This document shows, piece after piece, positions 1 to 64,000 of a stretch of DNA of 64,000 nucleotides; position 1 is the first letter of the stretch; each line of letters begins with the position of its first letter. The translations under genes were made by a program, and so were the position numbers. The stretch is from Membranihabitans marinus (GTDB lineage Bacteria; Bacteroidota; Bacteroidia; Chitinophagales; Saprospiraceae): contig NZ_JAJQYA010000018.1 of the NCBI RefSeq assembly GCF_021729155.1, positions 1 to 64,000 of the forward strand, read 5' to 3'. Under the pieces are notes generated by a model that did no database searches, was not told the origin of the DNA, and worked only from the letters and a program-made list of their open reading frames with translations.

Positions 1-64
1 CCTGTGAATCGCATTTATGAACTTTTGCCTGGAGAATCACCATTGTAATTTTTATACGTAGTTG

Positions 65-157
65 CTTGGTCGCTTACCGAGGTACAGAGACCTCGGCTCC
101 CTCATCCAATCCACATTAAGTGGATTGGGTTGTCCTCCGGACAACTTCATTCAGTCA
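65..157 (-). repeat. Modular three-hairpin repeat, copy 1 (reverse orientation)
   Basis: Read on the minus strand it starts with the linker TGACTGAATGAAGT. Hairpin A follows (TTGTCC, loop gga, GGACAA), then hairpin B (CAATCCAC/GTGGATTG), the linker GATGAGGGAGCC, and hairpin C (CCGAGG, loop tctctgta, CCTCGG). The same order of linkers and hairpins recurs near 22.1-23.0 kb and 57.6-58.4 kb with other stem sequences. Hairpins A and B are nearly those of the copy at 57807. No coding capacity is credible here. Confidence 0.85.
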
Positions 158-360
158 TGCTCGGTCACCCCCGCCAGCGAGGGACATAAGAGATACTGGG
201 CAAAAAGTGTGACAAATCCAAATTCATCACCATTCATCTTATCATTCAATTCAAATCAATCTTTGATTTTGAAAGAAACATGATTTTTGCTACCGATTTA
301 CTCGGTATTCTTTCCAACATTTTTATATCAATTTCATAGCACATCCACCTCCTGTAGATA

Positions 361-405
361 TTAACTGAAAAGTGTACCAGTGTATTAATTGAAAAGTGTA
401 CCACT
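361..405. repeat. Tandem 21-bp direct repeat, possible insertion-sequence end
   Basis: Two copies of a 21-base sequence (ttaaYtgaaaagtgtaccaSt) lie at 361-381 and 385-405 with two mismatches. Repeated blocks of this kind occur at the ends of some IS21-family elements, so this may be the remnant of an element end. No transposase remnant was recognised in 406-740, and the assignment is weak. The rest of 158-740 is AT-rich and holds no gene I can support. Confidence 0.35.
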
Positions 406-741
406 AAGCTAAAAAAAATATTCTTGACTTTTGATTATTAATTTCCATAACAGCCATATTTTTCCCGCTATATTATGGCAGTGAATGTTCAAGTGTCACA
501 GCCTGATTCTTTTGAAATAATGGCGCTAAGAAATCTTCAACATTTTAAATGTGCAACTACTCAGACTTATCCATTTTACCATGAAACTCTTTATTTTTTA
601 CAATAGGAAGCTGGTGTTTTCGTAGTTTACAAAATTATATAACTTAAGTTTTGTAGTTATTAAGATTATTTATAAATAATCTATAATTAGGGTTTTGTAG
701 GGTATAAATTTTACGAGATCAATGATTTTTTTGTATCATTG

Positions 742-753
742 GCAAGCGCTTGC
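742..753. promoter_or_regulatory. LacI-family operator (perfect 12-bp palindrome)
   Basis: GCAAGCGCTTGC is a perfect palindrome with a central CG flanked by A/T-rich arms, the typical form of LacI/GalR-family operators. It lies 50 bases before the oxidoreductase start at 803. A LacI-family regulator is encoded just downstream in convergent orientation, so it is the obvious binding candidate. Confidence 0.7.
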
Positions 754-802
754 ATTTGTTGTCGCTAGGCGTTTTTGATTTTTAATTTTTTAAATTATTA
801 CT

Positions 803-2197
803 ATGAGTTTAAACAGACGTTCTTTTTTAGAAGCCGTAAGTATGTTGGCTGCTGGTACCATGCTTACCGTTCCTGCGCAAGCCTTTGGTCTCAATCGAAA
901 GCTTAGGGTTGTATTGGTAGGTACAGGGGTTAGAGGAACCAGCTTTTGGGGAAAACGATTGGTCGATCAATATCCCAATGTATTGGAATTTGTAGGTATG
1001 GCCGACCTCAATCCAGGTCGTTTGGAGTATGCCAAAAAATATATGAATGTAAATTGTGATGTGTATACCGATTTCGATAAAATGTTGGTTGAGAAAAAAC
1101 CAGATCTTGTCATTGTCACTACCAAAGATTCCACACACCATGAGTTTATCATCAAAGGTCTCGATTTTGGATGTGATGTATTGACGGAAAAACCAATGTC
1201 TACTGATGAAGACAAGTGTCAAGAGATTTTGGACGCTGAACGTCGTTCTAATAAAAAACTTATCGTAGGATTTAATTATAGATGGAGTCCTTATACAACT
1301 AAAATAAAGGAAATGTTGGCCAACAATACCATCGGAAAAATCACTTCCGTTGATTTTCATTGGTATTTGAACAACTATCATGGAGCTTCTTATTTTAGAC
1401 GTTGGCATGGACTCAAACAAGCTGGTGGTACGCTTTGGGTACACAAAGCAACTCACCACTTTGATTTGTTAAACTGGTGGTTGGATTCTGATCCTTATGA
1501 GGTGTTTGCCTATGGTGCACTAGAACACTACGGTGAAAATGGACCTTTCAGAGGAGAGAATTGTAGAACCTGCGATCACAAAAAAGAATGTAAGTATTTC
1601 TACGATATTACCAAGAGTGAAAGGGATATGAGATTGTATGTGGACAATGAAAAATACGATGGTTATGTTCGCGACAATTGTGTATTCCGTCCAGAAATAA
1701 ATATTTATGATAAGATGTCGGCGCAGATAAAATATGCCAACGATGTCGTAGTCAATTATTCTTTGACTACTTACTCTCCTTATGAAGGATGGAAAATTGC
1801 CTTCAATGGAGAAGGTGGTCGAATAGAAGCTTGGCAGGATGTTCCATATTTTGATAACGAGTCATTAGATCAATCAGATCTTCATGCGGCAGAAATGAAT
1901 CAGAGCGGTAAAGACGAATTGGAATATTCTCCTGTGATTGTACACAAAAACTTCGAGGATCACAAGGTGATTCAAGTGGGATATGAGCGAGGTGGACACG
2001 GAGGTGGAGACAAGAGATTGCACGACAAGATTTTTGTCAATCCCGATTCTCCTGATCCATTAAAGCACACAGCTGGAGTAAGAGACGGTGCCATGTCTAT
2101 ATTGATAGGGATAGCAGCGCGAAGAAGTATTGAATCCGGTGAGCCGATTAAGATTGGTGAGTTGACGGATTTAGTGCCACGTAAGAATAGATTGTAA
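803..2197 (+). CDS. Gfo/Idh/MocA-family oxidoreductase with Tat signal
   Basis: A 464-residue protein. The N-terminus carries a twin-arginine signal (NRRSFLE at residues 4-10, then a hydrophobic stretch), so export to the periplasm by Tat is expected. A Rossmann nucleotide-binding motif (VGTGVRG, about 39-45) and the family's EKP signature (129-131) identify an NAD(P)-dependent sugar or inositol dehydrogenase-type enzyme; the substrate is unknown. Cysteines at 254, 257, 263 and 293 form a possible metal-binding cluster. The gene stands alone, with a LacI-type operator upstream and a convergent LacI regulator downstream, so induction by a carbohydrate is likely. A tatA gene lies about 10 kb away. 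Confidence 0.9.
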   Translation: MSLNRRSFLEAVSMLAAGTMLTVPAQAFGLNRKLRVVLVGTGVRGTSFWGKRLVDQYPNVLEFVGMADLNPGRLEYAKKYMNVNCDVYTDFDKMLVEKKPDLVIVTTKDSTHHEFIIKGLDFGCDVLTEKPMSTDEDKCQEILDAERRSNKKLIVGFNYRWSPYTTKIKEMLANNTIGKITSVDFHWYLNNYHGASYFRRWHGLKQAGGTLWVHKATHHFDLLNWWLDSDPYEVFAYGALEHYGENGPFRGENCRTCDHKKECKYFYDITKSERDMRLYVDNEKYDGYVRDNCVFRPEINIYDKMSAQIKYANDVVVNYSLTTYSPYEGWKIAFNGEGGRIEAWQDVPYFDNESLDQSDLHAAEMNQSGKDELEYSPVIVHKNFEDHKVIQVGYERGGHGGGDKRLHDKIFVNPDSPDPLKHTAGVRDGAMSILIGIAARRSIESGEPIKIGELTDLVPRKNRL

Positions 2198-2223
2198 TAG
2201 TATACCGAATTGTTTTTCATAAA

Positions 2224-2276
2224 TGGCTTCGCCTATTTTTCATATTTATATGGATTCTAGGCGAGGCTTTTTTATT
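2224..2276. terminator. Bidirectional terminator between oxidoreductase and lacI-type gene
   Basis: An imperfect inverted repeat (GGCTTCGCCT at 2225-2234 and AGGCGAGGCT at about 2259-2268) is followed by a T-rich run on the plus strand, with T-rich sequence on the other side for minus-strand transcripts. It lies exactly between two convergent genes. Confidence 0.7.
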
Positions 2277-3316
2277 TATCCTTTTTTAAGGGAAGATTGT
2301 CTAATATTTATTTGGGTCGGCAAGATGACTTCTAGATGGTCAAATGATTCTTTTTGGGATTGAGCGGTAATTTCTTTTATGATCATCTCGATGGCCATTT
2401 TTCCCATCTCTATACTCGGTTGTTTGATGGATGATATGCCTGGACGCATCAAAGCCGACGACGGTTCTTCACTAAATCCTATAATGCCCAAGTCTTCTGG
2501 AACCCGATACCCCTGGTCTATGGCATGAAAGACTGCACTAATGGCCATTAGATTGTTGGCGCAAAATATGGCGTTGGGAGGATTCTTTAAGTGTAATAAT
2601 GCTTCAGTAGAATCCCTGCCTTCCTCATGTGACATGATTTTGTGGTATCGGATATATTCATCGCAAATGGGAAGATTGTATTCAGTCAATGCTTTTTTAT
2701 AGCCCTCTAATCTTTCTGCAAAAATATGTAGTTCTGTTGGTCCTGCCAAATGAGCTATTTTTGTATAGCCCTGTTTGATTAAATGTACAGTGCCTTGATA
2801 AGCACTCTCGGCGTCTTCGATTAGTATAGTACTTACAGGAAATGCTACTTTGGGGATCCTGTCAAAGAATAATACTGGAGTACCCAATTCCCTGGCTCTT
2901 TCAAAATGACTCATATCCTTTGAGTCTACGGCTATCGAAGTAACGATGCCGTCTACGTTTAATGCTAGTAATGTTTCTACTTTTTCTTTTTCTCGAAGAT
3001 AGGAGTCTGCAGATTGACAGATGATCAGAGAAAATCCCATTTGATTAGCTGTTTCTTCCATACTGTATATGATGGAAGAGAAAAAGGCTCTGTTGATCTG
3101 GGGAATCACTACTCCTATAATGTTTGTTCGGTTGGTCATAAGACCTGAGGCCAAAATATTTTTTTTAAACCCCATTTCTTTGGCGATCTTTTGGATGCGT
3201 TTTCTAGTAGCCAAACTAATCCTCGTATCGTTATTTAATGCTCTACTTACTGTAGATAGAGCGACGCCAGCGGATTGGGCGATATCTTCCATCCTTAGAT
3301 TGGATCTCTTCTTCAC
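2276..3316 (-). CDS. LacI/GalR-family transcriptional regulator
   Basis: A 346-residue protein. Residues about 9-35 form the LacI DNA-binding helix-turn-helix (MEDIAQSAGVALSTVSRALN) and the hinge helix follows. The remainder matches the periplasmic-binding-protein-like sensor domain, with NNLMAISAVFHAIDQGYRVPEDLGIIGF-type features near the C-terminus. The start codon is GTG. It is convergent with the oxidoreductase at 803-2197 and probably binds the palindrome at 742-753. The ligand is unknown but is likely a sugar or derivative. No matching palindrome was seen before its own start, so autoregulation is not indicated. Confidence 0.93.
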   Translation of the reverse strand: MKKRSNLRMEDIAQSAGVALSTVSRALNNDTRISLATRKRIQKIAKEMGFKKNILASGLMTNRTNIIGVVIPQINRAFFSSIIYSMEETANQMGFSLIICQSADSYLREKEKVETLLALNVDGIVTSIAVDSKDMSHFERARELGTPVLFFDRIPKVAFPVSTILIEDAESAYQGTVHLIKQGYTKIAHLAGPTELHIFAERLEGYKKALTEYNLPICDEYIRYHKIMSHEEGRDSTEALLHLKNPPNAIFCANNLMAISAVFHAIDQGYRVPEDLGIIGFSEEPSSALMRPGISSIKQPSIEMGKMAIEMIIKEITAQSQKESFDHLEVILPTQINIRQSSLKKG

Positions 3317-3474
3317 TCGTTCAGAAATTGTATTTTATTATAAAAATGCTTGAAAATGGTATAACTCAGTAAGCTTTCATTTAATGGTAAGATAGTTAAA
3401 ATAATTTTTTAATACCAATCACATTCAGTATTTACCTTATATAGTGAGATAAATATTCCGTTTTAAGTACAAGA

Positions 3475-4647
3475 TTAGAGATTGTATTTAATTCGAAGGT
3501 AATATCCGAAATTATTGTTGTTGAGTATTATCGGGTGATCAGATTGAAGATAGAGTTGACTTACAAAATCCAAATCCCAGTCCCTAGCTAATTGATAGTT
3601 GATTTGGTTGGAAATAAAGAATTGATCAAAATCCAAGGGAGACCAAATCAGGGATGATTGTGCAGAAAGTAGGGGAGTGAAACTGTATTGAAAACCAGTC
3701 CAGAGACTATGTCTAAAGGGAAAGAGTTGAATGGGATTAATATTATAGCCTAAAAGTTGACCTTGACCAGCATGATTGACTCCAGATTCTGTGTATAAAT
3801 ATCCCAACTGAGTCAATAATCCATTGTTGAAATAATAGTTAAATTCTGTACTTAGATTTAATAATTTTTCATTCCGTTCTGGCCAGTTAACAAAAGTGTT
3901 GGCTTCCCCCTTCCAACCAAGGTTGCCCAAATATCCTGACCATCCTCCTCCAATAGTCCACTGATCTCTATACTTTCCAGTTAACATTTGAAGGTCAAAC
4001 GAGCCGGCATTCCACCGGTAAAGAATAGCTGCTGTCGTCGATGACCAATCTTCGTTTATTTCTAGGACGGCTTCCAATTTGGATACGGCACCAGTGTATA
4101 CGGTAGCCTTTATGGCATCTACACCTTGTCTTTCTTCGTAATCGAAATCGGTATAGTCGTAATTGTTAAATAAATCGTTGGGGTTCCACAAACTGGTAAA
4201 TCCCCAATTTATTCGCTGTCTTCCTATGGTAAACTCTAATTTGTTTAAGGTGATTTCAGTGTACAATCGGTCTATATTGGTATTGATGAGTACATTTTCT
4301 TGACTTAACCAGTTGTGGGATAAATCAAAATATAGTTGATTACCTTGTTCTATTGAGGTCTCGAAACTCGGATTGTTTGTTATCGTTTGGCCATAAAACA
4401 CTCTGGTTCTTACGCTGGAATTGATTCTGAAATGTTTATTATTTGGAAAAAATTGAAAATTTAATCGATTGTGGATTAAGCCATCTACTGCTGTTGTGTA
4501 TGGAGTAGTCGCAATACTGACGGACTGCATTTGTTTTACATACCCCGTGATCTCTAAAAGAGATTGTTTGGTACTATCGGTTTCCTGAGCCTGCAACAAT
4601 CCTGCCATGCCAATACTGTATAGTAATAGTGTCAAGATGTATTTCAT
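3475..4647 (-). CDS. Outer-membrane beta-barrel protein of an ABC export cluster
   Basis: A 390-residue protein with a Sec signal peptide (about 1-20, ending LLQAQ). It then has many alternating amphipathic strands rich in Tyr, Trp and Asn and ends in YYLRIKYNL, as expected for an outer-membrane barrel. The motif GRQRINWGFTSLWNPNDLF near residue 140 resembles porin-like proteins of the DUF1302/alginate-export group, but I cannot name the family with certainty. It is the last gene of the operon 8584-3475, three bases after the ATPase, which suggests it forms the outer-membrane part of that export system. Confidence 0.75.
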   Translation of the reverse strand: MKYILTLLLYSIGMAGLLQAQETDSTKQSLLEITGYVKQMQSVSIATTPYTTAVDGLIHNRLNFQFFPNNKHFRINSSVRTRVFYGQTITNNPSFETSIEQGNQLYFDLSHNWLSQENVLINTNIDRLYTEITLNKLEFTIGRQRINWGFTSLWNPNDLFNNYDYTDFDYEERQGVDAIKATVYTGAVSKLEAVLEINEDWSSTTAAILYRWNAGSFDLQMLTGKYRDQWTIGGGWSGYLGNLGWKGEANTFVNWPERNEKLLNLSTEFNYYFNNGLLTQLGYLYTESGVNHAGQGQLLGYNINPIQLFPFRHSLWTGFQYSFTPLLSAQSSLIWSPLDFDQFFISNQINYQLARDWDLDFVSQLYLQSDHPIILNNNNFGYYLRIKYNL

Positions 4648-4650
4648 GGT

Positions 4651-5385
4651 TTAAGGTAGTTGTTTTAGAGTAGGCTGTTTGATATTTCCGTTGGTATAGG
4701 AATCCTTTTCAATATTTCCATCGACGAGATGAATGATCCTTTCGGCTCTGTCCATTACTCTGGGATCGTGAGTTGAAAATATAAATGTGGTTTGTTCTAG
4801 TTGATTTAATTCCTGCATAATGTCGAGGAGATTGTTGGCAGATTGAGAATCGAGACTGGCCGTGGGTTCATCGGCAAGAATAAAGGCTGGCTTCGAAGCC
4901 AATGCTCGTGCTACGGCGACCCTTTGTTGTTGTCCTCCTGACAACTGATTGGGACGAGAGTGCAATTTGTCGCCAAGACCGACTGCATTTAACAATTCAA
5001 TGGCTCGTTTGGAGCGCTTTGCTTTACTCGTGCCTTGTAACAACATGATAAATTCGATATTCTCAATAGCCGTCAACACGGGGATTAAATTAAAAGATTG
5101 AAATACAAATCCTATGTTGTTTTTTCTAAAATCAATTAAATCGGAATCTGATAAATTGGAAATGTCCTGTCCTCCGATTAATATTTTTCCACGACTGGCG
5201 TGATCCAATCCTCCGATTATATTGAGTAGGGTAGATTTGCCCGATCCCGAGGGGCCGACTATTGCCGTGAATTCTCCCTTGTGTATATCAATGGACACAT
5301 CATCCAAAGCCTGAACCGGTACATGGCTGTGATTATAGGTCTTGTGAATGCCTAAGGCTTGTATGAGGGGCTGGTCAGTTTTCAT
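4651..5385 (-). CDS. ABC transporter ATP-binding protein, LolD/MacB type
   Basis: A 244-residue ATPase. Walker A GPSGSGKST lies at about 44-52, the signature LSGGQQQR at 148-155 and Walker B FILADE at 168-173, followed by the switch His in STHDPRV. The sequence resembles the LolD/MacB/FtsE branch, which powers FtsX-type permeases in lipoprotein release or efflux and not import. It directly abuts the permease gene upstream (start at 5385, permease stop at 5386) and the barrel gene downstream, so translation is probably coupled. Confidence 0.95.
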   Translation of the reverse strand: MKTDQPLIQALGIHKTYNHSHVPVQALDDVSIDIHKGEFTAIVGPSGSGKSTLLNIIGGLDHASRGKILIGGQDISNLSDSDLIDFRKNNIGFVFQSFNLIPVLTAIENIEFIMLLQGTSKAKRSKRAIELLNAVGLGDKLHSRPNQLSGGQQQRVAVARALASKPAFILADEPTASLDSQSANNLLDIMQELNQLEQTTFIFSTHDPRVMDRAERIIHLVDGNIEKDSYTNGNIKQPTLKQLP

Positions 5386-6603
5386 TTATAATTTATTTAT
5401 AGCATCTATGGGGTTAATATTAATGACTTTTCGGGCGGGGTATAGGGCGGCAACCAATGCTGTGATAAAGACAGAAACGGCGATGATGCCATAGATGGTC
5501 AGCGACAATTGGGGGTATAATACGCTGGTCATCCCAAATTCTTCTAACCCTTTGGCCCATCGATCGAGTTGAAGACCTTTTTGCTGATAGATATATATAG
5601 TGGTCGATCCCATCAATATCCCAATGGGTAGACCAACAATTGAAATAAATATAGTCTCTAAGACAATCATCAAAAATAGTTTAGTCTTATTCATCCCTAC
5701 AGCCATGAGCATTCCCAGTTCATTGTAGCGTTCGAGTACTGCCATCAGCATCGTATTAATAATGCCAAATATGAGAGCCATCATAAATATGACCAACATC
5801 ACTGTAAGCCCCAAATAGATTTGAATTCCCATTAAATTGATATCTGGAGCAATTTCTTTATAATTTTTAATGGATAATGAGGTAAATCTCTCTGAGAGTT
5901 GTTGTTGAAATTCGGAAATAAATTCTACGTCTTTCATAAGGATAGCCATTTCATTGACTTCTGTGTCTTCGAATCCCGTCAATGATCGCAGTCCATCTAT
6001 AGGAGTGAGAATATTCATTTCTTGGCCATCGCCTTTGGCTACATTGAGTAAACCAATGACCCGAAATTTGGCCGCGACGATATCACCATCCTTGTTTTGA
6101 AAATTTCCGATTAATTTGGAGTGAAGTTTTACCTTCATTTTGTCGGCCAGATATTCGCTGATGAGGATGGGGTATTTAATCGACGAGTCGAAGGATTTTC
6201 CCTCTGTGATCTTTGACTTGTAAGGGTTGACACTATCCTCAGCTATAGAATCGATGCCGATTATGGTCGCTCCCAAGGTGGATTGTGATGCCAACATCAT
6301 ACTGTTGACTATTATTCTAGGACTATAGGATTGAACTTTATTGGATTGGTTTAGAAAATCTTCCACCGGTATCCCATTGTAGCAATGGGATATTTCATTA
6401 TCGCGTTCAAATTGAAGACTGTGAACTTGGATATGGGCGGTACGATTCGATATGGCATTCGATATGTAGCCGTCTACCATGCCAGAGGACAGGCCGTTGA
6501 TGAATATCAAAGCCCATACACCGATGACGATGGCCGCGATCAAAACCAAAGATCGAAGTGGATTTCTCCAAATATTTCTCCATGCGATTTTTATTAACAT
6601 CAT
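5386..6603 (-). CDS. FtsX-type ABC transporter permease (second of pair)
   Basis: A 405-residue membrane protein. An N-terminal transmembrane segment (about 15-35) is followed by a large periplasmic MacB-like core domain. Three C-terminal segments start near 265, 310 and 365, ending in the typical ALYPARKVININPIDAI. This is the LolC/LolE/MacB topology. It lies next to the partner permease at 6610-7833, with which it likely forms a heterodimer driven by the ATPase at 4651-5385. The start could be either of two adjacent ATG codons. Confidence 0.9.
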   Translation of the reverse strand: MMLIKIAWRNIWRNPLRSLVLIAAIVIGVWALIFINGLSSGMVDGYISNAISNRTAHIQVHSLQFERDNEISHCYNGIPVEDFLNQSNKVQSYSPRIIVNSMMLASQSTLGATIIGIDSIAEDSVNPYKSKITEGKSFDSSIKYPILISEYLADKMKVKLHSKLIGNFQNKDGDIVAAKFRVIGLLNVAKGDGQEMNILTPIDGLRSLTGFEDTEVNEMAILMKDVEFISEFQQQLSERFTSLSIKNYKEIAPDINLMGIQIYLGLTVMLVIFMMALIFGIINTMLMAVLERYNELGMLMAVGMNKTKLFLMIVLETIFISIVGLPIGILMGSTTIYIYQQKGLQLDRWAKGLEEFGMTSVLYPQLSLTIYGIIAVSVFITALVAALYPARKVININPIDAINKL

Positions 6604-6609
6604 ATTATA

Positions 6610-7833
6610 CTATTGTCGCATTCCTTTTACCGGATCCAATTGGGTGATCTTAATATACGGATAAAATGAAATAAAGAGAACCATAATGAAGATTATGATA
6701 CTCTGTTCAAAAAATATGGTTTGATCTATACTTGCTTTTATAAGAGGCACAATGTTAAATCGCGCATAAGCTTCCGTAATTTTTTCTCCCAATTCTATTG
6801 GGAAATTATAGAGGTATATCAGTATGGGAAATGCCAAGAGACTTCCACATATTAAGCCGATAAATCCTATAGAAAGGATTTCAATAAATATCATCCAAAA
6901 CAATTGATATGATTTCATACCAATGGCTTTGAGGACACAGAATTCAAAATTTCTTTCATGCAACATCATGAGAACCGTTCCCAAAATTCCAAATCCTATA
7001 AGGATGTAGAGTATGGCTAGAATAATGCGACTACTGGCTTTATCTAATAGTTGAACTTCGATAAGAGAAGGAATCATTTCTTTGTAAGTGCGCACTTCAT
7101 ACATGGTTGAGTCTAGGGTCTGAGACAATGCATTGGCTACCTGGGGAACGTCATCTATGCTCTTGGTGGACAATACAATGGTGGAGTAAAGATTGTCGGC
7201 TGCATAGAAGGATTGAGCATGAGATAGGGGAGTGAGAATAATTTGACTATTGAAATCGGGATTCCCAAAGTCCAATATTCCACATACAATAAACTTCCCA
7301 ACGGCATTGTTACCGTGGTATCCTTGACTGATTCCCAAAATGGTGTCATTGACATTTAACTGAAAATTACTTGCAATGTTTTTGCCGATGATTACATCGT
7401 TGGATTGAGATTGTAAGTATCTTCCTTCGATTAATTGAGCCTCAATTCCACTAAATTCGTTAGCTGCTTGGGGTTCAACCCCTACGATCATTACTCCTTT
7501 AGTTCGGTCTTTTGCTGAAATTAAGGCGAAATTTTCAAGACGAGTCATCGATTTGTCCACTTGGGGAATTTGGTCTATTCTCTTGATTAGTTCGATGTTG
7601 TTTTCCAGTAGTAAATCTATGGATTGATTTTCACTATATCCCAAAGCGTGGATCTGTATGTAACCAGTATAGTTGTGCAACATACTTTCAATGGTGTGCT
7701 GCCATGTCCCCTTTTGAATAGAGGTCATGGTAATAGCAAAAAAAGCGGCAAACATAATACTTGCCGTTGCAATTAAGGTCCTCCTCCTATTTCGCAGTAA
7801 GTTTCTACCAGCCATTTTTAGGAGAAGCCCCAT
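6610..7833 (-). CDS. FtsX-type ABC transporter permease (first of pair)
   Basis: A 407-residue membrane protein with the same four-segment FtsX/MacB layout. The first membrane helix (about 20-40) follows a basic NLLRNRRRT stretch, a periplasmic domain comes next, and three C-terminal helices end at YPYIKITQLDPVKGMRQ. It is clearly related in architecture to the next permease but diverged in sequence, as with LolC and LolE. The gene begins one base after the LolA-like gene stops. It is probably an inner-membrane half-transporter for lipoproteins or lipids; the cargo is unknown. Confidence 0.9.
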   Translation of the reverse strand: MGLLLKMAGRNLLRNRRRTLIATASIMFAAFFAITMTSIQKGTWQHTIESMLHNYTGYIQIHALGYSENQSIDLLLENNIELIKRIDQIPQVDKSMTRLENFALISAKDRTKGVMIVGVEPQAANEFSGIEAQLIEGRYLQSQSNDVIIGKNIASNFQLNVNDTILGISQGYHGNNAVGKFIVCGILDFGNPDFNSQIILTPLSHAQSFYAADNLYSTIVLSTKSIDDVPQVANALSQTLDSTMYEVRTYKEMIPSLIEVQLLDKASSRIILAILYILIGFGILGTVLMMLHERNFEFCVLKAIGMKSYQLFWMIFIEILSIGFIGLICGSLLAFPILIYLYNFPIELGEKITEAYARFNIVPLIKASIDQTIFFEQSIIIFIMVLFISFYPYIKITQLDPVKGMRQ

Positions 7834-7834
7834 A

Positions 7835-8584
7835 TCATAATTGTTTTTTCATGTTTTGAATAGTGAAATAGGCAGCAGGTATTGGTTTGTCGAATTCCCA
7901 ATGTAAATATTCAATAGTAGTTGAATTATCGGCCTTATTTTCTGGGATGATTTTAAGTACGGATGGAAGTGTTCGATTCCCAAATTTACGAATTTTAGAC
8001 GCTGTCAAAGTATTGATTAACATCAGATCTTCATCGTAAAATTCGGTTTTTAACTGCATAAAATCCTTTTTACTTATCCAGATGATTAGTTCACCCCAAA
8101 CTACAGCTGCATTTTCCTTGGGTTTAAGTCGCAGTTTGTAACAGTCGAAATTGTCAAAACTATCCTCGCCAATTATTTCATGTCGGTAATCCAACATAAG
8201 GCTAGAATGTTTTACTAAATCGTCATTGGTAAAATCCGAACCCATCCAAGATTGTGACATCATCGATGGGGGAAGTTTGATCGTTCTCTCAATTTTGGGC
8301 TGCCAATTCCATATTTCATCATCAAGTTTGAGATAGGAAATTCCACGATCTCTGGTAGGAGCTTCTATATATATTAGCGTTTGTTCCAACCCATCTGCCC
8401 AACATTTCAATTCAAGAGTTCTATTCCATTTGGGACGTATAATGGTCATTTTCATAGAGGCAAAACTGGTCCCTGCTCTTAGTTTTTCTTCAGATTTTTG
8501 GATGATATCGGTGGCAGAAAGAGATTGAGTACTTCCAGTTATGCAACAAATAAAGGATAATATAACAAATGTTAAGATTCTCAC
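7835..8584 (-). CDS. Outer-membrane lipoprotein-sorting (LolA-like) protein
   Basis: A 249-residue protein with a signal peptide (about 1-22). The body matches the LolA-like family annotated as outer membrane lipoprotein-sorting protein (PF17131-type). Recognisable parts are the early ADGLEQTLIYIEAPTRDRGISYL region, the IWNWQPKIERTIKLPPSMMSQSWMGSDF-type core and a DLMLINTLTASKIRKFGNRTLPS region. These proteins have the half-barrel fold of LolA, which shields acyl chains. It is the first gene of the operon, with a GTG start. With the two permeases, ATPase and barrel downstream it would be the periplasmic carrier. Confidence 0.88.
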   Translation of the reverse strand: MRILTFVILSFICCITGSTQSLSATDIIQKSEEKLRAGTSFASMKMTIIRPKWNRTLELKCWADGLEQTLIYIEAPTRDRGISYLKLDDEIWNWQPKIERTIKLPPSMMSQSWMGSDFTNDDLVKHSSLMLDYRHEIIGEDSFDNFDCYKLRLKPKENAAVVWGELIIWISKKDFMQLKTEFYDEDLMLINTLTASKIRKFGNRTLPSVLKIIPENKADNSTTIEYLHWEFDKPIPAAYFTIQNMKKQL

Positions 8585-9553
8585 AGGTCTTATAATTTGG
8601 AGGGGTAACCAAAAATTTTGTAATTCTAATTTTTTTGAAGATCGTTGAAACCTTCCCTGCTATTGCAGACTAAAGTAAATAATAAGGCTAAATTAGCATT
8701 AATTTAAGCAAAAATTGGCTGTGATTTGTCTTATTTTTTAATTTAACGATATATATGTGAAATATATATTTTAATCAATTAAAAGTGTGGCTTTTTTGAT
8801 ATTTAGTGATGCTCTTTGTGAATTGTTTCGAATTAATACTTTGTTGGGGTTTGTATATTGTACTTGATTGACATTTTGTGATATTTTATATTTGCAATCA
8901 TCTATATTGTTGTTGATAGTTTTGTATAGCGTAAGGTTTTTGTTTGGATTTTATATTTTTATTTGTAAAATTATGGTTGTAATAATGTGCAATATCAATG
9001 TTTTAATTTCATTGTGTTTTACATATGTAAATATTTTCCTCGTCCACAGAGGGTAATGATTATATTCTAATCTATTAATGAATTTTTTGAATGAGGAGGA
9101 AACTGCTGTACTTGGTCTTAAAAAATATGTGAAGTAGAATGGAGATAATTAATACTGGATAAAAAACCATCATCTAGATATGTCTATATCGTGAGCTGAA
9201 TATCGACGTAATAGACATTGTATAGGGAGGATTTGGCGATGTTTTGGATGATTTATTACATTGGTATTTATTGTCCTTCTTGTACGTATCAATAAAAAAC
9301 GATAATATGGTTATAGCCAAACTAAAATTATGACAAAATCATCCTCATTTCAATAGCGTACAAGTGTGGAAGTGTAAAAAATAAATCCAGTGATTCACAT
9401 AGTTAGAAGTTTTGTCTATATAAATCGGGATAGTTTATTTAACTGTGCCTTTGTTTAAAAATAATAGTATTCTACCTCCCATTTTGGGGAAGTAAGGTTA
9501 TGTTCTAAAAGGAGGCCGTAGCCGACTGAAAGAACCTAATCTTAATTTTGTTT
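8585..9553. other. AT-rich gene-free stretch
   Basis: About 970 bases upstream of the exporter operon hold no convincing gene, RNA or repeat. The only open frame (8868-9056, 62 codons) is low-complexity hydrophobic sequence and looks fortuitous. The exporter promoter should lie within 8590-8750, but I cannot place a good TTTG/TAnnTTTG pair there. Confidence 0.5.
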
Positions 9554-9792
9554 TCAGATATACTCCGATATCCGATCTGAGTATTTTTCTAGTATACTAC
9601 GCTGGATTTCTGCCCACCCGCTAGCCTTTTTAGCCCATGACTTTTTGTTGTGCATTAGTGATAAATACAGCTGTTTGGTTAGCGTCGTCTGGAAGGCCTA
9701 AGCTGCTTTGTACTTTATTAATTTCCTCATGATTCGATGTAGAGCCTCTACGGGATTGGTGGTATCTATCATCTTTTTCATGCCTGAATTGA
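9554..9792 (-). pseudogene. IS256-family transposase, C-terminal relic
   Basis: Reading the minus strand in three frames in turn gives MIDTTNPVEALHRIMRKLIK, then GLPDDANQTAVF, then LYLSLMHNKKSWAKKASGW ending DRISEYI and a stop. This matches the C-terminal end of IS256-family transposases (TTNPIES..R..RK, ..D..LLKLLYLAL, ..KKW....W). At least two frameshifts separate the pieces and the N-terminal two thirds are missing, so the gene is dead. Confidence 0.85.
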
Positions 9793-9803
9793 AATTTATA
9801 TGA

Positions 9804-9841
9804 GACTGTTCAAAAAAGTAGACACACTTATTTGAACAGTC
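9804..9841. repeat. Paired insertion-sequence ends (11-bp inverted repeat)
   Basis: GACTGTTCAAA at 9804-9814 and TTTGAACAGTC at 9831-9841 are perfect reverse complements, with GTAGACACAC between them. The sequence resembles IS256-family terminal repeats and lies beside the IS256 transposase relic. It may be two element ends left joined after deletion of the body. Confidence 0.6.
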
Positions 9842-10010
9842 CCGGCGTTGTAATTTAGTTGTGTCAACCCCGTATAAAACACTTTTAAATAAGTGAATTT
9901 TTTAAAGGTTGTTTTAATTTTTCTTCTTATGAAGAAAGAATTTAATGTAAATAGTGAGCCCCTTATTTAAGTCCTTATAAATAAGTTCATTGGTTACTTC
10001 ATTTTTTCTA

Positions 10011-10415
10011 TCACAATAGTTCAGTTCCTATTTTTTCCATTATTTCACTCCAATAAGCTTTCATTTAAGCTCTCTACTCAGCATTTATAAGTCTCTGTTG
10101 GTGGATAGCTTTGGTTGTCTTTATCTGATTTCCAATAACTCTATTTTGAACGGTTAACACATTTTACAAATGAGCAGGTTTCCAATTCAAGCGAATATGG
10201 GAATTTGCTTTAAAAAGACGGATATGTCCTGAGATACCATTTTCAGATTCGTATTCCTTTTTTATTTCATGTTCATTTTTCAAATTACCCAACCAAATAA
10301 TTAGTCCATTTATGGGAAACAAGAAGTCCCAACCCTTTTCACACTAAACATGAAAACTCCTCCTAATTCCAAATTGAAATCCTGTGTCTTTGCTTTTTTC
10401 GACTTGAATTTCCAT
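10011..10415 (-). pseudogene. SRPBCC/AHSA1-domain protein, broken
   Basis: The minus strand starts with an ATG at 10415 and reads MEIQVEKSKDTGFQFGIRRS, then a stop, then GWDFLFPINGLIIWLGNLKN and further residues to RLNWKPAHL and a stop. It resumes later as MKAYWSEIMEKIGTEL. The order matches activator-of-Hsp90-type SRPBCC proteins, including the WLG and the C-terminal YW.E..... helix. In-frame stops and frame changes make it a pseudogene. It directly precedes the broken RidA gene in the same direction. Confidence 0.8.
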
Positions 10416-10419
10416 TTTC

Positions 10420-10829
10420 TTATTCTTCAGGTTTAAATGCTATCGCGTCAATTTCAAGTAAAATCTCTGGATTTGTTAGTCCTGCTACATATAAAACCTT
10501 AATGACGGGTGGGTTTATGTTTTGTCCTAAAAATTTCTGTAAAACTTGAAATGCACCGTAAGCATTCTGCCTTTGGACAATGTGAATGTTTAATTTCACT
10601 AAGTTTTCAAAATTTACTCCACTAGCATTAAGAGCAATTTTTAGGTTTTTCATTACTTGCTCCGTTGCTGTAAAATATCATTTTTCCTACAATTTCTCCA
10701 TTTTCGTTTATTCCATTTTTGAACACTGATATAAATTGTCTTTCCGTTTTCTTCAGTAGTTATGATTTGAGAAAATGCAGAATTTCTTATTAATCCATTT
10801 GGATTCAAATGTTCAATTTTCTTCTCTAT
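10420..10829 (-). pseudogene. RidA-family (YjgF/YER057c) protein, broken
   Basis: The intact last part (10420-10653) reads as the C-terminal half of RidA: ENLVKLNIHIVQRQNAYGAF, PPVIKVLYVAGL and EILLEIDAIAF, including the family's Ala/Gly/Leu and Glu positions. Upstream, IEKKIEHLNPNGLIRNSAFS and GINENGEIVGKND lie in two other frames. The expected ATG is an ATA, and two frameshifts break the gene. RidA normally hydrolyses reactive enamine/imine intermediates from PLP enzymes. Confidence 0.82.
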
Positions 10830-10835
10830 TGTTCG

Positions 10836-11369
10836 TTATTTTTTTCGCTTGTAATGCATCTGCACCAACCCCGTTTCAAATGTTTTTGCTTTCACAAATT
10901 CGAGTAGTTGTTCAGGTCTTCCGTCTTTAAATAATCTTGTTCCATTACCTAGTAATACAGGAACGACTGAGATAATAAACTCATCAATCAAGTCATGTTT
11001 TAATAGTTCATTAATTACTTCTGCACCACCATCACAATATATGTTTTTCCCGTTTTTAGATTTTAGCTGGGCTACCAAATCTGTCAATTTACCCGTGTGA
11101 AAATTGGTTTTGCCAACGCTTGGTCTTTGGGTCCTTGTTATAACATAAACATCTCTTTGTCCGTTGTCGTAATGAGATGAGCCAATTTCTTTAAGCACAT
11201 AATCATAAGTTCTTCTACCAATAATTAAAGTGTCTATAGCATCTGTAAATGCTGCATAACCATAATCCTCGCCTTCTTTTTCTACGAGTTTTAAGAAACT
11301 CAAGTCGTCATTAGGTTTTGCAATATAGCCGTCTAAACTTGTAGCAATGAAAAGTGATATCTTTCGCAT
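10836..11369 (-). CDS. RibD C-terminal/dihydrofolate-reductase-family protein
   Basis: A 177-residue intact protein. It begins MRKISLFIATSLDGYIA, the typical start of RibD C-terminal (DHFR-like) proteins. The NADPH-binding pattern GRRTYDYVL lies near residue 51, and the motif IYCDGGAEVINELLKHDLIDEF falls in the second half. Such stand-alone proteins (YwjB/YyaP type) are predicted reductases of unknown substrate. It is the only intact gene among decayed neighbours, in the same direction as the broken RidA, SRPBCC and AraC genes, which suggests a former AraC-controlled operon. Confidence 0.88.
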   Translation of the reverse strand: MRKISLFIATSLDGYIAKPNDDLSFLKLVEKEGEDYGYAAFTDAIDTLIIGRRTYDYVLKEIGSSHYDNGQRDVYVITRTQRPSVGKTNFHTGKLTDLVAQLKSKNGKNIYCDGGAEVINELLKHDLIDEFIISVVPVLLGNGTRLFKDGRPEQLLEFVKAKTFETGLVQMHYKRKK

Positions 11370-11441
11370 CTGTCTTAAATTTTAATGTTTTTACAAAATT
11401 AATTTTAAATAGCCGTATACACTTTGTAAAAATGCGACATT

Positions 11442-11768
11442 TTAAAGCAGCGATGGTGGAAGTCCTGTATTTCGCTTTATTTCATTAAATAGATGTGAAT
11501 GGTCATAATAACCACACTCTTATGCAATTTCTTGTAAACTGCGTTTTTTACTTGAGTTTTTAATTATGTTCAGAGTATTTTGAAAACGAATAATGTTTGA
11601 ATATTCTTTTGGTGAAAGCCCTATTTGCGATTTAAACTTTCTTTCTAATTGCCGCACAGTTATATGATTTAGCTTTGAAAGTTCTGAAATGCTCAATTTT
11701 CCATTTGAAGCGTGAATAGTGTTGATTATAGAATGTAGCTGAATCGGTTTAATCCTACCAATGCACAT
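11442..11768 (-). pseudogene. AraC-family regulator, truncated and interrupted
   Basis: The readable part is the C-terminal AraC DNA-binding domain: SISELSKLNHITVRQLERKF, then GLSPKEYSNIIRFQNTLNII, then SLQEIA. A TAA follows in frame, after which ECGYYDHSHLFNEIKRNTG, the second helix-turn-helix, continues to a normal end at 11442. The N-terminal ligand domain is missing and the 5' end runs into an IS3-family fragment. It probably once controlled the adjacent cluster. Confidence 0.82.
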
Positions 11769-11860
11769 TGCTTACTTATACTTAATTTGGGATGCTCCTT
11801 GCTTACCATCTTATGCTTTTGTGATAAGGTTTTTATCGCAAGGCTTTTTTTAAAAAATCA
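11735..11860 (-). mobile_element. IS3-family orfB N-terminal fragment
   Basis: Just after orfA, in another frame, the minus strand reads KHKMVSKEHPKLSISKQCAL then VGLNRFSY. This matches the start of IS3-family OrfB (HPKLSI..QC.LLGLNRSSYYY) and breaks off at about 11735. There the AraC remnant begins, so an element end or deletion joint lies at this point. Confidence 0.7.
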
Positions 11861-12102
11861 ACTTCCACTTTTAGTTCCCCTATGGTTCGAAGTAGTCTAT
11901 CTCGATCTTGGTCATCGGTTTGCTTACTCTCTTGTGACTCAAATACACCTTCTGCATTTGATACAAATTCTCGTTTCCAAGTACTTATTTGCTGAGGTGT
12001 TAAATTATACTTTTGCGCTAGTTTCGATGTCGTCATGCGCTCTGATAAGGCGTCTAATACTACCTTAGTCTTGAATTTTGATGTGAATTTCCTTCTTGTC
12101 AT
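11833..12102 (-). CDS. IS3-family transposase orfA (element remnant)
   Basis: An 89-residue protein with the helix-turn-helix of the HTH_Tnp_1 family (MTRRKFTSKFKTKVVLDALS, then SKLAQKYNLTPQQISTWKREF at about 26-46). A C-terminal leucine-rich coiled coil ends in VDFLKKALR. It keeps the usual A-rich frameshift region (AAAAAAAG) at its end, where OrfAB fusion would arise, but orfB is cut off, so the element cannot move on its own. It is intact as a reading frame. Confidence 0.88.
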   Translation of the reverse strand: MTRRKFTSKFKTKVVLDALSERMTTSKLAQKYNLTPQQISTWKREFVSNAEGVFESQESKQTDDQDRDRLLRTIGELKVEVDFLKKALR

Positions 12103-12182
12103 AATTGTAAAGTTAAGATGTTTTTTTTTATCTTAATCTACTATCTGTTTTTTGGGGATAAGATCAATGATGAGTATTGGGC

Positions 12183-12214
12183 AAAAAAAAAGGCAATGCC
12201 CCGCATTACCTTTT
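12183..12214 (-). terminator. Rho-independent terminator of cdsA-psd-tatA operon
   Basis: On the minus strand AAAGGTAATGC, loop ggg, GCATTGCCTTT is followed by a run of T residues. It lies about 95 bases after the tatA stop. Confidence 0.8.
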
Positions 12215-12306
12215 ATCCTGTGCTTATTGAGATGCTATATCCCAATACCCGATACAAATATACAATTGATATGTTAAGTACGGGTTGTGCTACGATTAAC
12301 TAATGG

Positions 12307-12582
12307 TTAATCAGCATTGTTTTCAGTTTCTAACTTTTCTTTCTCCGCTTGTACTTTCTTCAATTTTTCCGCTTGAAGTTTTTTCTTATCTTCTTCTTCC
12401 ATACCTTTCTGCAACTCATCCTCTAAAGAAGCACGTGCAGTGTTAAACTCTCTAATGCCTTTTCCAATTCCCTTCATTAACTCAGGTATTTTTCTACCTC
12501 CGAATAATAATAATATAGCAAAAAATATCAATATCATTTCTGGTCCGCCGGGCAAGCTAAATAAATTTACATTACTCATCAT
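12307..12582 (-). CDS. tatA: Twin-arginine translocase subunit TatA/TatE
   Basis: A 91-residue protein. A short N-terminal membrane helix (about 14-29, PEMILIFFAILLLFGGRKIP) is followed by the family's FGGRKIPEL hinge, an amphipathic helix (MKGIGKGIREFNTA) and a charged lysine/glutamate tail. It forms the pore-forming component of the Tat pathway, which exports folded proteins with twin-arginine signals, such as the oxidoreductase at 803. It is the last gene after cdsA and psd in a minus-strand group, with a clear terminator downstream. tatC is not in the window. Confidence 0.95.
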   Translation of the reverse strand: MMSNVNLFSLPGGPEMILIFFAILLLFGGRKIPELMKGIGKGIREFNTARASLEDELQKGMEEEDKKKLQAEKLKKVQAEKEKLETENNAD

Positions 12583-12740
12583 TTTTTATATCTGTTTATA
12601 TTTTACAAAAGTATTGCTATTTAATGGCAAGTTATAGAAATAGTTCAATATTTCAATGAATTAAATAATTTTATAACTACCGCCACTGTCTATTGAGGGT
12701 TTAAATCTTCGTTGGAAAGTTGACATTGTTTTGACTATGA

Positions 12741-13415
12741 CTATAAATCAGAAGTGGAAATCGCTAGCTGAGCTAGGACGTCTTTGTTGCCAAACACCTT
12801 CTGTCCTTTTTTTACCATGATATTGGCATCTAGGGGGAGAAACACATCTACACGTGAGCCAAACCGTATAAAGCCAATTTCTTCGCCAGACTCAACTTGT
12901 TGTTCTGGTTGGATATAGGCTATTATGCGTCGGGCTACCGCCCCTGCGATCTGCCTTACTAAAATCCGTTGTCCACTTTGATGATCAATTACAATGGTTG
13001 TTCTCTCATTATCCGTCGATGATTTGGGATGCCATGCAACGAGGAATTTTCCCTTGTGGTATTTAAAATAAGAGATAATACCTGAAATAGGAGATCGATT
13101 GACGTGGACATTTAAGGGAGACATAAAGATAGATATCTGCCACATTTCTTTGTTGAGTACCTCTGATTCAAAGGTTTTTTCTATTACAACGACTTCGCCA
13201 TCTGCAGGACAATTGACTTGTGCTTTGTTTGGATCGGGAATGGGTCTGTCAGGGTTTCTAAAAAAATTTAAGCAAAACCCCATCCATAATCCACTAGTGA
13301 TTAAAGCCAATATCAGATAGATATTGGTGAATAGAAAAGTGGCTATGGCCAATGCGATAAAGAGAATGACAGCATATACCGTCGTATTTTTACCGGCTTT
13401 ATGTATAGATAGCAT
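12741..13415 (-). CDS. psd: Phosphatidylserine decarboxylase
   Basis: A 224-residue, short-form proenzyme. Two N-terminal membrane segments (about 12-30 and 32-50) precede the catalytic domain with FFRNPDRPIP, SPLNVHVNRSPI and WHPKSSTDNERT. The self-cleavage site FGSRVDVF places the future pyruvoyl residue at Ser187. It converts phosphatidylserine to phosphatidylethanolamine at the inner membrane. It starts one base after cdsA ends, so the two lipid-synthesis genes are translationally coupled. Confidence 0.96.
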   Translation of the reverse strand: MLSIHKAGKNTTVYAVILFIALAIATFLFTNIYLILALITSGLWMGFCLNFFRNPDRPIPDPNKAQVNCPADGEVVVIEKTFESEVLNKEMWQISIFMSPLNVHVNRSPISGIISYFKYHKGKFLVAWHPKSSTDNERTTIVIDHQSGQRILVRQIAGAVARRIIAYIQPEQQVESGEEIGFIRFGSRVDVFLPLDANIMVKKGQKVFGNKDVLAQLAISTSDL

Positions 13416-13416
13416 A

Positions 13417-14223
13417 TTATAGTTTTAATATCGTAATGCAAATATAATATATAGGCAGTGCAAATATAATAGAATCCATTCTGTCGAGGATACCGCCGTG
13501 ACCTGGAAAAAACCGGCCACTGTCCTTAATTTTGTTTTTGCGCTTGAGTTTGGATTCAAATAAATCCCCTAAGATACCAAATATAGAGACGAGTATACCC
13601 ACTGAAAACCAAATGTTGGGGGTAGGAATATGTAGAATGAAGTCGGCTACCACCCATGCTACAATTCCTGAAAATACTACTCCAGTAATAGCGCCTTCCC
13701 ATGTTTTACCGGGCGAAATCTTGGGAGCTAATTTGTTTTTACCATATAGTTTGCCCCCGATGTAGGCAAAGGTATCTCCACTCCATATAATGCTAAAGAG
13801 TAAGATAAGATACAGTGGTTTTATGGGTTGTCCCATTTGAAATAAAAAAGTATAGGCCGTCCACAAGTATAAAAATGCCCCTAAGACATAGGATTGTTTT
13901 TGTAATTTGGATTGATGTAGTAGCCCACAGAATAAATAAAATAAAATAGTGGCTATAAAACTTCCGTTTATCCATATCGGTCCTAAACCCTCTAATTCTG
14001 TAAAGAAGTTGAGATGGATAAAGCTGTAAATGGCAACCACAGTAATCATAATATTTGTGGTGTTTAAAGGTATGACTAACAATCGACTCCACTCAAAAAG
14101 TGCCACAGAGAAAAACAATAGGCATACCAAACCCCAATATGGTTGATGAAGATATAGACCTCCTAGCAATAGCAGGATGTATAAAGCGGCACCGGGAATT
14201 CTTAGTAATACGTCTTTCATCAT
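13417..14223 (-). CDS. cdsA: Phosphatidate cytidylyltransferase
   Basis: About 268 residues with multiple membrane helices. The C-terminal family signature runs from SPGKTWEGAI (about 175) through GDLFESKLKRKNKIKDSG to GGILDRMDSIIFALP. It makes CDP-diacylglycerol from phosphatidate and CTP, the precursor used before psd. A TTG nine bases upstream is possible, but the tandem ATG codons at 14223 and 14220 are the more likely start. It is first in the minus-strand group cdsA-psd-tatA and divergent from pdxJ. Confidence 0.95.
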   Translation of the reverse strand: MMKDVLLRIPGAALYILLLLGGLYLHQPYWGLVCLLFFSVALFEWSRLLVIPLNTTNIMITVVAIYSFIHLNFFTELEGLGPIWINGSFIATILFYLFCGLLHQSKLQKQSYVLGAFLYLWTAYTFLFQMGQPIKPLYLILLFSIIWSGDTFAYIGGKLYGKNKLAPKISPGKTWEGAITGVVFSGIVAWVVADFILHIPTPNIWFSVGILVSIFGILGDLFESKLKRKNKIKDSGRFFPGHGGILDRMDSIIFALPIYYICITILKL

Positions 14224-14385
14224 TTCGTGCAAAAGTCATAATAATTAGTGAAAATATTCCATAGAATCTAAGAATAATTATGAAATTTGCAGTTTAGACT
14301 GAGTTCAATTCTGACATAGATTGTTGGTTATCGTAGTCATTATTAGATAAGTAGAAACCTACTCAGTCCAGTAAAACCATATAAA

Positions 14386-15099
14386 ATGAAAACAAAATTA
14401 AGTGTAAATATCAATAAGGTGGCTTTAATTCGAAATGCAAGAGGGGAGGGGCGGCCTGATCTTTTGCAATTTGCTTTGGATTGTGAGACATTTGGTGCCG
14501 ACGGAATCACCGTACATCCTCGTCCCGATGAACGCCATGTGAGATATGATGACATACCAGTGCTGAAATCAGCGGTAAAAACCGAGCTTAATATTGAGGG
14601 GAATCCCAATCAGCGTTTCTTAGATATGGTTTTGAAACATCGTCCCCATCAGTGTACGCTGGTGCCCGATGCAGCAGATGCCTTAACGAGTAATCAAGGA
14701 TGGGATACCATTACATATGCTGGATTTTTAACCGATGTAATTACCGATCTCAAGAAGGCTGGAATAAGAGTGTCGATTTTTATCGATGACGATGCTGCAA
14801 AAATTGAAGGAGCGGCTAAAGTAGGAGCAGATCGAATAGAGTTTTACACCGGTCCCTATGCACAAAACTTTAAGAAAGATCGGTTTCAAGCGATATCTCC
14901 TTATGTACAAGCTGCTGAAGTAGTGAGATCTTTGGGCTTAGGTATGAATGCCGGTCACGATCTCGACCTCGAAAATCTATCTTTTTTGGTTCAGCAAATA
15001 CCTGATATAGATGAAGTGTCCATTGGTCATGCTTTGATTTCAGATGCATTGTACTACGGTATTCACAACACCATTCAGATGTATCAAAATCAGTTGTAG
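14386..15099 (+). CDS. pdxJ: Pyridoxine 5'-phosphate synthase
   Basis: A 237-residue TIM-barrel enzyme. It shows the family motifs SVNINKVALIRNARG at the N-terminus, GADGITVHPRPDERHV (about 38-53), LNIEGNP (about 68), CTLVPD (about 87) and NAGHDL near 188. It condenses 1-deoxyxylulose 5-phosphate with 3-amino-1-hydroxyacetone 1-phosphate to form pyridoxine phosphate in vitamin B6 synthesis. It is monocistronic and divergent from cdsA. Confidence 0.97.
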   Translation: MKTKLSVNINKVALIRNARGEGRPDLLQFALDCETFGADGITVHPRPDERHVRYDDIPVLKSAVKTELNIEGNPNQRFLDMVLKHRPHQCTLVPDAADALTSNQGWDTITYAGFLTDVITDLKKAGIRVSIFIDDDAAKIEGAAKVGADRIEFYTGPYAQNFKKDRFQAISPYVQAAEVVRSLGLGMNAGHDLDLENLSFLVQQIPDIDEVSIGHALISDALYYGIHNTIQMYQNQL

Positions 15100-15891
15100 A
15101 ACAACTTTTTTTGTGAGTAAATAACCCCTCATTTGATTTATTTAATAATGAAGGATACATATCACCCCTCTTTTGAGAAGGACGATGATTGTGATTGCCC
15201 CATTCTCTTTATTGGTGTTTATCGGAAAATTTAGTATTCGATATAATCTTTCTGTTGCCATTCTATCTTGTTGACCATGAAGGCCGATCTAAAACCATGG
15301 TTTTTAAACAGTTTTATTTTACCATCGCTTAATGATTTTTCACCTTGCACATGGTGTTTGGTTTATACTTATATATATGAAAACCTCAATAGGTTGCATT
15401 CTGATCAAGGTCAGGTTTAGATACTGGAATTGATGTGAAAATTACCGTTGTTTACCTGTGGTTTGAAAAAAAAACAGAGAATTTATATGTTTTAAAATGG
15501 AAATTATTTGCATGAAATTGTAAATATGTCTATGTATTTTTTTGAATATGAAAATATAATTTCGAGAAAAATGACTAAAATCTAAATTTATTCATGTTTT
15601 TACCTTGTTATTTATGTTTAATTGGTGGTGTAATTTATATACATAATTATTTATTTTAAATGATTTTTGGTAATTTGTCAATACGTGTGGTTTTAAATTG
15701 TTTTTATCTTAAATTTTATAGATATTTTTTAATATGTTTGTTTAAAATGTTTGTTTATTGTTGAAAGTATAGATTGATTTTAATTTTATATAATTTTAAT
15801 TTTTTACAATCAATTTTTATTTAGTTTGTAAGTTAATTTATTTCTTTTTAAGAAGCGTAAATGTAATCAAATTCGTTATATTTAGTATTTA
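15100..15891. other. Very AT-rich gene-free leader before susC operon
   Basis: About 800 bases with long T/A tracts, no credible frame and no recognised RNA. The last 110 bases before susC contain the regulatory candidates listed separately. Confidence 0.5.
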
Positions 15892-15909
15892 GACTTAAGA
15901 ATTGACAAT
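15892..15909 (+). promoter_or_regulatory. Element shared by both susC promoters (copy 1)
   Basis: GACTTAAGAATTGACAAT differs at two positions from GACTTAAGGATTGATAAT at 23705-23722. It ends 98 bases before the susC start; the other copy ends 100 bases before its susC. Conservation of sequence and spacing between otherwise unlike leaders suggests a promoter or regulator site. Confidence 0.55.
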
Positions 15910-15975
15910 TTAATTTTCTTGTTCTTAATCTGTGTTTAATATTGATATAATGTAGAAATCTTTAGTTGTCAATTC
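15899..15975. repeat. 10-bp inverted repeat in susC leader
   Basis: GAATTGACAA (15899-15908) and TTGTCAATTC (15966-15975) are perfect reverse complements 57 bases apart. It could form a stem in the 5' leader or be two operator half-sites. It is not conserved upstream of the second susC. Confidence 0.4.
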
Positions 15976-16007
15976 TATTTATTGTGAATTAGTTAAAATA
16001 GAATGAT

Positions 16008-19000
16008 ATGAAAAGATTTATATTCTTTATAGTACTGATGTTGTGTTGGTCCATAATATCATTTGCACAGAATTCAGTGAGCGGAACCGTAGTAGATGAA
16101 GAAGGGGATCCACTAATTGGAGCTAATGTTTTGGTGAAAGGAGGTTCTACTGGGAGTATTACAGATTTTGATGGAAAATATGTGGTTGAAATTCCTGAAG
16201 GTACGGAAGCTCTTATTTTTAGTTATACCGGATATGAGACTCAAGAGATAAGTATCGGTGGCAGAACGGTAATCGATGTCATCCTTGTTTCTGGTCAATT
16301 ATTGCAAGAAATAGTTGTTACTTCATTGGGTGTGTCCAAGGAGAAAAAACAATTGGGATATGCAGTTTCTTCTGTGGACAATGAAAGTTTGAATCGTACC
16401 AGTGATGTTTCCCCTCTCGATGGATTAAAGGGGAAGGTGGCTGGATTAGAGATTTCACAGTCCAGTGGTCAGCCTGGAGCCTCGAGAAAGGTAAGGCTAA
16501 GAGGAGTAGGATCCATCAATGGATCGGCATCCCCATTGGTAGTAATCGATGGTGTACCTCAATTTGATAGTTTTACTGGCGCAACATCAAGTCTGGATCG
16601 CCAGACCGACTTTGGCAATGCCCTCAGTGATCTCAATGCCAATGATATAGCCAATGTCACTGTGCTCAAAGGCGCAGCGGCATCTGCATTGTACGGCAAT
16701 CGAGCGGCATCTGGAGTGATTATGATTACTACGAAAAGCGGTGAGTACGGACCTCAAGGACTCAATGTGGAGTTCAGTACTGGTTTTACGACATCGGAAA
16801 TAGCTCGTGTCCCTTTTACTCAAAGTGAATTTGGTAATGGATGGTCAGGAGTGCGAGATCTCAATGAAAATGGATCTTGGGGCCCTCGTCTCGACGGTGT
16901 AGAAAGAGTTTGGGGTAGGGTAGTCAATGATCAACAGAGGGTGAAAACCTATGTGGCCAGACATGAAGATTCCTACCGAGCAGCCTTCGATTTTGGGCAG
17001 GAGTATCAAAACTCCCTCGCTTTCTCAGGGGGCAATGATGTGAGTCGTTTTAGAGTGAGTTTTGCCAATGTCAACTCAGATGGTATTATACCGACGTCCA
17101 GCGATTATCTCAATAGAAATACATTGGCCTTTAATGGGGGATTGAAATTGGATAATTGGGAGATTTCAAGTTCCTTTAATTATATTAATAAAAATCAGCG
17201 ATTAGTGCCAGGAGGACAGGGGGATAACGGTGGTTTTGGGTATGGTTATATCAATGAATTGCAACAGATTCCCGTTGATTTTTGGATCAATGATCTCGAA
17301 GATATAGACAATCCTTTCAATAATGCAGACAATTACTACACCTCTTTTGCCTCCAATCCATATCAAGTATTGAAGCAAAACAGAACTGCTTCGTTGCAGA
17401 ATAGATTGTATGGAAATGTGTCGCTGAAATACAATATTATGGATAATCTGTCTTTGACCTCTAGGATCGGTGGCGATTATTCCAATAATGCCATAAGTGC
17501 CTACGGTGCTGTAGTTACCTATACCCCAGGCAGTCCCAATTATATTCTGGGAAGTGCGACCAATCCAGGTGCTGTTAACGAACAAAGCCTAAATAGAAGG
17601 CAGTGGAATATCGATATTTTTGCCAGTTACAACGAGGATCTACACGAGAAATTAAATATGAATCTAACCGCTGGTTGGAATGCCTGGGAATATTTTGCTA
17701 AAAGTGAATCTATAACTTCTAGAAATTTAACCTTACCTGGGTTTTACAATGTCAATAATACCCCGGATCCACCTTCTGTAGCAACAGCTACGTCAATGCA
17801 ACGAAGTCATGGTTTGTATGGTCAGTTGGAATTTGCATGGGATTATTGGGTATATTTAACACTTTCTGGGCGGAATGATTTCTTTTCTACCATACCTTTA
17901 GAAAACAATAGTGGATTTTATCCATCGGCGAGTTTGAGTTTGGATTTAACCGATAAAGTTTTCTCCAATGTAGGTTTTGTCGATTTCTTGAAGCTGCGTG
18001 CAGGTTTTGCTCAAGTGGCTAGCGATGCAGCTCCTTACTTGACATCGGTCGGATATGCACCTGCAATAATTCGTTCTGGAGGATTTGGTTCATTGGAATT
18101 GCCCATTGGTGGAATTACCGGTTATGAAGTAGACGATGCTCTGGCAGACAATAATCTGATTCTTGAGGTAACGGATGAAATTGAATTCGGAATTGAGTCT
18201 ACATTATTTGGCAACCGATTGCGATTGGATTTGACCTATTATGATAGAACAACGAATGATCAAATCGTTACCGCTGAAATACCTCCTTCTACGGGTTATA
18301 CTGCACTGACTACGAATATCGGTTCCATTTCCAACAAAGGTTATGAGTTAAATGTGGGTATTACCCCTATCCGAAATGATAACTTTGAATGGAATATCAA
18401 CTGGAATTTTACTCAGAATAAAAATAAAGTCATTGACCTTGGGGATGTAAATGAAGTGACCATCTTTGGATTTGCCGGGGGAATTGATATCAGGGCGGTG
18501 GAAGGATTGACGGCTTCTGAGTTTTATGGACCTTCCGTGAAGACCAATGCTGCGGGGCAGCTTATAGTCAATGCCAATACGGGTTTTGCAGTAGAAGGTG
18601 AGGATTTTGTCAGTTATGGTTCTGCATACCCCGATTTTATTATGGGACTGACAACTGGGCTGCGATTCAAAAACTTTAACCTCGATGCTACCTTGGATTA
18701 TCGAAAAGGGGGGTTGATTTTTTCTGGTATGGCTGACATCAATTATTTTGTCGGCAATGCCCTAGAAACGGCTTATAACGATAGAAATCCATTTATTGTT
18801 CCCAACTCTGTAATAGACAATGGAGATGGAACTTATACACCGAATACTACACCTATAGCCTATAACGATATATGGTCTTATTGGAATGATTTTAGTGGCA
18901 ATGATGCCTTTATTACCCGTAAGACGGTGGTGGATAGAACATATTTCAAATTGAGACAAGTGACTTTGTCATACACCTTACCCCCTACATTATTTAACGG

Positions 19001-19184
19001 TTTGATTGAGAGTGCAAAATTGGCTATTTACGGTAGGAATCTATTGTTGTGGACGCCTAAAGAGCAATACTTTATAGATCCTGAGATTTCTTCCTTTGGC
19101 ACCGGTCAAGCCGGTGAATTTGGGGAATTGTACGGTACTCCAAGTACCAGAGATTACGGTGTGAAATTGAGTCTTACTTTTTAA
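16008..19184 (+). CDS. SusC/RagA-family TonB-dependent outer-membrane transporter
   Basis: A 1058-residue protein. A signal peptide (1-20, ending SFAQ) is followed by a carboxypeptidase-regulatory-like domain (about 22-96, SGTVVDEEGDPLIGANVLV) and the SusC plug motif with GLKGKVAGLEISQSSGQPGA (about 140-160) and VVIDGVP. The rest is the 22-strand barrel, ending KLSLTF. It imports large nutrients across the outer membrane using TonB energy, with the SusD lipoprotein 16 bases downstream as lid. The substrate cannot be deduced, because the operon lacks hydrolase genes. It is paralogous to the interrupted susC at 23823. Confidence 0.95.
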   Translation: MKRFIFFIVLMLCWSIISFAQNSVSGTVVDEEGDPLIGANVLVKGGSTGSITDFDGKYVVEIPEGTEALIFSYTGYETQEISIGGRTVIDVILVSGQLLQEIVVTSLGVSKEKKQLGYAVSSVDNESLNRTSDVSPLDGLKGKVAGLEISQSSGQPGASRKVRLRGVGSINGSASPLVVIDGVPQFDSFTGATSSLDRQTDFGNALSDLNANDIANVTVLKGAAASALYGNRAASGVIMITTKSGEYGPQGLNVEFSTGFTTSEIARVPFTQSEFGNGWSGVRDLNENGSWGPRLDGVERVWGRVVNDQQRVKTYVARHEDSYRAAFDFGQEYQNSLAFSGGNDVSRFRVSFANVNSDGIIPTSSDYLNRNTLAFNGGLKLDNWEISSSFNYINKNQRLVPGGQGDNGGFGYGYINELQQIPVDFWINDLEDIDNPFNNADNYYTSFASNPYQVLKQNRTASLQNRLYGNVSLKYNIMDNLSLTSRIGGDYSNNAISAYGAVVTYTPGSPNYILGSATNPGAVNEQSLNRRQWNIDIFASYNEDLHEKLNMNLTAGWNAWEYFAKSESITSRNLTLPGFYNVNNTPDPPSVATATSMQRSHGLYGQLEFAWDYWVYLTLSGRNDFFSTIPLENNSGFYPSASLSLDLTDKVFSNVGFVDFLKLRAGFAQVASDAAPYLTSVGYAPAIIRSGGFGSLELPIGGITGYEVDDALADNNLILEVTDEIEFGIESTLFGNRLRLDLTYYDRTTNDQIVTAEIPPSTGYTALTTNIGSISNKGYELNVGITPIRNDNFEWNINWNFTQNKNKVIDLGDVNEVTIFGFAGGIDIRAVEGLTASEFYGPSVKTNAAGQLIVNANTGFAVEGEDFVSYGSAYPDFIMGLTTGLRFKNFNLDATLDYRKGGLIFSGMADINYFVGNALETAYNDRNPFIVPNSVIDNGDGTYTPNTTPIAYNDIWSYWNDFSGNDAFITRKTVVDRTYFKLRQVTLSYTLPPTLFNGLIESAKLAIYGRNLLLWTPKEQYFIDPEISSFGTGQAGEFGELYGTPSTRDYGVKLSLTF

Positions 19185-19200
19185 TTTAAAATTATAAAAG

Positions 19201-20736
19201 ATGAAATTAATATATATAATATCAATGGTAATCTTGTCAACATGTCTTCTTTCATGTGATGATTGGTTGGACATAAACAATGATCCCGATAAGGCAGTGG
19301 ATATTCCGGCTAGCTTAGCCATCCCCGCGATTGAGGGGCAGATTGCTGGTTCTCTTTCTGGAGAATACTCTATTTTTGGAGGGATTTGGTCTCAGCATTG
19401 GGCTCAGCACAATAACTCTTCTCAGTATAAGTCAGAAGATAGTTACAATATTACCAGTGCGGACTATAATAATGAATGGGATTTATTGTATTCAGACGCC
19501 TTGGTAGATGCCAAAATCGCAGCAGATAAAGCCAAAATAGAAGGCAATTGGAATGTCAATTTACAAGCTGTTGCACTCCAATCCTTCACTTTTCAAGTAC
19601 TAGCTGACTTGTATGATATGGTTCCCTTTAGCCAATCTTTGTCTCCTGATGATTTTTCTCAGCCTACATTTGACAGTGGAGAAGCTGTATATGCAGGCTT
19701 GATTGCAAGATTGGATGAGGCTTTGGCTCAGGATTTTGATGCAGTAACCAATACTTTAAATCCCAATGATTTCTTATTTGGAGATGGAAGCTTGGCCAAT
19801 CAAATTGGTCATTGGATTGCTTTTGCCAATACTTTAAAATTGAAACTGTATCTGCGACAGATGGAAGTTAATCCCTCTCTAGCCATGACTGGTATTTCGG
19901 CCATGATCAATGCGAATGTCCCATTTTTGACGACTGCTGATGCTGCCATTTCAGATTTTGAAGATGCAGATAGTAAGAGTTTTCCTTTGTATGAAAGCGA
20001 TCGAAGGCAGTTGAATACTGGTAATAACCTAAGAGCATCTTATACTTTAGTACGATTTTTAGAAGAAAATGGAGATGTCAGAGCAAGTCATTTTTTCAAT
20101 CCCGCTTCCGGTGGTAGTATTGTGGGCGTACTCAACGGCAGTTTTGATGTGCCTTCTGCGGATTTGGATCCTCTAAGTCATTCTCAGGTTAAATTGTCGC
20201 CCACGCAAAATTTTTATTTTTTCAGTGTTGAAGAAGTTCATTTTATGCTGGCAGAAGCCTATTTGAGGGTGATGAACAACGCAGCAGAGGCCAAGAAATA
20301 CTACGATGCCGGAGTAATTGCGGCTTTTGATCGATATAGCGAAGATGGGTCGGCCTTGGTTGCTTCTGGTGGGGCCTATGAGTTTCCAGAAGGAGGGACT
20401 TTTGATGAGCAATTCAAAGCAATAATGATGCAAAAATGGGTGGCCTATGTGTATCGGGGATACGAGTCATTTTTTGAACAGAATAGGACAGGGTATCCAG
20501 AAGTGTCGACTATTACTAGTTATCCTTGCGATATTACCTACGGAGAGGCTATCTCTGGAACTACTTCTTGCGATACAAACTATAAAATCGGTGATTATAT
20601 TATTTCATATGAAACCGTATTAAATCCGGGGCAATTGCCGAGAAGATTGGTTTTTCCCGATTCAGAACTCAATGTAAATCCCAATTCACCAGCTAAGGTT
20701 GCTGTAGATGTTCCCGTATGGTGGGATGTTAATTAA
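19201..20736 (+). CDS. SusD/RagB-family nutrient-binding lipoprotein
   Basis: A 511-residue protein with a lipoprotein signal (LSTCLLSCDDW, lipid on Cys19). It begins with the usual DWLDINNDPDKA segment and is rich in helical TPR-like segments (LYSDALVDAKIAADKA, ALQSFTFQVLADLYDMVPFS). The C-terminal region has EVHFMLAEAYLR and RRLVFPDSELNVNP. It matches the SusD-like group 2 family. It sits on the cell surface, binds substrate and caps the SusC at 16008-19184. The short gap on both sides supports one operon. Confidence 0.94.
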   Translation: MKLIYIISMVILSTCLLSCDDWLDINNDPDKAVDIPASLAIPAIEGQIAGSLSGEYSIFGGIWSQHWAQHNNSSQYKSEDSYNITSADYNNEWDLLYSDALVDAKIAADKAKIEGNWNVNLQAVALQSFTFQVLADLYDMVPFSQSLSPDDFSQPTFDSGEAVYAGLIARLDEALAQDFDAVTNTLNPNDFLFGDGSLANQIGHWIAFANTLKLKLYLRQMEVNPSLAMTGISAMINANVPFLTTADAAISDFEDADSKSFPLYESDRRQLNTGNNLRASYTLVRFLEENGDVRASHFFNPASGGSIVGVLNGSFDVPSADLDPLSHSQVKLSPTQNFYFFSVEEVHFMLAEAYLRVMNNAAEAKKYYDAGVIAAFDRYSEDGSALVASGGAYEFPEGGTFDEQFKAIMMQKWVAYVYRGYESFFEQNRTGYPEVSTITSYPCDITYGEAISGTTSCDTNYKIGDYIISYETVLNPGQLPRRLVFPDSELNVNPNSPAKVAVDVPVWWDVN

Positions 20737-20751
20737 CTAAAAATATAAACG

Positions 20752-21405
20752 ATGAAATATATTACTTATATGATAATAATGTTGGGATTGGTCTTCTGGG
20801 GGTGTGAGGATGATGCATCACCTTCTTTTGTAACTACCTATCCTGTGATTTCTGTTTTGGGTGATGTTGTCTTACCTGTAGAGATGGGTACTGCTTTTGT
20901 GGATCCCGGTGCTGAGGCCATGGTGGGTGATATAGCTGTAGAAGTGGAGGTGATGTCAGATGTCAATACTTCAGAGCCTGGTTATTACAGTGTTACCTAT
21001 TCATCGACCAATGAAGATGGATTTTCTCGATCTGAGTCTAGAATGGTTATTGTATATGAGGTGGGAGAGGTTGCTGGTTTGTATAGTGGTATACGCACAA
21101 ATACTGGTACTGGAGGTCCCATTTTGATTTCTTCTCTCGGAGGCAATAGATATAGCGTCAGTGATGCGGCTGGAGGTTATTATGTATTTGCGCGTGGAGA
21201 TGGGTTTGGAAATATTGCGCCCTTTACATTGACCTTGAACGATGACAATACTTTTGTAGCCGATCCAGCTTTTAACAATGGATTTGGATTGGCGGTAGAA
21301 GTCAGTAATGGTGTTCGATCGGCCGATGGACAGACCTGGAGCTGGGATTTACTTTTTCCAGCGGTTAATTTTGGCTTTAGTATAGTATTGACTAAAATAT
21401 ATTAA
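20752..21405 (+). CDS. SusCD-associated lipoprotein with DUF5011-type domain
   Basis: A 217-residue protein with a lipoprotein signal (GLVFWGCEDD, Cys about 18). Residues about 35-105 form an immunoglobulin-like DUF5011-type repeat (VEMGTAFVDPGAEAMVGD, then YYSVTYSSTNEDGFSRSESR). The C-terminal half resembles the BT_2262-type domain seen in such operons (GLYSGI, YSVSDAAGGYYVF). It is probably a surface accessory glycan-binding protein. It lies 15 bases after susD, and its counterpart in the second operon is at 28565. Confidence 0.82.
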   Translation: MKYITYMIIMLGLVFWGCEDDASPSFVTTYPVISVLGDVVLPVEMGTAFVDPGAEAMVGDIAVEVEVMSDVNTSEPGYYSVTYSSTNEDGFSRSESRMVIVYEVGEVAGLYSGIRTNTGTGGPILISSLGGNRYSVSDAAGGYYVFARGDGFGNIAPFTLTLNDDNTFVADPAFNNGFGLAVEVSNGVRSADGQTWSWDLLFPAVNFGFSIVLTKIY

Positions 21406-21417
21406 AATTGATAGAAG

Positions 21418-21912
21418 ATGAAAATTGAATATTACCTATATATGACCTTGGTCGTTATGATGATGTTTTCCTGCGATTTAACCGATGAATTGGATCCCGG
21501 TGGAACAGCAGTTGAGAAATTAGCTGGAGATTGGTTTGTTAAAATCTATGAAAATGAAGTGGCAGATGGAAATCTCTTGTCCAATAGTTATTATACGGTG
21601 ACCACTTATAATACATCGGCCAATATACCTACGGAGTTGTACTTGGATGACCATGAGACATGGCCGTATAAAGGTGTATTAAAAGTAAATGCAGCTGCGT
21701 TGACTTTTGATGCAGCAGCAGGCGGAGCCAATTTTTATAACGATACCATTTTTGCAGAGATTTTAGGTGGTCAGGTTTGGCTAGATGCCGTGCAACCTCC
21801 TAGTGGTACAACAACGGATTCGATTCAGATTCGGTTTAAATTTTCTGACTATGATAATGAAGTGATCTATTCGGGATATCGCAGGACGGGTTTTCTTGAA
21901 GATGAGCATTAG
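21418..21912 (+). CDS. Lipid-binding-type small lipoprotein of SusCD operon
   Basis: A 164-residue protein with a lipoprotein signal (MMMFSCDLTDE, Cys about 19). It continues LDPGGTAVEKLAGDWFVKIY, matching the start of the lipid-binding putative hydrolase family (PF12888-type) found after DUF5011 lipoproteins in SusCD operons. A later part has GVLKVNAAALTF and IRFKFSDYDNEVIYSGYRRTG. Its role is unknown; it is predicted to be surface-exposed. It is last in the operon, and no clear terminator follows. The second SusCD operon lacks this gene. Confidence 0.75.
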   Translation: MKIEYYLYMTLVVMMMFSCDLTDELDPGGTAVEKLAGDWFVKIYENEVADGNLLSNSYYTVTTYNTSANIPTELYLDDHETWPYKGVLKVNAAALTFDAAAGGANFYNDTIFAEILGGQVWLDAVQPPSGTTTDSIQIRFKFSDYDNEVIYSGYRRTGFLEDEH

Positions 21913-22089
21913 GTATAGGTGGTAAATATTTTGAGGTTAATGGACGGATTGTTTTCCTAGAAATGGTTATTTCTTTAATCCCAATTCATGTATTAATCCA
22001 TGATTGCCCTGTAACTCGTAAGGTTTTTAGCCACTGGCTTCGGTGTGGTATTTTAATTTATTTTGAGTACGTAGAGACATGACTGAATG

Positions 22090-22173
22090 TAACTGAATGA
22101 AGTCACCATAGTGACCAAATACCCTCAATGGGTATTTGATGAAGGCACCAATGCCTCCGCGCATTGGGTGGGA
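22090..22173 (+). repeat. Modular three-hairpin repeat, copy 2
   Basis: Linker aactgaatgaa leads into hairpin A (GTCAC cata GTGAC, 22102-22115) and hairpin B (AAATACCC tcaat GGGTATTT, 22117-22137). Linker gatgaaggca follows, then hairpin C (CCAATGC ctccgc GCATTGG, 22148-22167) and the tail GGTGGG. All three stems differ from those of copy 1. Confidence 0.85.
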
Positions 22174-22198
22174 GAGGAAAGTATCCAATCGACTAAAT

Positions 22199-22295
22199 GT
22201 GACTGAATAAAGTGCATTATCGAACATAATACGAAGTATCATTGACCGTAAATCGGTCAATGGTGAGATAACCACAGCTACCATGCTGTGGGTGG
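22199..22295 (+). repeat. Modular three-hairpin repeat, copy 3 (degenerate)
   Basis: Linker tgactgaataaagt, a weak hairpin A region, hairpin B (CATTGACCG taaat CGGTCAATG, 22240-22262), then hairpin C (CCACAGC taccat GCTGTGG, 22272-22291) and GGTGGGT. The gatgaaggaacc linker is decayed here. Confidence 0.75.
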
Positions 22296-22300
22296 GTGAG

Positions 22301-22424
22301 GAAAGGTCGCAAATCGACCTTTGATGAAGATGACCGAATGTAGTTGCTCTTTAGAGCAACTCGATGGACTAAATGTCCATCGGATGAGGGAACCGGAGCC
22401 ACTGCGCTCCGGGTGGGTAGGCCA
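22301..22424 (+). repeat. Modular three-hairpin repeat, copy 4 with extra B hairpin
   Basis: A B-type hairpin (AAAGGTCG caaat CGACCTTT, 22302-22322) precedes a complete unit. That unit has linker tgaccgaatgtag, hairpin A (GTTGCTC ttta GAGCAAC), hairpin B (CGATGGAC taaat GTCCATCG), linker gatgagggaa, hairpin C (CCGGAG ccactgcg CTCCGG) and tail GGTGGGTAGGCC. Confidence 0.85.
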
Positions 22425-22512
22425 CTGTGCCGAGGCGTGATTGCCCTGGAATTCCTAGTTAAGATACTACTACCAGTATAGCATTACGTCTTAATTCACA
22501 ATATTTAAGCCA

Positions 22513-22614
22513 TGACTGAATGAAGTAGTCTGAAAGACTACCAAATGCCCACTGAGGGCATTTGATGAAGGAACCGAAATCACTGTGTTTCGGGTGGGTT
22601 GGCCTTGCGTCTCC
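22513..22614 (+). repeat. Modular three-hairpin repeat, copy 5
   Basis: Linker tgactgaatgaag, hairpin A (TAGTCT gaa AGACTA), hairpin B (AAATGCCC actga GGGCATTT), linker gatgaaggaa, hairpin C (CCGAAA tcactgtg TTTCGG), tail GGTGGGTTGGCC and a terminal TTGCGTCTCC. It is nearly identical to the copy at 58248, 36 kb away. Confidence 0.88.
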
Positions 22615-22685
22615 CAAAACCACCAATTTAAGACTTATTATTATGTTTTTGACATCAATAATTTAACTTACTATAATGATGCGTC

Positions 22686-22966
22686 GTCATGCCACAGGGG
22701 GCATGACTTCACTCATCTGGCTTACCCACCCAAAGCCAGTGGCTTTGGTGCCTTCGTCATTGGTAGATTGACTACCAATGGTCCTGCGGACCCTACTCAG
22801 TTAGATTTAATCCATCGGGTTGCTCAATAGAGCAACTACATTCGTATACCTCGGCACAGTGGCTCCGGTTCCCTCATCCAATCCATATTTAATGGATTGG
22901 GTACTTCGTACTGCATTCGGTCATATTTAGGACATCGGGTTGCCTTTTGGCAACTACATTCAGTCA
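22686..22966 (-). repeat. Modular hairpin repeat block, reverse orientation
   Basis: On the minus strand from 22966 the block begins with linker tgactgaatgtag. The first elements are A (GTTGCC aaaa GGCAAC), linker tgaccgaatgcagt, A (GTAC gaa-type), B (CAATCCAT/ATGGATTG) and linker gatgagggaacc. A degenerate C (CCGGAG/CCGAGG) follows, then A (GTTGCTC tatt GAGCAAC), A (GTCC gca GGAC) and B (CATTGGTAG tcaat CTACCAATG). It ends with C (CCAAAGCC act GGCTTTGG), tail GGTGGGTAAGCC and a final stem GTCATGCC/GGCATGAC. It is a head-to-head block relative to copies 2-5. Confidence 0.82.
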
Positions 22967-22979
22967 TTCGAAATCTTTT

Positions 22980-23704
22980 CCGTCATTATAAAATGTAATT
23001 CGTATAAATCATAGGGTTTCTCCCTATGCTATTTTATGTCGTCCTTTCAGGACTGCTTTTAGTTTTTTTGGCGTGATTGCTTTAAAATTCAGGTGGAAAA
23101 TTCCATCGTGCCGAAGCATGATTTCCCTATAATTCGTCTATAATCTTCCCTAATTCATAGTTGTTTAAAAAAAATACTGGACCGTAATTTAAAGGACGGA
23201 ATGGGCTTTTTATACAGTCTTAAGGGTGGATCCTAGCTATATAAATAGAATGGATACTGTATTTGGTTAACTATTTGATATGAGTTTTTAAGAAATATTG
23301 ATAAAAACCAAAAATTATTGACTTTTTATAATGTGAAAAAAGTTTGTATTTATTTGTAATAATGTGGCGCATTTTTTTGACTTAATGTCAAATAATATAT
23401 TTTTTATCATTTTAAGTTCGAAATTATATTCTTTAAGTTTTGCCATTTTGACTATGGAATTAAATTTATTAACGATTAATTAATAAATTATTAATAATGT
23501 CGTAATAATTGTGAAGTTATGGCAATAAATAATGGAAGTCTTTGTATTTCCTGTAAAATGCGTTAATATGATACTTAAAGGGATAATAATTGGTCATATT
23601 GATTTTATATTCTCGAAAATATTTCTATATCTTTACCTCCTGAAATTATTTTGACCTAATAAAGAAGCATTTATCATGTCAAAATCGTTTTGATTTATAT
23701 TACT
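22980..23704. other. Gene-free stretch with two short hairpins
   Basis: CATAGGG tttct CCCTATG (23010-23028) and GTCC tttca GGAC (23041-23053) lie just beyond the modular repeats and look like another dispersed palindromic repeat. From about 23160 to 23704 the DNA is AT-rich leader without a gene or RNA I can recognise. Confidence 0.5.
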
Positions 23705-23722
23705 GACTTAAGGATTGATAAT
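23705..23722 (+). promoter_or_regulatory. Element shared by both susC promoters (copy 2)
   Basis: GACTTAAGGATTGATAAT, 16 of 18 bases identical to 15892-15909. It ends 100 bases before the susC start at 23823. The DNA around it shows no comparable identity. Confidence 0.55.
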
Positions 23723-23822
23723 CGCGTATATTATTATCGCCATTTGTGTACAATGATGGTGTTATTCGCGTGTATGTGATTGTTTTTCCACTTTTAAAGA
23801 TTGTTTAATAAAAAAGTAAGGC

Positions 23823-26800
23823 ATGAAAAGATTTTTATTTTTTGTGGCTCTAGCATTGTGTTGGAGCATGACCTCATTTGCCCAAACTACTGTGACAGGA
23901 ACAGTAGTAGATGAAGATGGGGATCCACTGATAGGCGCCAATGTTCTTGTAAGGGGAGCGTCCATTGGTAACATTACCGACTTCGATGGTAAGTATTCCA
24001 TCGAAGTACCCGCAGGTGCAGAAGAATTGCTATTTAGTTACACTGGTTTTGAATCTCAGGATATTCCAATTAATGGACGCACTATGATAGACGTAGTCTT
24101 AGTGTCTGGTCAACTCTTGGAAGAGATAGTGGTAACTTCTACTGGTTTGGAACGAAACTCGCGTAGCGTGGTTTATGCCAACCAGACGGTTAAAGCAGAG
24201 GATTTGATGTCCTCCCCCAACAAGAATGCACTAGAAGCCCTTCGAGGAAAAACTGCAGGGGTCAAAATTAACACTGGTTCTGGTTCTGTAGGTGCATCCA
24301 GCCGAATTGTAATAAGAGGGGAGAGTTCCTTGACAGGAAACAACAATGCCCTTATTGTGATCGACGGTATACCTATTGATAACTCGACCAGTAGAGGAGG
24401 AGATGGGACCTCTAGTAATGGATATGCCGATTACGGTAATCGATTTAATGATTTAAATCCCGAAGACATTGAATCCATCACAGTATTAAAAGGACCTTCT
24501 GCAACTTCTCTCTATGGATCGAGAGGTGCTTCTGGTGTTTTAGTAGTAACGACAAAGAAAGGTGGAAATGGAAAAGACGGAAAAGTGGAGGTAGGAGTGA
24601 ATTCTTCCTATTCGATTCAAGAAGCTTATGTGTTGTTGCAAAGACAAGATCAGTTTGGTCAAGGGTATGATAATGCTCACTTCGATACTGGAGAGAACTA
24701 GTCTTGGGGCCCTAGGTTTGATGGAGTAGAAAGACCGTGGACCAGTCCGATTGATGCCGATGGCGACGGTGCTTTGGAAGCATTGGTAAGACCCTATAGC
24801 GCGGTTCCCAATCAAATCCAAGACTTCTTTAGACAGGGAAGTAATCTAAACAATAGTGTATATCTATCTGGTGCCAAAGGAGGATTTACATATTACGCGT
24901 CCTACTCCAATGTGGCTCAAGAAGGTACAATGGATAATACGAGTTATGATCGAAACAATTTTAATCTAAAGGCCAGTGCAAAATTGACCGATCGACTGTC
25001 TACAGATTTTGGAGTAAATTACTCAATATTAGAATTGAATACAGCTACTGAGGGCTACCGACCTTTTGAAGGTTTGAATGCTTATGCAAATGCCATTCAG
25101 GCTCCGGTTAATATTCCCTATAGTGAAATTAGAGATTATACCAGCCCTTTCCATGATTTAAATGGTTTTTACGGAAGTTATTCTATTAATCCGTATTACA
25201 TCTTAAATGAATATAAATCAGAGGGTAAATTTAATAACCTATTGGCCAATGCCAGTGTGAAATATAATATCCTAGAAGGCTTGGATTTGGTAGGTAGAAT
25301 TGGTCTAAACTCTGTTAGTAGAAATGTAAATGAATCAATTCCTAGATACGCCTATGCAGATCAATTGGTTTGGGGTGATGATTTTGAATTGGTTTCCAGA
25401 GGTGGTCGTCACAATTCACCGGGAGAATATTCAAACTTAGAAGGTTCTAATTTGAATATTGATGGCTCTGCCTTATTAAATTATGCTAGAAATTTAACCT
25501 CTAATGGTCGATGGACTATGGACGCAACTGTGGGGTACAATATTTTTAATCGAACCACAAGATTTGTGGAGGGAGAGACCGTTGGTGGACTTGTTGTTCC
25601 TGGTTGGTATCACCTCAGCAATAGCGTGCAATTGGCCAAGTCGACTGAAGAGAGTACAAGATATCGTTTATATGGCTTTTATGGTAACTTGTCCATAGGG
25701 TTTGACAACGCTGTGTTCTTGGAATATTCAGCTAGAAATGATAAATCTTCTACTTTGCCCGTGGACAATAATTCATTCTTCTACCAAGCTATTGGGGGTT
25801 CTATTGTAATGACGGATTTGTTGAATATGCAACCCAATAAATTTTTAGATTTTCTAAAGTTGAGAGCAAGTATAGGTACGACAGGTAAAGATGCTGGTTT
25901 GTATTTGTTGGAGTCTACATTTTTAGGAAATTCAACCTTGCAGGCTCTTAATTCTGGTCATTCATTAACCTTTCCGTTGAATGGTCAATCTGGATTTACG
26001 GTGTCTGATGTGATCGGAAATCCCGGTCTTAAGCCTGAGTTAACTACCACCTATGAATTTGGTGCAGATATCGGATTCTTTGATAGTCGATTTAATGTAG
26101 AGTATACTTATTACAGTTCCGATCATACCGATCAAATAGTAGAAATTAGTTTACCGTCTTCTTCTGGATTTACCTCTACTACTGGCAATATTGGAAAAAT
26201 GACCAATAAGGGACATGAATTGTCTTTAAATATCAAGCCGATAGACGGAATGGTTAAAGACTTGTACTGGGATGTGAATTTGATATATTCAAAAAATACC
26301 AACGAAGTAGTAAAAATTTCTGAGGATACAGATGAATTGACAGTAGGAGGTCCTTATACCAATGCTGCGGTTTCTATTGTTGCCAAAGAAGGATATCCAT
26401 TTGGAACTTTTAAAAGTACTACCGTTGCTACCACAGATGATGGCCGAACTATAGTAGGGGCAGATGGATTGCCTACCTTGACTTCTGATGAGTATTATTT
26501 CGATGCATATCAGCCCGACTGGACGGCAAGTGCAAGTACTAGTCTTAGCTACAAAGGTATAGGATTTAATATTTTATTTGATTATCGAAAAGGGGGCTCA
26601 TTTCTTTCGACAACCAAAGATCAATTGGAATTCAACGGTACAGCTACTACTACATTGTTGAACGACAGAGAGCCTTTTGTATTCCCTAATAGTGTATTTG
26701 AAAATGAGGATGGAACCTATTCACCCAATGAGGTAGAGGTAACGGCTCAAGATATATATGCAATATCGGGTACTACCTTTGGTGGAAATAGTTTGTTGGT

Positions 26801-27056
26801 CGATGCTACTTATTTGAAATTGAGAGAGATTGGATTGAGTTATTCTTTACCTAAAAAGTTGTTGGCCAACTCTCCGTTGACTCATGCCAAAGTAAGCTTG
26901 TTTGTTCATAACTTAAAATTTTGGCTGCCATCAGAAAACACCTATGCTGATCCTGAAATCAATGGACCAGGATTGAGTGGTAATGCTGCCGGTGTGGAGA
27001 CTACTCAGATCCCGCCTTCTAAAAGCTATGGCATCAATTTAGCATTGAAATTTTAA
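23823..27056 (+). pseudogene. SusC/RagA-family transporter interrupted by one TAG
   Basis: The frame is continuous for 1078 codons except for a TAG at 24699-24701 (codon 293). It sits between FDTGEN and SWGPRFDGVE, a segment that in the paralog at 16008 reads NENGSWGPRLDGVE. The first part has a signal peptide (ending SFAQ), the carboxypeptidase-regulatory-like domain and the plug with ALRGKTAGVKI. After the stop the barrel continues to GINLALKF. There is no other lesion, and the susD and lipoprotein genes downstream are intact. It is a recent nonsense mutation, a phase or sequencing error, or much less likely a read-through site. Without suppression only the plug part would be made. Confidence 0.85.
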
Positions 27057-27076
27057 AATAGTAAAAAAGATAAAAT

Positions 27077-28546
27077 ATGAAATTATTATATAAATTCGGC
27101 ATACTCTGTCTAGGCTTGTTGGCCTTTGCTTGTTCCGAAAGTTTAGAAGAATTAAATGTAGATCCAGACAGATCTCCTACCGCAAGACCTCAAGAAGTAT
27201 TGACTTCTGCACAGGGTTATTTGTCATGGGTATTGGAATCACAGTATAATGAAAGGGCTTTCCTTTGGGCACAGTATTGGACTTGGGGTCCAGGAGTAGC
27301 CATCGGAGATGATGAGCGATATATTATGAATGGTGTATCTGCTAACAATGCTTGGGATAGAACTTATGCCAACGCCTTGACTGATCTTCAATTTCTAACC
27401 CGATCTGAGGAGCCGGTTTTTGTTGGAGTGGGTAAGATTCTTCAAGCTTATACCTATCAGGGATTGGTCGATCACTTTGGAGATGTTCCTTTTTCTGAAG
27501 CAATACTCGGGGAGATTGAGGATGGTTCGATAATTGCACCTAAGTATGATGACGCCGCTACTATCTATGCGGCTTTGATTCCAATGATTGATGAAGGTTT
27601 GGCAGAATTGGCAAAAGCTTCTAGTGGTGATATGGGAAGCGAAGATTTGATTTATGGTGGAGATATAGCTAAATGGAAAAAATTTGCTAATTCATTGAAA
27701 TTGAGGATTCTCATGAGACAGTCGGTGACTGGAAATACAGCAGAAATTAGTTCAGCAGTCAAAGCATTAATCGATGAAGGGGATTTGATTTCTTCTGAAG
27801 CGGAGGCTCCATTTATGGACTTTTTAGGTCAATCCGGTGACGAGAATCCAATGTATGCCAATATGGAATCAGGAATAGGCAATTTCTATATCGCCAGTAA
27901 TTCATCTTTGAATGTACTTGATTCTTTGGCTGATCCTAGATTGCCATTGTTGTATGCTGAGGCTGTAAATCACGAAGGTGAAATAATAGGAATTGATCAA
28001 GGATCCGTTGACAACGAACCTTTCACCAGTTCTAAAGATGATTATAGTCAAGGTACTAGTATTACATACGACAGTGATAATCCTGCGATATTTATGAGTC
28101 ATTGGGAAGTTTGGTTCTTGAGAGCAGAAGCGGCTATTCGATTTGGTACCGCTGATGTCGCGGAAACAGCTCTTTTAAATGCAATTTCTGAACACTTTAC
28201 TTACTTGGGTTTAACGTCAGATGATGCACAAGCTTATATGGCAAGTCTGGACTTCGACGCCGCTGCCAGTACAAATGAGCAAATTGAAATTCTCGCTATC
28301 CAAAAATGGATATCTATGAATGGTTTGCAGGAATCAGAAGGGTGGTTAGAGTCATTGAGATTTGATACTCCAGATAATCCTATTTTTACTTCCATTGAAA
28401 CAGGTATATATAGAACACCATTGGAGTCGGTATTGAATGAAGGTGTGCATCCTTCGTCTTGGGTATATCCAGCTAAGGAGCAAAGTTTGAATAGAAATGC
28501 ACCTGCCCAAAAAGATATTAGAGATAAAGTGTTCTGGGATAATTAA
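27077..28546 (+). CDS. SusD/RagB-family nutrient-binding lipoprotein
   Basis: A 489-residue protein with a lipoprotein signal (GLLAFACSESLEEL, Cys about 19). The N-terminal ELNVDPDRSPTARPQEVLTS segment, the helical core (WDRTYANALTDL, QAYTYQGLVDHFGDVPFSEA) and the C-terminal PSSWVYPAKEQSLNRNAPA all fit the SusD-like group 2 family. It pairs with the interrupted susC immediately upstream (20-base gap). Because its partner carries a stop, its present function depends on whether that stop is real. Confidence 0.93.
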   Translation: MKLLYKFGILCLGLLAFACSESLEELNVDPDRSPTARPQEVLTSAQGYLSWVLESQYNERAFLWAQYWTWGPGVAIGDDERYIMNGVSANNAWDRTYANALTDLQFLTRSEEPVFVGVGKILQAYTYQGLVDHFGDVPFSEAILGEIEDGSIIAPKYDDAATIYAALIPMIDEGLAELAKASSGDMGSEDLIYGGDIAKWKKFANSLKLRILMRQSVTGNTAEISSAVKALIDEGDLISSEAEAPFMDFLGQSGDENPMYANMESGIGNFYIASNSSLNVLDSLADPRLPLLYAEAVNHEGEIIGIDQGSVDNEPFTSSKDDYSQGTSITYDSDNPAIFMSHWEVWFLRAEAAIRFGTADVAETALLNAISEHFTYLGLTSDDAQAYMASLDFDAAASTNEQIEILAIQKWISMNGLQESEGWLESLRFDTPDNPIFTSIETGIYRTPLESVLNEGVHPSSWVYPAKEQSLNRNAPAQKDIRDKVFWDN

Positions 28547-28564
28547 GAATTAAAAACATAAAAG

Positions 28565-29281
28565 ATGAAACAAATAAAAATAATAGCATTATTGTGTTTG
28601 GCAATAGGATTTTTCTCTTGTGAGGAAGAGTCAGATATTGTTGAATCAAAAATAACCTACCTTCCCAAGTTTGAAGCAGCTGGAGAGGATTATATTGAAT
28701 TGACCTGCGTGGAAGATTTTGTTGATCCCGGAACCATCGCCATTGAAGGAGGGACAGAAATCGATGTAAATACTGTAGTAAAAGGTAAGTATTTTGGAGC
28801 TTCTTCAGTTTCCACTCCGGATGAGTATGTGATTAGCTATAGTGCAGTGAATGTCGATGGCATTCCCGGGGCATATATGAGAGAGGTATTCAAAAAACCA
28901 TGTGATGGTGATTTGGTGACCAATATTTCTGGTATCTATTCTTCAACCGTTACTAGGATTACTGGGGCAGTTCAAGCTGATCTCAATAATGTATATATCG
29001 TCCAATTGTCAGACAATACCTATGGATTGTCACATGGTATCGGTGGTTATTATGATTTGGGACTTGAGTATGGACCAGATTATGCGTCTTTAGGCGCGGT
29101 GATTACCGCCAATGATATAGGTTCCAATGATTTTACAGTGTCAGATGCTACCTTCCCAGTTTGGGGAAATGTAGTTCAAATTACCAATTTTAAAGTAGAT
29201 GCTTCTACAGGCACGATTACCTATCACGGATCAGGGAATTTTGGAAATGGTGAATTTGATGTGGTATTGAAGAAGAAGTAA
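28565..29281 (+). CDS. SusCD-associated lipoprotein, DUF5011/BT_2262-like
   Basis: A 238-residue protein with a lipoprotein signal (AIGFFSCEEESD, Cys about 19). The first half has the Ig-like region with LTCVEDFVDPGTIAIEGG and EYVISYSAVNVDG. The second half has the BT_2262-type pattern GIYSSTVTRITGAV, YGLSHGIGGYYDLGL and GTITYHGSGNFGNGEFDVVL. It is the counterpart of the protein at 20752, last in the operon, and followed by a good terminator at 29367. It is probably a surface accessory protein. Confidence 0.82.
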   Translation: MKQIKIIALLCLAIGFFSCEEESDIVESKITYLPKFEAAGEDYIELTCVEDFVDPGTIAIEGGTEIDVNTVVKGKYFGASSVSTPDEYVISYSAVNVDGIPGAYMREVFKKPCDGDLVTNISGIYSSTVTRITGAVQADLNNVYIVQLSDNTYGLSHGIGGYYDLGLEYGPDYASLGAVITANDIGSNDFTVSDATFPVWGNVVQITNFKVDASTGTITYHGSGNFGNGEFDVVLKKK

Positions 29282-29366
29282 TCAGGTATAATGCATAAAT
29301 TGGTTTTTATAGCCTCATAGCAGTTGTAAAAATCAAATAATGAATTTACTTGCCTAATTTTTTATG

Positions 29367-29401
29367 GCGATTGTTTGCACTTGGCGAACAATCGCTTTTT
29401 T
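29367..29401 (+). terminator. Terminator of second SusCD operon
   Basis: GCGATTGTTTGC, loop acttg, GCGAACAATCGC and a T run, located 85 bases after the lipoprotein stop. Confidence 0.85.
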
Positions 29402-29593
29402 ATTTTCTACTAACTATTTACTGCGAAATCTGTATAAAATGGTTAAAATATCAAAAATTACAATTATATTTAGTTCAATTCAGTTTTATATCCACTAGTG
29501 CGTGGCAACCTAAATATAGGGATGGGGTGTTCGATAAAGCCCGGAAACAAAATTATGGAAAGGAATGATTGCAGGGGAAATATGGGAGTGTAA

Positions 29594-30490
29594 ATGGATA
29601 GTAAAATAATTAGGTTTTTAGATTATATAAAATATGAAAAAAGGTACTCGGACAATACCATAGTGGCCTACCGCAAGGATTTGAATCAATTCAAATCTTT
29701 TTTGGACGAGACTTTTGGAGAAATGGATTGGGCTGAGGTTAGTCATCTTAATGTCCGTAGCTGGGTTTTTCACCTCTCAGAATTATCAAGTGACAAACGA
29801 ACCATTAACCGAAAAATATCTAGTCTGAGATCATTCTACAAATACCTGTTCAATAATCAAATAGTGAGTAGTCATCCACTGCAACACATCCAAAGTGTAA
29901 AAGTGGGAAAATCCCTGCCTGTAGTTGTGCCTACAGAGGCCATCGATAAATATATAAATGCACCGAGTGAAAGCTGGCAGGATCTCAGAGATCAAATGCT
30001 AATTCAGGTATTATATGAGACGGGAATGCGACGTGCAGAGGTAATGAAATTGACTTTTGATGACATTCGTTGGGATCGTCAACAGATAAGAGTACTAGGT
30101 AAGGGTAATAAATGGCGGATCATTCCCTTGAGAGTTGACTTGGTTGATAAGTTGACTAAGTATCGAGAAGAAATTCAAGCGCAATTTGATGATCTGACAC
30201 CTTATATAATAGTGCGGGACAATGGTAAGCCTGCCTATCCCAAATGGATATATAATAAGGTGAAACAAATAATAGATGTCATAGCGACGACTGAAAAATC
30301 CAGTCCTCATATATTGAGGCATTCTATCGCCACACATCTTCTAGACAATGGAGCTGATGTGAGGATAATAAAGGAGTTTTTGGGACATAGCAGTATGGCT
30401 AGTACAGAAATATATACACATAATTCGATAGAGAAGCTCAAGGCGGCCTACAAGTCCTCCTTGCCCAATCTCGATCGGATCATTCTTTAA
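29594..30490 (+). CDS. Tyrosine recombinase, XerC/XerD type
   Basis: A 298-residue protein. The N-terminal SAM-like DNA-binding domain (about 1-85) is followed by the catalytic domain. The active-site residues are visible: Arg in TGMRRAEV, Lys in LGKGNKWR, His-x-x-Arg in HILRHSIATHLL, His in LGHSSM and the nucleophile in TEIYTH. Size and sequence fit a chromosome-dimer-resolving Xer recombinase rather than a phage integrase, and the housekeeping neighbour hpf supports that. It is likely co-transcribed with hpf, 19 bases downstream. Whether it is XerC or XerD cannot be decided here. Confidence 0.92.
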   Translation: MDSKIIRFLDYIKYEKRYSDNTIVAYRKDLNQFKSFLDETFGEMDWAEVSHLNVRSWVFHLSELSSDKRTINRKISSLRSFYKYLFNNQIVSSHPLQHIQSVKVGKSLPVVVPTEAIDKYINAPSESWQDLRDQMLIQVLYETGMRRAEVMKLTFDDIRWDRQQIRVLGKGNKWRIIPLRVDLVDKLTKYREEIQAQFDDLTPYIIVRDNGKPAYPKWIYNKVKQIIDVIATTEKSSPHILRHSIATHLLDNGADVRIIKEFLGHSSMASTEIYTHNSIEKLKAAYKSSLPNLDRIIL

Positions 30491-30509
30491 CACTATAAAA
30501 AATGTTATT

Positions 30510-30809
30510 ATGAAAGTAAGAGTAGAATCTATCCACTTTAATGCCGACAGGATCTTAGTAGATTTTATAGAGAAGAAATTGAGTAAGTTGGAACAATTTT
30601 ATGACCAGATTATAGATGTGAGTGTCATTTTAAAATTGGAAAATTCTGGTCAAATCAAGGATAAAATATTAGAAGCTAAAATACATGTCCCTGGAGATAC
30701 TATTTTCGCAAAAGAAACAGACAAAACCTTTGAATCGGCCACGGATAAAGCAGTTGATGTATTAAAAAGGCAGATAATCAAGTATAAAGAGCTGCAAAGA
30801 ACATATTAA
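30510..30809 (+). CDS. hpf: Short-form ribosome hibernation promoting factor
   Basis: A 99-residue protein with the HPF/YfiA fold: an opening MKVRVESIHFNADRILVDFI, a central ILKLENSGQIKDKILEAKIHVPG and an end with TFESATDKAVDVLKRQIIKYKE. It binds the 30S decoding centre in stationary phase and promotes inactive ribosome dimers. It lacks the C-terminal dimerisation domain of long HPF. It follows the xer gene and precedes a strong terminator, just before the translation/transcription cluster. Confidence 0.93.
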   Translation: MKVRVESIHFNADRILVDFIEKKLSKLEQFYDQIIDVSVILKLENSGQIKDKILEAKIHVPGDTIFAKETDKTFESATDKAVDVLKRQIIKYKELQRTY

Positions 30810-30829
30810 TTATAAAAAAAAATAAAAAA

Positions 30830-30867
30830 AGCCACCCTGTATTTCGAAGTATAGGGTGGCTTTGTAT
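30830..30867 (+). terminator. Terminator after hpf
   Basis: AGCCACCCT and AGGGTGGCT flank a short loop and are followed by T-rich sequence; an A run before the stem would also serve minus-strand transcripts. Confidence 0.88.
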
Positions 30868-30950
30868 TTTTTAAGTGGTTTTATAAGTAATTGAATAGTA
30901 ATAGGGTATGAGAAATTTGAGAAATATTTTGCAAAATTTTAAAAGATGTT

Positions 30951-30980
30951 TTTGAGGTTTTTAAAATTGTTGTACTTTCG
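30951..30980 (+). promoter_or_regulatory. Candidate upstream promoter of tRNA-tuf cluster
   Basis: TTTG (30951-30954), 18 bases, then TACTTTCG (30973-30980), one mismatch to the Bacteroidota TAnnTTTG box. It lies 346 bases before the first tRNA. Confidence 0.4.
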
Positions 30981-31016
30981 CAAAAGTAAAGAAGTTGAAA
31001 AAAATATATTTTTCCA

Positions 31017-31047
31017 TTTGTAAATATAATTTTTAATATTATCTTTG
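31017..31047 (+). promoter_or_regulatory. Promoter of the tRNA-tuf-secE cluster
   Basis: TTTG at 31017-31020, a 19-base spacer and TATCTTTG at 31040-31047 match the Bacteroidota primary-sigma consensus exactly. It probably drives tRNA-Thr through tuf and perhaps further. Confidence 0.7.
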
Positions 31048-31325
31048 CAATCGCTTTAAGAGAAAGCGGGTTAATTTGAAATTTTTTTATAATATCTAAC
31101 ACTATCACCTTATTCTCTTCTTGGATGAGTTTGCTGGATAATGCGTTTGAATTTATTTACTTGTAAGTGGATTTAAATGGTGTTGTTTTCTAGGAGAAGT
31201 TGTTGAGCGCATCTGTTTTTCAGGTGTGAAATTTTTGGTGTTTGTTTTTATGGTGCGACGAATTATTTGAATGTGATATTGGCATTTGTTTGTTGATTGA
31301 AGTATTTAATGAGATAATATTGTTA

Positions 31326-31399
31326 GCCGGCATAGCTCAGTTGGCCAGAGCAGCTGATTTGTAATCAGCGGGTCGGGGGTTCGAATCCCTCTGCCGGCT
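31326..31399 (+). tRNA. tRNA-Thr (anticodon TGT)
   Basis: Acceptor GCCGGCA pairs with TGCCGGC; the D-arm AGCTCAGTTGG, anticodon stem CTGAT/ATCAG with loop TTGTA-type and TGT, and the T-arm GGTTCGAATCC are all present. The CCA end is not encoded. It is first of four tRNA genes before tuf. Confidence 0.95.
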
Positions 31400-31564
31400 C
31401 AATGTATTGCAATTGTAAAAACACAGTCTTTTGATTCTGCCTTTGGGTATTGAGAGAGATTGAACCAAAGTTTGACTATTTCTTTTTTAGAATTGAGTTA
31501 TATGGGTATATTGAGCAGAGAAAGGATAGATATGATAACGATGTCTTAAAAGTTGTGGAAGAAT

Positions 31565-31647
31565 GGGGGCGCGCCGGAGTTGGAGAGCCGGGCCAGACTG
31601 TAAATCTGGTGACTCCGTCTGAATAGGTTCGAATCCTATCGCCCCCA
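31565..31647 (+). tRNA. tRNA-Tyr (anticodon GTA)
   Basis: Acceptor GGGGGCG/CGCCCCC, anticodon stem CCAGA/TCTGG around loop CTGTAAA, and the long variable arm (GTGACTCCGTCTGAAT) typical of class II tRNA-Tyr. The CCA end is not encoded. Confidence 0.95.
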
Positions 31648-31693
31648 CTATATAGGCATCGTATATCATAATACGAAGATTAGGATATAATTA

Positions 31694-31766
31694 GCGGGAG
31701 TAGCTCAGTTGGTAGAGCATCAGCCTTCCAAGCTGAGGGTCGCGGGTTCGAGCCTCGTCTCCCGCT
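31694..31766 (+). tRNA. tRNA-Gly (anticodon TCC)
   Basis: Acceptor GCGGGAG/CTCCCGC, anticodon stem CAGC/GCTG around CTTCCAA with TCC, T-arm GGTTCGAGCC. The CCA end is not encoded. Confidence 0.95.
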
Positions 31767-31782
31767 CTTTCTTTTTCTTCTT

Positions 31783-31857
<75 letters not shown>

Positions 31858-31912
31858 AGATAGTGGATGATACTTTAATCAATTAATTGTTGATACATAA
31901 AAAACAAATGTA

Positions 31913-33109
31913 ATGGCAAAACAGAATTTTGAACGGAATAAGCCGCACTTAAACATTGGTACTATTGGTCACGTGGATCATGGTAAAACGACATTGACAG
32001 CAGCGATCACAGTTGTATTATCTGGTGATGGTCTTGCAGAGAAAATGAATTATGATGCTATCGATGCTGCTCCAGAGGAGAAAGAGCGTGGTATCACAAT
32101 TAATACTGCACACGTGGAGTATGAAACTGTTAACAGACACTATGCACACGTAGATTGTCCAGGTCACGCCGATTATGTGAAAAACATGGTTACTGGTGCT
32201 GCTCAAATGGACGGAGCTATCTTGGTTGTAGCTGCTACTGATGGTCCTATGCCACAAACTAGAGAGCACATCTTGTTGGCTCGTCAGGTTGGTGTTCCTA
32301 AGATCGTTGTATTCATGAATAAAGTGGATTTAGTAGACGATGCAGAGATGTTGGAGTTGGTAGAGATGGAAGTTAGAGAACTTTTAGATCAATATGAATT
32401 TGACGGTGACAACGCAAGTGTTATCCAAGGTTCAGCGTTGAAAGCGTTGGAAGGAGAAGCTGGTGCTGTTCAAGCAATCAAAGATTTGATGGCTGCAGTA
32501 GATGCTGACATTCCTGAGCCTACTCGATTGGTAGATCAGCCTTTCTTGATGCCAGTAGAGGACGTATTCTCTATCACTGGTAGAGGAACTGTTGCTACAG
32601 GTAGAATCGAAAGAGGTGTTATCAATGTAGGTGATGGTGTTGAGATCGTAGGTATGCAGGAAGATGGTGTTAAGCCTGGAACTTCAACTGTAACTGGAGT
32701 TGAGATGTTTAGAAAAATCTTGAACAGAGGAGAAGCTGGTGATAATGCAGGTCTTTTGTTGAGAGGTATCAATAAAGAAGATATTCAGAGAGGACAGGTA
32801 ATCTGTGCTCCTGGAACAGTAAAACCGCATAAACACTTCAAATGTGAAGTATATGTATTGAGTAAAGATGAGGGTGGACGTCATAAGCCATTCTTCAACG
32901 GTTACCGACCTCAGTTCTACTTTAGAACGACTGACGTAACTGGAGATATTTCTTTGCCTGATGGAGTAGAAATGGTAATGCCTGGTGACAACGTAACTTT
33001 GGAAGTTAAATTGATCAACACTATTGCCATGGACAAAGGATTGCGTTTTGCGATCAGAGAAGGTGGTAGAACCATTGGTGCTGGTCAGGTTACAGAGATT
33101 TTGGACTAG
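31913..33109 (+). CDS. tuf: Elongation factor Tu
   Basis: A 398-residue GTPase. G1 GHVDHGKT is at 19-26, switch I has [15 protein letters not shown]3 is DCPGHADY (about 81-88) and G4 is NKVD (about 136-139). Domains 2 and 3 follow with [12 protein letters not shown] and [24 protein letters not shown]. It delivers aminoacyl-tRNA to the ribosome. The position between tRNA-Thr and tRNA-Trp/secE/nusG is the ancient bacterial arrangement. Codon use is biased to frequent codons, as expected of a highly expressed gene. Confidence 0.99.
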
Positions 33110-33135
33110 TTTATAATAGTAAACGAAATATATGT

Positions 33136-33183
33136 AATGTAAGTGATTAAGTGGCAATTGTTTGGTGCTTAATCATTTACATT
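33136..33183 (+). terminator. Long hairpin between tuf and tRNA-Trp
   Basis: A 16-bp stem, AATGTAAGTGATTAAG with CTTAATCATTTACATT, holds one G-T wobble. No strong T run follows, so it may be an RNA-processing or partial termination signal rather than a full terminator. Confidence 0.55.
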
Positions 33184-33197
33184 ATTTTATATAATAC

Positions 33198-33270
33198 AGG
33201 AGAGTGGCTCAATTGGTAGAGCAGCGGTCTCCAAAACCGCAGGTTGCAGGTTCGAGTCCTGTCTCTCCTG
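33198..33270 (+). tRNA. tRNA-Trp (anticodon CCA)
   Basis: Acceptor AGGAGAG/CTCTCCT, anticodon stem GCGGT/ACCGC around CTCCAAA with CCA, T-arm GGTTCGAGTCC, discriminator G. The 3' CCA is not encoded. It lies between tuf and secE, as in many bacteria. Confidence 0.95.
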
Positions 33271-33321
33271 CTTTTTTTAAACTATATTCATCAGCACTTT
33301 TATTAATTTAGATTATAGCAA

Positions 33322-33510
33322 ATGAGTAAAATAGCAGATAGTTTTCGAGAAAGTTACCAAGAGTTAACACAAAAGGTGACTTGGCCTTCATGGCAGATGT
33401 TGATTAGTAGTACTATTTTGGTATTGATCGCAAGTATAATATTTGCTCTAATTGTATTTTTATTAGACACGGTGTCTAAGCAGGTTTTGGATCTGATCTA
33501 CAGTCTATAA
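33322..33510 (+). CDS. secE: Preprotein translocase subunit SecE
   Basis: A 62-residue minimal SecE. The amphipathic helix (SFRESYQELTQKVTWPSWQ, about 7-25) with the conserved KVTWPS motif is followed by a single membrane helix (about 30-52, LISSTILVLIASIIFALIVF). It clamps SecY in the inner-membrane Sec channel. It precedes nusG by 21 bases, as nearly everywhere in bacteria. Confidence 0.96.
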   Translation: MSKIADSFRESYQELTQKVTWPSWQMLISSTILVLIASIIFALIVFLLDTVSKQVLDLIYSL

Positions 33511-33531
33511 ACCGATAAAAACTTTAGTAAA

Positions 33532-34077
33532 ATGGCTGAAAAAAGGTGGTATTCTCTTCGTGTCATAAGCGGTAAAGAAAAAAAGATCAAGGAAAGAATT
33601 GATCTGGAAATGCAGCGTTCAAAATGGACTGATATAGTGACACAAGTGGTAGTACCTACAGAGAAAGTGTATAAAATCAGAGGAGGCAAAAAAGTAATCA
33701 CGGAGAGAAATATCCTTCCTGGTTACTTGTTAGTTGAGGCCGATCCTGAAAACTTTAGTGGAGAGATCATTCAATCCATTTCAGGCATGACAAATGTCAT
33801 CCATTTTTTGGGAGGAACTAATCCCATTCCTATGCGTCAATCTGAAGCCAATAGGATGCTAGGAAAAGTTGATGAATCGAATATTTCTCAAGAGGTTATG
33901 ATAGAACCATTCCTAGAAGGAGAAACTGTGAAAATAGTTGATGGTCCTTTTAACGAATTTGTAGGGGATGTAATCGAAGTAAACGAAGAGAAACGAAAAG
34001 TAAAAGTAGTTGTGAAGATTTTTGGTCGAGGAACTGAAGTTGAATTAAACTTTGTACAGGTCGAAAAACAACAATAG
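33532..34077 (+). CDS. nusG: Transcription termination/antitermination factor NusG
   Basis: A 181-residue protein. The NGN domain (about 4-115) opens with KRWYSLRVISGKEKKIKERI and holds the PGYLLVEA motif near 61-68. The C-terminal KOW domain has GETVKIVDGPFNEFVGDV (about 130-150). It binds RNA polymerase and links it to Rho or to the ribosome. It lies between secE and rplK. Confidence 0.97.
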   Translation: MAEKRWYSLRVISGKEKKIKERIDLEMQRSKWTDIVTQVVVPTEKVYKIRGGKKVITERNILPGYLLVEADPENFSGEIIQSISGMTNVIHFLGGTNPIPMRQSEANRMLGKVDESNISQEVMIEPFLEGETVKIVDGPFNEFVGDVIEVNEEKRKVKVVVKIFGRGTEVELNFVQVEKQQ

Positions 34078-34100
34078 CATAATTTTTAAAATTAATTAGA

Positions 34101-34544
34101 ATGGCTAAGGAGATAGAAACTTTTGTAAAGTTGCAAGTAAGAGGAGGACAAGCTAATCCAGCTCCTCCAGTTGGTCCTGCATTGGGTGCAAAAGGGGTAA
34201 ATATTATGGAGTTCTGCAAAAGATTTAATGCAGATACTCAAGACAAGCAGGGACAAGTACTTCCTGTTCTCATCACTGTGTTTAAAGACAAATCATTTAC
34301 ATTTGTAATTAAAACACCTCCTGCATCTGTACAATTGGCAGAGGCGGCAAAAATTAAAAAAGGATCTGATGAACCCAATAGAAAGAAAGTGGGATCTGTA
34401 ACTTGGGATCAAGTGAAAGATATCGCTGAGGGTAAAATGCCAGATCTAAATGCTTTTTCTATTGAATCAGCTATGAAAATGGTTGCTGGTACTGCAAGAA
34501 GTATGGGGATTACCGTGAGTGGTACACCTCCGTGGGAAAACTAA
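34101..34544 (+). CDS. rplK: 50S ribosomal protein L11
   Basis: A 147-residue protein. The N-terminal domain has [20 protein letters not shown] (about 11-30) with the flexible proline-rich loop. The RNA-binding C-terminal domain has [20 protein letters not shown] and ends [10 protein letters not shown]. It forms the GTPase-associated centre with 23S rRNA. rplA follows after 56 bases, the usual L11 operon. Confidence 0.98.
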
Positions 34545-34600
34545 TTTAAGACTAAGTAGGGAGTCCGATTTTGGGCGCTATGACCTCATAATTCTATAAA

Positions 34601-35293
34601 ATGGCAAAATTAACAAAGAAAAGAAAAGCTGCTTTAGAACTTTTAGATGTAGAAAAACAATATTCTGTATCTGAGGCTATGGAGTTGGTGAAAAAAGTTA
34701 ATATCACAAAGTTTGATGCTTCTGTTGATTTACATATCCGATTGGGTGTAGATCCTCGGAAAGCAGATCAAGCTATTCGTGGTACAGTGGTATTACCTCA
34801 CGGAACAGGTAAAACGAAAACCGTATTGGTGCTTTGTAATCCCGACAAGGAAGAAGAAGCTAAAAATGCTGGTGCAGACTATGTAGGTCTGGATGAATAT
34901 GTACAGAAAATCAAAGATGGTTGGACAGATGTAGATGTTATTATCGCTACACCTGATGTAATGGCCAAAGTAGGTCAAATAGGTAGAATCCTAGGTCCTC
35001 GTGGTCTTATGCCCAATCCTAAATCTGGTACAGTTACACCTAATGTTGGAAATGCTATTGAAGAAGTCAAGAAAGGTAAAATTGCCTTTAGAGTTGACAA
35101 ATTTGGTATCGTTCATACACCGATTGGACGTGTGTCTTTTACCGCTGATCAATTGAAGGACAATGCAAACGAATTTTTGGGAACCCTCCTAAAAATGAAG
35201 CCTTCTACAGCGAAAGGAACGTATATGAAATCAATTACTACAGCTAGTACTATGAGTCCTGGTGTAAAAGTTGATCCCAAAACCATTGCTTAA
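34601..35293 (+). CDS. rplA: 50S ribosomal protein L1
   Basis: A 230-residue protein with the L1 stalk features [20 protein letters not shown] (about 38-57), [29 protein letters not shown] (about 129-145) and [19 protein letters not shown]. It binds 23S rRNA at the L1 stalk and in other bacteria also represses its own operon. It lies between rplK and rplJ. Confidence 0.98.
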
Positions 35294-35311
35294 TTCTAAA
35301 AGTTATTACCA

Positions 35312-35842
35312 ATGACAAAAGCAGAAAAAACACTCTTAATAGAAGAACTTCGAAGTAAATTCGAAGGATCAGAATATTTTTACTTAACCGATTCATCTTC
35401 ACTTTCAGTAGAGAAAATTAACAACCTTAGAGGTTTGTTCTACGAGAAAGGGATTGAGATGAGAGTTGTAAAAAACACTTTGGTGCGTAAAGCATTAGAA
35501 GCTTTGCCAGCTGAGAAAAAAGTAGAAGGATTGTATGACTCATTGAAAGGTCCAACCTCTATCTTGTTTACCGATGTGGCTAATGCACCCGCAAAAATTC
35601 TTAAAGAATTTAGAGAGAAAAATGATAAGCCAGTCCTTAAGGCGGCTTATATCGATACAGACGTATTTGTAGGAGACGAACAAATCGATGTATTGGCCAA
35701 GTTGAAATCCAAAGAGGATTTATTGGCAGAGGTTATTGGATTATTACAATCACCTCCAAAAACAGTTATCGCATCTCTTCAGTCTGCTGGTCAAACCCTT
35801 TCCGGTTTGTTGAAGACTTTAGAAGAAAGAAGCGAAAATTAA
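35312..35842 (+). CDS. rplJ: 50S ribosomal protein L10
   Basis: A 176-residue protein. The N-terminal rRNA-binding domain (EELRSKFEGSEYFYLTDSSS, GMRVVKNTLVRKAL-type) is followed by a C-terminal helix that carries L7/L12 dimers (about 145-176). It starts only 18 bases after rplA, so no room remains for a long L10 leader as in Gammaproteobacteria. rplL follows. Confidence 0.97.
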   Translation: MTKAEKTLLIEELRSKFEGSEYFYLTDSSSLSVEKINNLRGLFYEKGIEMRVVKNTLVRKALEALPAEKKVEGLYDSLKGPTSILFTDVANAPAKILKEFREKNDKPVLKAAYIDTDVFVGDEQIDVLAKLKSKEDLLAEVIGLLQSPPKTVIASLQSAGQTLSGLLKTLEERSEN

Positions 35843-35915
35843 TTGTTGATAGAGATAGGCTTCCAAGCGCAACGCTCTCAATATATTATTGAGTAATTAT
35901 TAAAAAAAAATCAAA

Positions 35916-36293
35916 ATGGCTGAATTAAAAGAATTAGCAGAACAATTAGTTAACTTAACCGTTAAAGAGGTTAGTGAATTAGCAACTATATTAAAAGATG
36001 AGTATGGTATCGAGCCTGCAGCAGCAGCTGTAGCAGTAGCTGGCCCTGCTGGTGGCGGCGACGGAGCTGGTGAAGCAGCTCAAACTGAATTCGATGTTAT
36101 ATTGAAATCTGCAGGATCTGCTAAATTGGCAGTAGTAAAAGAAGTAAAAAATCTATTGGGTCTAGGATTGAAAGATGCTAAAGAACTAGTAGATGGTGCG
36201 CCTTCAGCAATCAAAGAAGGTGTAGCTAAAGAAGAAGCTGAAAGCTTGAAAGCGGCTCTTGAAGCAGCTGGAGCTGAAGTGGAATTGAAGTAA
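35916..36293 (+). CDS. rplL: 50S ribosomal protein L7/L12
   Basis: A 125-residue protein. The N-terminal dimerisation domain (about 1-35, [20 protein letters not shown]) is followed by an alanine/glycine hinge (about 40-57). The C-terminal factor-binding domain has [20 protein letters not shown] and ends [10 protein letters not shown]. It forms the stalk that recruits translation factors. It is followed by a hairpin before rpoB. Confidence 0.98.
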
Positions 36294-36349
36294 TTTGTAA
36301 TCTTCAAGAAATAAAGAGATAAGCAGAAGATTAAATATGAAATAATATT

Positions 36350-36388
36350 AGGAAGACTTAACCAACCATAGGTAGGTTAGGTCTTCCT
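36350..36388 (+). terminator. Attenuator-like hairpin between rplL and rpoB
   Basis: AGGAAGACTTAACCAACC pairs with GGTAGGTTAGGTCTTCCT over 18 positions with two imperfections, around a loop of only three bases. The tail is weakly T-rich. It fits partial termination or RNase III cleavage that lowers rpoBC relative to the ribosomal genes, as at this junction in other bacteria. Confidence 0.65.
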
Positions 36389-36514
36389 TACGTTTGTTTA
36401 TTCTTTATTTCCAGTGCCGACCTTGTGTCTTGCTTCTTCGACAAGGTATATAGAAAGGACAGTTTTAAGTATTGAAGTGGTATACAATTATAATGACGTA
36501 TTAAATTTTTATCC

Positions 36515-39500
36515 ATGGCTTCCAATGACAATCAAGTACTTCCAAAGGAACGAGTTAATTTTGGAAAGATTAATTTGCTGACAGAGTCTCCCGATATGTT
36601 GGAGATTCAGTTGCAATCTTTTCAAGAATTTTTTCAGTTAGAAACAACTCCAGAAAATAGGGGGAATGAGGGTTTATTCCGCGTGTTTCAGGAAAATTTT
36701 CCAATAACTGATGCAAGAAATATTTTCGTATTAGAATTTTTAGACTATTACATCGATCCTCCGCGATATTCTATTGAAGAATGTATGCAACGTGGATTGA
36801 CTTATAGCGTGCCGCTAAAAGCCAAATTGCGTTTGTCGTGTAACGATGAGGAGCATATCGATTTTGAAACCATAGTTCAAGATGTGTTTTTGGGGAATAT
36901 CCCTTATATGACACCAAAAGGTACCTTTGTTATCAATGGTGCTGAACGTGTAATTGTATCTCAGTTGCACAGATCTCCAGGGGTGTTTTTCAGTCAATCA
37001 TTTCACCCGAATGGAACTAAAATTTACTCAGCTCGGATCATTCCTTTTAAAGGAGCTTGGATGGAGTTTGCAACAGATATCAACTCTGTTATGTACGCTT
37101 ACATCGATCGAAAGAAGAAATTCCCAGTTACTACCCTCCTAAGAGCCATTGGATTTGACTCAGATAAAAAGATCCTTAATCTATTTAATCTAGCAGAGGA
37201 AGTAGGTACAGATAAAGATACTTTGGATAGCGTTGTCGGAAGAAAACTTGCAGCGAGAGTCTTGAAGTCTTGGACAGAAGATTTCGTGGATGAGGATACC
37301 GGTGAGGTGGTAACCATCGAGAGAAATGAGATTATCATTGAACGTGATGTGATATTAGAAGAAGAACATATCGAAGCCATCCTCGAGTCAGAGGTCGAAC
37401 ATATTATGTTGCAAAGAAATGATATTGATGAAGATTACAGTATCATTTTTAATACGTTACAGAAAGATCCAACCAGTTCCGAAATGGAAGCGGTTACTTA
37501 TATATACCGTCAACTAAGAGGTACCGATCCGCCGGATGAGGAAACAGCTCGTGGTATTATCGAGAAAATGTTCTTCTCAGACAAACGATACAACCTCGGT
37601 GAAGTGGGAAGATACAAAATCAATCGTAAATTGAATCTTCAGATCCCTATGGAAACATTGGTATTGTCTGAAGAAGATATGATTGAAATCGTTAAATACC
37701 TCGTGAGTTTGGTCAACCAAAAAGCGGAGTTAGATGATATTGATCACTTGAGCAATCGTCGTGTTAGAACGGTAGGAGAGCAATTGTATGGTCAATTTGG
37801 TGTTGGTTTGGCTCGTATGGCTAGAACCATCAGAGAGCGAATGAATGTAAGGGACAATGAGGTATTTACTCCTGTTGATTTGATCAATGCGCGTACCCTG
37901 TCTTCTGTGATAAATTCATTCTTCGGTACATCTCAACTCTCTCAGTTTTTGGATCAAACCAATCCATTGTCTGAGATTACCCATAAGAGAAGAATTTCAG
38001 CCCTAGGGCCAGGTGGTTTGTCGAGAGAGAGAGCCGGTTTTGAGGTTCGTGATGTTCACTATTCTCACTACGGTCGTTTGTGTACAATTGAAACACCAGA
38101 AGGACCAAATATTGGTTTGATATCTACCCTTTGTGTTCATGCGAAGGTCAATAAAATGGGATTCTTGGAAACGCCTTACCGTCCGGTTGAAGATGGTAAA
38201 GTGGTGTTGGCAGGAGATGCTCAATATTTGTCTGCAGAAGGGGAGGATTTCAAGAAAATTGCCCAAGCGAATTCCTTAATCGACGCGAAAGGGGATTTTG
38301 TAAATGAAAGAATTAGTTGTAGAGAACACGGTGATTTCCCTGTGCTCACACCTGATGAAATAGAATATATAGATGTTGCTCCCAACCAAATTGTAGGGGT
38401 ATCGGCTTCCATGATTCCTTTCTTGGAAAATGATGATGCCAACCGTGCATTGATGGGATCGAATATGCAACGTCAAGCTGTACCTTTACTTCGTCCAGCG
38501 GCTCCTATTGTGGGTACTGGTTTGGAAGGACAGGTAGCTAGAGATTCTCGAATGATGATCAACGCAGAGGGATCTGGAGTTATCGAAAGTGTAGATGCCA
38601 ATCAAATAGTAATTCGATATGACGCTACAGAACAAGATCAACTCGTATCATTCGAAAACAATATTAAGACTTACAATTTGCTCAAGTTCTTGCGTACCAA
38701 CCAAGGTACTTGTGTAAATCTACGACCTATTGTTCGCAAAGGACAAAAAGTGGTTAAAGGTCAAATATTATGTGATGGTTATGCTACAGAAAAAGGAGAA
38801 TTGGCATTGGGTCAGAACCTTAAAGTAGCGTTTATGCCTTGGAAAGGGTACAACTTTGAGGATGCCATCGTAATATCTGAGCGTGTAGTAAGAGACGATA
38901 TTTTCACATCAGTGCATATCGAAAGTTATGAATTGGACGTAAGGGAGACCAAATTGGGCGAAGAAGAATTAACCAATGATATTCCTAACGTAAGTGAAGA
39001 GGCAACCAAAGATCTCGATGAGAATGGTATCATTAGAGTAGGGGCTTGGATAAAAGAAAGTAATATTCTAATTGGAAAAATTACTCCAAAAGGGGAAACA
39101 GATCCAACACCGGAAGAAAAACTTTTGAGAGCCATCTTTGGAGATAAAGCTGGTGATGTTAAAGATGCATCACTGAAAGCAGGTCCATCGGCCGAAGGTA
39201 TTGTTATCAAAAAACAATTATTCGCGAGGGCTAAAAAAGATAAGAACAAAAAAGTTCAAGAAAAAGAATTGTTGAAAAATTTGGATGATGAGCACGCCAT
39301 TGCTTTGAATGAGCTCAAGACCAGATTGATCGATAAGTTACAGTCTATCCTTCAGGAGTCTAAATCTTCAGGGGTGAAAACTGTATATAATGAAGAAGTT
39401 ATCAAATCGGGAACTAAGTTTACCAAAGGTATTCTTAAAGATGTCGATTATTCTAATATCGATTATAGCAATTGGACTGAGGATGAAACCATCAACAAAT

Positions 39501-40333
39501 TGATTGCTAGATTGCTTCACAACTACTCTATCAAAGTCAATGAAGAAGTAGGTCGATATAAGCGTGAGAAATTCAATATTTCAATTGGGGATGAACTTCC
39601 TTCTGGTGTATTGAAATTGGCAAAAGTATATATCGCTCAGAAACGAAAACTTAAAGTGGGTGATAAATTGGCCGGACGTCATGGTAATAAAGGAATTGTA
39701 GCTCGAATCGTAAGAGAAGAGGATATGCCATTCCTTAGTGATGGAACTCCAGTAGATATCGTCTTGAATCCTTTGGGTGTACCTTCAAGGATGAACTTGG
39801 GGCAGATATTTGAAACCGTTCTCGGATGGGCTGGTGAAAAACTAGATGTCAAATTTGCAACTCCGATCTTTGATGGAGCGACGGTTGAAGAAATCGATGA
39901 GTACGTAGACAAGGCTGGATTGCCAAAATTGGGTCAAGCTTATCTTTACGATGGTGCCACAGGAGATCGATTCCACCAACAGGCAACGGTTGGGGTAATC
40001 TATATGCTTAAATTGTCTCACATGGTAGATGACAAGATGCATGCTAGATCGATTGGACCATATTCATTGATCACCCAGCAACCATTAGGAGGTAAGGCTC
40101 AGTTTGGGGGACAAAGATTTGGTGAGATGGAAGTTTGGGCTTTGGAGGCATTTGGAGCATCGAATATTTTGCAGGAATTGTTGACTGTAAAATCTGATGA
40201 TATCCAAGGAAGAACCAAAACCTATGAGTCTATCGTCAAAGGGGATCCTTTACCAGAACCCAACATTCCTGAGTCATTCAATGTATTGGTACACGAATTA
40301 CGTGGATTAGCACTGGATGTGAAATTTGATTAA
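36515..40333 (+). CDS. rpoB: DNA-directed RNA polymerase subunit beta
   Basis: A 1272-residue protein. It shows the rifampicin-region sequence ([20 protein letters not shown], then [19 protein letters not shown], about 470-510), [17 protein letters not shown], and the C-terminal [20 protein letters not shown]. The region carries the usual sensitive-type residues. With rpoC, 24 bases downstream, it forms the catalytic core. The start at an ATG 221 bases after rplL is supported by the conserved N-terminus. Confidence 0.99.
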
Positions 40334-40356
40334 CTTTTCGCTTAATTTTGAAAGAT

Positions 40357-43300
40357 ATGCCATTTAACACAAATAAAAACGAGAAACTCAATAATAGGTT
40401 TAACAGTATAACCATTAGTTTGACCTCGCCTGATGATATCTTAGAAAGATCATTTGGAGAAGTTTTGAAACCTGAGACTATTAATTACCGGACGTATAAG
40501 CCGGAAAGAGATGGTTTGTTTTGCGAAAGAATTTTTGGTCCAGTGAAGGATTACGAATGCTATTGCGGAAAGTATAAAAGGATTCGATACAAAGGCATCG
40601 TATGTGATCGATGTGGGGTAGAAGTTACTGAAAAGAAAGTACGTAGAGAGCGAATGGGCCATATCAAATTGGTCGTACCTGTCGTACATATTTGGTTTTT
40701 TAGATCTTTGCCCAATAAAATCGGTTACTTATTGGGATTGTCTTCTAAGAAACTAGAATCTATCGTATACTACGAAAGATACGTGGTGATTCAACCAGGT
40801 ATTAAAGAAGAAGAAGGCGTGGCCAAAATGGATCTCTTAACTGAGGAGGAATACTTCGAGGTAATGGAAACATTACCCAAAGAAAACCAAGCCTTGGATG
40901 ATGAAGATCCGCATAAATTTATCGCCAAAATGGGTGCAGATGCTGTAAAGGATTTATTGTCTCGTCTAGAGCTCGATGAACTTTCCTATGCATTGAGACA
41001 CCAAGCCGCTACTGAAACATCTCAACAACGTAAATCTGAAGCGTTGAAAAGATTGCGTGTCGTGGAGGCCTTTAGAGATTCTAATAGTCGAATGGAAAAT
41101 AAACCAGAATGGACTATTATTCAATATTTGCCTGTAATACCACCTGAATTGAGACCTTTGGTTCCATTGGATGGGGGTAGATTTGCATCTTCTGATTTAA
41201 ATGATCTTTATCGAAGGGTAATCATCAGAAACAATAGATTGAAGAGACTTTTGGAGATCAAAGCTCCTGAAGTGATTTTGCGGAATGAGAAGAGAATGCT
41301 TCAAGAAGCAGTAGATTCATTGTTCGATAATTCAAGAAAATCCAATGCCGTGAAAGCGGAAGGTGGAAGACCACTTAAGTCATTGAGTGATATCTTGAAA
41401 GGTAAGCAAGGTCGTTTCCGTCAAAATCTATTGGGTAAAAGGGTAGATTATTCTGGTCGATCGGTTATCGTGGTAGGTCCTAATCTTAGGTTACATGAAT
41501 GTGGTATTCCAAAAGGAATGGCTGCGGAATTGTTTAAACCATTTATCATTAGAAAACTTATTGAGCGAGGTATCGTTAAGACGGTTAAGTCAGCCAAGAA
41601 AATGGTCGATAAAAAATCGCCAGTAATCTGGGAGATACTCGAAAATATATTGAAAGGACACCCGATCATGCTCAATAGAGCACCGACGCTTCACAGATTG
41701 TCTATTCAGGCATTCCAACCCAAGTTGGTAGAGGGCAAAGCCATTCAGTTACACCCATTGGTTTGTGGTGCATTTAATGCGGATTTTGATGGTGACCAGA
41801 TGGCGGTACACGTGCCTTTGAGCCAAGCTGCTATTTTGGAAGCCCAAGTATTGATGTTATCTGCTCACAACATGTTGAATCCACAAGATGGATCGCCAAT
41901 TACCCTTCCTTCTCAGGATATGGTTTTGGGTCTTTACTACATGAGTAAAGAGTTGGATAAGGGCACTGACCTCACCAAAGTGAAAGGAGCCAACAGAACG
42001 TATTACTCATATGAGGAAGTAGGTATAGCCTTTAATGAGGGACAAGCAGAATTACATGCTCCTATTAAATTGAGAATATTCGAACCTACTGGAAACGGTA
42101 CTTATGAGCGCAAGCTGATAGATACTACGGTAGGAAGAGCATTGTTCAATCAAGTAGCACCCAAAGAAGTGCCTTATATCAATGTTCTATTGACAAAGAA
42201 AAACCTAAAAACGGTTATCTCTGAGTCTATTGAAATTACGGATTTTGCCGAAACTGCCAAATTCCTGGATGCTATCAAAGATCTTGGTTTCTACTGGTCG
42301 TTCAAAGGAGGATTGTCATTTAACTTAGGTGATTTGATTACGCCTTCCCTTAAAGAAGCGACCTTGGATAATGCGCGTTCAGAAGTGGACGAGGTTTGGG
42401 AGAATTACAATATGGGTTTAATTACCAATAATGAAAGATACAATCAGATTATCGATAAGTGGACTTATGCGGATAATGTGATTACAGATAACTTAATGCG
42501 CGAATTGGCCGCTCACAAAGGTGGATTCAATTCAGTGTATATGATGCTTCACTCAGGAGCGCGGGGATCTAAGCAGCAGATTAAGCAGTTGTGTGGTATG
42601 AGGGGATTGATGGCCAAACCACGAAAATCTGGTGATACCGGAGGGGCCATTATTGAAAACCCTATTCTTTCCAATTTCCTTGGAGGATTGACCGTACAGG
42701 AATACTTTATCTCTACTCACGGTGCTCGTAAAGGTTTGGCGGATACGGCATTGAAAACGGCGGATGCGGGTTATTTGACACGTAGATTGGTCGATGTATC
42801 TCAAGATGTAGTAATCTATGAAGAGGATTGCGAAACCTTAAGAGGTATTGAAATGACTCCGCTAATTGAGAATGATAAAATCGTTCAAGCCCTATCTATT
42901 CGAATTAAAGGTAGATATACCTTGTACGATATCCACCATCCAGAAACCAATGAGTTGATATTGGAAGCTGACGAATATATTTCCGATGCTATGGCTAGAA
43001 CCATTGAAGCAGCAGGTATCGAAATGGTTACCATTCGATCCGTATTGACTTGTGAGTCTACTAGAGGGGTTTGTAAGAAATGTTACGGTAAAAACCTCGC
43101 TTCGGGTAGAGCTGCCGAAACCGGAGATGCAGTAGGTATTATCGCTGCACAATCCATCGGGGAGCCGGGTACTCAGTTGACTTTACGTACCTTCCACGTA
43201 GGGGGTATTGCCTCAGTATCGCAATCGGAGTCTCAGATTGTTTCCAAATTTAACGGTTTGGTAGAATTTGATAGCGTGCGTACTGTGGAAATAAATTCAG

Positions 43301-44640
43301 ATGGCGGTGAAAAGAAAGGTGTTGTTTTATCTCGAACTGGTGAATTGAGAATTAGAGACAAAGAATCTGGAAGATTGTTGTCTACCGCTCACTTGCCTTA
43401 TGGAGCCGAAATATATATCAAAGACAAGCAAGAAATCAAGAAAGGAGACCTAGTCTGTGAGTGGGATCCATTTAATGCCTTGATTATTTCTGAATTCCCT
43501 GGTCGTCTAGAGTTTGAGTCAATCGAAGAAGGTGAAACTTATCGAGTGGAGAGAGATGAGCAGACTGGATTTGAAGAAAAAGTAATTATAGAGTCTAAGA
43601 AGAGAAAGAAAATTCCGATCATCCGTGTTATTGGAGATGATGGTGAAGAGTTGAAAGTATATAACTTACCTGTAGGTGCCTATATGTCGGTAAAAGATGG
43701 CGAGATGATTGACGTAGGTAAGATTATCGCTAAGATCCCAAGACAGTTGAGTAAGGTATCGGATATCACCGGTGGTTTGCCTCGGGTAACTGAATTGTTT
43801 GAGGCTAGAAATCCATCTAACCCTGCGGTTACTTCGGAAATAGACGGTGTGGTATCTTTCGGTAAAATCAAACGGGGTAACCGTGAAATCATCGTAGAAG
43901 CCAAAGATGGTCAACGACGAAAATATTTGATAGGATTGTCGAAACACATTTTGGTACAGGACGGTGACTTTGTAAGAGCGGGAACTCAGTTGTCTGATGG
44001 ATCGATTTCTCCAGGTGATATTTTGAATATTTCTGGTCCATTTGCGGTTCAATCTTATATCCTGCAAGGAATTCAAGAAGTATATCGTTCACAGGGTATC
44101 GATATCAATAACAAGCACATTGAGGTAATTATCCGACAAATGATGAGAAGGGTAAGAATCGTCGATCAAGGTGATACGCAATTCCTAGAAGGAGAGCCTG
44201 TGGATAAGCATAGCTTCTTTAAAGAAAATGACGAAATTTTCGATAAAAAAGTCATTACCGATGCTGGTGATTCTAGTCGATTGAAAGCGGGTCAGATTGT
44301 TACATTGAGACAGGTGCGTGAAGAAAATTCAATGCTTAAGAGAAATGATCTCAAGGTTGTTGAGTTTAGAGATGCGATTGCCGCGACCTCTACACCGATA
44401 CTGGAAGGTATTACAAGATCTTCATTGGGTACGCCTTCATGGATTTCAGCTGCATCATTCCAGGAAACCACTAAAGTATTGAGTACAGCTGCTATTGGTG
44501 GCGTAAGAGATACCTTGAATGGATTGAAAGAGAATGTAATTGTCGGTAAACGTATTCCTGCAGGTACTGGGGTGAAATCGTTTAGCAACATAGTAGTAAA
44601 ACGAGATGAAGCTTTGATTGAGGATGAAGTTGCCGAATAG
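40357..44640 (+). CDS. rpoC: DNA-directed RNA polymerase subunit beta'
   Basis: A protein of about 1427 residues. The N-terminal zinc site ([20 protein letters not shown]), the catalytic NADFDGDQM loop that binds magnesium and the second zinc cluster ([13 protein letters not shown]) are all present. The bridge and trigger helices follow, including [24 protein letters not shown] nine bases upstream is in frame, but the ATG at 40357 gives the usual [15 protein letters not shown]-type start. Two terminators follow. Confidence 0.98.
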
Positions 44641-44670
44641 GTAAATAACTTTAATTGAACTATAAAATAC

Positions 44671-44707
44671 AAACCTGTATTCGTTAAATCGGATACAGGT
44701 TTTTTTA
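44671..44707 (+). terminator. Terminator of rpoBC
   Basis: AACCTGTAT and ATACAGGTT form the stem, followed by seven T residues, 30 bases after the rpoC stop. Confidence 0.88.
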
Positions 44708-44749
44708 TGTGTATACTGATGTGTAGTTGGTATAAATGTAGTTATTATA

Positions 44750-44791
44750 AAAACCAAAAGCCGACTAGTAGTCTAGTCGGCTTTTGGTTTT
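44750..44791. terminator. Bidirectional terminator, mainly for cysS
   Basis: A nearly perfect inverted repeat with arms of 18 bases (AAAACCAAAAGCCGACTA and its complement) lies between the convergent rpoC and cysS genes and has A/T tracts on both sides. Confidence 0.85.
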
Positions 44792-44809
44792 ATGGCTTGA
44801 ATTCCGGTA

Positions 44810-46306
44810 TTATAAACTAAATGTCGTACCGTCTTTACCGTCTTTTATCGTAATTCCAGAAGCGAGCAATTGGTCTCTGATTTGATCGGATAGAGCCCAA
44901 TTTTTATTGGCTCGAGCTTCTTGTCTCAATTGAATTAAGATCTCTATTACATCGCCAATTTTGGAGGTGTCTTCGGCTTCTTTTTTGAGCCCCAATACAT
45001 CTTCTACAAAACCGACATATGTTTCACCCAACTCTACTAAAGTCTCTGTTGTAAGCCCAGTAAGCAATTTGGGATTCTGGTCTATTTCATTGAGGATACT
45101 CGATATCTCAAATAGGACAGCCATGGTTTTTGCAGTATTGAAATCGTTGCACATTTCAATATAACACTGATTACATAAATCCTTGATCTTCTGAGTCAAT
45201 TCTTCATCCACAGTCTTTCCATCAACACTGGCATCCTTCAATCGCTCTGCAATAGGTAAGGCATTTAACAACCTTTTATACCCTTTCTCTGCTGCTTGTA
45301 ATGCTGTATCCGATAGATCTAATGTGCTCGAATAGTGGGCTTGTAAGAAGAAGAATCGAATAGTCATCGGATCGTATCCCTTGCTGATATGTTCACTGTT
45401 GCCATCGAACAATTGGTGTGGAGTGATGGTATTGCCATCGCTTTTGGACATTTTCTTGCCATTGAGCAACAACATATTGGAATGCATCCAATAATTTGCT
45501 GGACTGCATCCACAAGCTCCATTATTTTGAGCTATTTCATTTTCGTGATGCGGGAATTTTAAATCACTTCCCCCGCCGTGAATATCAAAGGTTTTTCCGA
45601 GATACTTGGTACTCATGGCAGAACACTCCAAATGCCAACCGGGAAATCCGACCGACCACGGCGAATTCCATCTCATGATATGACGATCATCCGCCTTCAT
45701 CCAAATTGCAAAATCGGCGGGATCTTCTTTTTCATCTTGATTTTTCAATGTTCTGGTCTCCTGTAACAAATCGTCCAAGACTCGGCCAGATAGATTGCCG
45801 TAGACCGAACTATCACTGGCAAATTTTCTTGTGTTGAAATACACCGAACCGTTTTTTTCATATCCATATCCATTGTCTATAATGGCCTGAACCATCTCTA
45901 TTTGTTCTGGTATATGACCAGAAGCTTGAGGTTCTATGGAAGGGGGCAGGGTATTGAATATCTCCATGACTTTGTGAAACCCATTAGTGTACTTTTGCGC
46001 TATTTCCATAGGCTCTAGTTGTTCAACCTTCGCTCTTTTGGCCATTCGGTCTTCACCATCGTCTAATAAGTGACCAACGTCGGTTATATTTCTCACATAT
46101 CTAACTTGGTAACCGAGGTGGCTGAGATATCGAAAGACAACGTCAAAGCTCACAAAGGTTCGACAATTGCCTATATGGACATCACTATATACCGTCGGTC
46201 CACAAACATATAATCCAATATGAGGTGGATTGATGGCCTTAAACAATTCTTTTGACCTCGATAAACTATTGTGAATATATAGGGGGTATTTTTCGTATTT
46301 TCTCAT
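44810..46306 (-). CDS. cysS: Cysteine--tRNA ligase
   Basis: A 498-residue class I synthetase. It has the zinc and HIGH-type region CGPTVYSDVHIGN (about 35-47), the zinc ligands in HLECSAMS and HHENE, and the KMSKSDGN loop near 292. A C-terminal anticodon-binding part includes RQEARANKNWALSDQIRDQL. It charges tRNA-Cys. It is the last gene of the long minus-strand operon that begins with pyk. Confidence 0.98.
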   Translation of the reverse strand: MRKYEKYPLYIHNSLSRSKELFKAINPPHIGLYVCGPTVYSDVHIGNCRTFVSFDVVFRYLSHLGYQVRYVRNITDVGHLLDDGEDRMAKRAKVEQLEPMEIAQKYTNGFHKVMEIFNTLPPSIEPQASGHIPEQIEMVQAIIDNGYGYEKNGSVYFNTRKFASDSSVYGNLSGRVLDDLLQETRTLKNQDEKEDPADFAIWMKADDRHIMRWNSPWSVGFPGWHLECSAMSTKYLGKTFDIHGGGSDLKFPHHENEIAQNNGACGCSPANYWMHSNMLLLNGKKMSKSDGNTITPHQLFDGNSEHISKGYDPMTIRFFFLQAHYSSTLDLSDTALQAAEKGYKRLLNALPIAERLKDASVDGKTVDEELTQKIKDLCNQCYIEMCNDFNTAKTMAVLFEISSILNEIDQNPKLLTGLTTETLVELGETYVGFVEDVLGLKKEAEDTSKIGDVIEILIQLRQEARANKNWALSDQIRDQLLASGITIKDGKDGTTFSL

Positions 46307-46405
46307 AATTTCATTTTTCCCAATGCATTGGCTGCAAAAATAAGTCTTTGGTTTAGATTTGAGTTATAATAACGGTATATTCTTTGTGTGTGATATAACG
46401 GTGGT

Positions 46406-47500
46406 TTAGAATACAAACTTACCAGATTTATAAATGAGTTGTCCATCGATGTATATTTCTCCGTCTTCCTTCATATCGGTGATCATATCCCAGTGTACTG
46501 AAGAAGTATTCTTCCCTCCACATTGTTTATAGGCTTGGCCCAAGGCGAGGTGGATGCTGCCTCCTATTTTTTCGTCAAATAAGATGTTCTTGGTTATCTG
46601 CTGAATATTGTAATTGGTTCCTATGGCTGCTTCCCCAAGTCTTCGCGCACCGGGCACTTTCATAATGGCGTCCAAAAATTCACCCCCTTTCTCTGCCGAC
46701 CATTCTGTGACCAACCCATCTTTGAATACCAGTCTGACGCCTTCCACTTCATGACCTCGATAGATGGCGGGGTAGGAGAAATATACTTCGCCCTGGACCG
46801 AATCGTCTACCGGTGCAGTAAAAATTTCTCCCGATGGCATATTGCTTCGACCATCAGAATTGATCCAAGTTCTTCCCTGGCATGAAAAGCTTATATCGAT
46901 ATTGCTTCCCTTGTATTGCACGATGGAAGCATTATTTAAGATATCTGTGGCTGCCTGTTGTTTTTTTCTAACTTCTAGCCAAGCATCTATGGGATTCTCC
47001 TGGTATAGAAGACAGGCATTGTAAACAAATTTTTTGTAATCCTCCAGCGACATCTCAGCGGCTTGTGCGGCAGCATCTGTAGGGTATTGACAGAGACTTC
47101 GATCCATACTCCCACTGGCCGTTCGTTCAAAATACAGGTTGTTGAGTTCTGCACTGGCCTTTGATCTTATTTCTAGTTTTTTGGAATCTATAGATTTGTC
47201 TTCAAATAAATTATGCGGAGCCCGAATAAATAAATATTTCTCAAAATGTTGATACCGATAGAGGGTAGTGGGGGATATATAATTGAGTTGGTGATCTTGG
47301 GCATGGTCAAAATATATTTGATTCTGGCCCTTCATCACAAAATCAACCTCCATATGACCACCTCTAGCTATCACCGCTTCGTATATATGACGCACCAATG
47401 GTTCGGCCAAGAAAGTCGTCTTGACAAACAAGCGATCATTGGTTTTTATTTCCAGACAGTAATCTACCAATAGGGCAGCATATTTTTCCAATAAAGTCAT
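46406..47500 (-). CDS. M29-family aminopeptidase
   Basis: A 364-residue protein matching the thermophilic (AmpS/PepS) aminopeptidase family. It begins LEKYAALLVDYCLEIKTNDR. Recognisable features are GRTWINSDGRSNMPSGEIF (about 205-223), EGVRLVFKDGLVTEWSAEKG and the metal-binding SIHLALGQAY and SSVHWDMITDM near the C-terminus. It likely removes N-terminal residues from peptides in the cytoplasm using two metal ions. The gene begins one base after hflX stops, so the two are coupled. Confidence 0.92.
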   Translation of the reverse strand: MTLLEKYAALLVDYCLEIKTNDRLFVKTTFLAEPLVRHIYEAVIARGGHMEVDFVMKGQNQIYFDHAQDHQLNYISPTTLYRYQHFEKYLFIRAPHNLFEDKSIDSKKLEIRSKASAELNNLYFERTASGSMDRSLCQYPTDAAAQAAEMSLEDYKKFVYNACLLYQENPIDAWLEVRKKQQAATDILNNASIVQYKGSNIDISFSCQGRTWINSDGRSNMPSGEIFTAPVDDSVQGEVYFSYPAIYRGHEVEGVRLVFKDGLVTEWSAEKGGEFLDAIMKVPGARRLGEAAIGTNYNIQQITKNILFDEKIGGSIHLALGQAYKQCGGKNTSSVHWDMITDMKEDGEIYIDGQLIYKSGKFVF

Positions 47501-47501
47501 T

Positions 47502-48713
47502 TTACCAGTATTTGGTTTTGTAAGGATATCTTTTGTCGTATTCTTGCTCTATCATATGTTGCAAGGTGTTTCGCAAATCATCGATGTGTTCGTTGGTATG
47601 GGCAGATACAAAAACCATAGGTGTTTGGTATTGCTTTTGTAGACTTTCCTTAAACTCCTCTTCGATGTTCTTTTTCTCTTCCGGAGAAAGAAGTTCGTCG
47701 AAAGACTGATTGCGGTATAAATCCAATTTATTGAAGATCATCAACACTGGCTTTTGATCTACTCCTAGGGTGCGCAGGGTATCGATAACCGTGGCAATGT
47801 GTTCTTCGTATTTGGGATGGGATATGTCGATGACATGGAGCAAAATATCGCTTTCTCTCGCTTCATCCAATGTGGATTTAAAACTCTCTACCAAATGGTG
47901 GGGGAGTTTTCTAATAAATCCTACGGTATCCGACATCAAAAATGGCATTCTGCCAAATACTACCTTGCGAACCGTAGTATCCAGGGTTGCAAAGAGTTTG
48001 TTCTCTGCCAATACCTCGGATTTACTCAGTCGATTCATGATGGTCGATTTGCCCACGTTGGTATATCCGACCAATGCTACCCTGATAAATTCGCCTCGGT
48101 TTTTTCGTTGAGTTTCATTTTGCAACTCGATCTTGGCCAATTTGTCTTTGAGCTTCGATATTTTATCGCGGACTATCCGTCTATCTGTTTCAATCTCTTT
48201 TTCCCCAGGACCTCGCATACCAATACCCCCTTTTTGTCGCTCCAAGTGAGTCCATAAACCTCTCAGTCGAGGTAGTAGATATTGCATTTGGGCGAGTTCT
48301 ACTTGAGTTTTGGCTTGAGCTGTACGGGCATGGCTGGCAAAAATATCCAAGATAAGATTAGATCGATCCAATATTTTTCGCTTCAGTACTTTTTCTAGAT
48401 TCTGAGACTGGGAAGGACTTAAGTCGTCGTCAAATATGACGAGGTCTATATCATTGTCTTCAATGTATTGCCGAATCTCTTCTACTTTTCCACTTCCTAT
48501 ATAATATCTCTTGTCCGGTCGATCGGCTTTTTGAGTAAATCGCTGAATGGTAATGGCTCCAGCCGTACTCGCCAAAAATTCTAACTCATTTAGATAATCA
48601 TTTATTATTTTTTCGTCTTCCATGCCAGTAATCAATCCAATGACTATGGCTCTTTCGTTTTCTGTTAAAAGGCCTGAAGAATTTTTCTTACCTATATTCC
48701 AATCGTTACTCAC
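47502..48713 (-). CDS. hflX: Ribosome-associated GTPase HflX
   Basis: A 403-residue protein. The N-terminal HflX domain has DKRYYIGSGKVEEI and FDDDLSPSQSQNLE, followed by a coiled linker and GIGMRGPGEKEIETDRR. The G domain carries GYTNVGKST (about 216-224), DTVGFIRKLPHHLVESF and NKLD. It splits stalled or hibernating 70S ribosomes. A GTG start is used. It lies between envC and the M29 peptidase in one operon. Confidence 0.97.
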   Translation of the reverse strand: MSNDWNIGKKNSSGLLTENERAIVIGLITGMEDEKIINDYLNELEFLASTAGAITIQRFTQKADRPDKRYYIGSGKVEEIRQYIEDNDIDLVIFDDDLSPSQSQNLEKVLKRKILDRSNLILDIFASHARTAQAKTQVELAQMQYLLPRLRGLWTHLERQKGGIGMRGPGEKEIETDRRIVRDKISKLKDKLAKIELQNETQRKNRGEFIRVALVGYTNVGKSTIMNRLSKSEVLAENKLFATLDTTVRKVVFGRMPFLMSDTVGFIRKLPHHLVESFKSTLDEARESDILLHVIDISHPKYEEHIATVIDTLRTLGVDQKPVLMIFNKLDLYRNQSFDELLSPEEKKNIEEEFKESLQKQYQTPMVFVSAHTNEHIDDLRNTLQHMIEQEYDKRYPYKTKYW

Positions 48714-48730
48714 TATTTTTTGTATTTAAA

Positions 48731-49915
48731 TTAACGGTTTTTTATCCACAACAATGGATTTTGAACCTGTTTTTTCTTCCATATTTCAAAATGGAGAACT
48801 GGGACGCCGTCGTTATTTTCTCCGACAACTCCCAAAATATCTTGTCTGCCTACCTGTTGGTTTTTAACTACATTTACCTGACTTAAATTGCTGTATACGG
48901 TGTTGTAACTGCCGTGATTTACCAAAACGACCATGTTGAAACCAGCGACAAAAACTGCTTCTATCACCCTCCCTTCAAATACATTGTAAACCTTGGATCC
49001 GGCTTCGGTCTGAATATCGATTCCATCATTTACTACTTTTATGTTTTTGAGTATGGGATGGGCTTGCTCCCCATATTTTCTCAAAATAATACCAGCATCG
49101 GTTGGCCAAGGTAATTTGCCTTTGTTTTTCTCAAAATTGCTAGAAAGTGCAGTTGTGGCAGGTGTGCTAGGCAATGCTGTATTGTTTTCCGCAATTAGTC
49201 TGGAGATCTTTGCACTCAGAGCTTTGCGCTCTTTTTCTTTTTGCGCTATGGTTTGGTTGAGTTTGGCAATATCTTTTTTTACGTCCTGAAGCATTTTATC
49301 CTTGGTTGCCATTTCCTTGGATAAATTGTTTTTTTGGCTCAACTTTTCATCCTTGGCTGCTGTCGTTCGCTGTTTTTTAACCTCCAATTGATTTTGCTTG
49401 TCCACTAAAGACTGTTGAATCTCTTGTATTTCGCTTTTTTGATTTTTCCTAAAATTCGATATTTGTCTAAAATATTGCCACCTCGCCATGGCCTGATTGA
49501 AGTTGGCTGAAGAAAGAAGCAATAAGATCTTGTTTTGAACCAAATTGGAACGATGATACTGTTGCAACATCTTGCCGTATTCTTTTTTGATCCGATCCAG
49601 CTTTTCCTTTTCTGTTTTTATTGCTCCGTTGAGATAGACTATATCATTGGAAATTTTTTTTAATTCCAGGTTGTAATTGGAAATTAGTTTTTCTCGGTTC
49701 GAAATCTGATTTTGCAGTAATTGGAATTGGTGTAATATATTGTTTGATTTTTCCTTGCTTTTTTGTAGTAATGCATTGGTGGCTTGTATTTCCTTGACAA
49801 TTTGGTCTCGCTGGACATTCAATGACTCTACGTCTTGACCGTGTACTTTAAAAAGTAACGAGAGGAAGAACAGTGTACCGGCTAGGCACTTCAAAAGGTA
49901 GTTTAAGATTGTCAT
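48731..49915 (-). CDS. EnvC-like murein hydrolase activator (M23 domain)
   Basis: A 394-residue protein. A signal peptide (about 1-26) is followed by a long coiled coil (about 30-245, rich in Gln, Lys and Glu) and a C-terminal LytM/M23 domain with NDGIDIQTEAGSKVYNVFEG and VPVLHFEIWKKK. The first catalytic His/Asp of active M23 enzymes is altered (NDGID in place of HxGID), which fits an EnvC-type activator of amidases rather than a hydrolase. Its start overlaps the DUF4292 gene by 68 bases. It acts in cell separation. Confidence 0.9.
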   Translation of the reverse strand: MTILNYLLKCLAGTLFFLSLLFKVHGQDVESLNVQRDQIVKEIQATNALLQKSKEKSNNILHQFQLLQNQISNREKLISNYNLELKKISNDIVYLNGAIKTEKEKLDRIKKEYGKMLQQYHRSNLVQNKILLLLSSANFNQAMARWQYFRQISNFRKNQKSEIQEIQQSLVDKQNQLEVKKQRTTAAKDEKLSQKNNLSKEMATKDKMLQDVKKDIAKLNQTIAQKEKERKALSAKISRLIAENNTALPSTPATTALSSNFEKNKGKLPWPTDAGIILRKYGEQAHPILKNIKVVNDGIDIQTEAGSKVYNVFEGRVIEAVFVAGFNMVVLVNHGSYNTVYSNLSQVNVVKNQQVGRQDILGVVGENNDGVPVLHFEIWKKKQVQNPLLWIKNR

Positions 49916-50609
49916 CGAAGCTGAAATTTTTTATTTCTAATTCAATATTAATGTTTTGTGCATTAGGAAAATTTGCAATATAATAGCGAAAGTAAGGAAT
50001 ATTTTTTAAATTGTTGTTATTATATTTAAGGTAACCAGATTCAATCGTCATACCTTTGCCTTCTATTAACCAAGAACTTTCTACAATGGTTTTTTCGTAT
50101 AAAATATCGATAAATAACTTGGCTTCTGAAGAACTGTAGTCAAACTCATAGACATTTTGGTTTTTGAACAATTCGTACTTCTTGCCTTGGACAATAAAGG
50201 GATTGCCCAGTAAAAGATTGCGCAAGGAGAAAAATTCAAGGTCTTTACTGTATTTGTTTTGGACTTCTTTCCAACTGGCCTTCATGTATTCCTTGTTGAG
50301 GCGATTGATGACTTGGATAGAATCGTGAGTAACCAATGCTCTAAAGGCTTCAAATCCTATAAATTTGCCCAATATCCATATGCTGTCACTATTCATTCTG
50401 GTAGTCACTGTTGAACTATAACTCATCCCATCATCGGGCAGTGATATTCTCAGTTTGCCACTCATTTCTATATGGTCAATGGAGAGGAAAAAATCTTCAA
50501 AGGCTTCTGGAGAAAATTCACTTTTGGACTTTAATGATTTTGATCCACCACAACTTATGATCATTGCCATTACACAGCAACCAAATAATATTGAGTACAG
50601 TTGTTTCAT
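49848..50609 (-). CDS. DUF4292 lipoprotein
   Basis: A 253-residue protein with a lipoprotein signal (CVMAMIISCGGSKS, Cys about 20). The body matches the DUF4292 family, with IEMSGKLRISLPDDG, SDSIWILGKFIGFEAFRALV and a later GYLKYNNNNLKNIPYFRYYI. The fold of the family is LolA/LppX-like. Its function is unknown, but it is regularly found between a TPR protein and EnvC in Bacteroidota, as here. Its 3' end overlaps envC by 68 bases in another frame. Confidence 0.88.
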   Translation of the reverse strand: MKQLYSILFGCCVMAMIISCGGSKSLKSKSEFSPEAFEDFFLSIDHIEMSGKLRISLPDDGMSYSSTVTTRMNSDSIWILGKFIGFEAFRALVTHDSIQVINRLNKEYMKASWKEVQNKYSKDLEFFSLRNLLLGNPFIVQGKKYELFKNQNVYEFDYSSSEAKLFIDILYEKTIVESSWLIEGKGMTIESGYLKYNNNNLKNIPYFRYYIANFPNAQNINIELEIKNFSFDDNLKLPFEVPSRYTVLPLVTF

Positions 50610-50624
50610 AGTCTAGCTTTTATT

Positions 50625-52298
50625 CTAATTTGAAGAAGATGGGGGCATGCCATATTTAATGGCTTTGTCATAATATTTCTTGGCCGAGGTCGCATTGCCT
50701 GCATCGCGATATAAGTCGCTTAATAATTCAAAAACCGGATAATAAACCGAGTTTTCTGCAAGGGGCAAGAGGGTTTCAATGGCGGCATCTGGTCGATTCA
50801 TTTTTTGATATACCAAGGCTAGTTGAACCTTGAATTCGGGACTGCTGGGGACTTTATTGACAGCGGATTGAATTAGTTTTAAGCTTTGTTCCAAATCCGG
50901 TTGAGACATTACACAATAACTTTCACGATAATCTATATTGGGATTTTCTCCTAATATTTTTCGCGCTTCAGCAAAAGCATTCGCTGATTTTTGACCATCG
51001 GATTGACATAAGATTTGTCCTTTTAATGCCCATATATTGGAAAGTAAAACTCTGTCCTTAGTTGCCAGTTTTTCCGCAAATTCCAATTCGAACAAGGCGT
51101 CATCATATTTTTGACTGTGGTAGGCTGCCATGGCCTTCATATAATAGACGGTGGCCTTATTGGGAAAATAGATCATGGCTTCATCAGTGGTTTTTAACAG
51201 TTCCTTCCATTTAAGGGTTTCCTTTAATGTCCAGAACAATTGTTCCCATACCATGTAATTGTCCGGATAGAGGGCTATAGTTTGTTGATAGAGGGGGATG
51301 GCCAGCAACGAATTTCCCGTATTGACCAACATATCGGCTCTAAATGCCAGAGCCTTAGCATCGTCGGGATGTGCGGTCAACAACCAAGCACTGGCTTCGC
51401 TTAAAGCTTGGAGTTCTAGACTGTCCAAATCTTCTAAATTGTTCTCTAAGAATGGCGCTAGATGAGGATATTTGCTGTTAAAGTCAATGGCTGAGTTGCT
51501 AAACATGTTCTCCAGCGTTCTGATTTTTTGAATAACAGAAGAAGTTGAATTGTCCTTGACATGTAATGCAATATTGGCGTCGGCGTCGTCGGGATCCAAT
51601 GTGATTATGGATTGATAAACAGCCATGGCTTCTTCATCACGGCCTTGTTTTTTATAAAAATTGGCCAAGAGATTCAACAATAATTTATCGTTTGGATTTT
51701 CTTCTGACAATTTTTTCAATTCCACTATGGCTTCATCCTGTCTGTTCAATTGATCTAGGATCTGAATCTTTGAAAGGGCGTAGTCCCTGTGATAGCCAAA
51801 TCGATCGATTAACCGATTTACGGTTTCCAATTGTTTTCCGTACTGTCCAGTTTTGTGATATAAGTACTCTAGACGATCGTAATACTCTTTTTCATTGGGA
51901 AACTGTTTAACCAAATTTTCCATGGTATTCGAAGCTTCCAGTATTTGATCGTTGTTGGCATAGGCTTCAGCACCGTGGATATAGTACCATGGATTGGTTT
52001 TTTCATTGACCAGGGCTAAAGAGAAATAATTAGCCGATTCGGTGTAGTTTTTTTGCTGTAAGTACACTTTGGCCAATAGGTAGGCAGCCACATCGTCGTT
52101 GGGATCCAATTCCAAAATTTGTTTGTATAAAACAATGGCTCCGTCGGTATCTCCAATTATTTTTTTCTTTTCTGCATCAATAAACATCGACTCTGTATCG
52201 ACAGATTTTTGAGGCAATAATAGTTCTTGACTCAGACCTGTCGGTGGAAGGTAAAAGAGTGCTAAGAAAAAAATCAACAATGATGTGGCTACATGCAC
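50625..52298 (-). CDS. Tetratricopeptide-repeat protein, exported
   Basis: A 557-residue protein with a signal peptide (about 1-23, ending GLSQE). TPR units cover most of the length, for example DGAIVLYKQILELDPNDDVA (about 55-75), EEAMAVYQSIITLDPDDADA and SLLAIPLYQQTIALYPDNYM. It is probably a periplasmic or membrane-anchored scaffold. The start is a GTG 15 bases after pyk, so it lies in the same operon. No catalytic domain is visible. Confidence 0.88.
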   Translation of the reverse strand: MHVATSLLIFFLALFYLPPTGLSQELLLPQKSVDTESMFIDAEKKKIIGDTDGAIVLYKQILELDPNDDVAAYLLAKVYLQQKNYTESANYFSLALVNEKTNPWYYIHGAEAYANNDQILEASNTMENLVKQFPNEKEYYDRLEYLYHKTGQYGKQLETVNRLIDRFGYHRDYALSKIQILDQLNRQDEAIVELKKLSEENPNDKLLLNLLANFYKKQGRDEEAMAVYQSIITLDPDDADANIALHVKDNSTSSVIQKIRTLENMFSNSAIDFNSKYPHLAPFLENNLEDLDSLELQALSEASAWLLTAHPDDAKALAFRADMLVNTGNSLLAIPLYQQTIALYPDNYMVWEQLFWTLKETLKWKELLKTTDEAMIYFPNKATVYYMKAMAAYHSQKYDDALFELEFAEKLATKDRVLLSNIWALKGQILCQSDGQKSANAFAEARKILGENPNIDYRESYCVMSQPDLEQSLKLIQSAVNKVPSSPEFKVQLALVYQKMNRPDAAIETLLPLAENSVYYPVFELLSDLYRDAGNATSAKKYYDKAIKYGMPPSSSN

Positions 52299-52312
52299 TA
52301 ATATAAATGGTT

Positions 52313-53740
52313 TTAATCTACAATTGTAATTTTACAGAAGTTGGTCTTCAGTCTTTTGTTCAACGGCATAGCTCCTGTATTTATTATAACATCACCAGAC
52401 GATATCCATTCTTTTGATTTCAATATATTGACTACATCTTCAATGGTACCATCGGTAGTGGTAAATTTGTCGTACTTAAAGCATTTAATTCCCCATACCA
52501 AATTGAGAATAGACAGGGTCTTGTTGTTGCCTGAAAACATAAATATAGGACAATCTGGGCGATAACTACTCACTTTAAATGCAGTATATCCCGATTCGGT
52601 AAATCCTACGATACCTTTGGCACCGATAGTTCGCGACATTCTACCCGCGGTAAAACAAACCACATCTGAATGATAGGTCTCCGATCCTTTGACTGCTTTG
52701 GGGCGTTTGCCTTTCATCATCAACAGTTTTTCCGCCTCGCTCAATATCTTAGTCATCATTTCAATCGTCATCACGGGATACTCACCAACACTGGTTTCTC
52801 CACTCAACATTACGGCGTCAGCACCATCAAATACGGCATTGGCCACATCGGTAACTTCTGCTCTGGTAGGAGATGGGTTGGAAATCATACTGTCCATCAT
52901 TTGGGTGGCAACGATGACGGGGCATGAATTTTCGATACACTTGTTGATTATTTGTTTTTGAATACCAGGCAATTGCTCGAGGGGTACTTCAATACCCAAA
53001 TCTCCACGGGCAACCATTATTCCATCGGTAACTTCGATTATAGAGTCGATATCGGCAACGGCTTCAGGTTTTTCAATTTTAGAGATTACGAGGGCGGGGT
53101 GGTTGGCCTTAGAAATAATTTCTTTTAGTTGAATAACGTCTTCTGGTTTGCGCACAAAGGATAGAGCGATCCAATCAACATCTTGCGTCAAAATATAATT
53201 AAGATCTCTTAAATCTTTTGGGGTAAGAGCAGGCAGAGAAGTTTTTGTATCTGGCAAATTTACCCCTTTTCTACTACTCAATTCTTTTCCGTGTTCCACT
53301 TTTAATCGAACACTATTGATGCGATTGGTATCGATTACAGAAAATATAACCTTGCCATCGTCACATAAAATTCTCTCACCGGGATTGACATCTTTCGGGA
53401 AGTCGGCATAACTAATGTGTACTCGCTCTGCATTACCTAATACTTCTTCCGTAGTAAATTCTATTTCGTCACCTCTAGTAAGCGGAATGGCATTGTTCTC
53501 GATTAATCCCACTCTGATCTTAGGGCCTTGTAAATCAGCCAATATACTAACATAGGTGCCCAGTTCTTCCTTTAATTGATGGATGGTATCAATTACTTTT
53601 TGGTGGGTTTCGTGCTCACCGTGTGAGAAATTTAAACGAAACACATCTACACCTGCCAAGATTAATTTTTTTAATTGATCATATGAGTCAATGGCTGGAC
53701 CTACTGTGGCTACAATTTTTGTTTTTTGAAAAGAATTCAT
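52313..53740 (-). CDS. pyk: Pyruvate kinase
   Basis: A protein of about 475 residues. It has the TKIVATVGPAID start, FRLNFSHGEHETH, the active-site MARGDLGIEVP (about 247-257), ATQMMDSMI and the C-terminal domain with KTNFCKITIVD at the end. It makes pyruvate and ATP from phosphoenolpyruvate and ADP. An upstream TTG (53761) is possible, but the ATG at 53740 fits family starts better. It is first in the operon that runs to cysS. Confidence 0.97.
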   Translation of the reverse strand: MNSFQKTKIVATVGPAIDSYDQLKKLILAGVDVFRLNFSHGEHETHQKVIDTIHQLKEELGTYVSILADLQGPKIRVGLIENNAIPLTRGDEIEFTTEEVLGNAERVHISYADFPKDVNPGERILCDDGKVIFSVIDTNRINSVRLKVEHGKELSSRKGVNLPDTKTSLPALTPKDLRDLNYILTQDVDWIALSFVRKPEDVIQLKEIISKANHPALVISKIEKPEAVADIDSIIEVTDGIMVARGDLGIEVPLEQLPGIQKQIINKCIENSCPVIVATQMMDSMISNPSPTRAEVTDVANAVFDGADAVMLSGETSVGEYPVMTIEMMTKILSEAEKLLMMKGKRPKAVKGSETYHSDVVCFTAGRMSRTIGAKGIVGFTESGYTAFKVSSYRPDCPIFMFSGNNKTLSILNLVWGIKCFKYDKFTTTDGTIEDVVNILKSKEWISSGDVIINTGAMPLNKRLKTNFCKITIVD

Positions 53741-53966
53741 ACACGAGATTTGTTTATTCAAGATTTAATAATCACACCTATCAGATAGGTGTCAAATGGA
53801 CAAAAATAGTTAAAAATTATAATGTTGTATCTTAAAGCTCAATAAGTCTAGGTAAAATCGTCAAGAAATAAATGCAATATATAGATGAGGTAGGGGGCTG
53901 AGTAGGGAGTATTTTCAATAAAATGCCTATATTGCCGTGCTATTTGCGCACAATTGATAAAAAAAA

Positions 53967-53998
53967 CTTGTTAATCAAGGGATTTATATATTAATTTG
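53967..53998 (+). promoter_or_regulatory. Candidate promoter of acpP
   Basis: A CTTG (53967-53970), 20 bases, then TTAATTTG (53991-53998), one mismatch to TAnnTTTG, 31 bases before the acpP start. Confidence 0.4.
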
Positions 53999-54029
53999 CG
54001 CTAAAATTGTTTCATAAAATTAGAATATC

Positions 54030-54269
54030 ATGTCGAGCGTAGCTGAAAAAGTTAAAAAAATTATTGTTGATAAATTGGGTGTTGACGAATCAGAGGTAAC
54101 ACCAGAGGCTAGTTTTACAAATGACCTAGGTGCTGATTCATTGGATACAGTGGAGTTAATTATGGAATTCGAGAAAGAATTCGATATATCCATCCCTGAT
54201 GAGGAGGCTGAAAATATCCAGACAGTAGGACAAGCCGTTTCATATGTTCAAAAAGAAGTTGAGAATTAA
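54030..54269 (+). CDS. acpP: Acyl carrier protein
   Basis: A 79-residue acidic protein with the phosphopantetheine site [16 protein letters not shown] (Ser at about 39) and the usual four-helix pattern. It carries growing acyl chains in type II fatty-acid synthesis. It has its own terminator, while fabF and rnc follow 370 bases later. Confidence 0.98.
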
Positions 54270-54289
54270 TTATAATAATTAATACTTTT

Positions 54290-54330
54290 AGCCCTCTTAT
54301 TTGTAAAAAAGTAAGAGGGCTATTTTTTTT
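54290..54330 (+). terminator. Terminator after acpP
   Basis: AGCCCTCTTA and TAAGAGGGCT flank a 12-base loop and are followed by eight T residues. Confidence 0.92.
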
Positions 54331-54636
54331 GAATAAATTTTGATCGTAGACCTTCCCAGCTGTTTTATGTCAAATTGCGTAAATCAATAAATCGGAGGTT
54401 TTAGCAATTTTAAGTTGCTGGAATTAGTTAAGTTGAGGCTATTTGGCCTAATATTTAAAACTAAGGAATGTTTTTTTATTATATTGAGATGTGTACTTTA
54501 GTTAATAGGGTGATCTTAATTTAGTTAAATTTTTTTTAATACTTTTATTGATATTTTTAATGTTATCAGGTATTAAAGGAGTCCATTAAAAATTATTATT
54601 TAAAAAAGATAATAGACCAAGAGAAAAAAAAAGCTG
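54331..54636. other. Gene-free leader before fabF
   Basis: About 300 AT-rich bases with two weak hairpins (AGCAA/TTGCT near 54403, GAGGC/GGCCT near 54436). No gene or recognised RNA family. It presumably holds the fabF-rnc promoter. Confidence 0.45.
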
Positions 54637-55878
54637 ATGAAAAGAGTCGTAATAACAGGAATAGGAGCCATCACTCCCATAGGTAATAATATAGAAGAAT
54701 ACTCGAAAGCGCTAAAAGAAGGGCGCAGTGGAGCGGATTACATTACGCATTTCGACGCCACTAAATTTAAATCTACTTTTGCTTGTGAAGTGAAAAATTT
54801 TAACGGCGACGAAATTTTTGGCCGAAAAGAGGCTCGAAAAATGGACATGTTTAGTCAGTACGGCATGGTGTCTACCGAGGAAGCCATTCAAGATAGTGGT
54901 ATCGATTTGGATGCTGTAGACTTAGATCGCGTCGGTGTAATTTGGGGTTCTGGTATTGGTGGTTTAAGATCACTTGAAGAGCAAATCGAAATCAATTCTG
55001 ATTACGATAAGGATCCCCGTTACAATCCTTTTATGATTCCCAAGATGATCGTAGATATCGTTCCTGGTCAAATCGCCATTCGATATGGTTTGAGAGGGAT
55101 CAATTACGGTACTGTGTCGGCATGTGCATCATCAAGTCACGCCATCATCAATGCAGTGGACAATATAAGATTGGGCCGTGCTGATGTTATTATTTCGGGT
55201 GGATCGGAAGCAGCAGTTACCAGAGTAGGTATTGGAGGATTTTCAGGCATGAAGGCTTTGTCCAATCGCAATGACGATCCCAAAACCGCTTCTCGCCCCT
55301 TTGATCTTGACCGAGATGGTTTTGTGTTGGGAGAGGGTAGTGGTACCGTGATTTTGGAAGATTTAGAACACGCTCGCAAGAGAGGTGCAAAAATATATGC
55401 CGAAGTATTGGGTGGAGGTATGACCGATGATGCCTATCATATAACGGCTCCTCATCCCGATGGCCGCGGTGCTGCCAATGTGATGAGAAATGCATTGCAA
55501 GAATCTAAAGTCAATACCTCTGAAATCGATTATATCAATGTTCATGGTACATCTACTCCACTAGGAGATGTGGCCGAAGTGAAGGCGATTTTGGAAATTT
55601 TCAAGTCAGATGCCTATCGTTTAAATATATCTTCGACTAAATCTATGACAGGTCATTTATTGGGAGCTTCTGGTGCCATTGAGGCCATCGCTTGTATGAT
55701 TGGTATGCAGGAAGGATTTGTTCCACCCACCATCAATCACTTTACCGATGATCCCGATATCGATGCCCAGTTGAATTTGACATTTAATGAAGCCCAGGAC
55801 AGGAAGATCGAGACCGTATTGTGCAATACTTTTGGCTTTGGCGGTCATAATACTTCCTTTGTTTTGAGAAAATTCTGA
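54637..55878 (+). CDS. fabF: 3-oxoacyl-ACP synthase II
   Basis: A 413-residue thiolase-fold enzyme with the Cys-His-His triad: Cys in VSACASSSHAI (about 163), His in VHGTSTPLGD (about 304) and His in KSMTGHLLGASGAIE (about 340). It elongates acyl-ACP with malonyl-ACP. It is followed closely by rnc, in the acpP-fabF-rnc order common in Bacteroidota. Confidence 0.98.
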   Translation: MKRVVITGIGAITPIGNNIEEYSKALKEGRSGADYITHFDATKFKSTFACEVKNFNGDEIFGRKEARKMDMFSQYGMVSTEEAIQDSGIDLDAVDLDRVGVIWGSGIGGLRSLEEQIEINSDYDKDPRYNPFMIPKMIVDIVPGQIAIRYGLRGINYGTVSACASSSHAIINAVDNIRLGRADVIISGGSEAAVTRVGIGGFSGMKALSNRNDDPKTASRPFDLDRDGFVLGEGSGTVILEDLEHARKRGAKIYAEVLGGGMTDDAYHITAPHPDGRGAANVMRNALQESKVNTSEIDYINVHGTSTPLGDVAEVKAILEIFKSDAYRLNISSTKSMTGHLLGASGAIEAIACMIGMQEGFVPPTINHFTDDPDIDAQLNLTFNEAQDRKIETVLCNTFGFGGHNTSFVLRKF

Positions 55879-55895
55879 TTTTAAATAGGCAAGCA

Positions 55896-56621
55896 TTGAT
55901 TCAAAAAATATATAATTACTTTTGGTCTAAAGACAAATATTTTATCCGAAATATTCGGGAGCAATTGGGTTTTGTACCTAAAAATTTGTTTTTATTCAAG
56001 CAAGCCTTTATTCACAAAAGTAACCAAGATCCATCCTATCAAATCTCAAATGAACGACTTGAGTTTTTAGGTGACGCCATACTTTCAACCATTATCGCGG
56101 AGTATTTATTTAATAAATACATCTATGAAGACGAAGGGTTTTTGACCAAGATGAGGGCGAAAATTGTGCAGCGAAAGACCCTTAATAAGGTAGGGAAGGA
56201 CTTGGGTTTAGATGTTTTTCTCAAGCACTACAATCAATTGAAGCTAAGTGATTCCATGCTGGGCAATGCCTTGGAGGCTTTATTGGGCGCTATTTATATA
56301 GAAAAGGGCTATAGTTATACCAAAAACTTTGTCATCGATAAGATCCTTCAAGACCATCTCGATATTCATTCTCTTGAGAAAAAGGACGAAAATTTCAAGA
56401 GTCGATTGTTGGAATGGTGCCAAAAGCATAGTAAGGAACTTGAATATGAATTGGTGGAAAAATACCGTCATCAGAAACGGGATCGATTTAAGGTTGCCGT
56501 ATTGGTCGATGGAAAAATTATTGCAGAAGCTTCGGAATTCAACAAAAAGGGAGCAGAGCAATTAGCTTCCCAAAAGGCCATGAGTTCTTTGGGATTGATT
56601 AAAGTACCGGTTCAAGGATAG
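55896..56621 (+). CDS. rnc: Ribonuclease III
   Basis: A 241-residue protein. The catalytic signature NERLEFLGDAIL (about 50-61) with its acidic residues and a second GNALEALLGAIYIEKG (about 122-137) mark the RNase III domain. The C-terminal double-stranded-RNA-binding domain (about 165-238) has KVAVLVDGKIIAEASEFNKK and EQLASQKAM. It cleaves rRNA precursors and structured mRNAs. The start is a TTG 17 bases after fabF; no ATG is available nearby. Confidence 0.95.
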   Translation: MIQKIYNYFWSKDKYFIRNIREQLGFVPKNLFLFKQAFIHKSNQDPSYQISNERLEFLGDAILSTIIAEYLFNKYIYEDEGFLTKMRAKIVQRKTLNKVGKDLGLDVFLKHYNQLKLSDSMLGNALEALLGAIYIEKGYSYTKNFVIDKILQDHLDIHSLEKKDENFKSRLLEWCQKHSKELEYELVEKYRHQKRDRFKVAVLVDGKIIAEASEFNKKGAEQLASQKAMSSLGLIKVPVQG

Positions 56622-56625
56622 ATAG

Positions 56626-57573
56626 ATGATAGATCCGGCTGAATTTGTGACCAATAGTCGATTGTCATTGATGAAAGCGGGATTGGAGGTTTGGGCCGAT
56701 TGGATGTCCAATATGTACGAGAAGCCCATCTTGGAACATCTCCAAACATTTGAGCAAGAGCGGTTTCAGATAGCATCGTCAATGGTGGATGCCAAGCTCG
56801 GTAAAATAGGGCAGAGGTTGCGCCTTCTAGACGCCAGTGTTGATCGTACGGATTTGGATGGTTTTTTTTATCATTGGACTTATCTTCAGCTATTGTTGAG
56901 CTTTTGGCAGCGCTACGATGATTTAAATCCTTCTTTGCAGCTGAATTTACTCTATCAATCCGGTCTGAATTTTACAAAGAAAAATCTCGCTACTGCGCCC
57001 AGATTAGAGGGGCGGTTTACGGTTCTGTATCAAGAGTTTGAAAAGGTGGAGAAGTTGCGACAGCGCGAGGTTTGGTTTCTGGATAAAGATGGGGGAAGAT
57101 TTCATTTACTGCGAGATTTTGCATTTGGCAATCAACCATTTGAGCAAACATTTATAACCGGGAGAGATTATGGCGGACAATTGATTCCCTTGCCTTTCGA
57201 CGGCAGTGTTCGATGTTGGAAAGAGAATTTGGCCCTTATGGCGGTTTCTTCAGAAGCATTGGATTGGTCGAAGTATGTCTGTGATTTACATAGCTTGAAT
57301 GAGAAAATGCATGATGTTTTACTGCTAAATCCATTTTTGGAAGCGCTTCCTGTGGTATTGTCCTTGCAAACTGTTTATGCAGATGGTGAGTGGTATATGT
57401 TAGATCATCAGAGACAGAGGTTGTCGAAATTGGTCGGAAGTGATTTTGTAATGCAAAGTATTTTTGCTGCCTGTTATTATCAACCGACCGTTGTTGTAGG
57501 GTTATGGTCTCGGATGGGATTTCAACCTTGGGCTACTGTACAAGATGGTCAATATCAACCTGTGTTGTTGTGA
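56626..57573 (+). CDS. Hypothetical protein, 315 residues
   Basis: I do not recognise the family. It is soluble, rich in aromatic residues and Leu, and has no signal peptide, membrane helix or catalytic motif. An N-terminal part (about 1-55) looks helical (MKAGLEVWADWMSNMYEKPI). Later segments such as VWFLDKDGGRFHLLRDFAFG and GRDYGGQLIPLPFDGS look like a beta-rich domain that might bind nucleic acid or a ligand. It starts 4 bases after rnc, so it is co-expressed with it. The modular repeat block begins one base after its stop codon. Confidence 0.8.
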   Translation: MIDPAEFVTNSRLSLMKAGLEVWADWMSNMYEKPILEHLQTFEQERFQIASSMVDAKLGKIGQRLRLLDASVDRTDLDGFFYHWTYLQLLLSFWQRYDDLNPSLQLNLLYQSGLNFTKKNLATAPRLEGRFTVLYQEFEKVEKLRQREVWFLDKDGGRFHLLRDFAFGNQPFEQTFITGRDYGGQLIPLPFDGSVRCWKENLALMAVSSEALDWSKYVCDLHSLNEKMHDVLLLNPFLEALPVVLSLQTVYADGEWYMLDHQRQRLSKLVGSDFVMQSIFAACYYQPTVVVGLWSRMGFQPWATVQDGQYQPVLL

Positions 57574-57700
57574 TGACCGAATGAAGTTGCTCAATGGAGC
57601 AACCAAATGTCCTTAATATGACTGAATATAGTGCGAAGCACCAAAGGTCGTAAATCGACCTTTGATGAAGGAACCACGACCTCTGTGTCGTGGGTGGGGA
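57574..57700 (+). repeat. Modular three-hairpin repeat, copy 6 with tandem A units
   Basis: Linker tgaccgaatgaa leads to A (GTTGCTC aatg GAGCAAC). A second linker tgactgaatata leads to A (GTGC gaa GCAC), then B (AAAGGTCG taaat CGACCTTT), linker gatgaaggaa, C (CCACGA cctctgtg TCGTGG, 57674-57693) and tail GGTGGGG. The B stem is the one seen at 22302. It starts immediately after the stop codon of the preceding gene. Confidence 0.88.
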
Positions 57701-57781
57701 AGCCAGGATGAGGGAACCGAGGCCACTGTGCCGAGGCGTGATTGCCCTCAAAATCGTATAGAATATGCCACTGTGCCGAGG

Positions 57782-57890
57782 TGACTGAATGAAGTTGTCC
57801 GGAGGATGACTGAATGAAGTTGTCTGGAGGACAACCCAATCCAGTAAATGTGGATTGGATGAAGGAACCAAAGCCACTGGCTTTGGGTGT
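57782..57890 (+). repeat. Modular three-hairpin repeat, copy 7 with duplicated head
   Basis: The linker plus A-hairpin head (tgactgaatgaagttg) occurs twice in tandem (57782 and 57807). The second is followed by A (TTGTC/GACAA), B (CAATCCA gtaaa TGTGGATTG), linker gatgaaggaa, C (CCAAAGCC act GGCTTTGG) and GGTG. Hairpins A and B match the copy at 65-157. Confidence 0.85.
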
Positions 57891-57899
57891 GAACGAGCA

Positions 57900-57984
57900 T
57901 GACCGAATAAAGTACAAAGTACCGATGATCCAAAAGTGATCATCGATGAGGGAACCGAGATCTCCTGATCTCGGGTGGGTGGCC
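57900..57984 (+). repeat. Modular three-hairpin repeat, copy 8
   Basis: Linker tgaccgaataaa, A (GTAC aaa GTAC), B (CGATGATC caaaagt GATCATCG), linker gatgagggaa, C (CCGAGA tctcctga TCTCGG) and GGTGGGTGGCC. Confidence 0.85.
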
Positions 57985-57987
57985 AAA

Positions 57988-58046
57988 AGCACCAGAGCCC
58001 GTAAATCGGGCTCTGGCGAGTGAAGTCGCAGCCACTGCGCTGCGAC
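57988..58046 (+). repeat. Modular repeat, partial copy 9 (hairpins B and C)
   Basis: B (CCAGAGCCCG taaat CGGGCTCTGG, 57992-58016), a degenerate linker gagtgaa and C (GTCGCAG ccactgcg CTGCGAC). Hairpin A and the tail are missing. Confidence 0.8.
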
Positions 58047-58147
58047 AAGAATACATAAAATTCGACAGCAAATTCTCACTGTGCTGCGACGAGATAGCAT
58101 TTAAATTGACAAGCATAAACTACGATTGCAGTAATAATATAATAATG

Positions 58148-58177
58148 GATGAAGGACCCGGGGCCACTGGCTCCGGC
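58148..58177 (+). repeat. Modular repeat fragment (linker plus hairpin C)
   Basis: The linker gatgaaggacc is followed by a C-type hairpin (CGGGG ccactgg CTCCG). Confidence 0.65.
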
Positions 58178-58247
58178 GTAGTATCAATAAAATTTCATGG
58201 TAATCTTTACTGCGCTGCGACGAGACTGCACTCTATATTTGAAAAAC

Positions 58248-58358
58248 GTAGAGACACGACTAAATGAAGTAGTCTGAAAGACTACCAAATGCCCATTGAG
58301 GGTATTTGATGAAGGAGCCGAAACCTCCGTGTTTCGGGTGGGTCGGCCTTGCGTCTCC
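58248..58358 (+). repeat. Modular three-hairpin repeat, copy 10 with terminal inverted repeats
   Basis: Left end GTAGAGACAC and right end GCGTCTCC are near-complementary. Inside are linker gactaaatgaag, A (TAGTCT gaa AGACTA), B (AAATGCCC attga GGGTATTT), linker gatgaaggag, C (CCGAAA cctccgtg TTTCGG) and tail GGTGGGTCGGCC. It closely matches the copy at 22513. Confidence 0.88.
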
Positions 58359-58373
58359 AAAATAATGTCAAAT

Positions 58374-58395
58374 GAGACGCAAGATCTTGCGTCTC
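58374..58395. repeat. Perfect 22-bp palindrome
   Basis: GAGACGCAAGA is followed directly by its reverse complement TCTTGCGTCTC. The same half-site (GCGTCTC) ends the repeat copies at 22614 and 58358, so it looks like the outer ends of the element joined without an insert. Confidence 0.8.
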
Positions 58396-58904
58396 TACTT
58401 CTCGGCATGATTGCTTCCTGGTCGACTATAATGATATAGCCTTCAGAATTTAACCCTAAAAGGGTGATGGATAAAATTCTCGCATACATTTTTCTCTTTT
58501 ATTATCCCAAAATTCCACTCAAGTATTCTAGGAATATTTCACTATTAACTATATTCAAGAGATATGAGGTCATCTAAACAATGTTAAATTGTGTATTTGT
58601 ATAAAATTTTTTCGTACATTGAATATATTTTTAATTATATAGAATGACTCCGTCGTGAATACCACATCGAAAGTTTATACTATAGTTTTCTATTTATACA
58701 ACCCCTCTCAGTATCGATTATGCTACCATAGTGTAGGATACAATAGTGTGAAACATGACGTTTCGTGATTTGTGATACTAGAATAGTGTTCAAAATTATT
58801 GTTGTATTTAATACCTTGAAATGAGGCCCCAAAAGGACTAATAAGTGAAAATAAGTTGGCAGTAGTGCCCAACCAATTATTTTCTATTATTAAATCCAAA
58901 ACAA
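58396..58904. other. AT-rich gene-free leader before beta-propeller genes
   Basis: About 500 bases without a credible frame, hairpin array or RNA. One more short motif of the ggcatgattgc type lies near 58404. The promoter of the lipoprotein pair probably lies within 58600-58850. Confidence 0.45.
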
Positions 58905-60104
58905 ATGTTGTTTATGCCGTCATTATTCCATCTAGCCATCCTGTGCAGTTTGTCATGGCTTATCTCTTGTCAGTCTAATGAGGATCAAGTCATTGTTATA
59001 CCAGAAGAGGAAGTTTCTATTTTCGACCTTGTTGAAGACATTCAATTCCTCCGATTGGGCCATCCTTCCCAAGAAGAATCCCTGTTCTCCCGTATTCAGA
59101 ACGCTTTCTTTTTGGACTCTTTTATTGTCTGTGGGCAAAACGGCATTGATTATAACGACCATGGTCAATATGAATACTTCGATTATCAAGGTCGCTTTAT
59201 CCGTCGCTTCTCTGCCCACAATGTGCTTAACGAAGGATTCTTTTATACATCGTTATTTCAGGCCAATAACGATGGGTTATACATGACTGATAAGGTCCGC
59301 AATCAAACTTACCACCTCAATCATCATGGTCAACTCATTGATCAATTCGCCCCCATCAATCGGGCCTCTATATATATTCCAATTGATGAAGATTTAGTAC
59401 TCTATTCGTATAATCGAGCAATGCCTGAAAATGTGTTAGACGGAAATGAATACTACGATTTTTTTCTATATTCTCAAAAACAAGGTGAAATTATTAATAA
59501 GGGAGTAAGGGATATTCCAGAGTATTTAAGATATTCTTTTGGGGATATTCAATTTAATTTTTCAAAAAATAATACAATATATCACAGTACGATACATGAC
59601 CCTAACTATATTATTTATGAAATAAATAAAAATGGATGTTCAGAAATCGATCGACTAGTTTTTTCAAAAAACATGATTGACGAGAACCAAATAACTCATA
59701 ATCAAAACGGTTTTATTAATCTTTCCTATTACTCTGACAATAATGTCATATTCGACGTCTTTGCTATTCAACGAGACAATAATCACCTATATGGAATCAT
59801 CAATCAAGGTGTAAAATCCAACTACTTATTTAAGAAAAATATGCGTACGGGGCAATCTCAAGCTACACGAATCAACTGGCATGACATGGTCAAAGACAAC
59901 AATATTTACCGTAGTAACGTGATCAATTACAGTGAAGATGGTTATCTAGCGATCTTTAGTCCTGCTATTGACTTCAAACCTTTTCTCGATGCCAATGAAG
60001 AAATGTTGAAGCCCTATTTGATCAACGATTTTTCCGACTTCTCTTACGATGACAACGACGTCATCATCCTCATCAAGTTTAAGCCAGAGTACTATCAAAT
60101 GTAA
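58905..60104 (+). CDS. 6-bladed beta-propeller lipoprotein, tandem paralog 1
   Basis: A 399-residue protein with a lipoprotein signal (SLSWLISCQSNED, Cys about 23). The body fits the Bacteroidota 6-bladed beta-propeller family (PF17170-type): VSIFDLVEDIQFLRLG near the start, repeated blade segments such as YFDYQGRFIRRFSAHN (about 105-120), and the end DFSDFSYDDNDVIILIKFKP. Members are surface or periplasmic proteins, often encoded near other export or TonB systems. The function is unknown. The paralog at 60116 shares most residues except in the middle blades. Confidence 0.88.
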   Translation: MLFMPSLFHLAILCSLSWLISCQSNEDQVIVIPEEEVSIFDLVEDIQFLRLGHPSQEESLFSRIQNAFFLDSFIVCGQNGIDYNDHGQYEYFDYQGRFIRRFSAHNVLNEGFFYTSLFQANNDGLYMTDKVRNQTYHLNHHGQLIDQFAPINRASIYIPIDEDLVLYSYNRAMPENVLDGNEYYDFFLYSQKQGEIINKGVRDIPEYLRYSFGDIQFNFSKNNTIYHSTIHDPNYIIYEINKNGCSEIDRLVFSKNMIDENQITHNQNGFINLSYYSDNNVIFDVFAIQRDNNHLYGIINQGVKSNYLFKKNMRTGQSQATRINWHDMVKDNNIYRSNVINYSEDGYLAIFSPAIDFKPFLDANEEMLKPYLINDFSDFSYDDNDVIILIKFKPEYYQM

Positions 60105-60115
60105 AAATGTAAGCT

Positions 60116-61306
60116 ATGAGATCTTTCTTCCATCTAGCCATCCTTTACTGCCTTTACTGTTTGACTTCTTGTCAATCTAAGGTGGATCAGGTCATTATTA
60201 TACCAGAAGAAGAAGTATCCATCTTTGACCTTGTGGAGGACATTCAATTTCTCCGACTCGGTCATCCTTCCCAAGAAGAGTCCCTTTTCTCAGCAATTAA
60301 ACACGCCTTTTTTCTCGACTCCTTCATTGTCTGCGGGCAAAACGGCATTGATTATGGCGATCATGGACAATATGAATACTTCGATTATCAAGGCAACTTT
60401 ATTCGACGTTTTTCCGCCCACAATGTACTCAAAGAAGGTATTTTTTACACTACTTTATTTCACGCCGATAACAATGGCCTTTATATCACGGATCGCGTGC
60501 GAAACCAAACCTACCACCTAAACCATCACGGCCATCTCGTTGAACAATTTCCTCCTATAAATAAAGCTTCACTTTACATTCCTTTGAATGAAGATATAGT
60601 GCTCTATACCTATTGTAATAAAAAACCTAAAGGATTAATAGATGATGATGAATTTTATGATTTTTTTCTTTACTCGAAGCGTCAACAAAAGGTGATTCAA
60701 AAAGCCGTTACAGAAATTCCTGAATATGAAAGAATTTTTTTTAGCGGCGGTCAATTCTTATATACTGGTAATAACACCATATATCATTCTACCGCATACG
60801 ACTTTCAATACATTGTTTATAGTATGAATACCTCTCAGATCGAAGAAGTCGACCGACTTAAATTTAGTCAAGGTATGATTCAAGTAGATCAATTAACCTT
60901 TAATAAAGCTGGTATGCCCATTAAATCCTATTACTCTGATAATGATATTATTATTGATGTTTTTGCCTTGCAAAAGGTAAAAAACATGGTTTATGGTTTA
61001 ATAATGAGAGGTTGGAAAACCAACTATGTTTTTAAGAAGAATTTGAGAAATGGCAGTTCTCAAGCTATCCGAATCAATTGGCATGGCCTGGTCAAAGATA
61101 ATTATATAGATCGAGGCAAGATAATCCATTACAGCAAAGACGGATATATAGCCACCCATAGTCCTGCCTTTAATTTTAAGCCTTTTCTCGACGCCAACAA
61201 GGAAATACTTGAGCCCCACTTGATTAACGATTTTTCCGACTTTTCCTACAATGACAACGACGTCATTATCCTCATCAAGTTTAAGCCTGAGTATTATCAA
61301 ATGTAA
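60116..61306 (+). CDS. 6-bladed beta-propeller lipoprotein, tandem paralog 2
   Basis: A 396-residue protein with a lipoprotein signal (YCLTSCQSKVD, Cys about 18). N-terminal (residues about 25-150) and C-terminal (about 340-396) parts are nearly the same as in the gene 12 bases upstream. The centre (about 165-300) has diverged clearly, for example ERIFFSGGQFLYTGNNTIYH against RYSFGDIQFNFSKNNTIYH. This points to a tandem duplication with later change, or gene conversion of the ends. The operon has no other member. Confidence 0.88.
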   Translation: MRSFFHLAILYCLYCLTSCQSKVDQVIIIPEEEVSIFDLVEDIQFLRLGHPSQEESLFSAIKHAFFLDSFIVCGQNGIDYGDHGQYEYFDYQGNFIRRFSAHNVLKEGIFYTTLFHADNNGLYITDRVRNQTYHLNHHGHLVEQFPPINKASLYIPLNEDIVLYTYCNKKPKGLIDDDEFYDFFLYSKRQQKVIQKAVTEIPEYERIFFSGGQFLYTGNNTIYHSTAYDFQYIVYSMNTSQIEEVDRLKFSQGMIQVDQLTFNKAGMPIKSYYSDNDIIIDVFALQKVKNMVYGLIMRGWKTNYVFKKNLRNGSSQAIRINWHGLVKDNYIDRGKIIHYSKDGYIATHSPAFNFKPFLDANKEILEPHLINDFSDFSYNDNDVIILIKFKPEYYQM

Positions 61307-61670
61307 AAACTATAACTCAAAATCGATTAAATACTTATAATATGCTCGACTTCTATGGGGCACTACAATGGCATTTATTATTAGGTGAATAGCGTTGTCC
61401 TTGAACCTGCCTATTTTTACTGAGATAGGTGATATAAAAGTTTAACTGTCATTCTAAAAATCACTTAGCATACATGTTTTCCCAATCATTTTGCAGGCTT
61501 ATGCCACAATCCTATAAAAGCGTTCCCATGATCCTCATTTTTAATTTAAATCGTTGTCCAAATTCCGTTGCATTGAAAACAAAGCTACATTCATTCTCTA
61601 TTCAGTGTATATTACTGCTCCTATTCTTACTTTAGATGTATTCTAACATGGCAGAAATAATAATTTATTT
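61307..61670. other. Gene-free stretch
   Basis: About 360 AT-rich bases with no reading frame, hairpin or known RNA that I can support. Confidence 0.45.
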
Positions 61671-61688
61671 TATACCTGATCAGGTATA
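61671..61688. promoter_or_regulatory. HipB-type operator 1
   Basis: TATACC-TGATCA-GGTATA is a perfect 18-bp palindrome of the hip operator form (TATCC...GGATA in E. coli). It is first of three sites spaced about 41 bases apart. Confidence 0.7.
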
Positions 61689-61711
61689 TTTCAGTCAAAT
61701 AACTATTAAAT

Positions 61712-61729
61712 TATACCCGTAATGGTATA
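61712..61729. promoter_or_regulatory. HipB-type operator 2
   Basis: TATACC-CGTAAT-GGTATA; the outer arms are identical to those of operator 1. Its centre lies 41 bases after that of operator 1. Confidence 0.7.
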
Positions 61730-61752
61730 TTTTTAATGTGAATTCATAAATA

Positions 61753-61769
61753 TATACCCAAAAGGTATA
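61753..61769. promoter_or_regulatory. HipB-type operator 3
   Basis: TATACC-CAAAA-GGTATA, spacer shortened to five bases, centre about 40.5 bases after operator 2. It lies just before the decayed hipB. Confidence 0.65.
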
Positions 61770-61778
61770 AGTGAGGTG

Positions 61779-61972
61779 AAGAATTTGAGTCAAATTGTTA
61801 ATAAAGAAGGAAGTCTATTGGGTTGACGCAAGAAGACCTATCCTTCAATGCTAAGGTAGGACTATGATTTATTAGAGATCCTGAACATGGAAAACGAAGC
61901 TTGCAAATGGATAAAGTGAATCAGGTGCTGTTATTATTTGGTCATGAATCTTATTCAATAAGAAAGAGATGA
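61779..61972 (+). pseudogene. HipB-type antitoxin gene, broken
   Basis: After a short start in one frame (LSQIVNK), a +1 frame reads RKSIGLTQEDLSFNAKVGL, a stop, FIRDPEHGKRSLQMDKVNQV and LLLFGHES. This matches the helix-turn-helix of Bacteroidota HipB-like proteins (RRKSLGLTQEDLA..AGVGLRFIRDLE.GK). A frameshift and a TGA in place of the Arg codon make it non-functional. Its TGA overlaps the next ATG by the usual four bases of hipBA pairs. Confidence 0.78.
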
Positions 61973-62110
61973 CGAAAGCACTATTATTTATTTGAAAAAT
62001 GGGCAAAGAGTCCTGAAATGAAGGATTCCTTTCTTGCTAATGACCATTTTAAAATGAGATTCGGATATATAGGTGTTCTAAGGAAGGCAAGAACTACCTA
62101 TAAGCAGTGC
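61969..62110 (+). pseudogene. HipA N-terminal remnant (tentative)
   Basis: From the ATG at 61969 the frames give MTKALLF, then IYLKNGQRVLK, then FLANDH, broken by stops and frame changes. The opening resembles the HipA N-terminal subdomain (M.KA.VYLKN....L.....F.Y...YLAN). No kinase part follows. The operators, the hipB remnant and the ATGA overlap support the call more than the residues do. Confidence 0.5.
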
Positions 62111-62211
62111 CGGTAGGGCGCGAATGTTATTAGAAATGGGTCAAAATGTATAGAGATGCTATGCTGGCCATTGGTTATTCACAAATTTAATTCAAAATAA
62201 ATAATGTAATA

Positions 62212-62583
62212 ATGGACAAAGCGAAAACAGTTGACGATTATTTTAATGCTCAATCAGAAAAAGCGAAAAAAGCACTGATCGAATTAAAAAAGTGTATTCT
62301 TGAAGTTATACCTGATGCGACTGAATTGTTGAACTATAATATTCCTGCATATTCATTGGTAGTGGGTGGAAAAAGAGAACAGCAAATTATGATAGCTGGC
62401 TATAAAAACCACGTAGGATTTTATCCACATCCTACGACTATGGAAAAGTTCGACGCGGAATTAAGTGAATTTAAAAGAGGGAAGGGTTCTGTTCAATTTC
62501 CATTGGATAAACCGATACCCAAAGACCTTATTATGAGAATGATAAAATACAGATTGGAACTAGTATTGCAAGGGGGTAATTGA
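62212..62583 (+). CDS. DUF1801 (YdhG-like) protein
   Basis: A 123-residue protein. The features VDDYFNAQSEKAKKALIELK, LLNYNIPAYSL, HVGFYPHPTTMEKFDAEL and GKGSVQFPLDKPIPKDLIMR match the DUF1801/YdhG family, whose relatives include a bacterial frataxin-like iron chaperone; the function is not settled. It is monocistronic and stands between a decayed toxin-antitoxin module and tRNA-Asp. Confidence 0.92.
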   Translation: MDKAKTVDDYFNAQSEKAKKALIELKKCILEVIPDATELLNYNIPAYSLVVGGKREQQIMIAGYKNHVGFYPHPTTMEKFDAELSEFKRGKGSVQFPLDKPIPKDLIMRMIKYRLELVLQGGN

Positions 62584-62832
62584 ATATTATTAAGGTAGGA
62601 AATAGGTTATTATTCGTATAAATTAAATCTTTTTTTGTTCGATAATTTACCTTGTTGTAGAGTGAAAAGTCACTATTTTTTGTAAACTATAACACGATAT
62701 ACAATGCGATTAGAGACATTTATTAACACAGGTAATTATAAGGATAGAAAAACAAATAGGCCAGGTATTTCTGTATAGGCTAGGAGAACAGGACATATTG
62801 GATACAAATTCTCCACTTTAAACTACAAAAAA
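62584..62832. other. Gene-free stretch
   Basis: About 250 AT-rich bases with nothing recognisable besides the terminator that follows. Confidence 0.4.
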
Positions 62833-62862
62833 ACCCTTGCAATTCATTGAACTACAAGGGTT
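62830..62862 (-). terminator. Terminator of tRNA-Asp
   Basis: On the minus strand AACCCTTG, a 15-base loop, CAAGGGTT and a T run, 15 bases after the tRNA. Confidence 0.85.
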
Positions 62863-62877
62863 AACAAAATATGTTGG

Positions 62878-62951
62878 CGGTCCGGACGGGACTCGAACCC
62901 GCGACCTCCTGCGTGACAGGCAGGCATTCTAACCAACTGAACTACCGGACC
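62878..62951 (-). tRNA. tRNA-Asp (anticodon GTC)
   Basis: On the minus strand the acceptor GGTCCGG/CCGGACC, D-arm AGTTCAGTTGG, anticodon stem CTGCC/GGCAG-type region around TGTCACG with GTC, and T-arm GGTTCGAGTCC with discriminator G. The CCA end is not encoded. Confidence 0.93.
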
Positions 62952-63039
62952 AACACTTTTATCTTAAACAAGTCGCTTTTAACTTGATGCTATTATTTTT
63001 AAACTTTAAGTCGTTACCGTCTTACCGTTTTAGCGAATG

Positions 63040-63071
63040 CAAATGTATAACACTATTTTAAATTCTCAAAA
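63040..63071 (-). promoter_or_regulatory. Promoter of tRNA-Asp
   Basis: On the minus strand TTTTG (63071-63067), a 19-base spacer and TACATTTG (63047-63040) match the Bacteroidota consensus. It points at tRNA-Asp about 90 bases away. Confidence 0.65.
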
Positions 63072-63160
63072 GATATTTTCATTAATTTTAAAAAAAAATA
63101 TCAATTCAAGGTTTTCTCTAAAATCCTTTAGTAAATTCGCATAGAACAAATCGACAAATT

Positions 63161-64000
63161 ATGGTTTTTTTAGAGTTTGAAAAACCCTTAGAAAGTCTCT
63201 ACGAACAATTGGATAAAATCATTGAAGTAGGCAAAGAAGGTGACATCAATGTGGATCCAATGGTCAAAAAGCTGGAGCGCAAAATCAAAAAGACACAAAA
63301 AGATATATATCAAAATTTGAATGGCTGGCAGCGCGTCCAGTTGTCCAGACACCCCAACAGACCCCATACCCTATATTATATCAATGAAATATGTGATGAA
63401 TTTATAGAGCTTCACGGTGATCGCTATTTCAGTGACGATAAAGCCATCGTGGGGGGATTGGGAAAAATAGATGGTCAGACTTTTGTGTTAATCGGCCATG
63501 AAAAAGGAACCAATACCAAATTGCGTCAGTACCGAAATTTCGGTATGGCCAATCCAGAAGGATATAGAAAATCATTGCGATTGATGAAAATGGCAGAGAA
63601 ATTTGGTTTCCCAGTTATATGTATGATCGATACCATGGGAGCCAATCCTGGTATTGAAGCCGAAGAACGAGGTCAGGCCGAAGCCATTGCTCGCAATATG
63701 TTTGAAATGGCCAAATTGAAAACCCAAACTATGTGTTATATCATCGGTGAAGGAGCCAGTGGGGGAGCCATTGGATTGGGAATCGGTGATCGAGTCTTTA
63801 TGTTTGAAAACACTTGGTATTCTGTAATTTCTCCAGAATCCTGTTCGCAAATACTTTGGCGCAGTTGGGATTTTAAAGAACAAGCTGCTGAGGCCCTAAA
63901 ATTGACTTCTGACCACATGGCATCATTTGGTTTGATTGATGGAATTGTTAAAGAACCCCTAGGTGGTGCTCATTCCTTTCCAAAAGAGACGGCAGCTATT
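63161..64000 (+). CDS. accA: Acetyl-CoA carboxylase carboxyltransferase subunit alpha (3' end outside window)
   Basis: The first 280 residues are in the window and the frame stays open to the edge. It starts [20 protein letters not shown]. It has the AccA features [35 protein letters not shown]-type helix, the catalytic-core [15 protein letters not shown] (about 210-224) and [15 protein letters not shown]. With AccD it transfers the carboxyl group from biotin to acetyl-CoA, the first step of fatty-acid synthesis. Family members are about 315 residues, so some 35 are missing. Confidence 0.97.

Follow-up and report, generated by a model that had tools for sequence, protein, structure and literature searches.

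A three-hairpin repeat family of Saprospiraceae with conserved linkers and stems that vary yet stay paired

Introduction

Integron attC sites and the ends of IS200/IS605 elements are folded single strands that are recognised by their structure, leaving the stems free to vary. Among interspersed repeats, REPs with alternative complementary residues in their stems were described in 2013 by Di Nocera et al. (PMC3733652). The GTAG- and CGTC-tagged REPs of that study are high-copy and intergenic and occur in clusters and mosaics, as do the units described here. They have 6-13 bp stems, short loops, an unpaired end tag and subfamilies with complementary stem changes, and our units are again alike, save that the GTAG/CGTC tag is not conserved across genera. 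Experiments give a precedent for recognition by shape: the TnpA_REP of Marinomonas relies on pairing and on the bases of the loop, and is affected only moderately when the stem is exchanged as a whole (PMC8266576).

Here we analyse a repeat in a 64,000-nt stretch of Membranihabitans marinus DNA, referred to as the window. A first-pass annotation made from the sequence alone had reported about ten copies at three sites, with conserved linkers and loops and with stems that change but stay paired, and had suggested either selection on structure or a process that rewrites both arms.

Results

The repeat unit has a fixed three-hairpin layout

Alignment of many copies defined one repeat unit of ~93 nt (range ~80-95 nt) with three hairpins on one strand. 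The order is ATGACYGAATGNA, hairpin A, hairpin B, GATGARGGAA, hairpin C and the tail GTGGGTNRGCC. Hairpin A has 4 or 7 bp and a variable loop (TTTA, TATA, AATA, GAA, AAA and others), hairpin B has an 8-bp stem and a TAAAT loop, and hairpin C has ~7 bp with CC..GG at its base. Conservation begins at ATGAC on the left and ends ~11 nt past hairpin C on the right. The unit ends (ATGAC.. and ..GGGTNRGCC) carry no terminal inverted repeats, unlike MITEs of DDE transposons; like REPs, the units are short palindromes of high copy number in intergenic DNA. When the window units tested and two units from other genera were folded as single-stranded DNA, the same three hairpins were obtained with z-scores of -4.2 to -6.1. 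The linkers, loops and stems named in the first-pass annotation were all found in the window sequence. Its description of the linkers and loops as conserved holds for the linkers and the B loop and fails for the loop of hairpin A, and its description of the stems as changing applies less to the outer CC/GG of hairpin C, which seldom varies.

The window holds eleven strong full units (E < 1e-14 with the covariance model) at three sites, plus one weak match, confirming the earlier observation. These sites are 66-158(-), 22089-22924 with six units and 57618-58348 with four. When no more than 2 mismatches are allowed, the window has 20 occurrences of the linker GATGAAGGAACC, compared to a mean of 5.9 and a maximum of 11 in 100 shuffles. 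Around the full units, truncated units, orphan C modules and hybrids form a mosaic; between 57574 and 58358 it consists of the four full units together with units truncated at their 3' ends, orphan C modules and hybrid C hairpins whose arms do not match. The features are as follows, with bit scores from the R1 covariance model.

66..158, minus strand: full unit, 90.2 bits
22089..22178, plus strand: full unit, 76.9 bits
22216..22302, plus strand: full unit, 67.9 bits
22330..22423, plus strand: full unit, the best in the window, 99.8 bits; fold z -5.1, other strand -6.1; stems A GTTGCTC/GAGCAAC, B CGATGGAC/GTCCATCG, C CCGGAGC/GCTCCGG
22512..22604, plus strand: full unit, 90.5 bits
22719..22804, minus strand: full unit, 59.6 bits
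22838..22924, minus strand: full unit with a hybrid C hairpin (CCGGAGC..GCCGAGG), 69.3 bits
57573..57617, plus strand: 3'-truncated unit, from sequence, with the 5' linker, hairpin A GTTGCTC/GAGCAAC and the 5' arm and loop of B (AAATGTCC TTAAT)
57618..57704, plus strand: full unit, 94.0 bits, E 8e-25; single-stranded DNA fold z -5.2 with exactly its three hairpins; A at 57631-57641 (GTGC/GCAC), B at 57643-57663 (AAAGGTCG TAAAT CGACCTTT), linker at 57664-57673, C at 57674-57693 (CCACGAC/GTCGTGG), tail ending at 57704
57707..57736, plus strand: orphan C module, from sequence (GATGAGGGAACC plus CCGAGGC..GCCGAGG), a hybrid hairpin with incompletely paired arms
57782..57806, plus strand: 3'-truncated unit, from sequence, with the 5' linker and part of hairpin A
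57806..57897, plus strand: full unit, 84.9 bits; A GTTGTCT/GGACAAC, B CAATCCAG TAAAT GTGGATTG (one mismatch), C CCAAAGCC/GGCTTTGG
57899..57985, plus strand: full unit, 81.6 bits, fold z -4.2; A GTAC/GTAC, B CGATGATC/GATCATCG, C CCGAGATC/GATCTCGG, tail GTGGGTGGCC
57987..58048, plus strand: diverged hairpin pair, from sequence; B-like CCAGAGCCCG TAAAT CGGGCTCTGG, linker variant CGAGTGAAG, C-like GTCGCAGC CACTGC GCTGCGAC
58145..58182, plus strand: orphan C module, from sequence (GATGAAGGACCC plus CCGGGGCC/GGCTCCGG); weak R1 match at 58122-58187, E 0.008
58256..58348, plus strand: full unit, 82.0 bits; A GTAGTCT/AGACTAC, B AAATGCCC ATTGA GGGTATTT (one G-T), C CCGAAAC/GTTTCGG, tail GGGTCGGCC

The truncated unit at 57573..57617 runs straight into the start of the next unit. 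This type of junction was seen in ~30 arrays, and the absent 3' arm of B was never downstream. Simple nested insertion at the B loop was therefore rejected, because the absent arm was found downstream at 0 of the 34 listed sites, ~30 of which are repeat junctions. At 57573/57574, the first letters of the array coincide with the stop codon of a gene lying downstream of rnc (TGATGACC). In the two congeners, the orthologous fabF-rnc-downstream locus is free of units. A palindrome (GTAGAGAC...GTCTC) flanks several units in the arrangement GTAGAGAC-unit-TTGCGTCTC, in the window at 58343-58400 and 58245-58256, suggesting that palindrome-flanked units may be composite mobile units with a double-foot REP.

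Stems covary within the genome and across genera

To what extent the stems stay paired was quantified first on 35 diverse copies. Standard pairs filled 95.3% of their stem cells compared to 65.7% after shuffling, with 223 double changes versus 64, and sliding the partner by one base brought pairing to 46% or less. Because these 35 rows had been picked for good stems, two checks free of that bias were run. Among copies picked by loop and linker only, 12 of 20 distinct B stems were perfect and 6 more had 7 of 8 pairs. We also searched 84,980 species genomes for TAAAT-N8-GATGARGGAACC, a pattern that leaves the eight stem bases free. It matched 46 contigs, of which those from Membranihabitans and from a single Saprospiraceae MAG showed 5-8 pairs, in most cases 8, and all others 0-4.

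The same pattern was seen in the remaining sets. The 12 window rows had 97.4% of stem cells paired versus 69.6% when shuffled and 67 double changes versus 21, with register slides reaching at most 42%, in an alignment that was itself fitted to the covariance model. Across genera, model-fitted rows gave 94.9% versus 60.1% and 363 double changes versus 102, and further model-fitted sets gave 94.3% versus 62.1% and, for another 75 copies, 93.3% versus 58.1%. Every register slide in the covariation sets stayed at or below 47.5%. Layout was constant across genera and the stems differed. These results support selection on structure, as the first-pass annotation had proposed, given strong covariation within the genome and across genera, B pairing that holds steady as linkers diverge (see below) and no match in Rfam.

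The family is widespread in Saprospiraceae

In the whole M. marinus genome, GATGARGGAACC has 140 exact sites compared to 5 for a reversed control pattern, and 1.66 Mb of its repeat-enriched sequence contain 211 distinct sites at which hairpins B and C are both paired. The family thus extends far past the window. A covariance-model search, which had been recommended at the outset, detected the unit in congeners and in other genera; among Saprospiraceae, 59 of 298 genomes carry it, belonging to 31 of 112 genera. In a class-wide sample of 395 genomes, matches were confined to Saprospiraceae, and as far as sampled the family appears to be restricted to this group. Rfam, at curated and at relaxed thresholds, gave nothing on the units, and no known family with this layout emerged from Rfam or the literature searched. 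The earlier remark that no such family was described therefore stands for the layout; the general kind has been known since the REPs of 2013 (PMC3733652).

Each high-copy genome (G076, G274, G175 and others) has its own diverse set of stems, and in two genomes (G103 and G289) one unit type has expanded. Many near-identical copies lie at separate genomic sites; together with the empty congener locus, these scattered copies point to mobility or recent amplification. Plasmids and phages gave no unit match and two pattern matches on viral contigs were both due to chance, so carriage by phages or plasmids was rejected. In genus g101 the unit is nested within a longer element that has terminal inverted repeats of its own, and part of the unit's spread may thus be hitchhiking. 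Other elements can therefore carry the unit. At L275-L280, L282 and L285 (G103 and G289), this longer interspersed element has the ends TTCAGACCAACTGACCCG and CGGGTCAGTTGKTCTGAA.

Genomic setting and the strand that folds

Units are intergenic and enriched between convergent genes (65 compared to 14 between divergent genes). Their orientation showed no correlation with GC skew (p 0.54, 71 loci), and a lagging-strand bias was rejected on this basis. Several other genera have units no more than a few hundred bases away from tRNA or 5S genes, and the 3' end of the unit often faces that of the tRNA (L233, L237, L239, L241, L245, L269, L271 and L276); in the M. marinus genome, just 2 of 23 tRNAs lie within 400 bp of a unit. 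At L242, a fragment of a group II intron (D1-D4, 1202-1372, 44 bits) lies ~130 nt upstream of a unit, and no RT gene is nearby.

Strong covariation in a molecule whose linkers and loops are conserved usually marks an RNA. The units could accordingly be a structured RNA family, transcribed as leaders, 3' UTRs or small RNAs, whose RNA structure is under selection. Most units that lie no more than 60 bp from the 3' end of a gene are in the sense orientation (13 versus 2), which fits this reading, as do two units in one genome (G251) that lie ~20 nt upstream of related genes starting MIKFFR.IR (L286 8413-8505, with the gene from 8522, and L287 121-213). These genes may be DUF6090-like. G-U pairs also outnumber A-C oppositions 33:16 (p 0.02), suggesting that folding takes place on the strand as written; an RNA would fit this too. 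However, taken together the hundreds of copies do not favour the transcribed strand (29 sense and 39 antisense; 70 versus 63). No neighbouring gene recurs beyond chance in the M. marinus genome, none recurs in eight other genomes, and Rfam offers no match. The share of G-U among paired cells is 2.5%, compared to 6.3% for the tRNA stems in these genomes (p 2.5e-4), with the caveat that the covariance model used to collect copies may disfavour G-U. This low share would favour DNA as the folded strand. We therefore regard an RNA family as unlikely, though it deserves some weight.

Stems of close sister copies differ mostly in one arm, and hairpins reassort

Closest sister copies, near-identical outside one hairpin, show 38 one-arm, pair-breaking differences compared to 10 both-arm differences. 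At longer distances almost all stem differences are paired. As the linkers diverge, pairing of B is maintained (rho -0.03, p 0.73, n=165) and pairing of C drops weakly (rho -0.18, p 0.008). Since sisters differ mostly by one-arm breaks, pairing appears to be kept by two-step selection rather than by rewriting of both arms. The data fit a single mutation followed by restoration of pairing under selection. Rewriting of both arms, as raised in the first-pass annotation, could proceed by template switching (quasipalindrome correction), which copies one arm onto the other and would keep stems perfect without selection. Template switching can create and maintain hairpins (PMC8794818), and many joins and hybrids among the repeats have their breakpoints at hairpin loops. 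The excess of one-arm differences among sisters is nevertheless the opposite of what coupled rewriting predicts, and such rewriting leaves the conservation of linkers and loops across genera unexplained. We consider it very improbable.

A given B stem was found with many different C stems, showing that hairpin modules reassort. Four-gamete squares numbered 5 for A-B, 57 for B-C and 104 for A-C.

No Y1 transposase is associated with the units

Search for a RAYT/Y1 partner had been proposed at the outset. Three Y1 genes are present in the M. marinus genome, one of them a complete RAYT at C28, and hairpin A often resembles a tagged REP (GTAG, stem, TTTA loop, stem). These observations would fit units that are REPs moved by resident Y1 (TnpA_REP) transposases. 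Over Saprospiraceae, Y1_Tnp was detected in 42 of 59 carriers versus 222 of 298 genomes overall, so there is no association between Y1 and the unit, and a RAYT/Y1 partner was rejected over the 298 genomes. The 17 carriers in which Y1_Tnp was undetected, a fraction of the 59 that matches the rate among non-carriers, include G015, G076, G175, G251, G274 and G289, which have 8 or more copies; because diverged RAYTs score low on the Pfam model, absence is read here as not detected. The Y1 genes of the M. marinus genome adjoin other repeats, and none is a cognate RAYT flanked by the unit. The C28 RAYT holds a different REP inside its gene, and the Y1 gene at C5 (L044 ~7560-8015) has two inverted Acido-Lenti-1 hairpins just upstream, at 7244-7286 (+) and 7468-7513 (-). 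G[ACT]AG precedes hairpin A in M. marinus and its congeners only, with its last G paired; other genera have AATGG or other letters, so that no conserved unpaired GTAG/CGTC tag beside the stem was found across genera. A RAYT/REP system, weakened by these results, seems improbable.

Downstream of the intact C28 RAYT, at L046 8950-9440, lie duplicated 3' RAYT pieces that carry the gene's internal REP. An Acido-Lenti-1 RNA (RF01687) is also present in the window, at 23010-23054. Rather than an sRNA gene, RF01687 may be a REP that belongs to a Y1 transposase.

Other candidate enzymes fared no better. A reverse transcriptase partner (group II intron, retron or other RT) was rejected, as RVT_1 (PF00078) is absent from the M. 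marinus genome (G000) and from G015, and IS110 and Y2 transposases were rejected, being absent from most high-copy carriers. Genes for Y1, Y2, IS110 and RT were each undetected in some high-copy genomes. A mobile hairpin element that is ancient within Saprospiraceae and spreads in a shape-dependent manner through an enzyme family new to hairpin repeats (not Y1, Y2, IS110 or RT) is possible, and we hold this view only tentatively.

Discussion

We describe a repeat family with a constant layout, high copy number, a spread over 31 genera, stems that vary yet remain Watson-Crick paired and hairpin modules that reassort. It is probably, in our judgement, a previously uncatalogued, non-autonomous, REP-like interspersed repeat whose folded strand is recognised by its shape together with its linkers and loops. 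A putative trans-acting factor would read the single-stranded linkers and loops and the pairedness of the stems, and not the stem sequence, so that only correctly folding units would give new copies. Resident copies would drift one arm at a time and copies that restore pairing would found new lineages, and the stems would thereby diversify in step. Judged by analogy, the repeat most likely works like a single-stranded DNA hairpin substrate of the REP/IS200 type. We do not claim membership in a TnpA_REP system, because tests for the tag and for a Y1 association found neither.

The family offers unusually clean natural covariation, in which one fixed scaffold carries dozens of different stems in each genome, and amounts to a natural mutagenesis experiment on shape-based recognition. 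It also raises a testable question, namely which factor reads the repeat in genomes without a detectable RAYT. More generally, covariation tests alone cannot separate an RNA gene from a mobile DNA repeat selected for structure.

Several known systems resemble the REP-like repeat proposed here. Acido-Lenti-1 (RF01687) is a repeated hairpin motif of the same genome, lying 86 nt from the nearest unit, at 22838-22924, but it is a 46-nt single motif of other sequence beside the C5 Y1 gene and does not match the unit. The ends of IS200/IS605 elements (PMC6006769) share structure-specific recognition and freely varying stems with the units. Unlike attC sites and IS200/IS605 ends, the units are dispersed as well as arrayed and have another layout, with no integron array seen and no obligatory link to Y1. 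In RAYT/TnpA_REP systems and REPINs (PMC3116915, PMC6006769, PMC8266576), a folded strand read by its loop, tag and pairedness would yield conservation of the kind observed, whereas our units lack a Y1 association over 298 genomes. Tagged REPs (PMC3733652) are single or paired hairpins, whereas our repeat combines hairpins A, B and C into a fixed triple that has two long conserved linkers and a tail. That stems change in complementary ways within REP families is already known (PMC3733652). What is new is the occurrence in many carriers without a detectable Y1, the family-wide spread and the fixed three-hairpin unit with its long conserved linkers.
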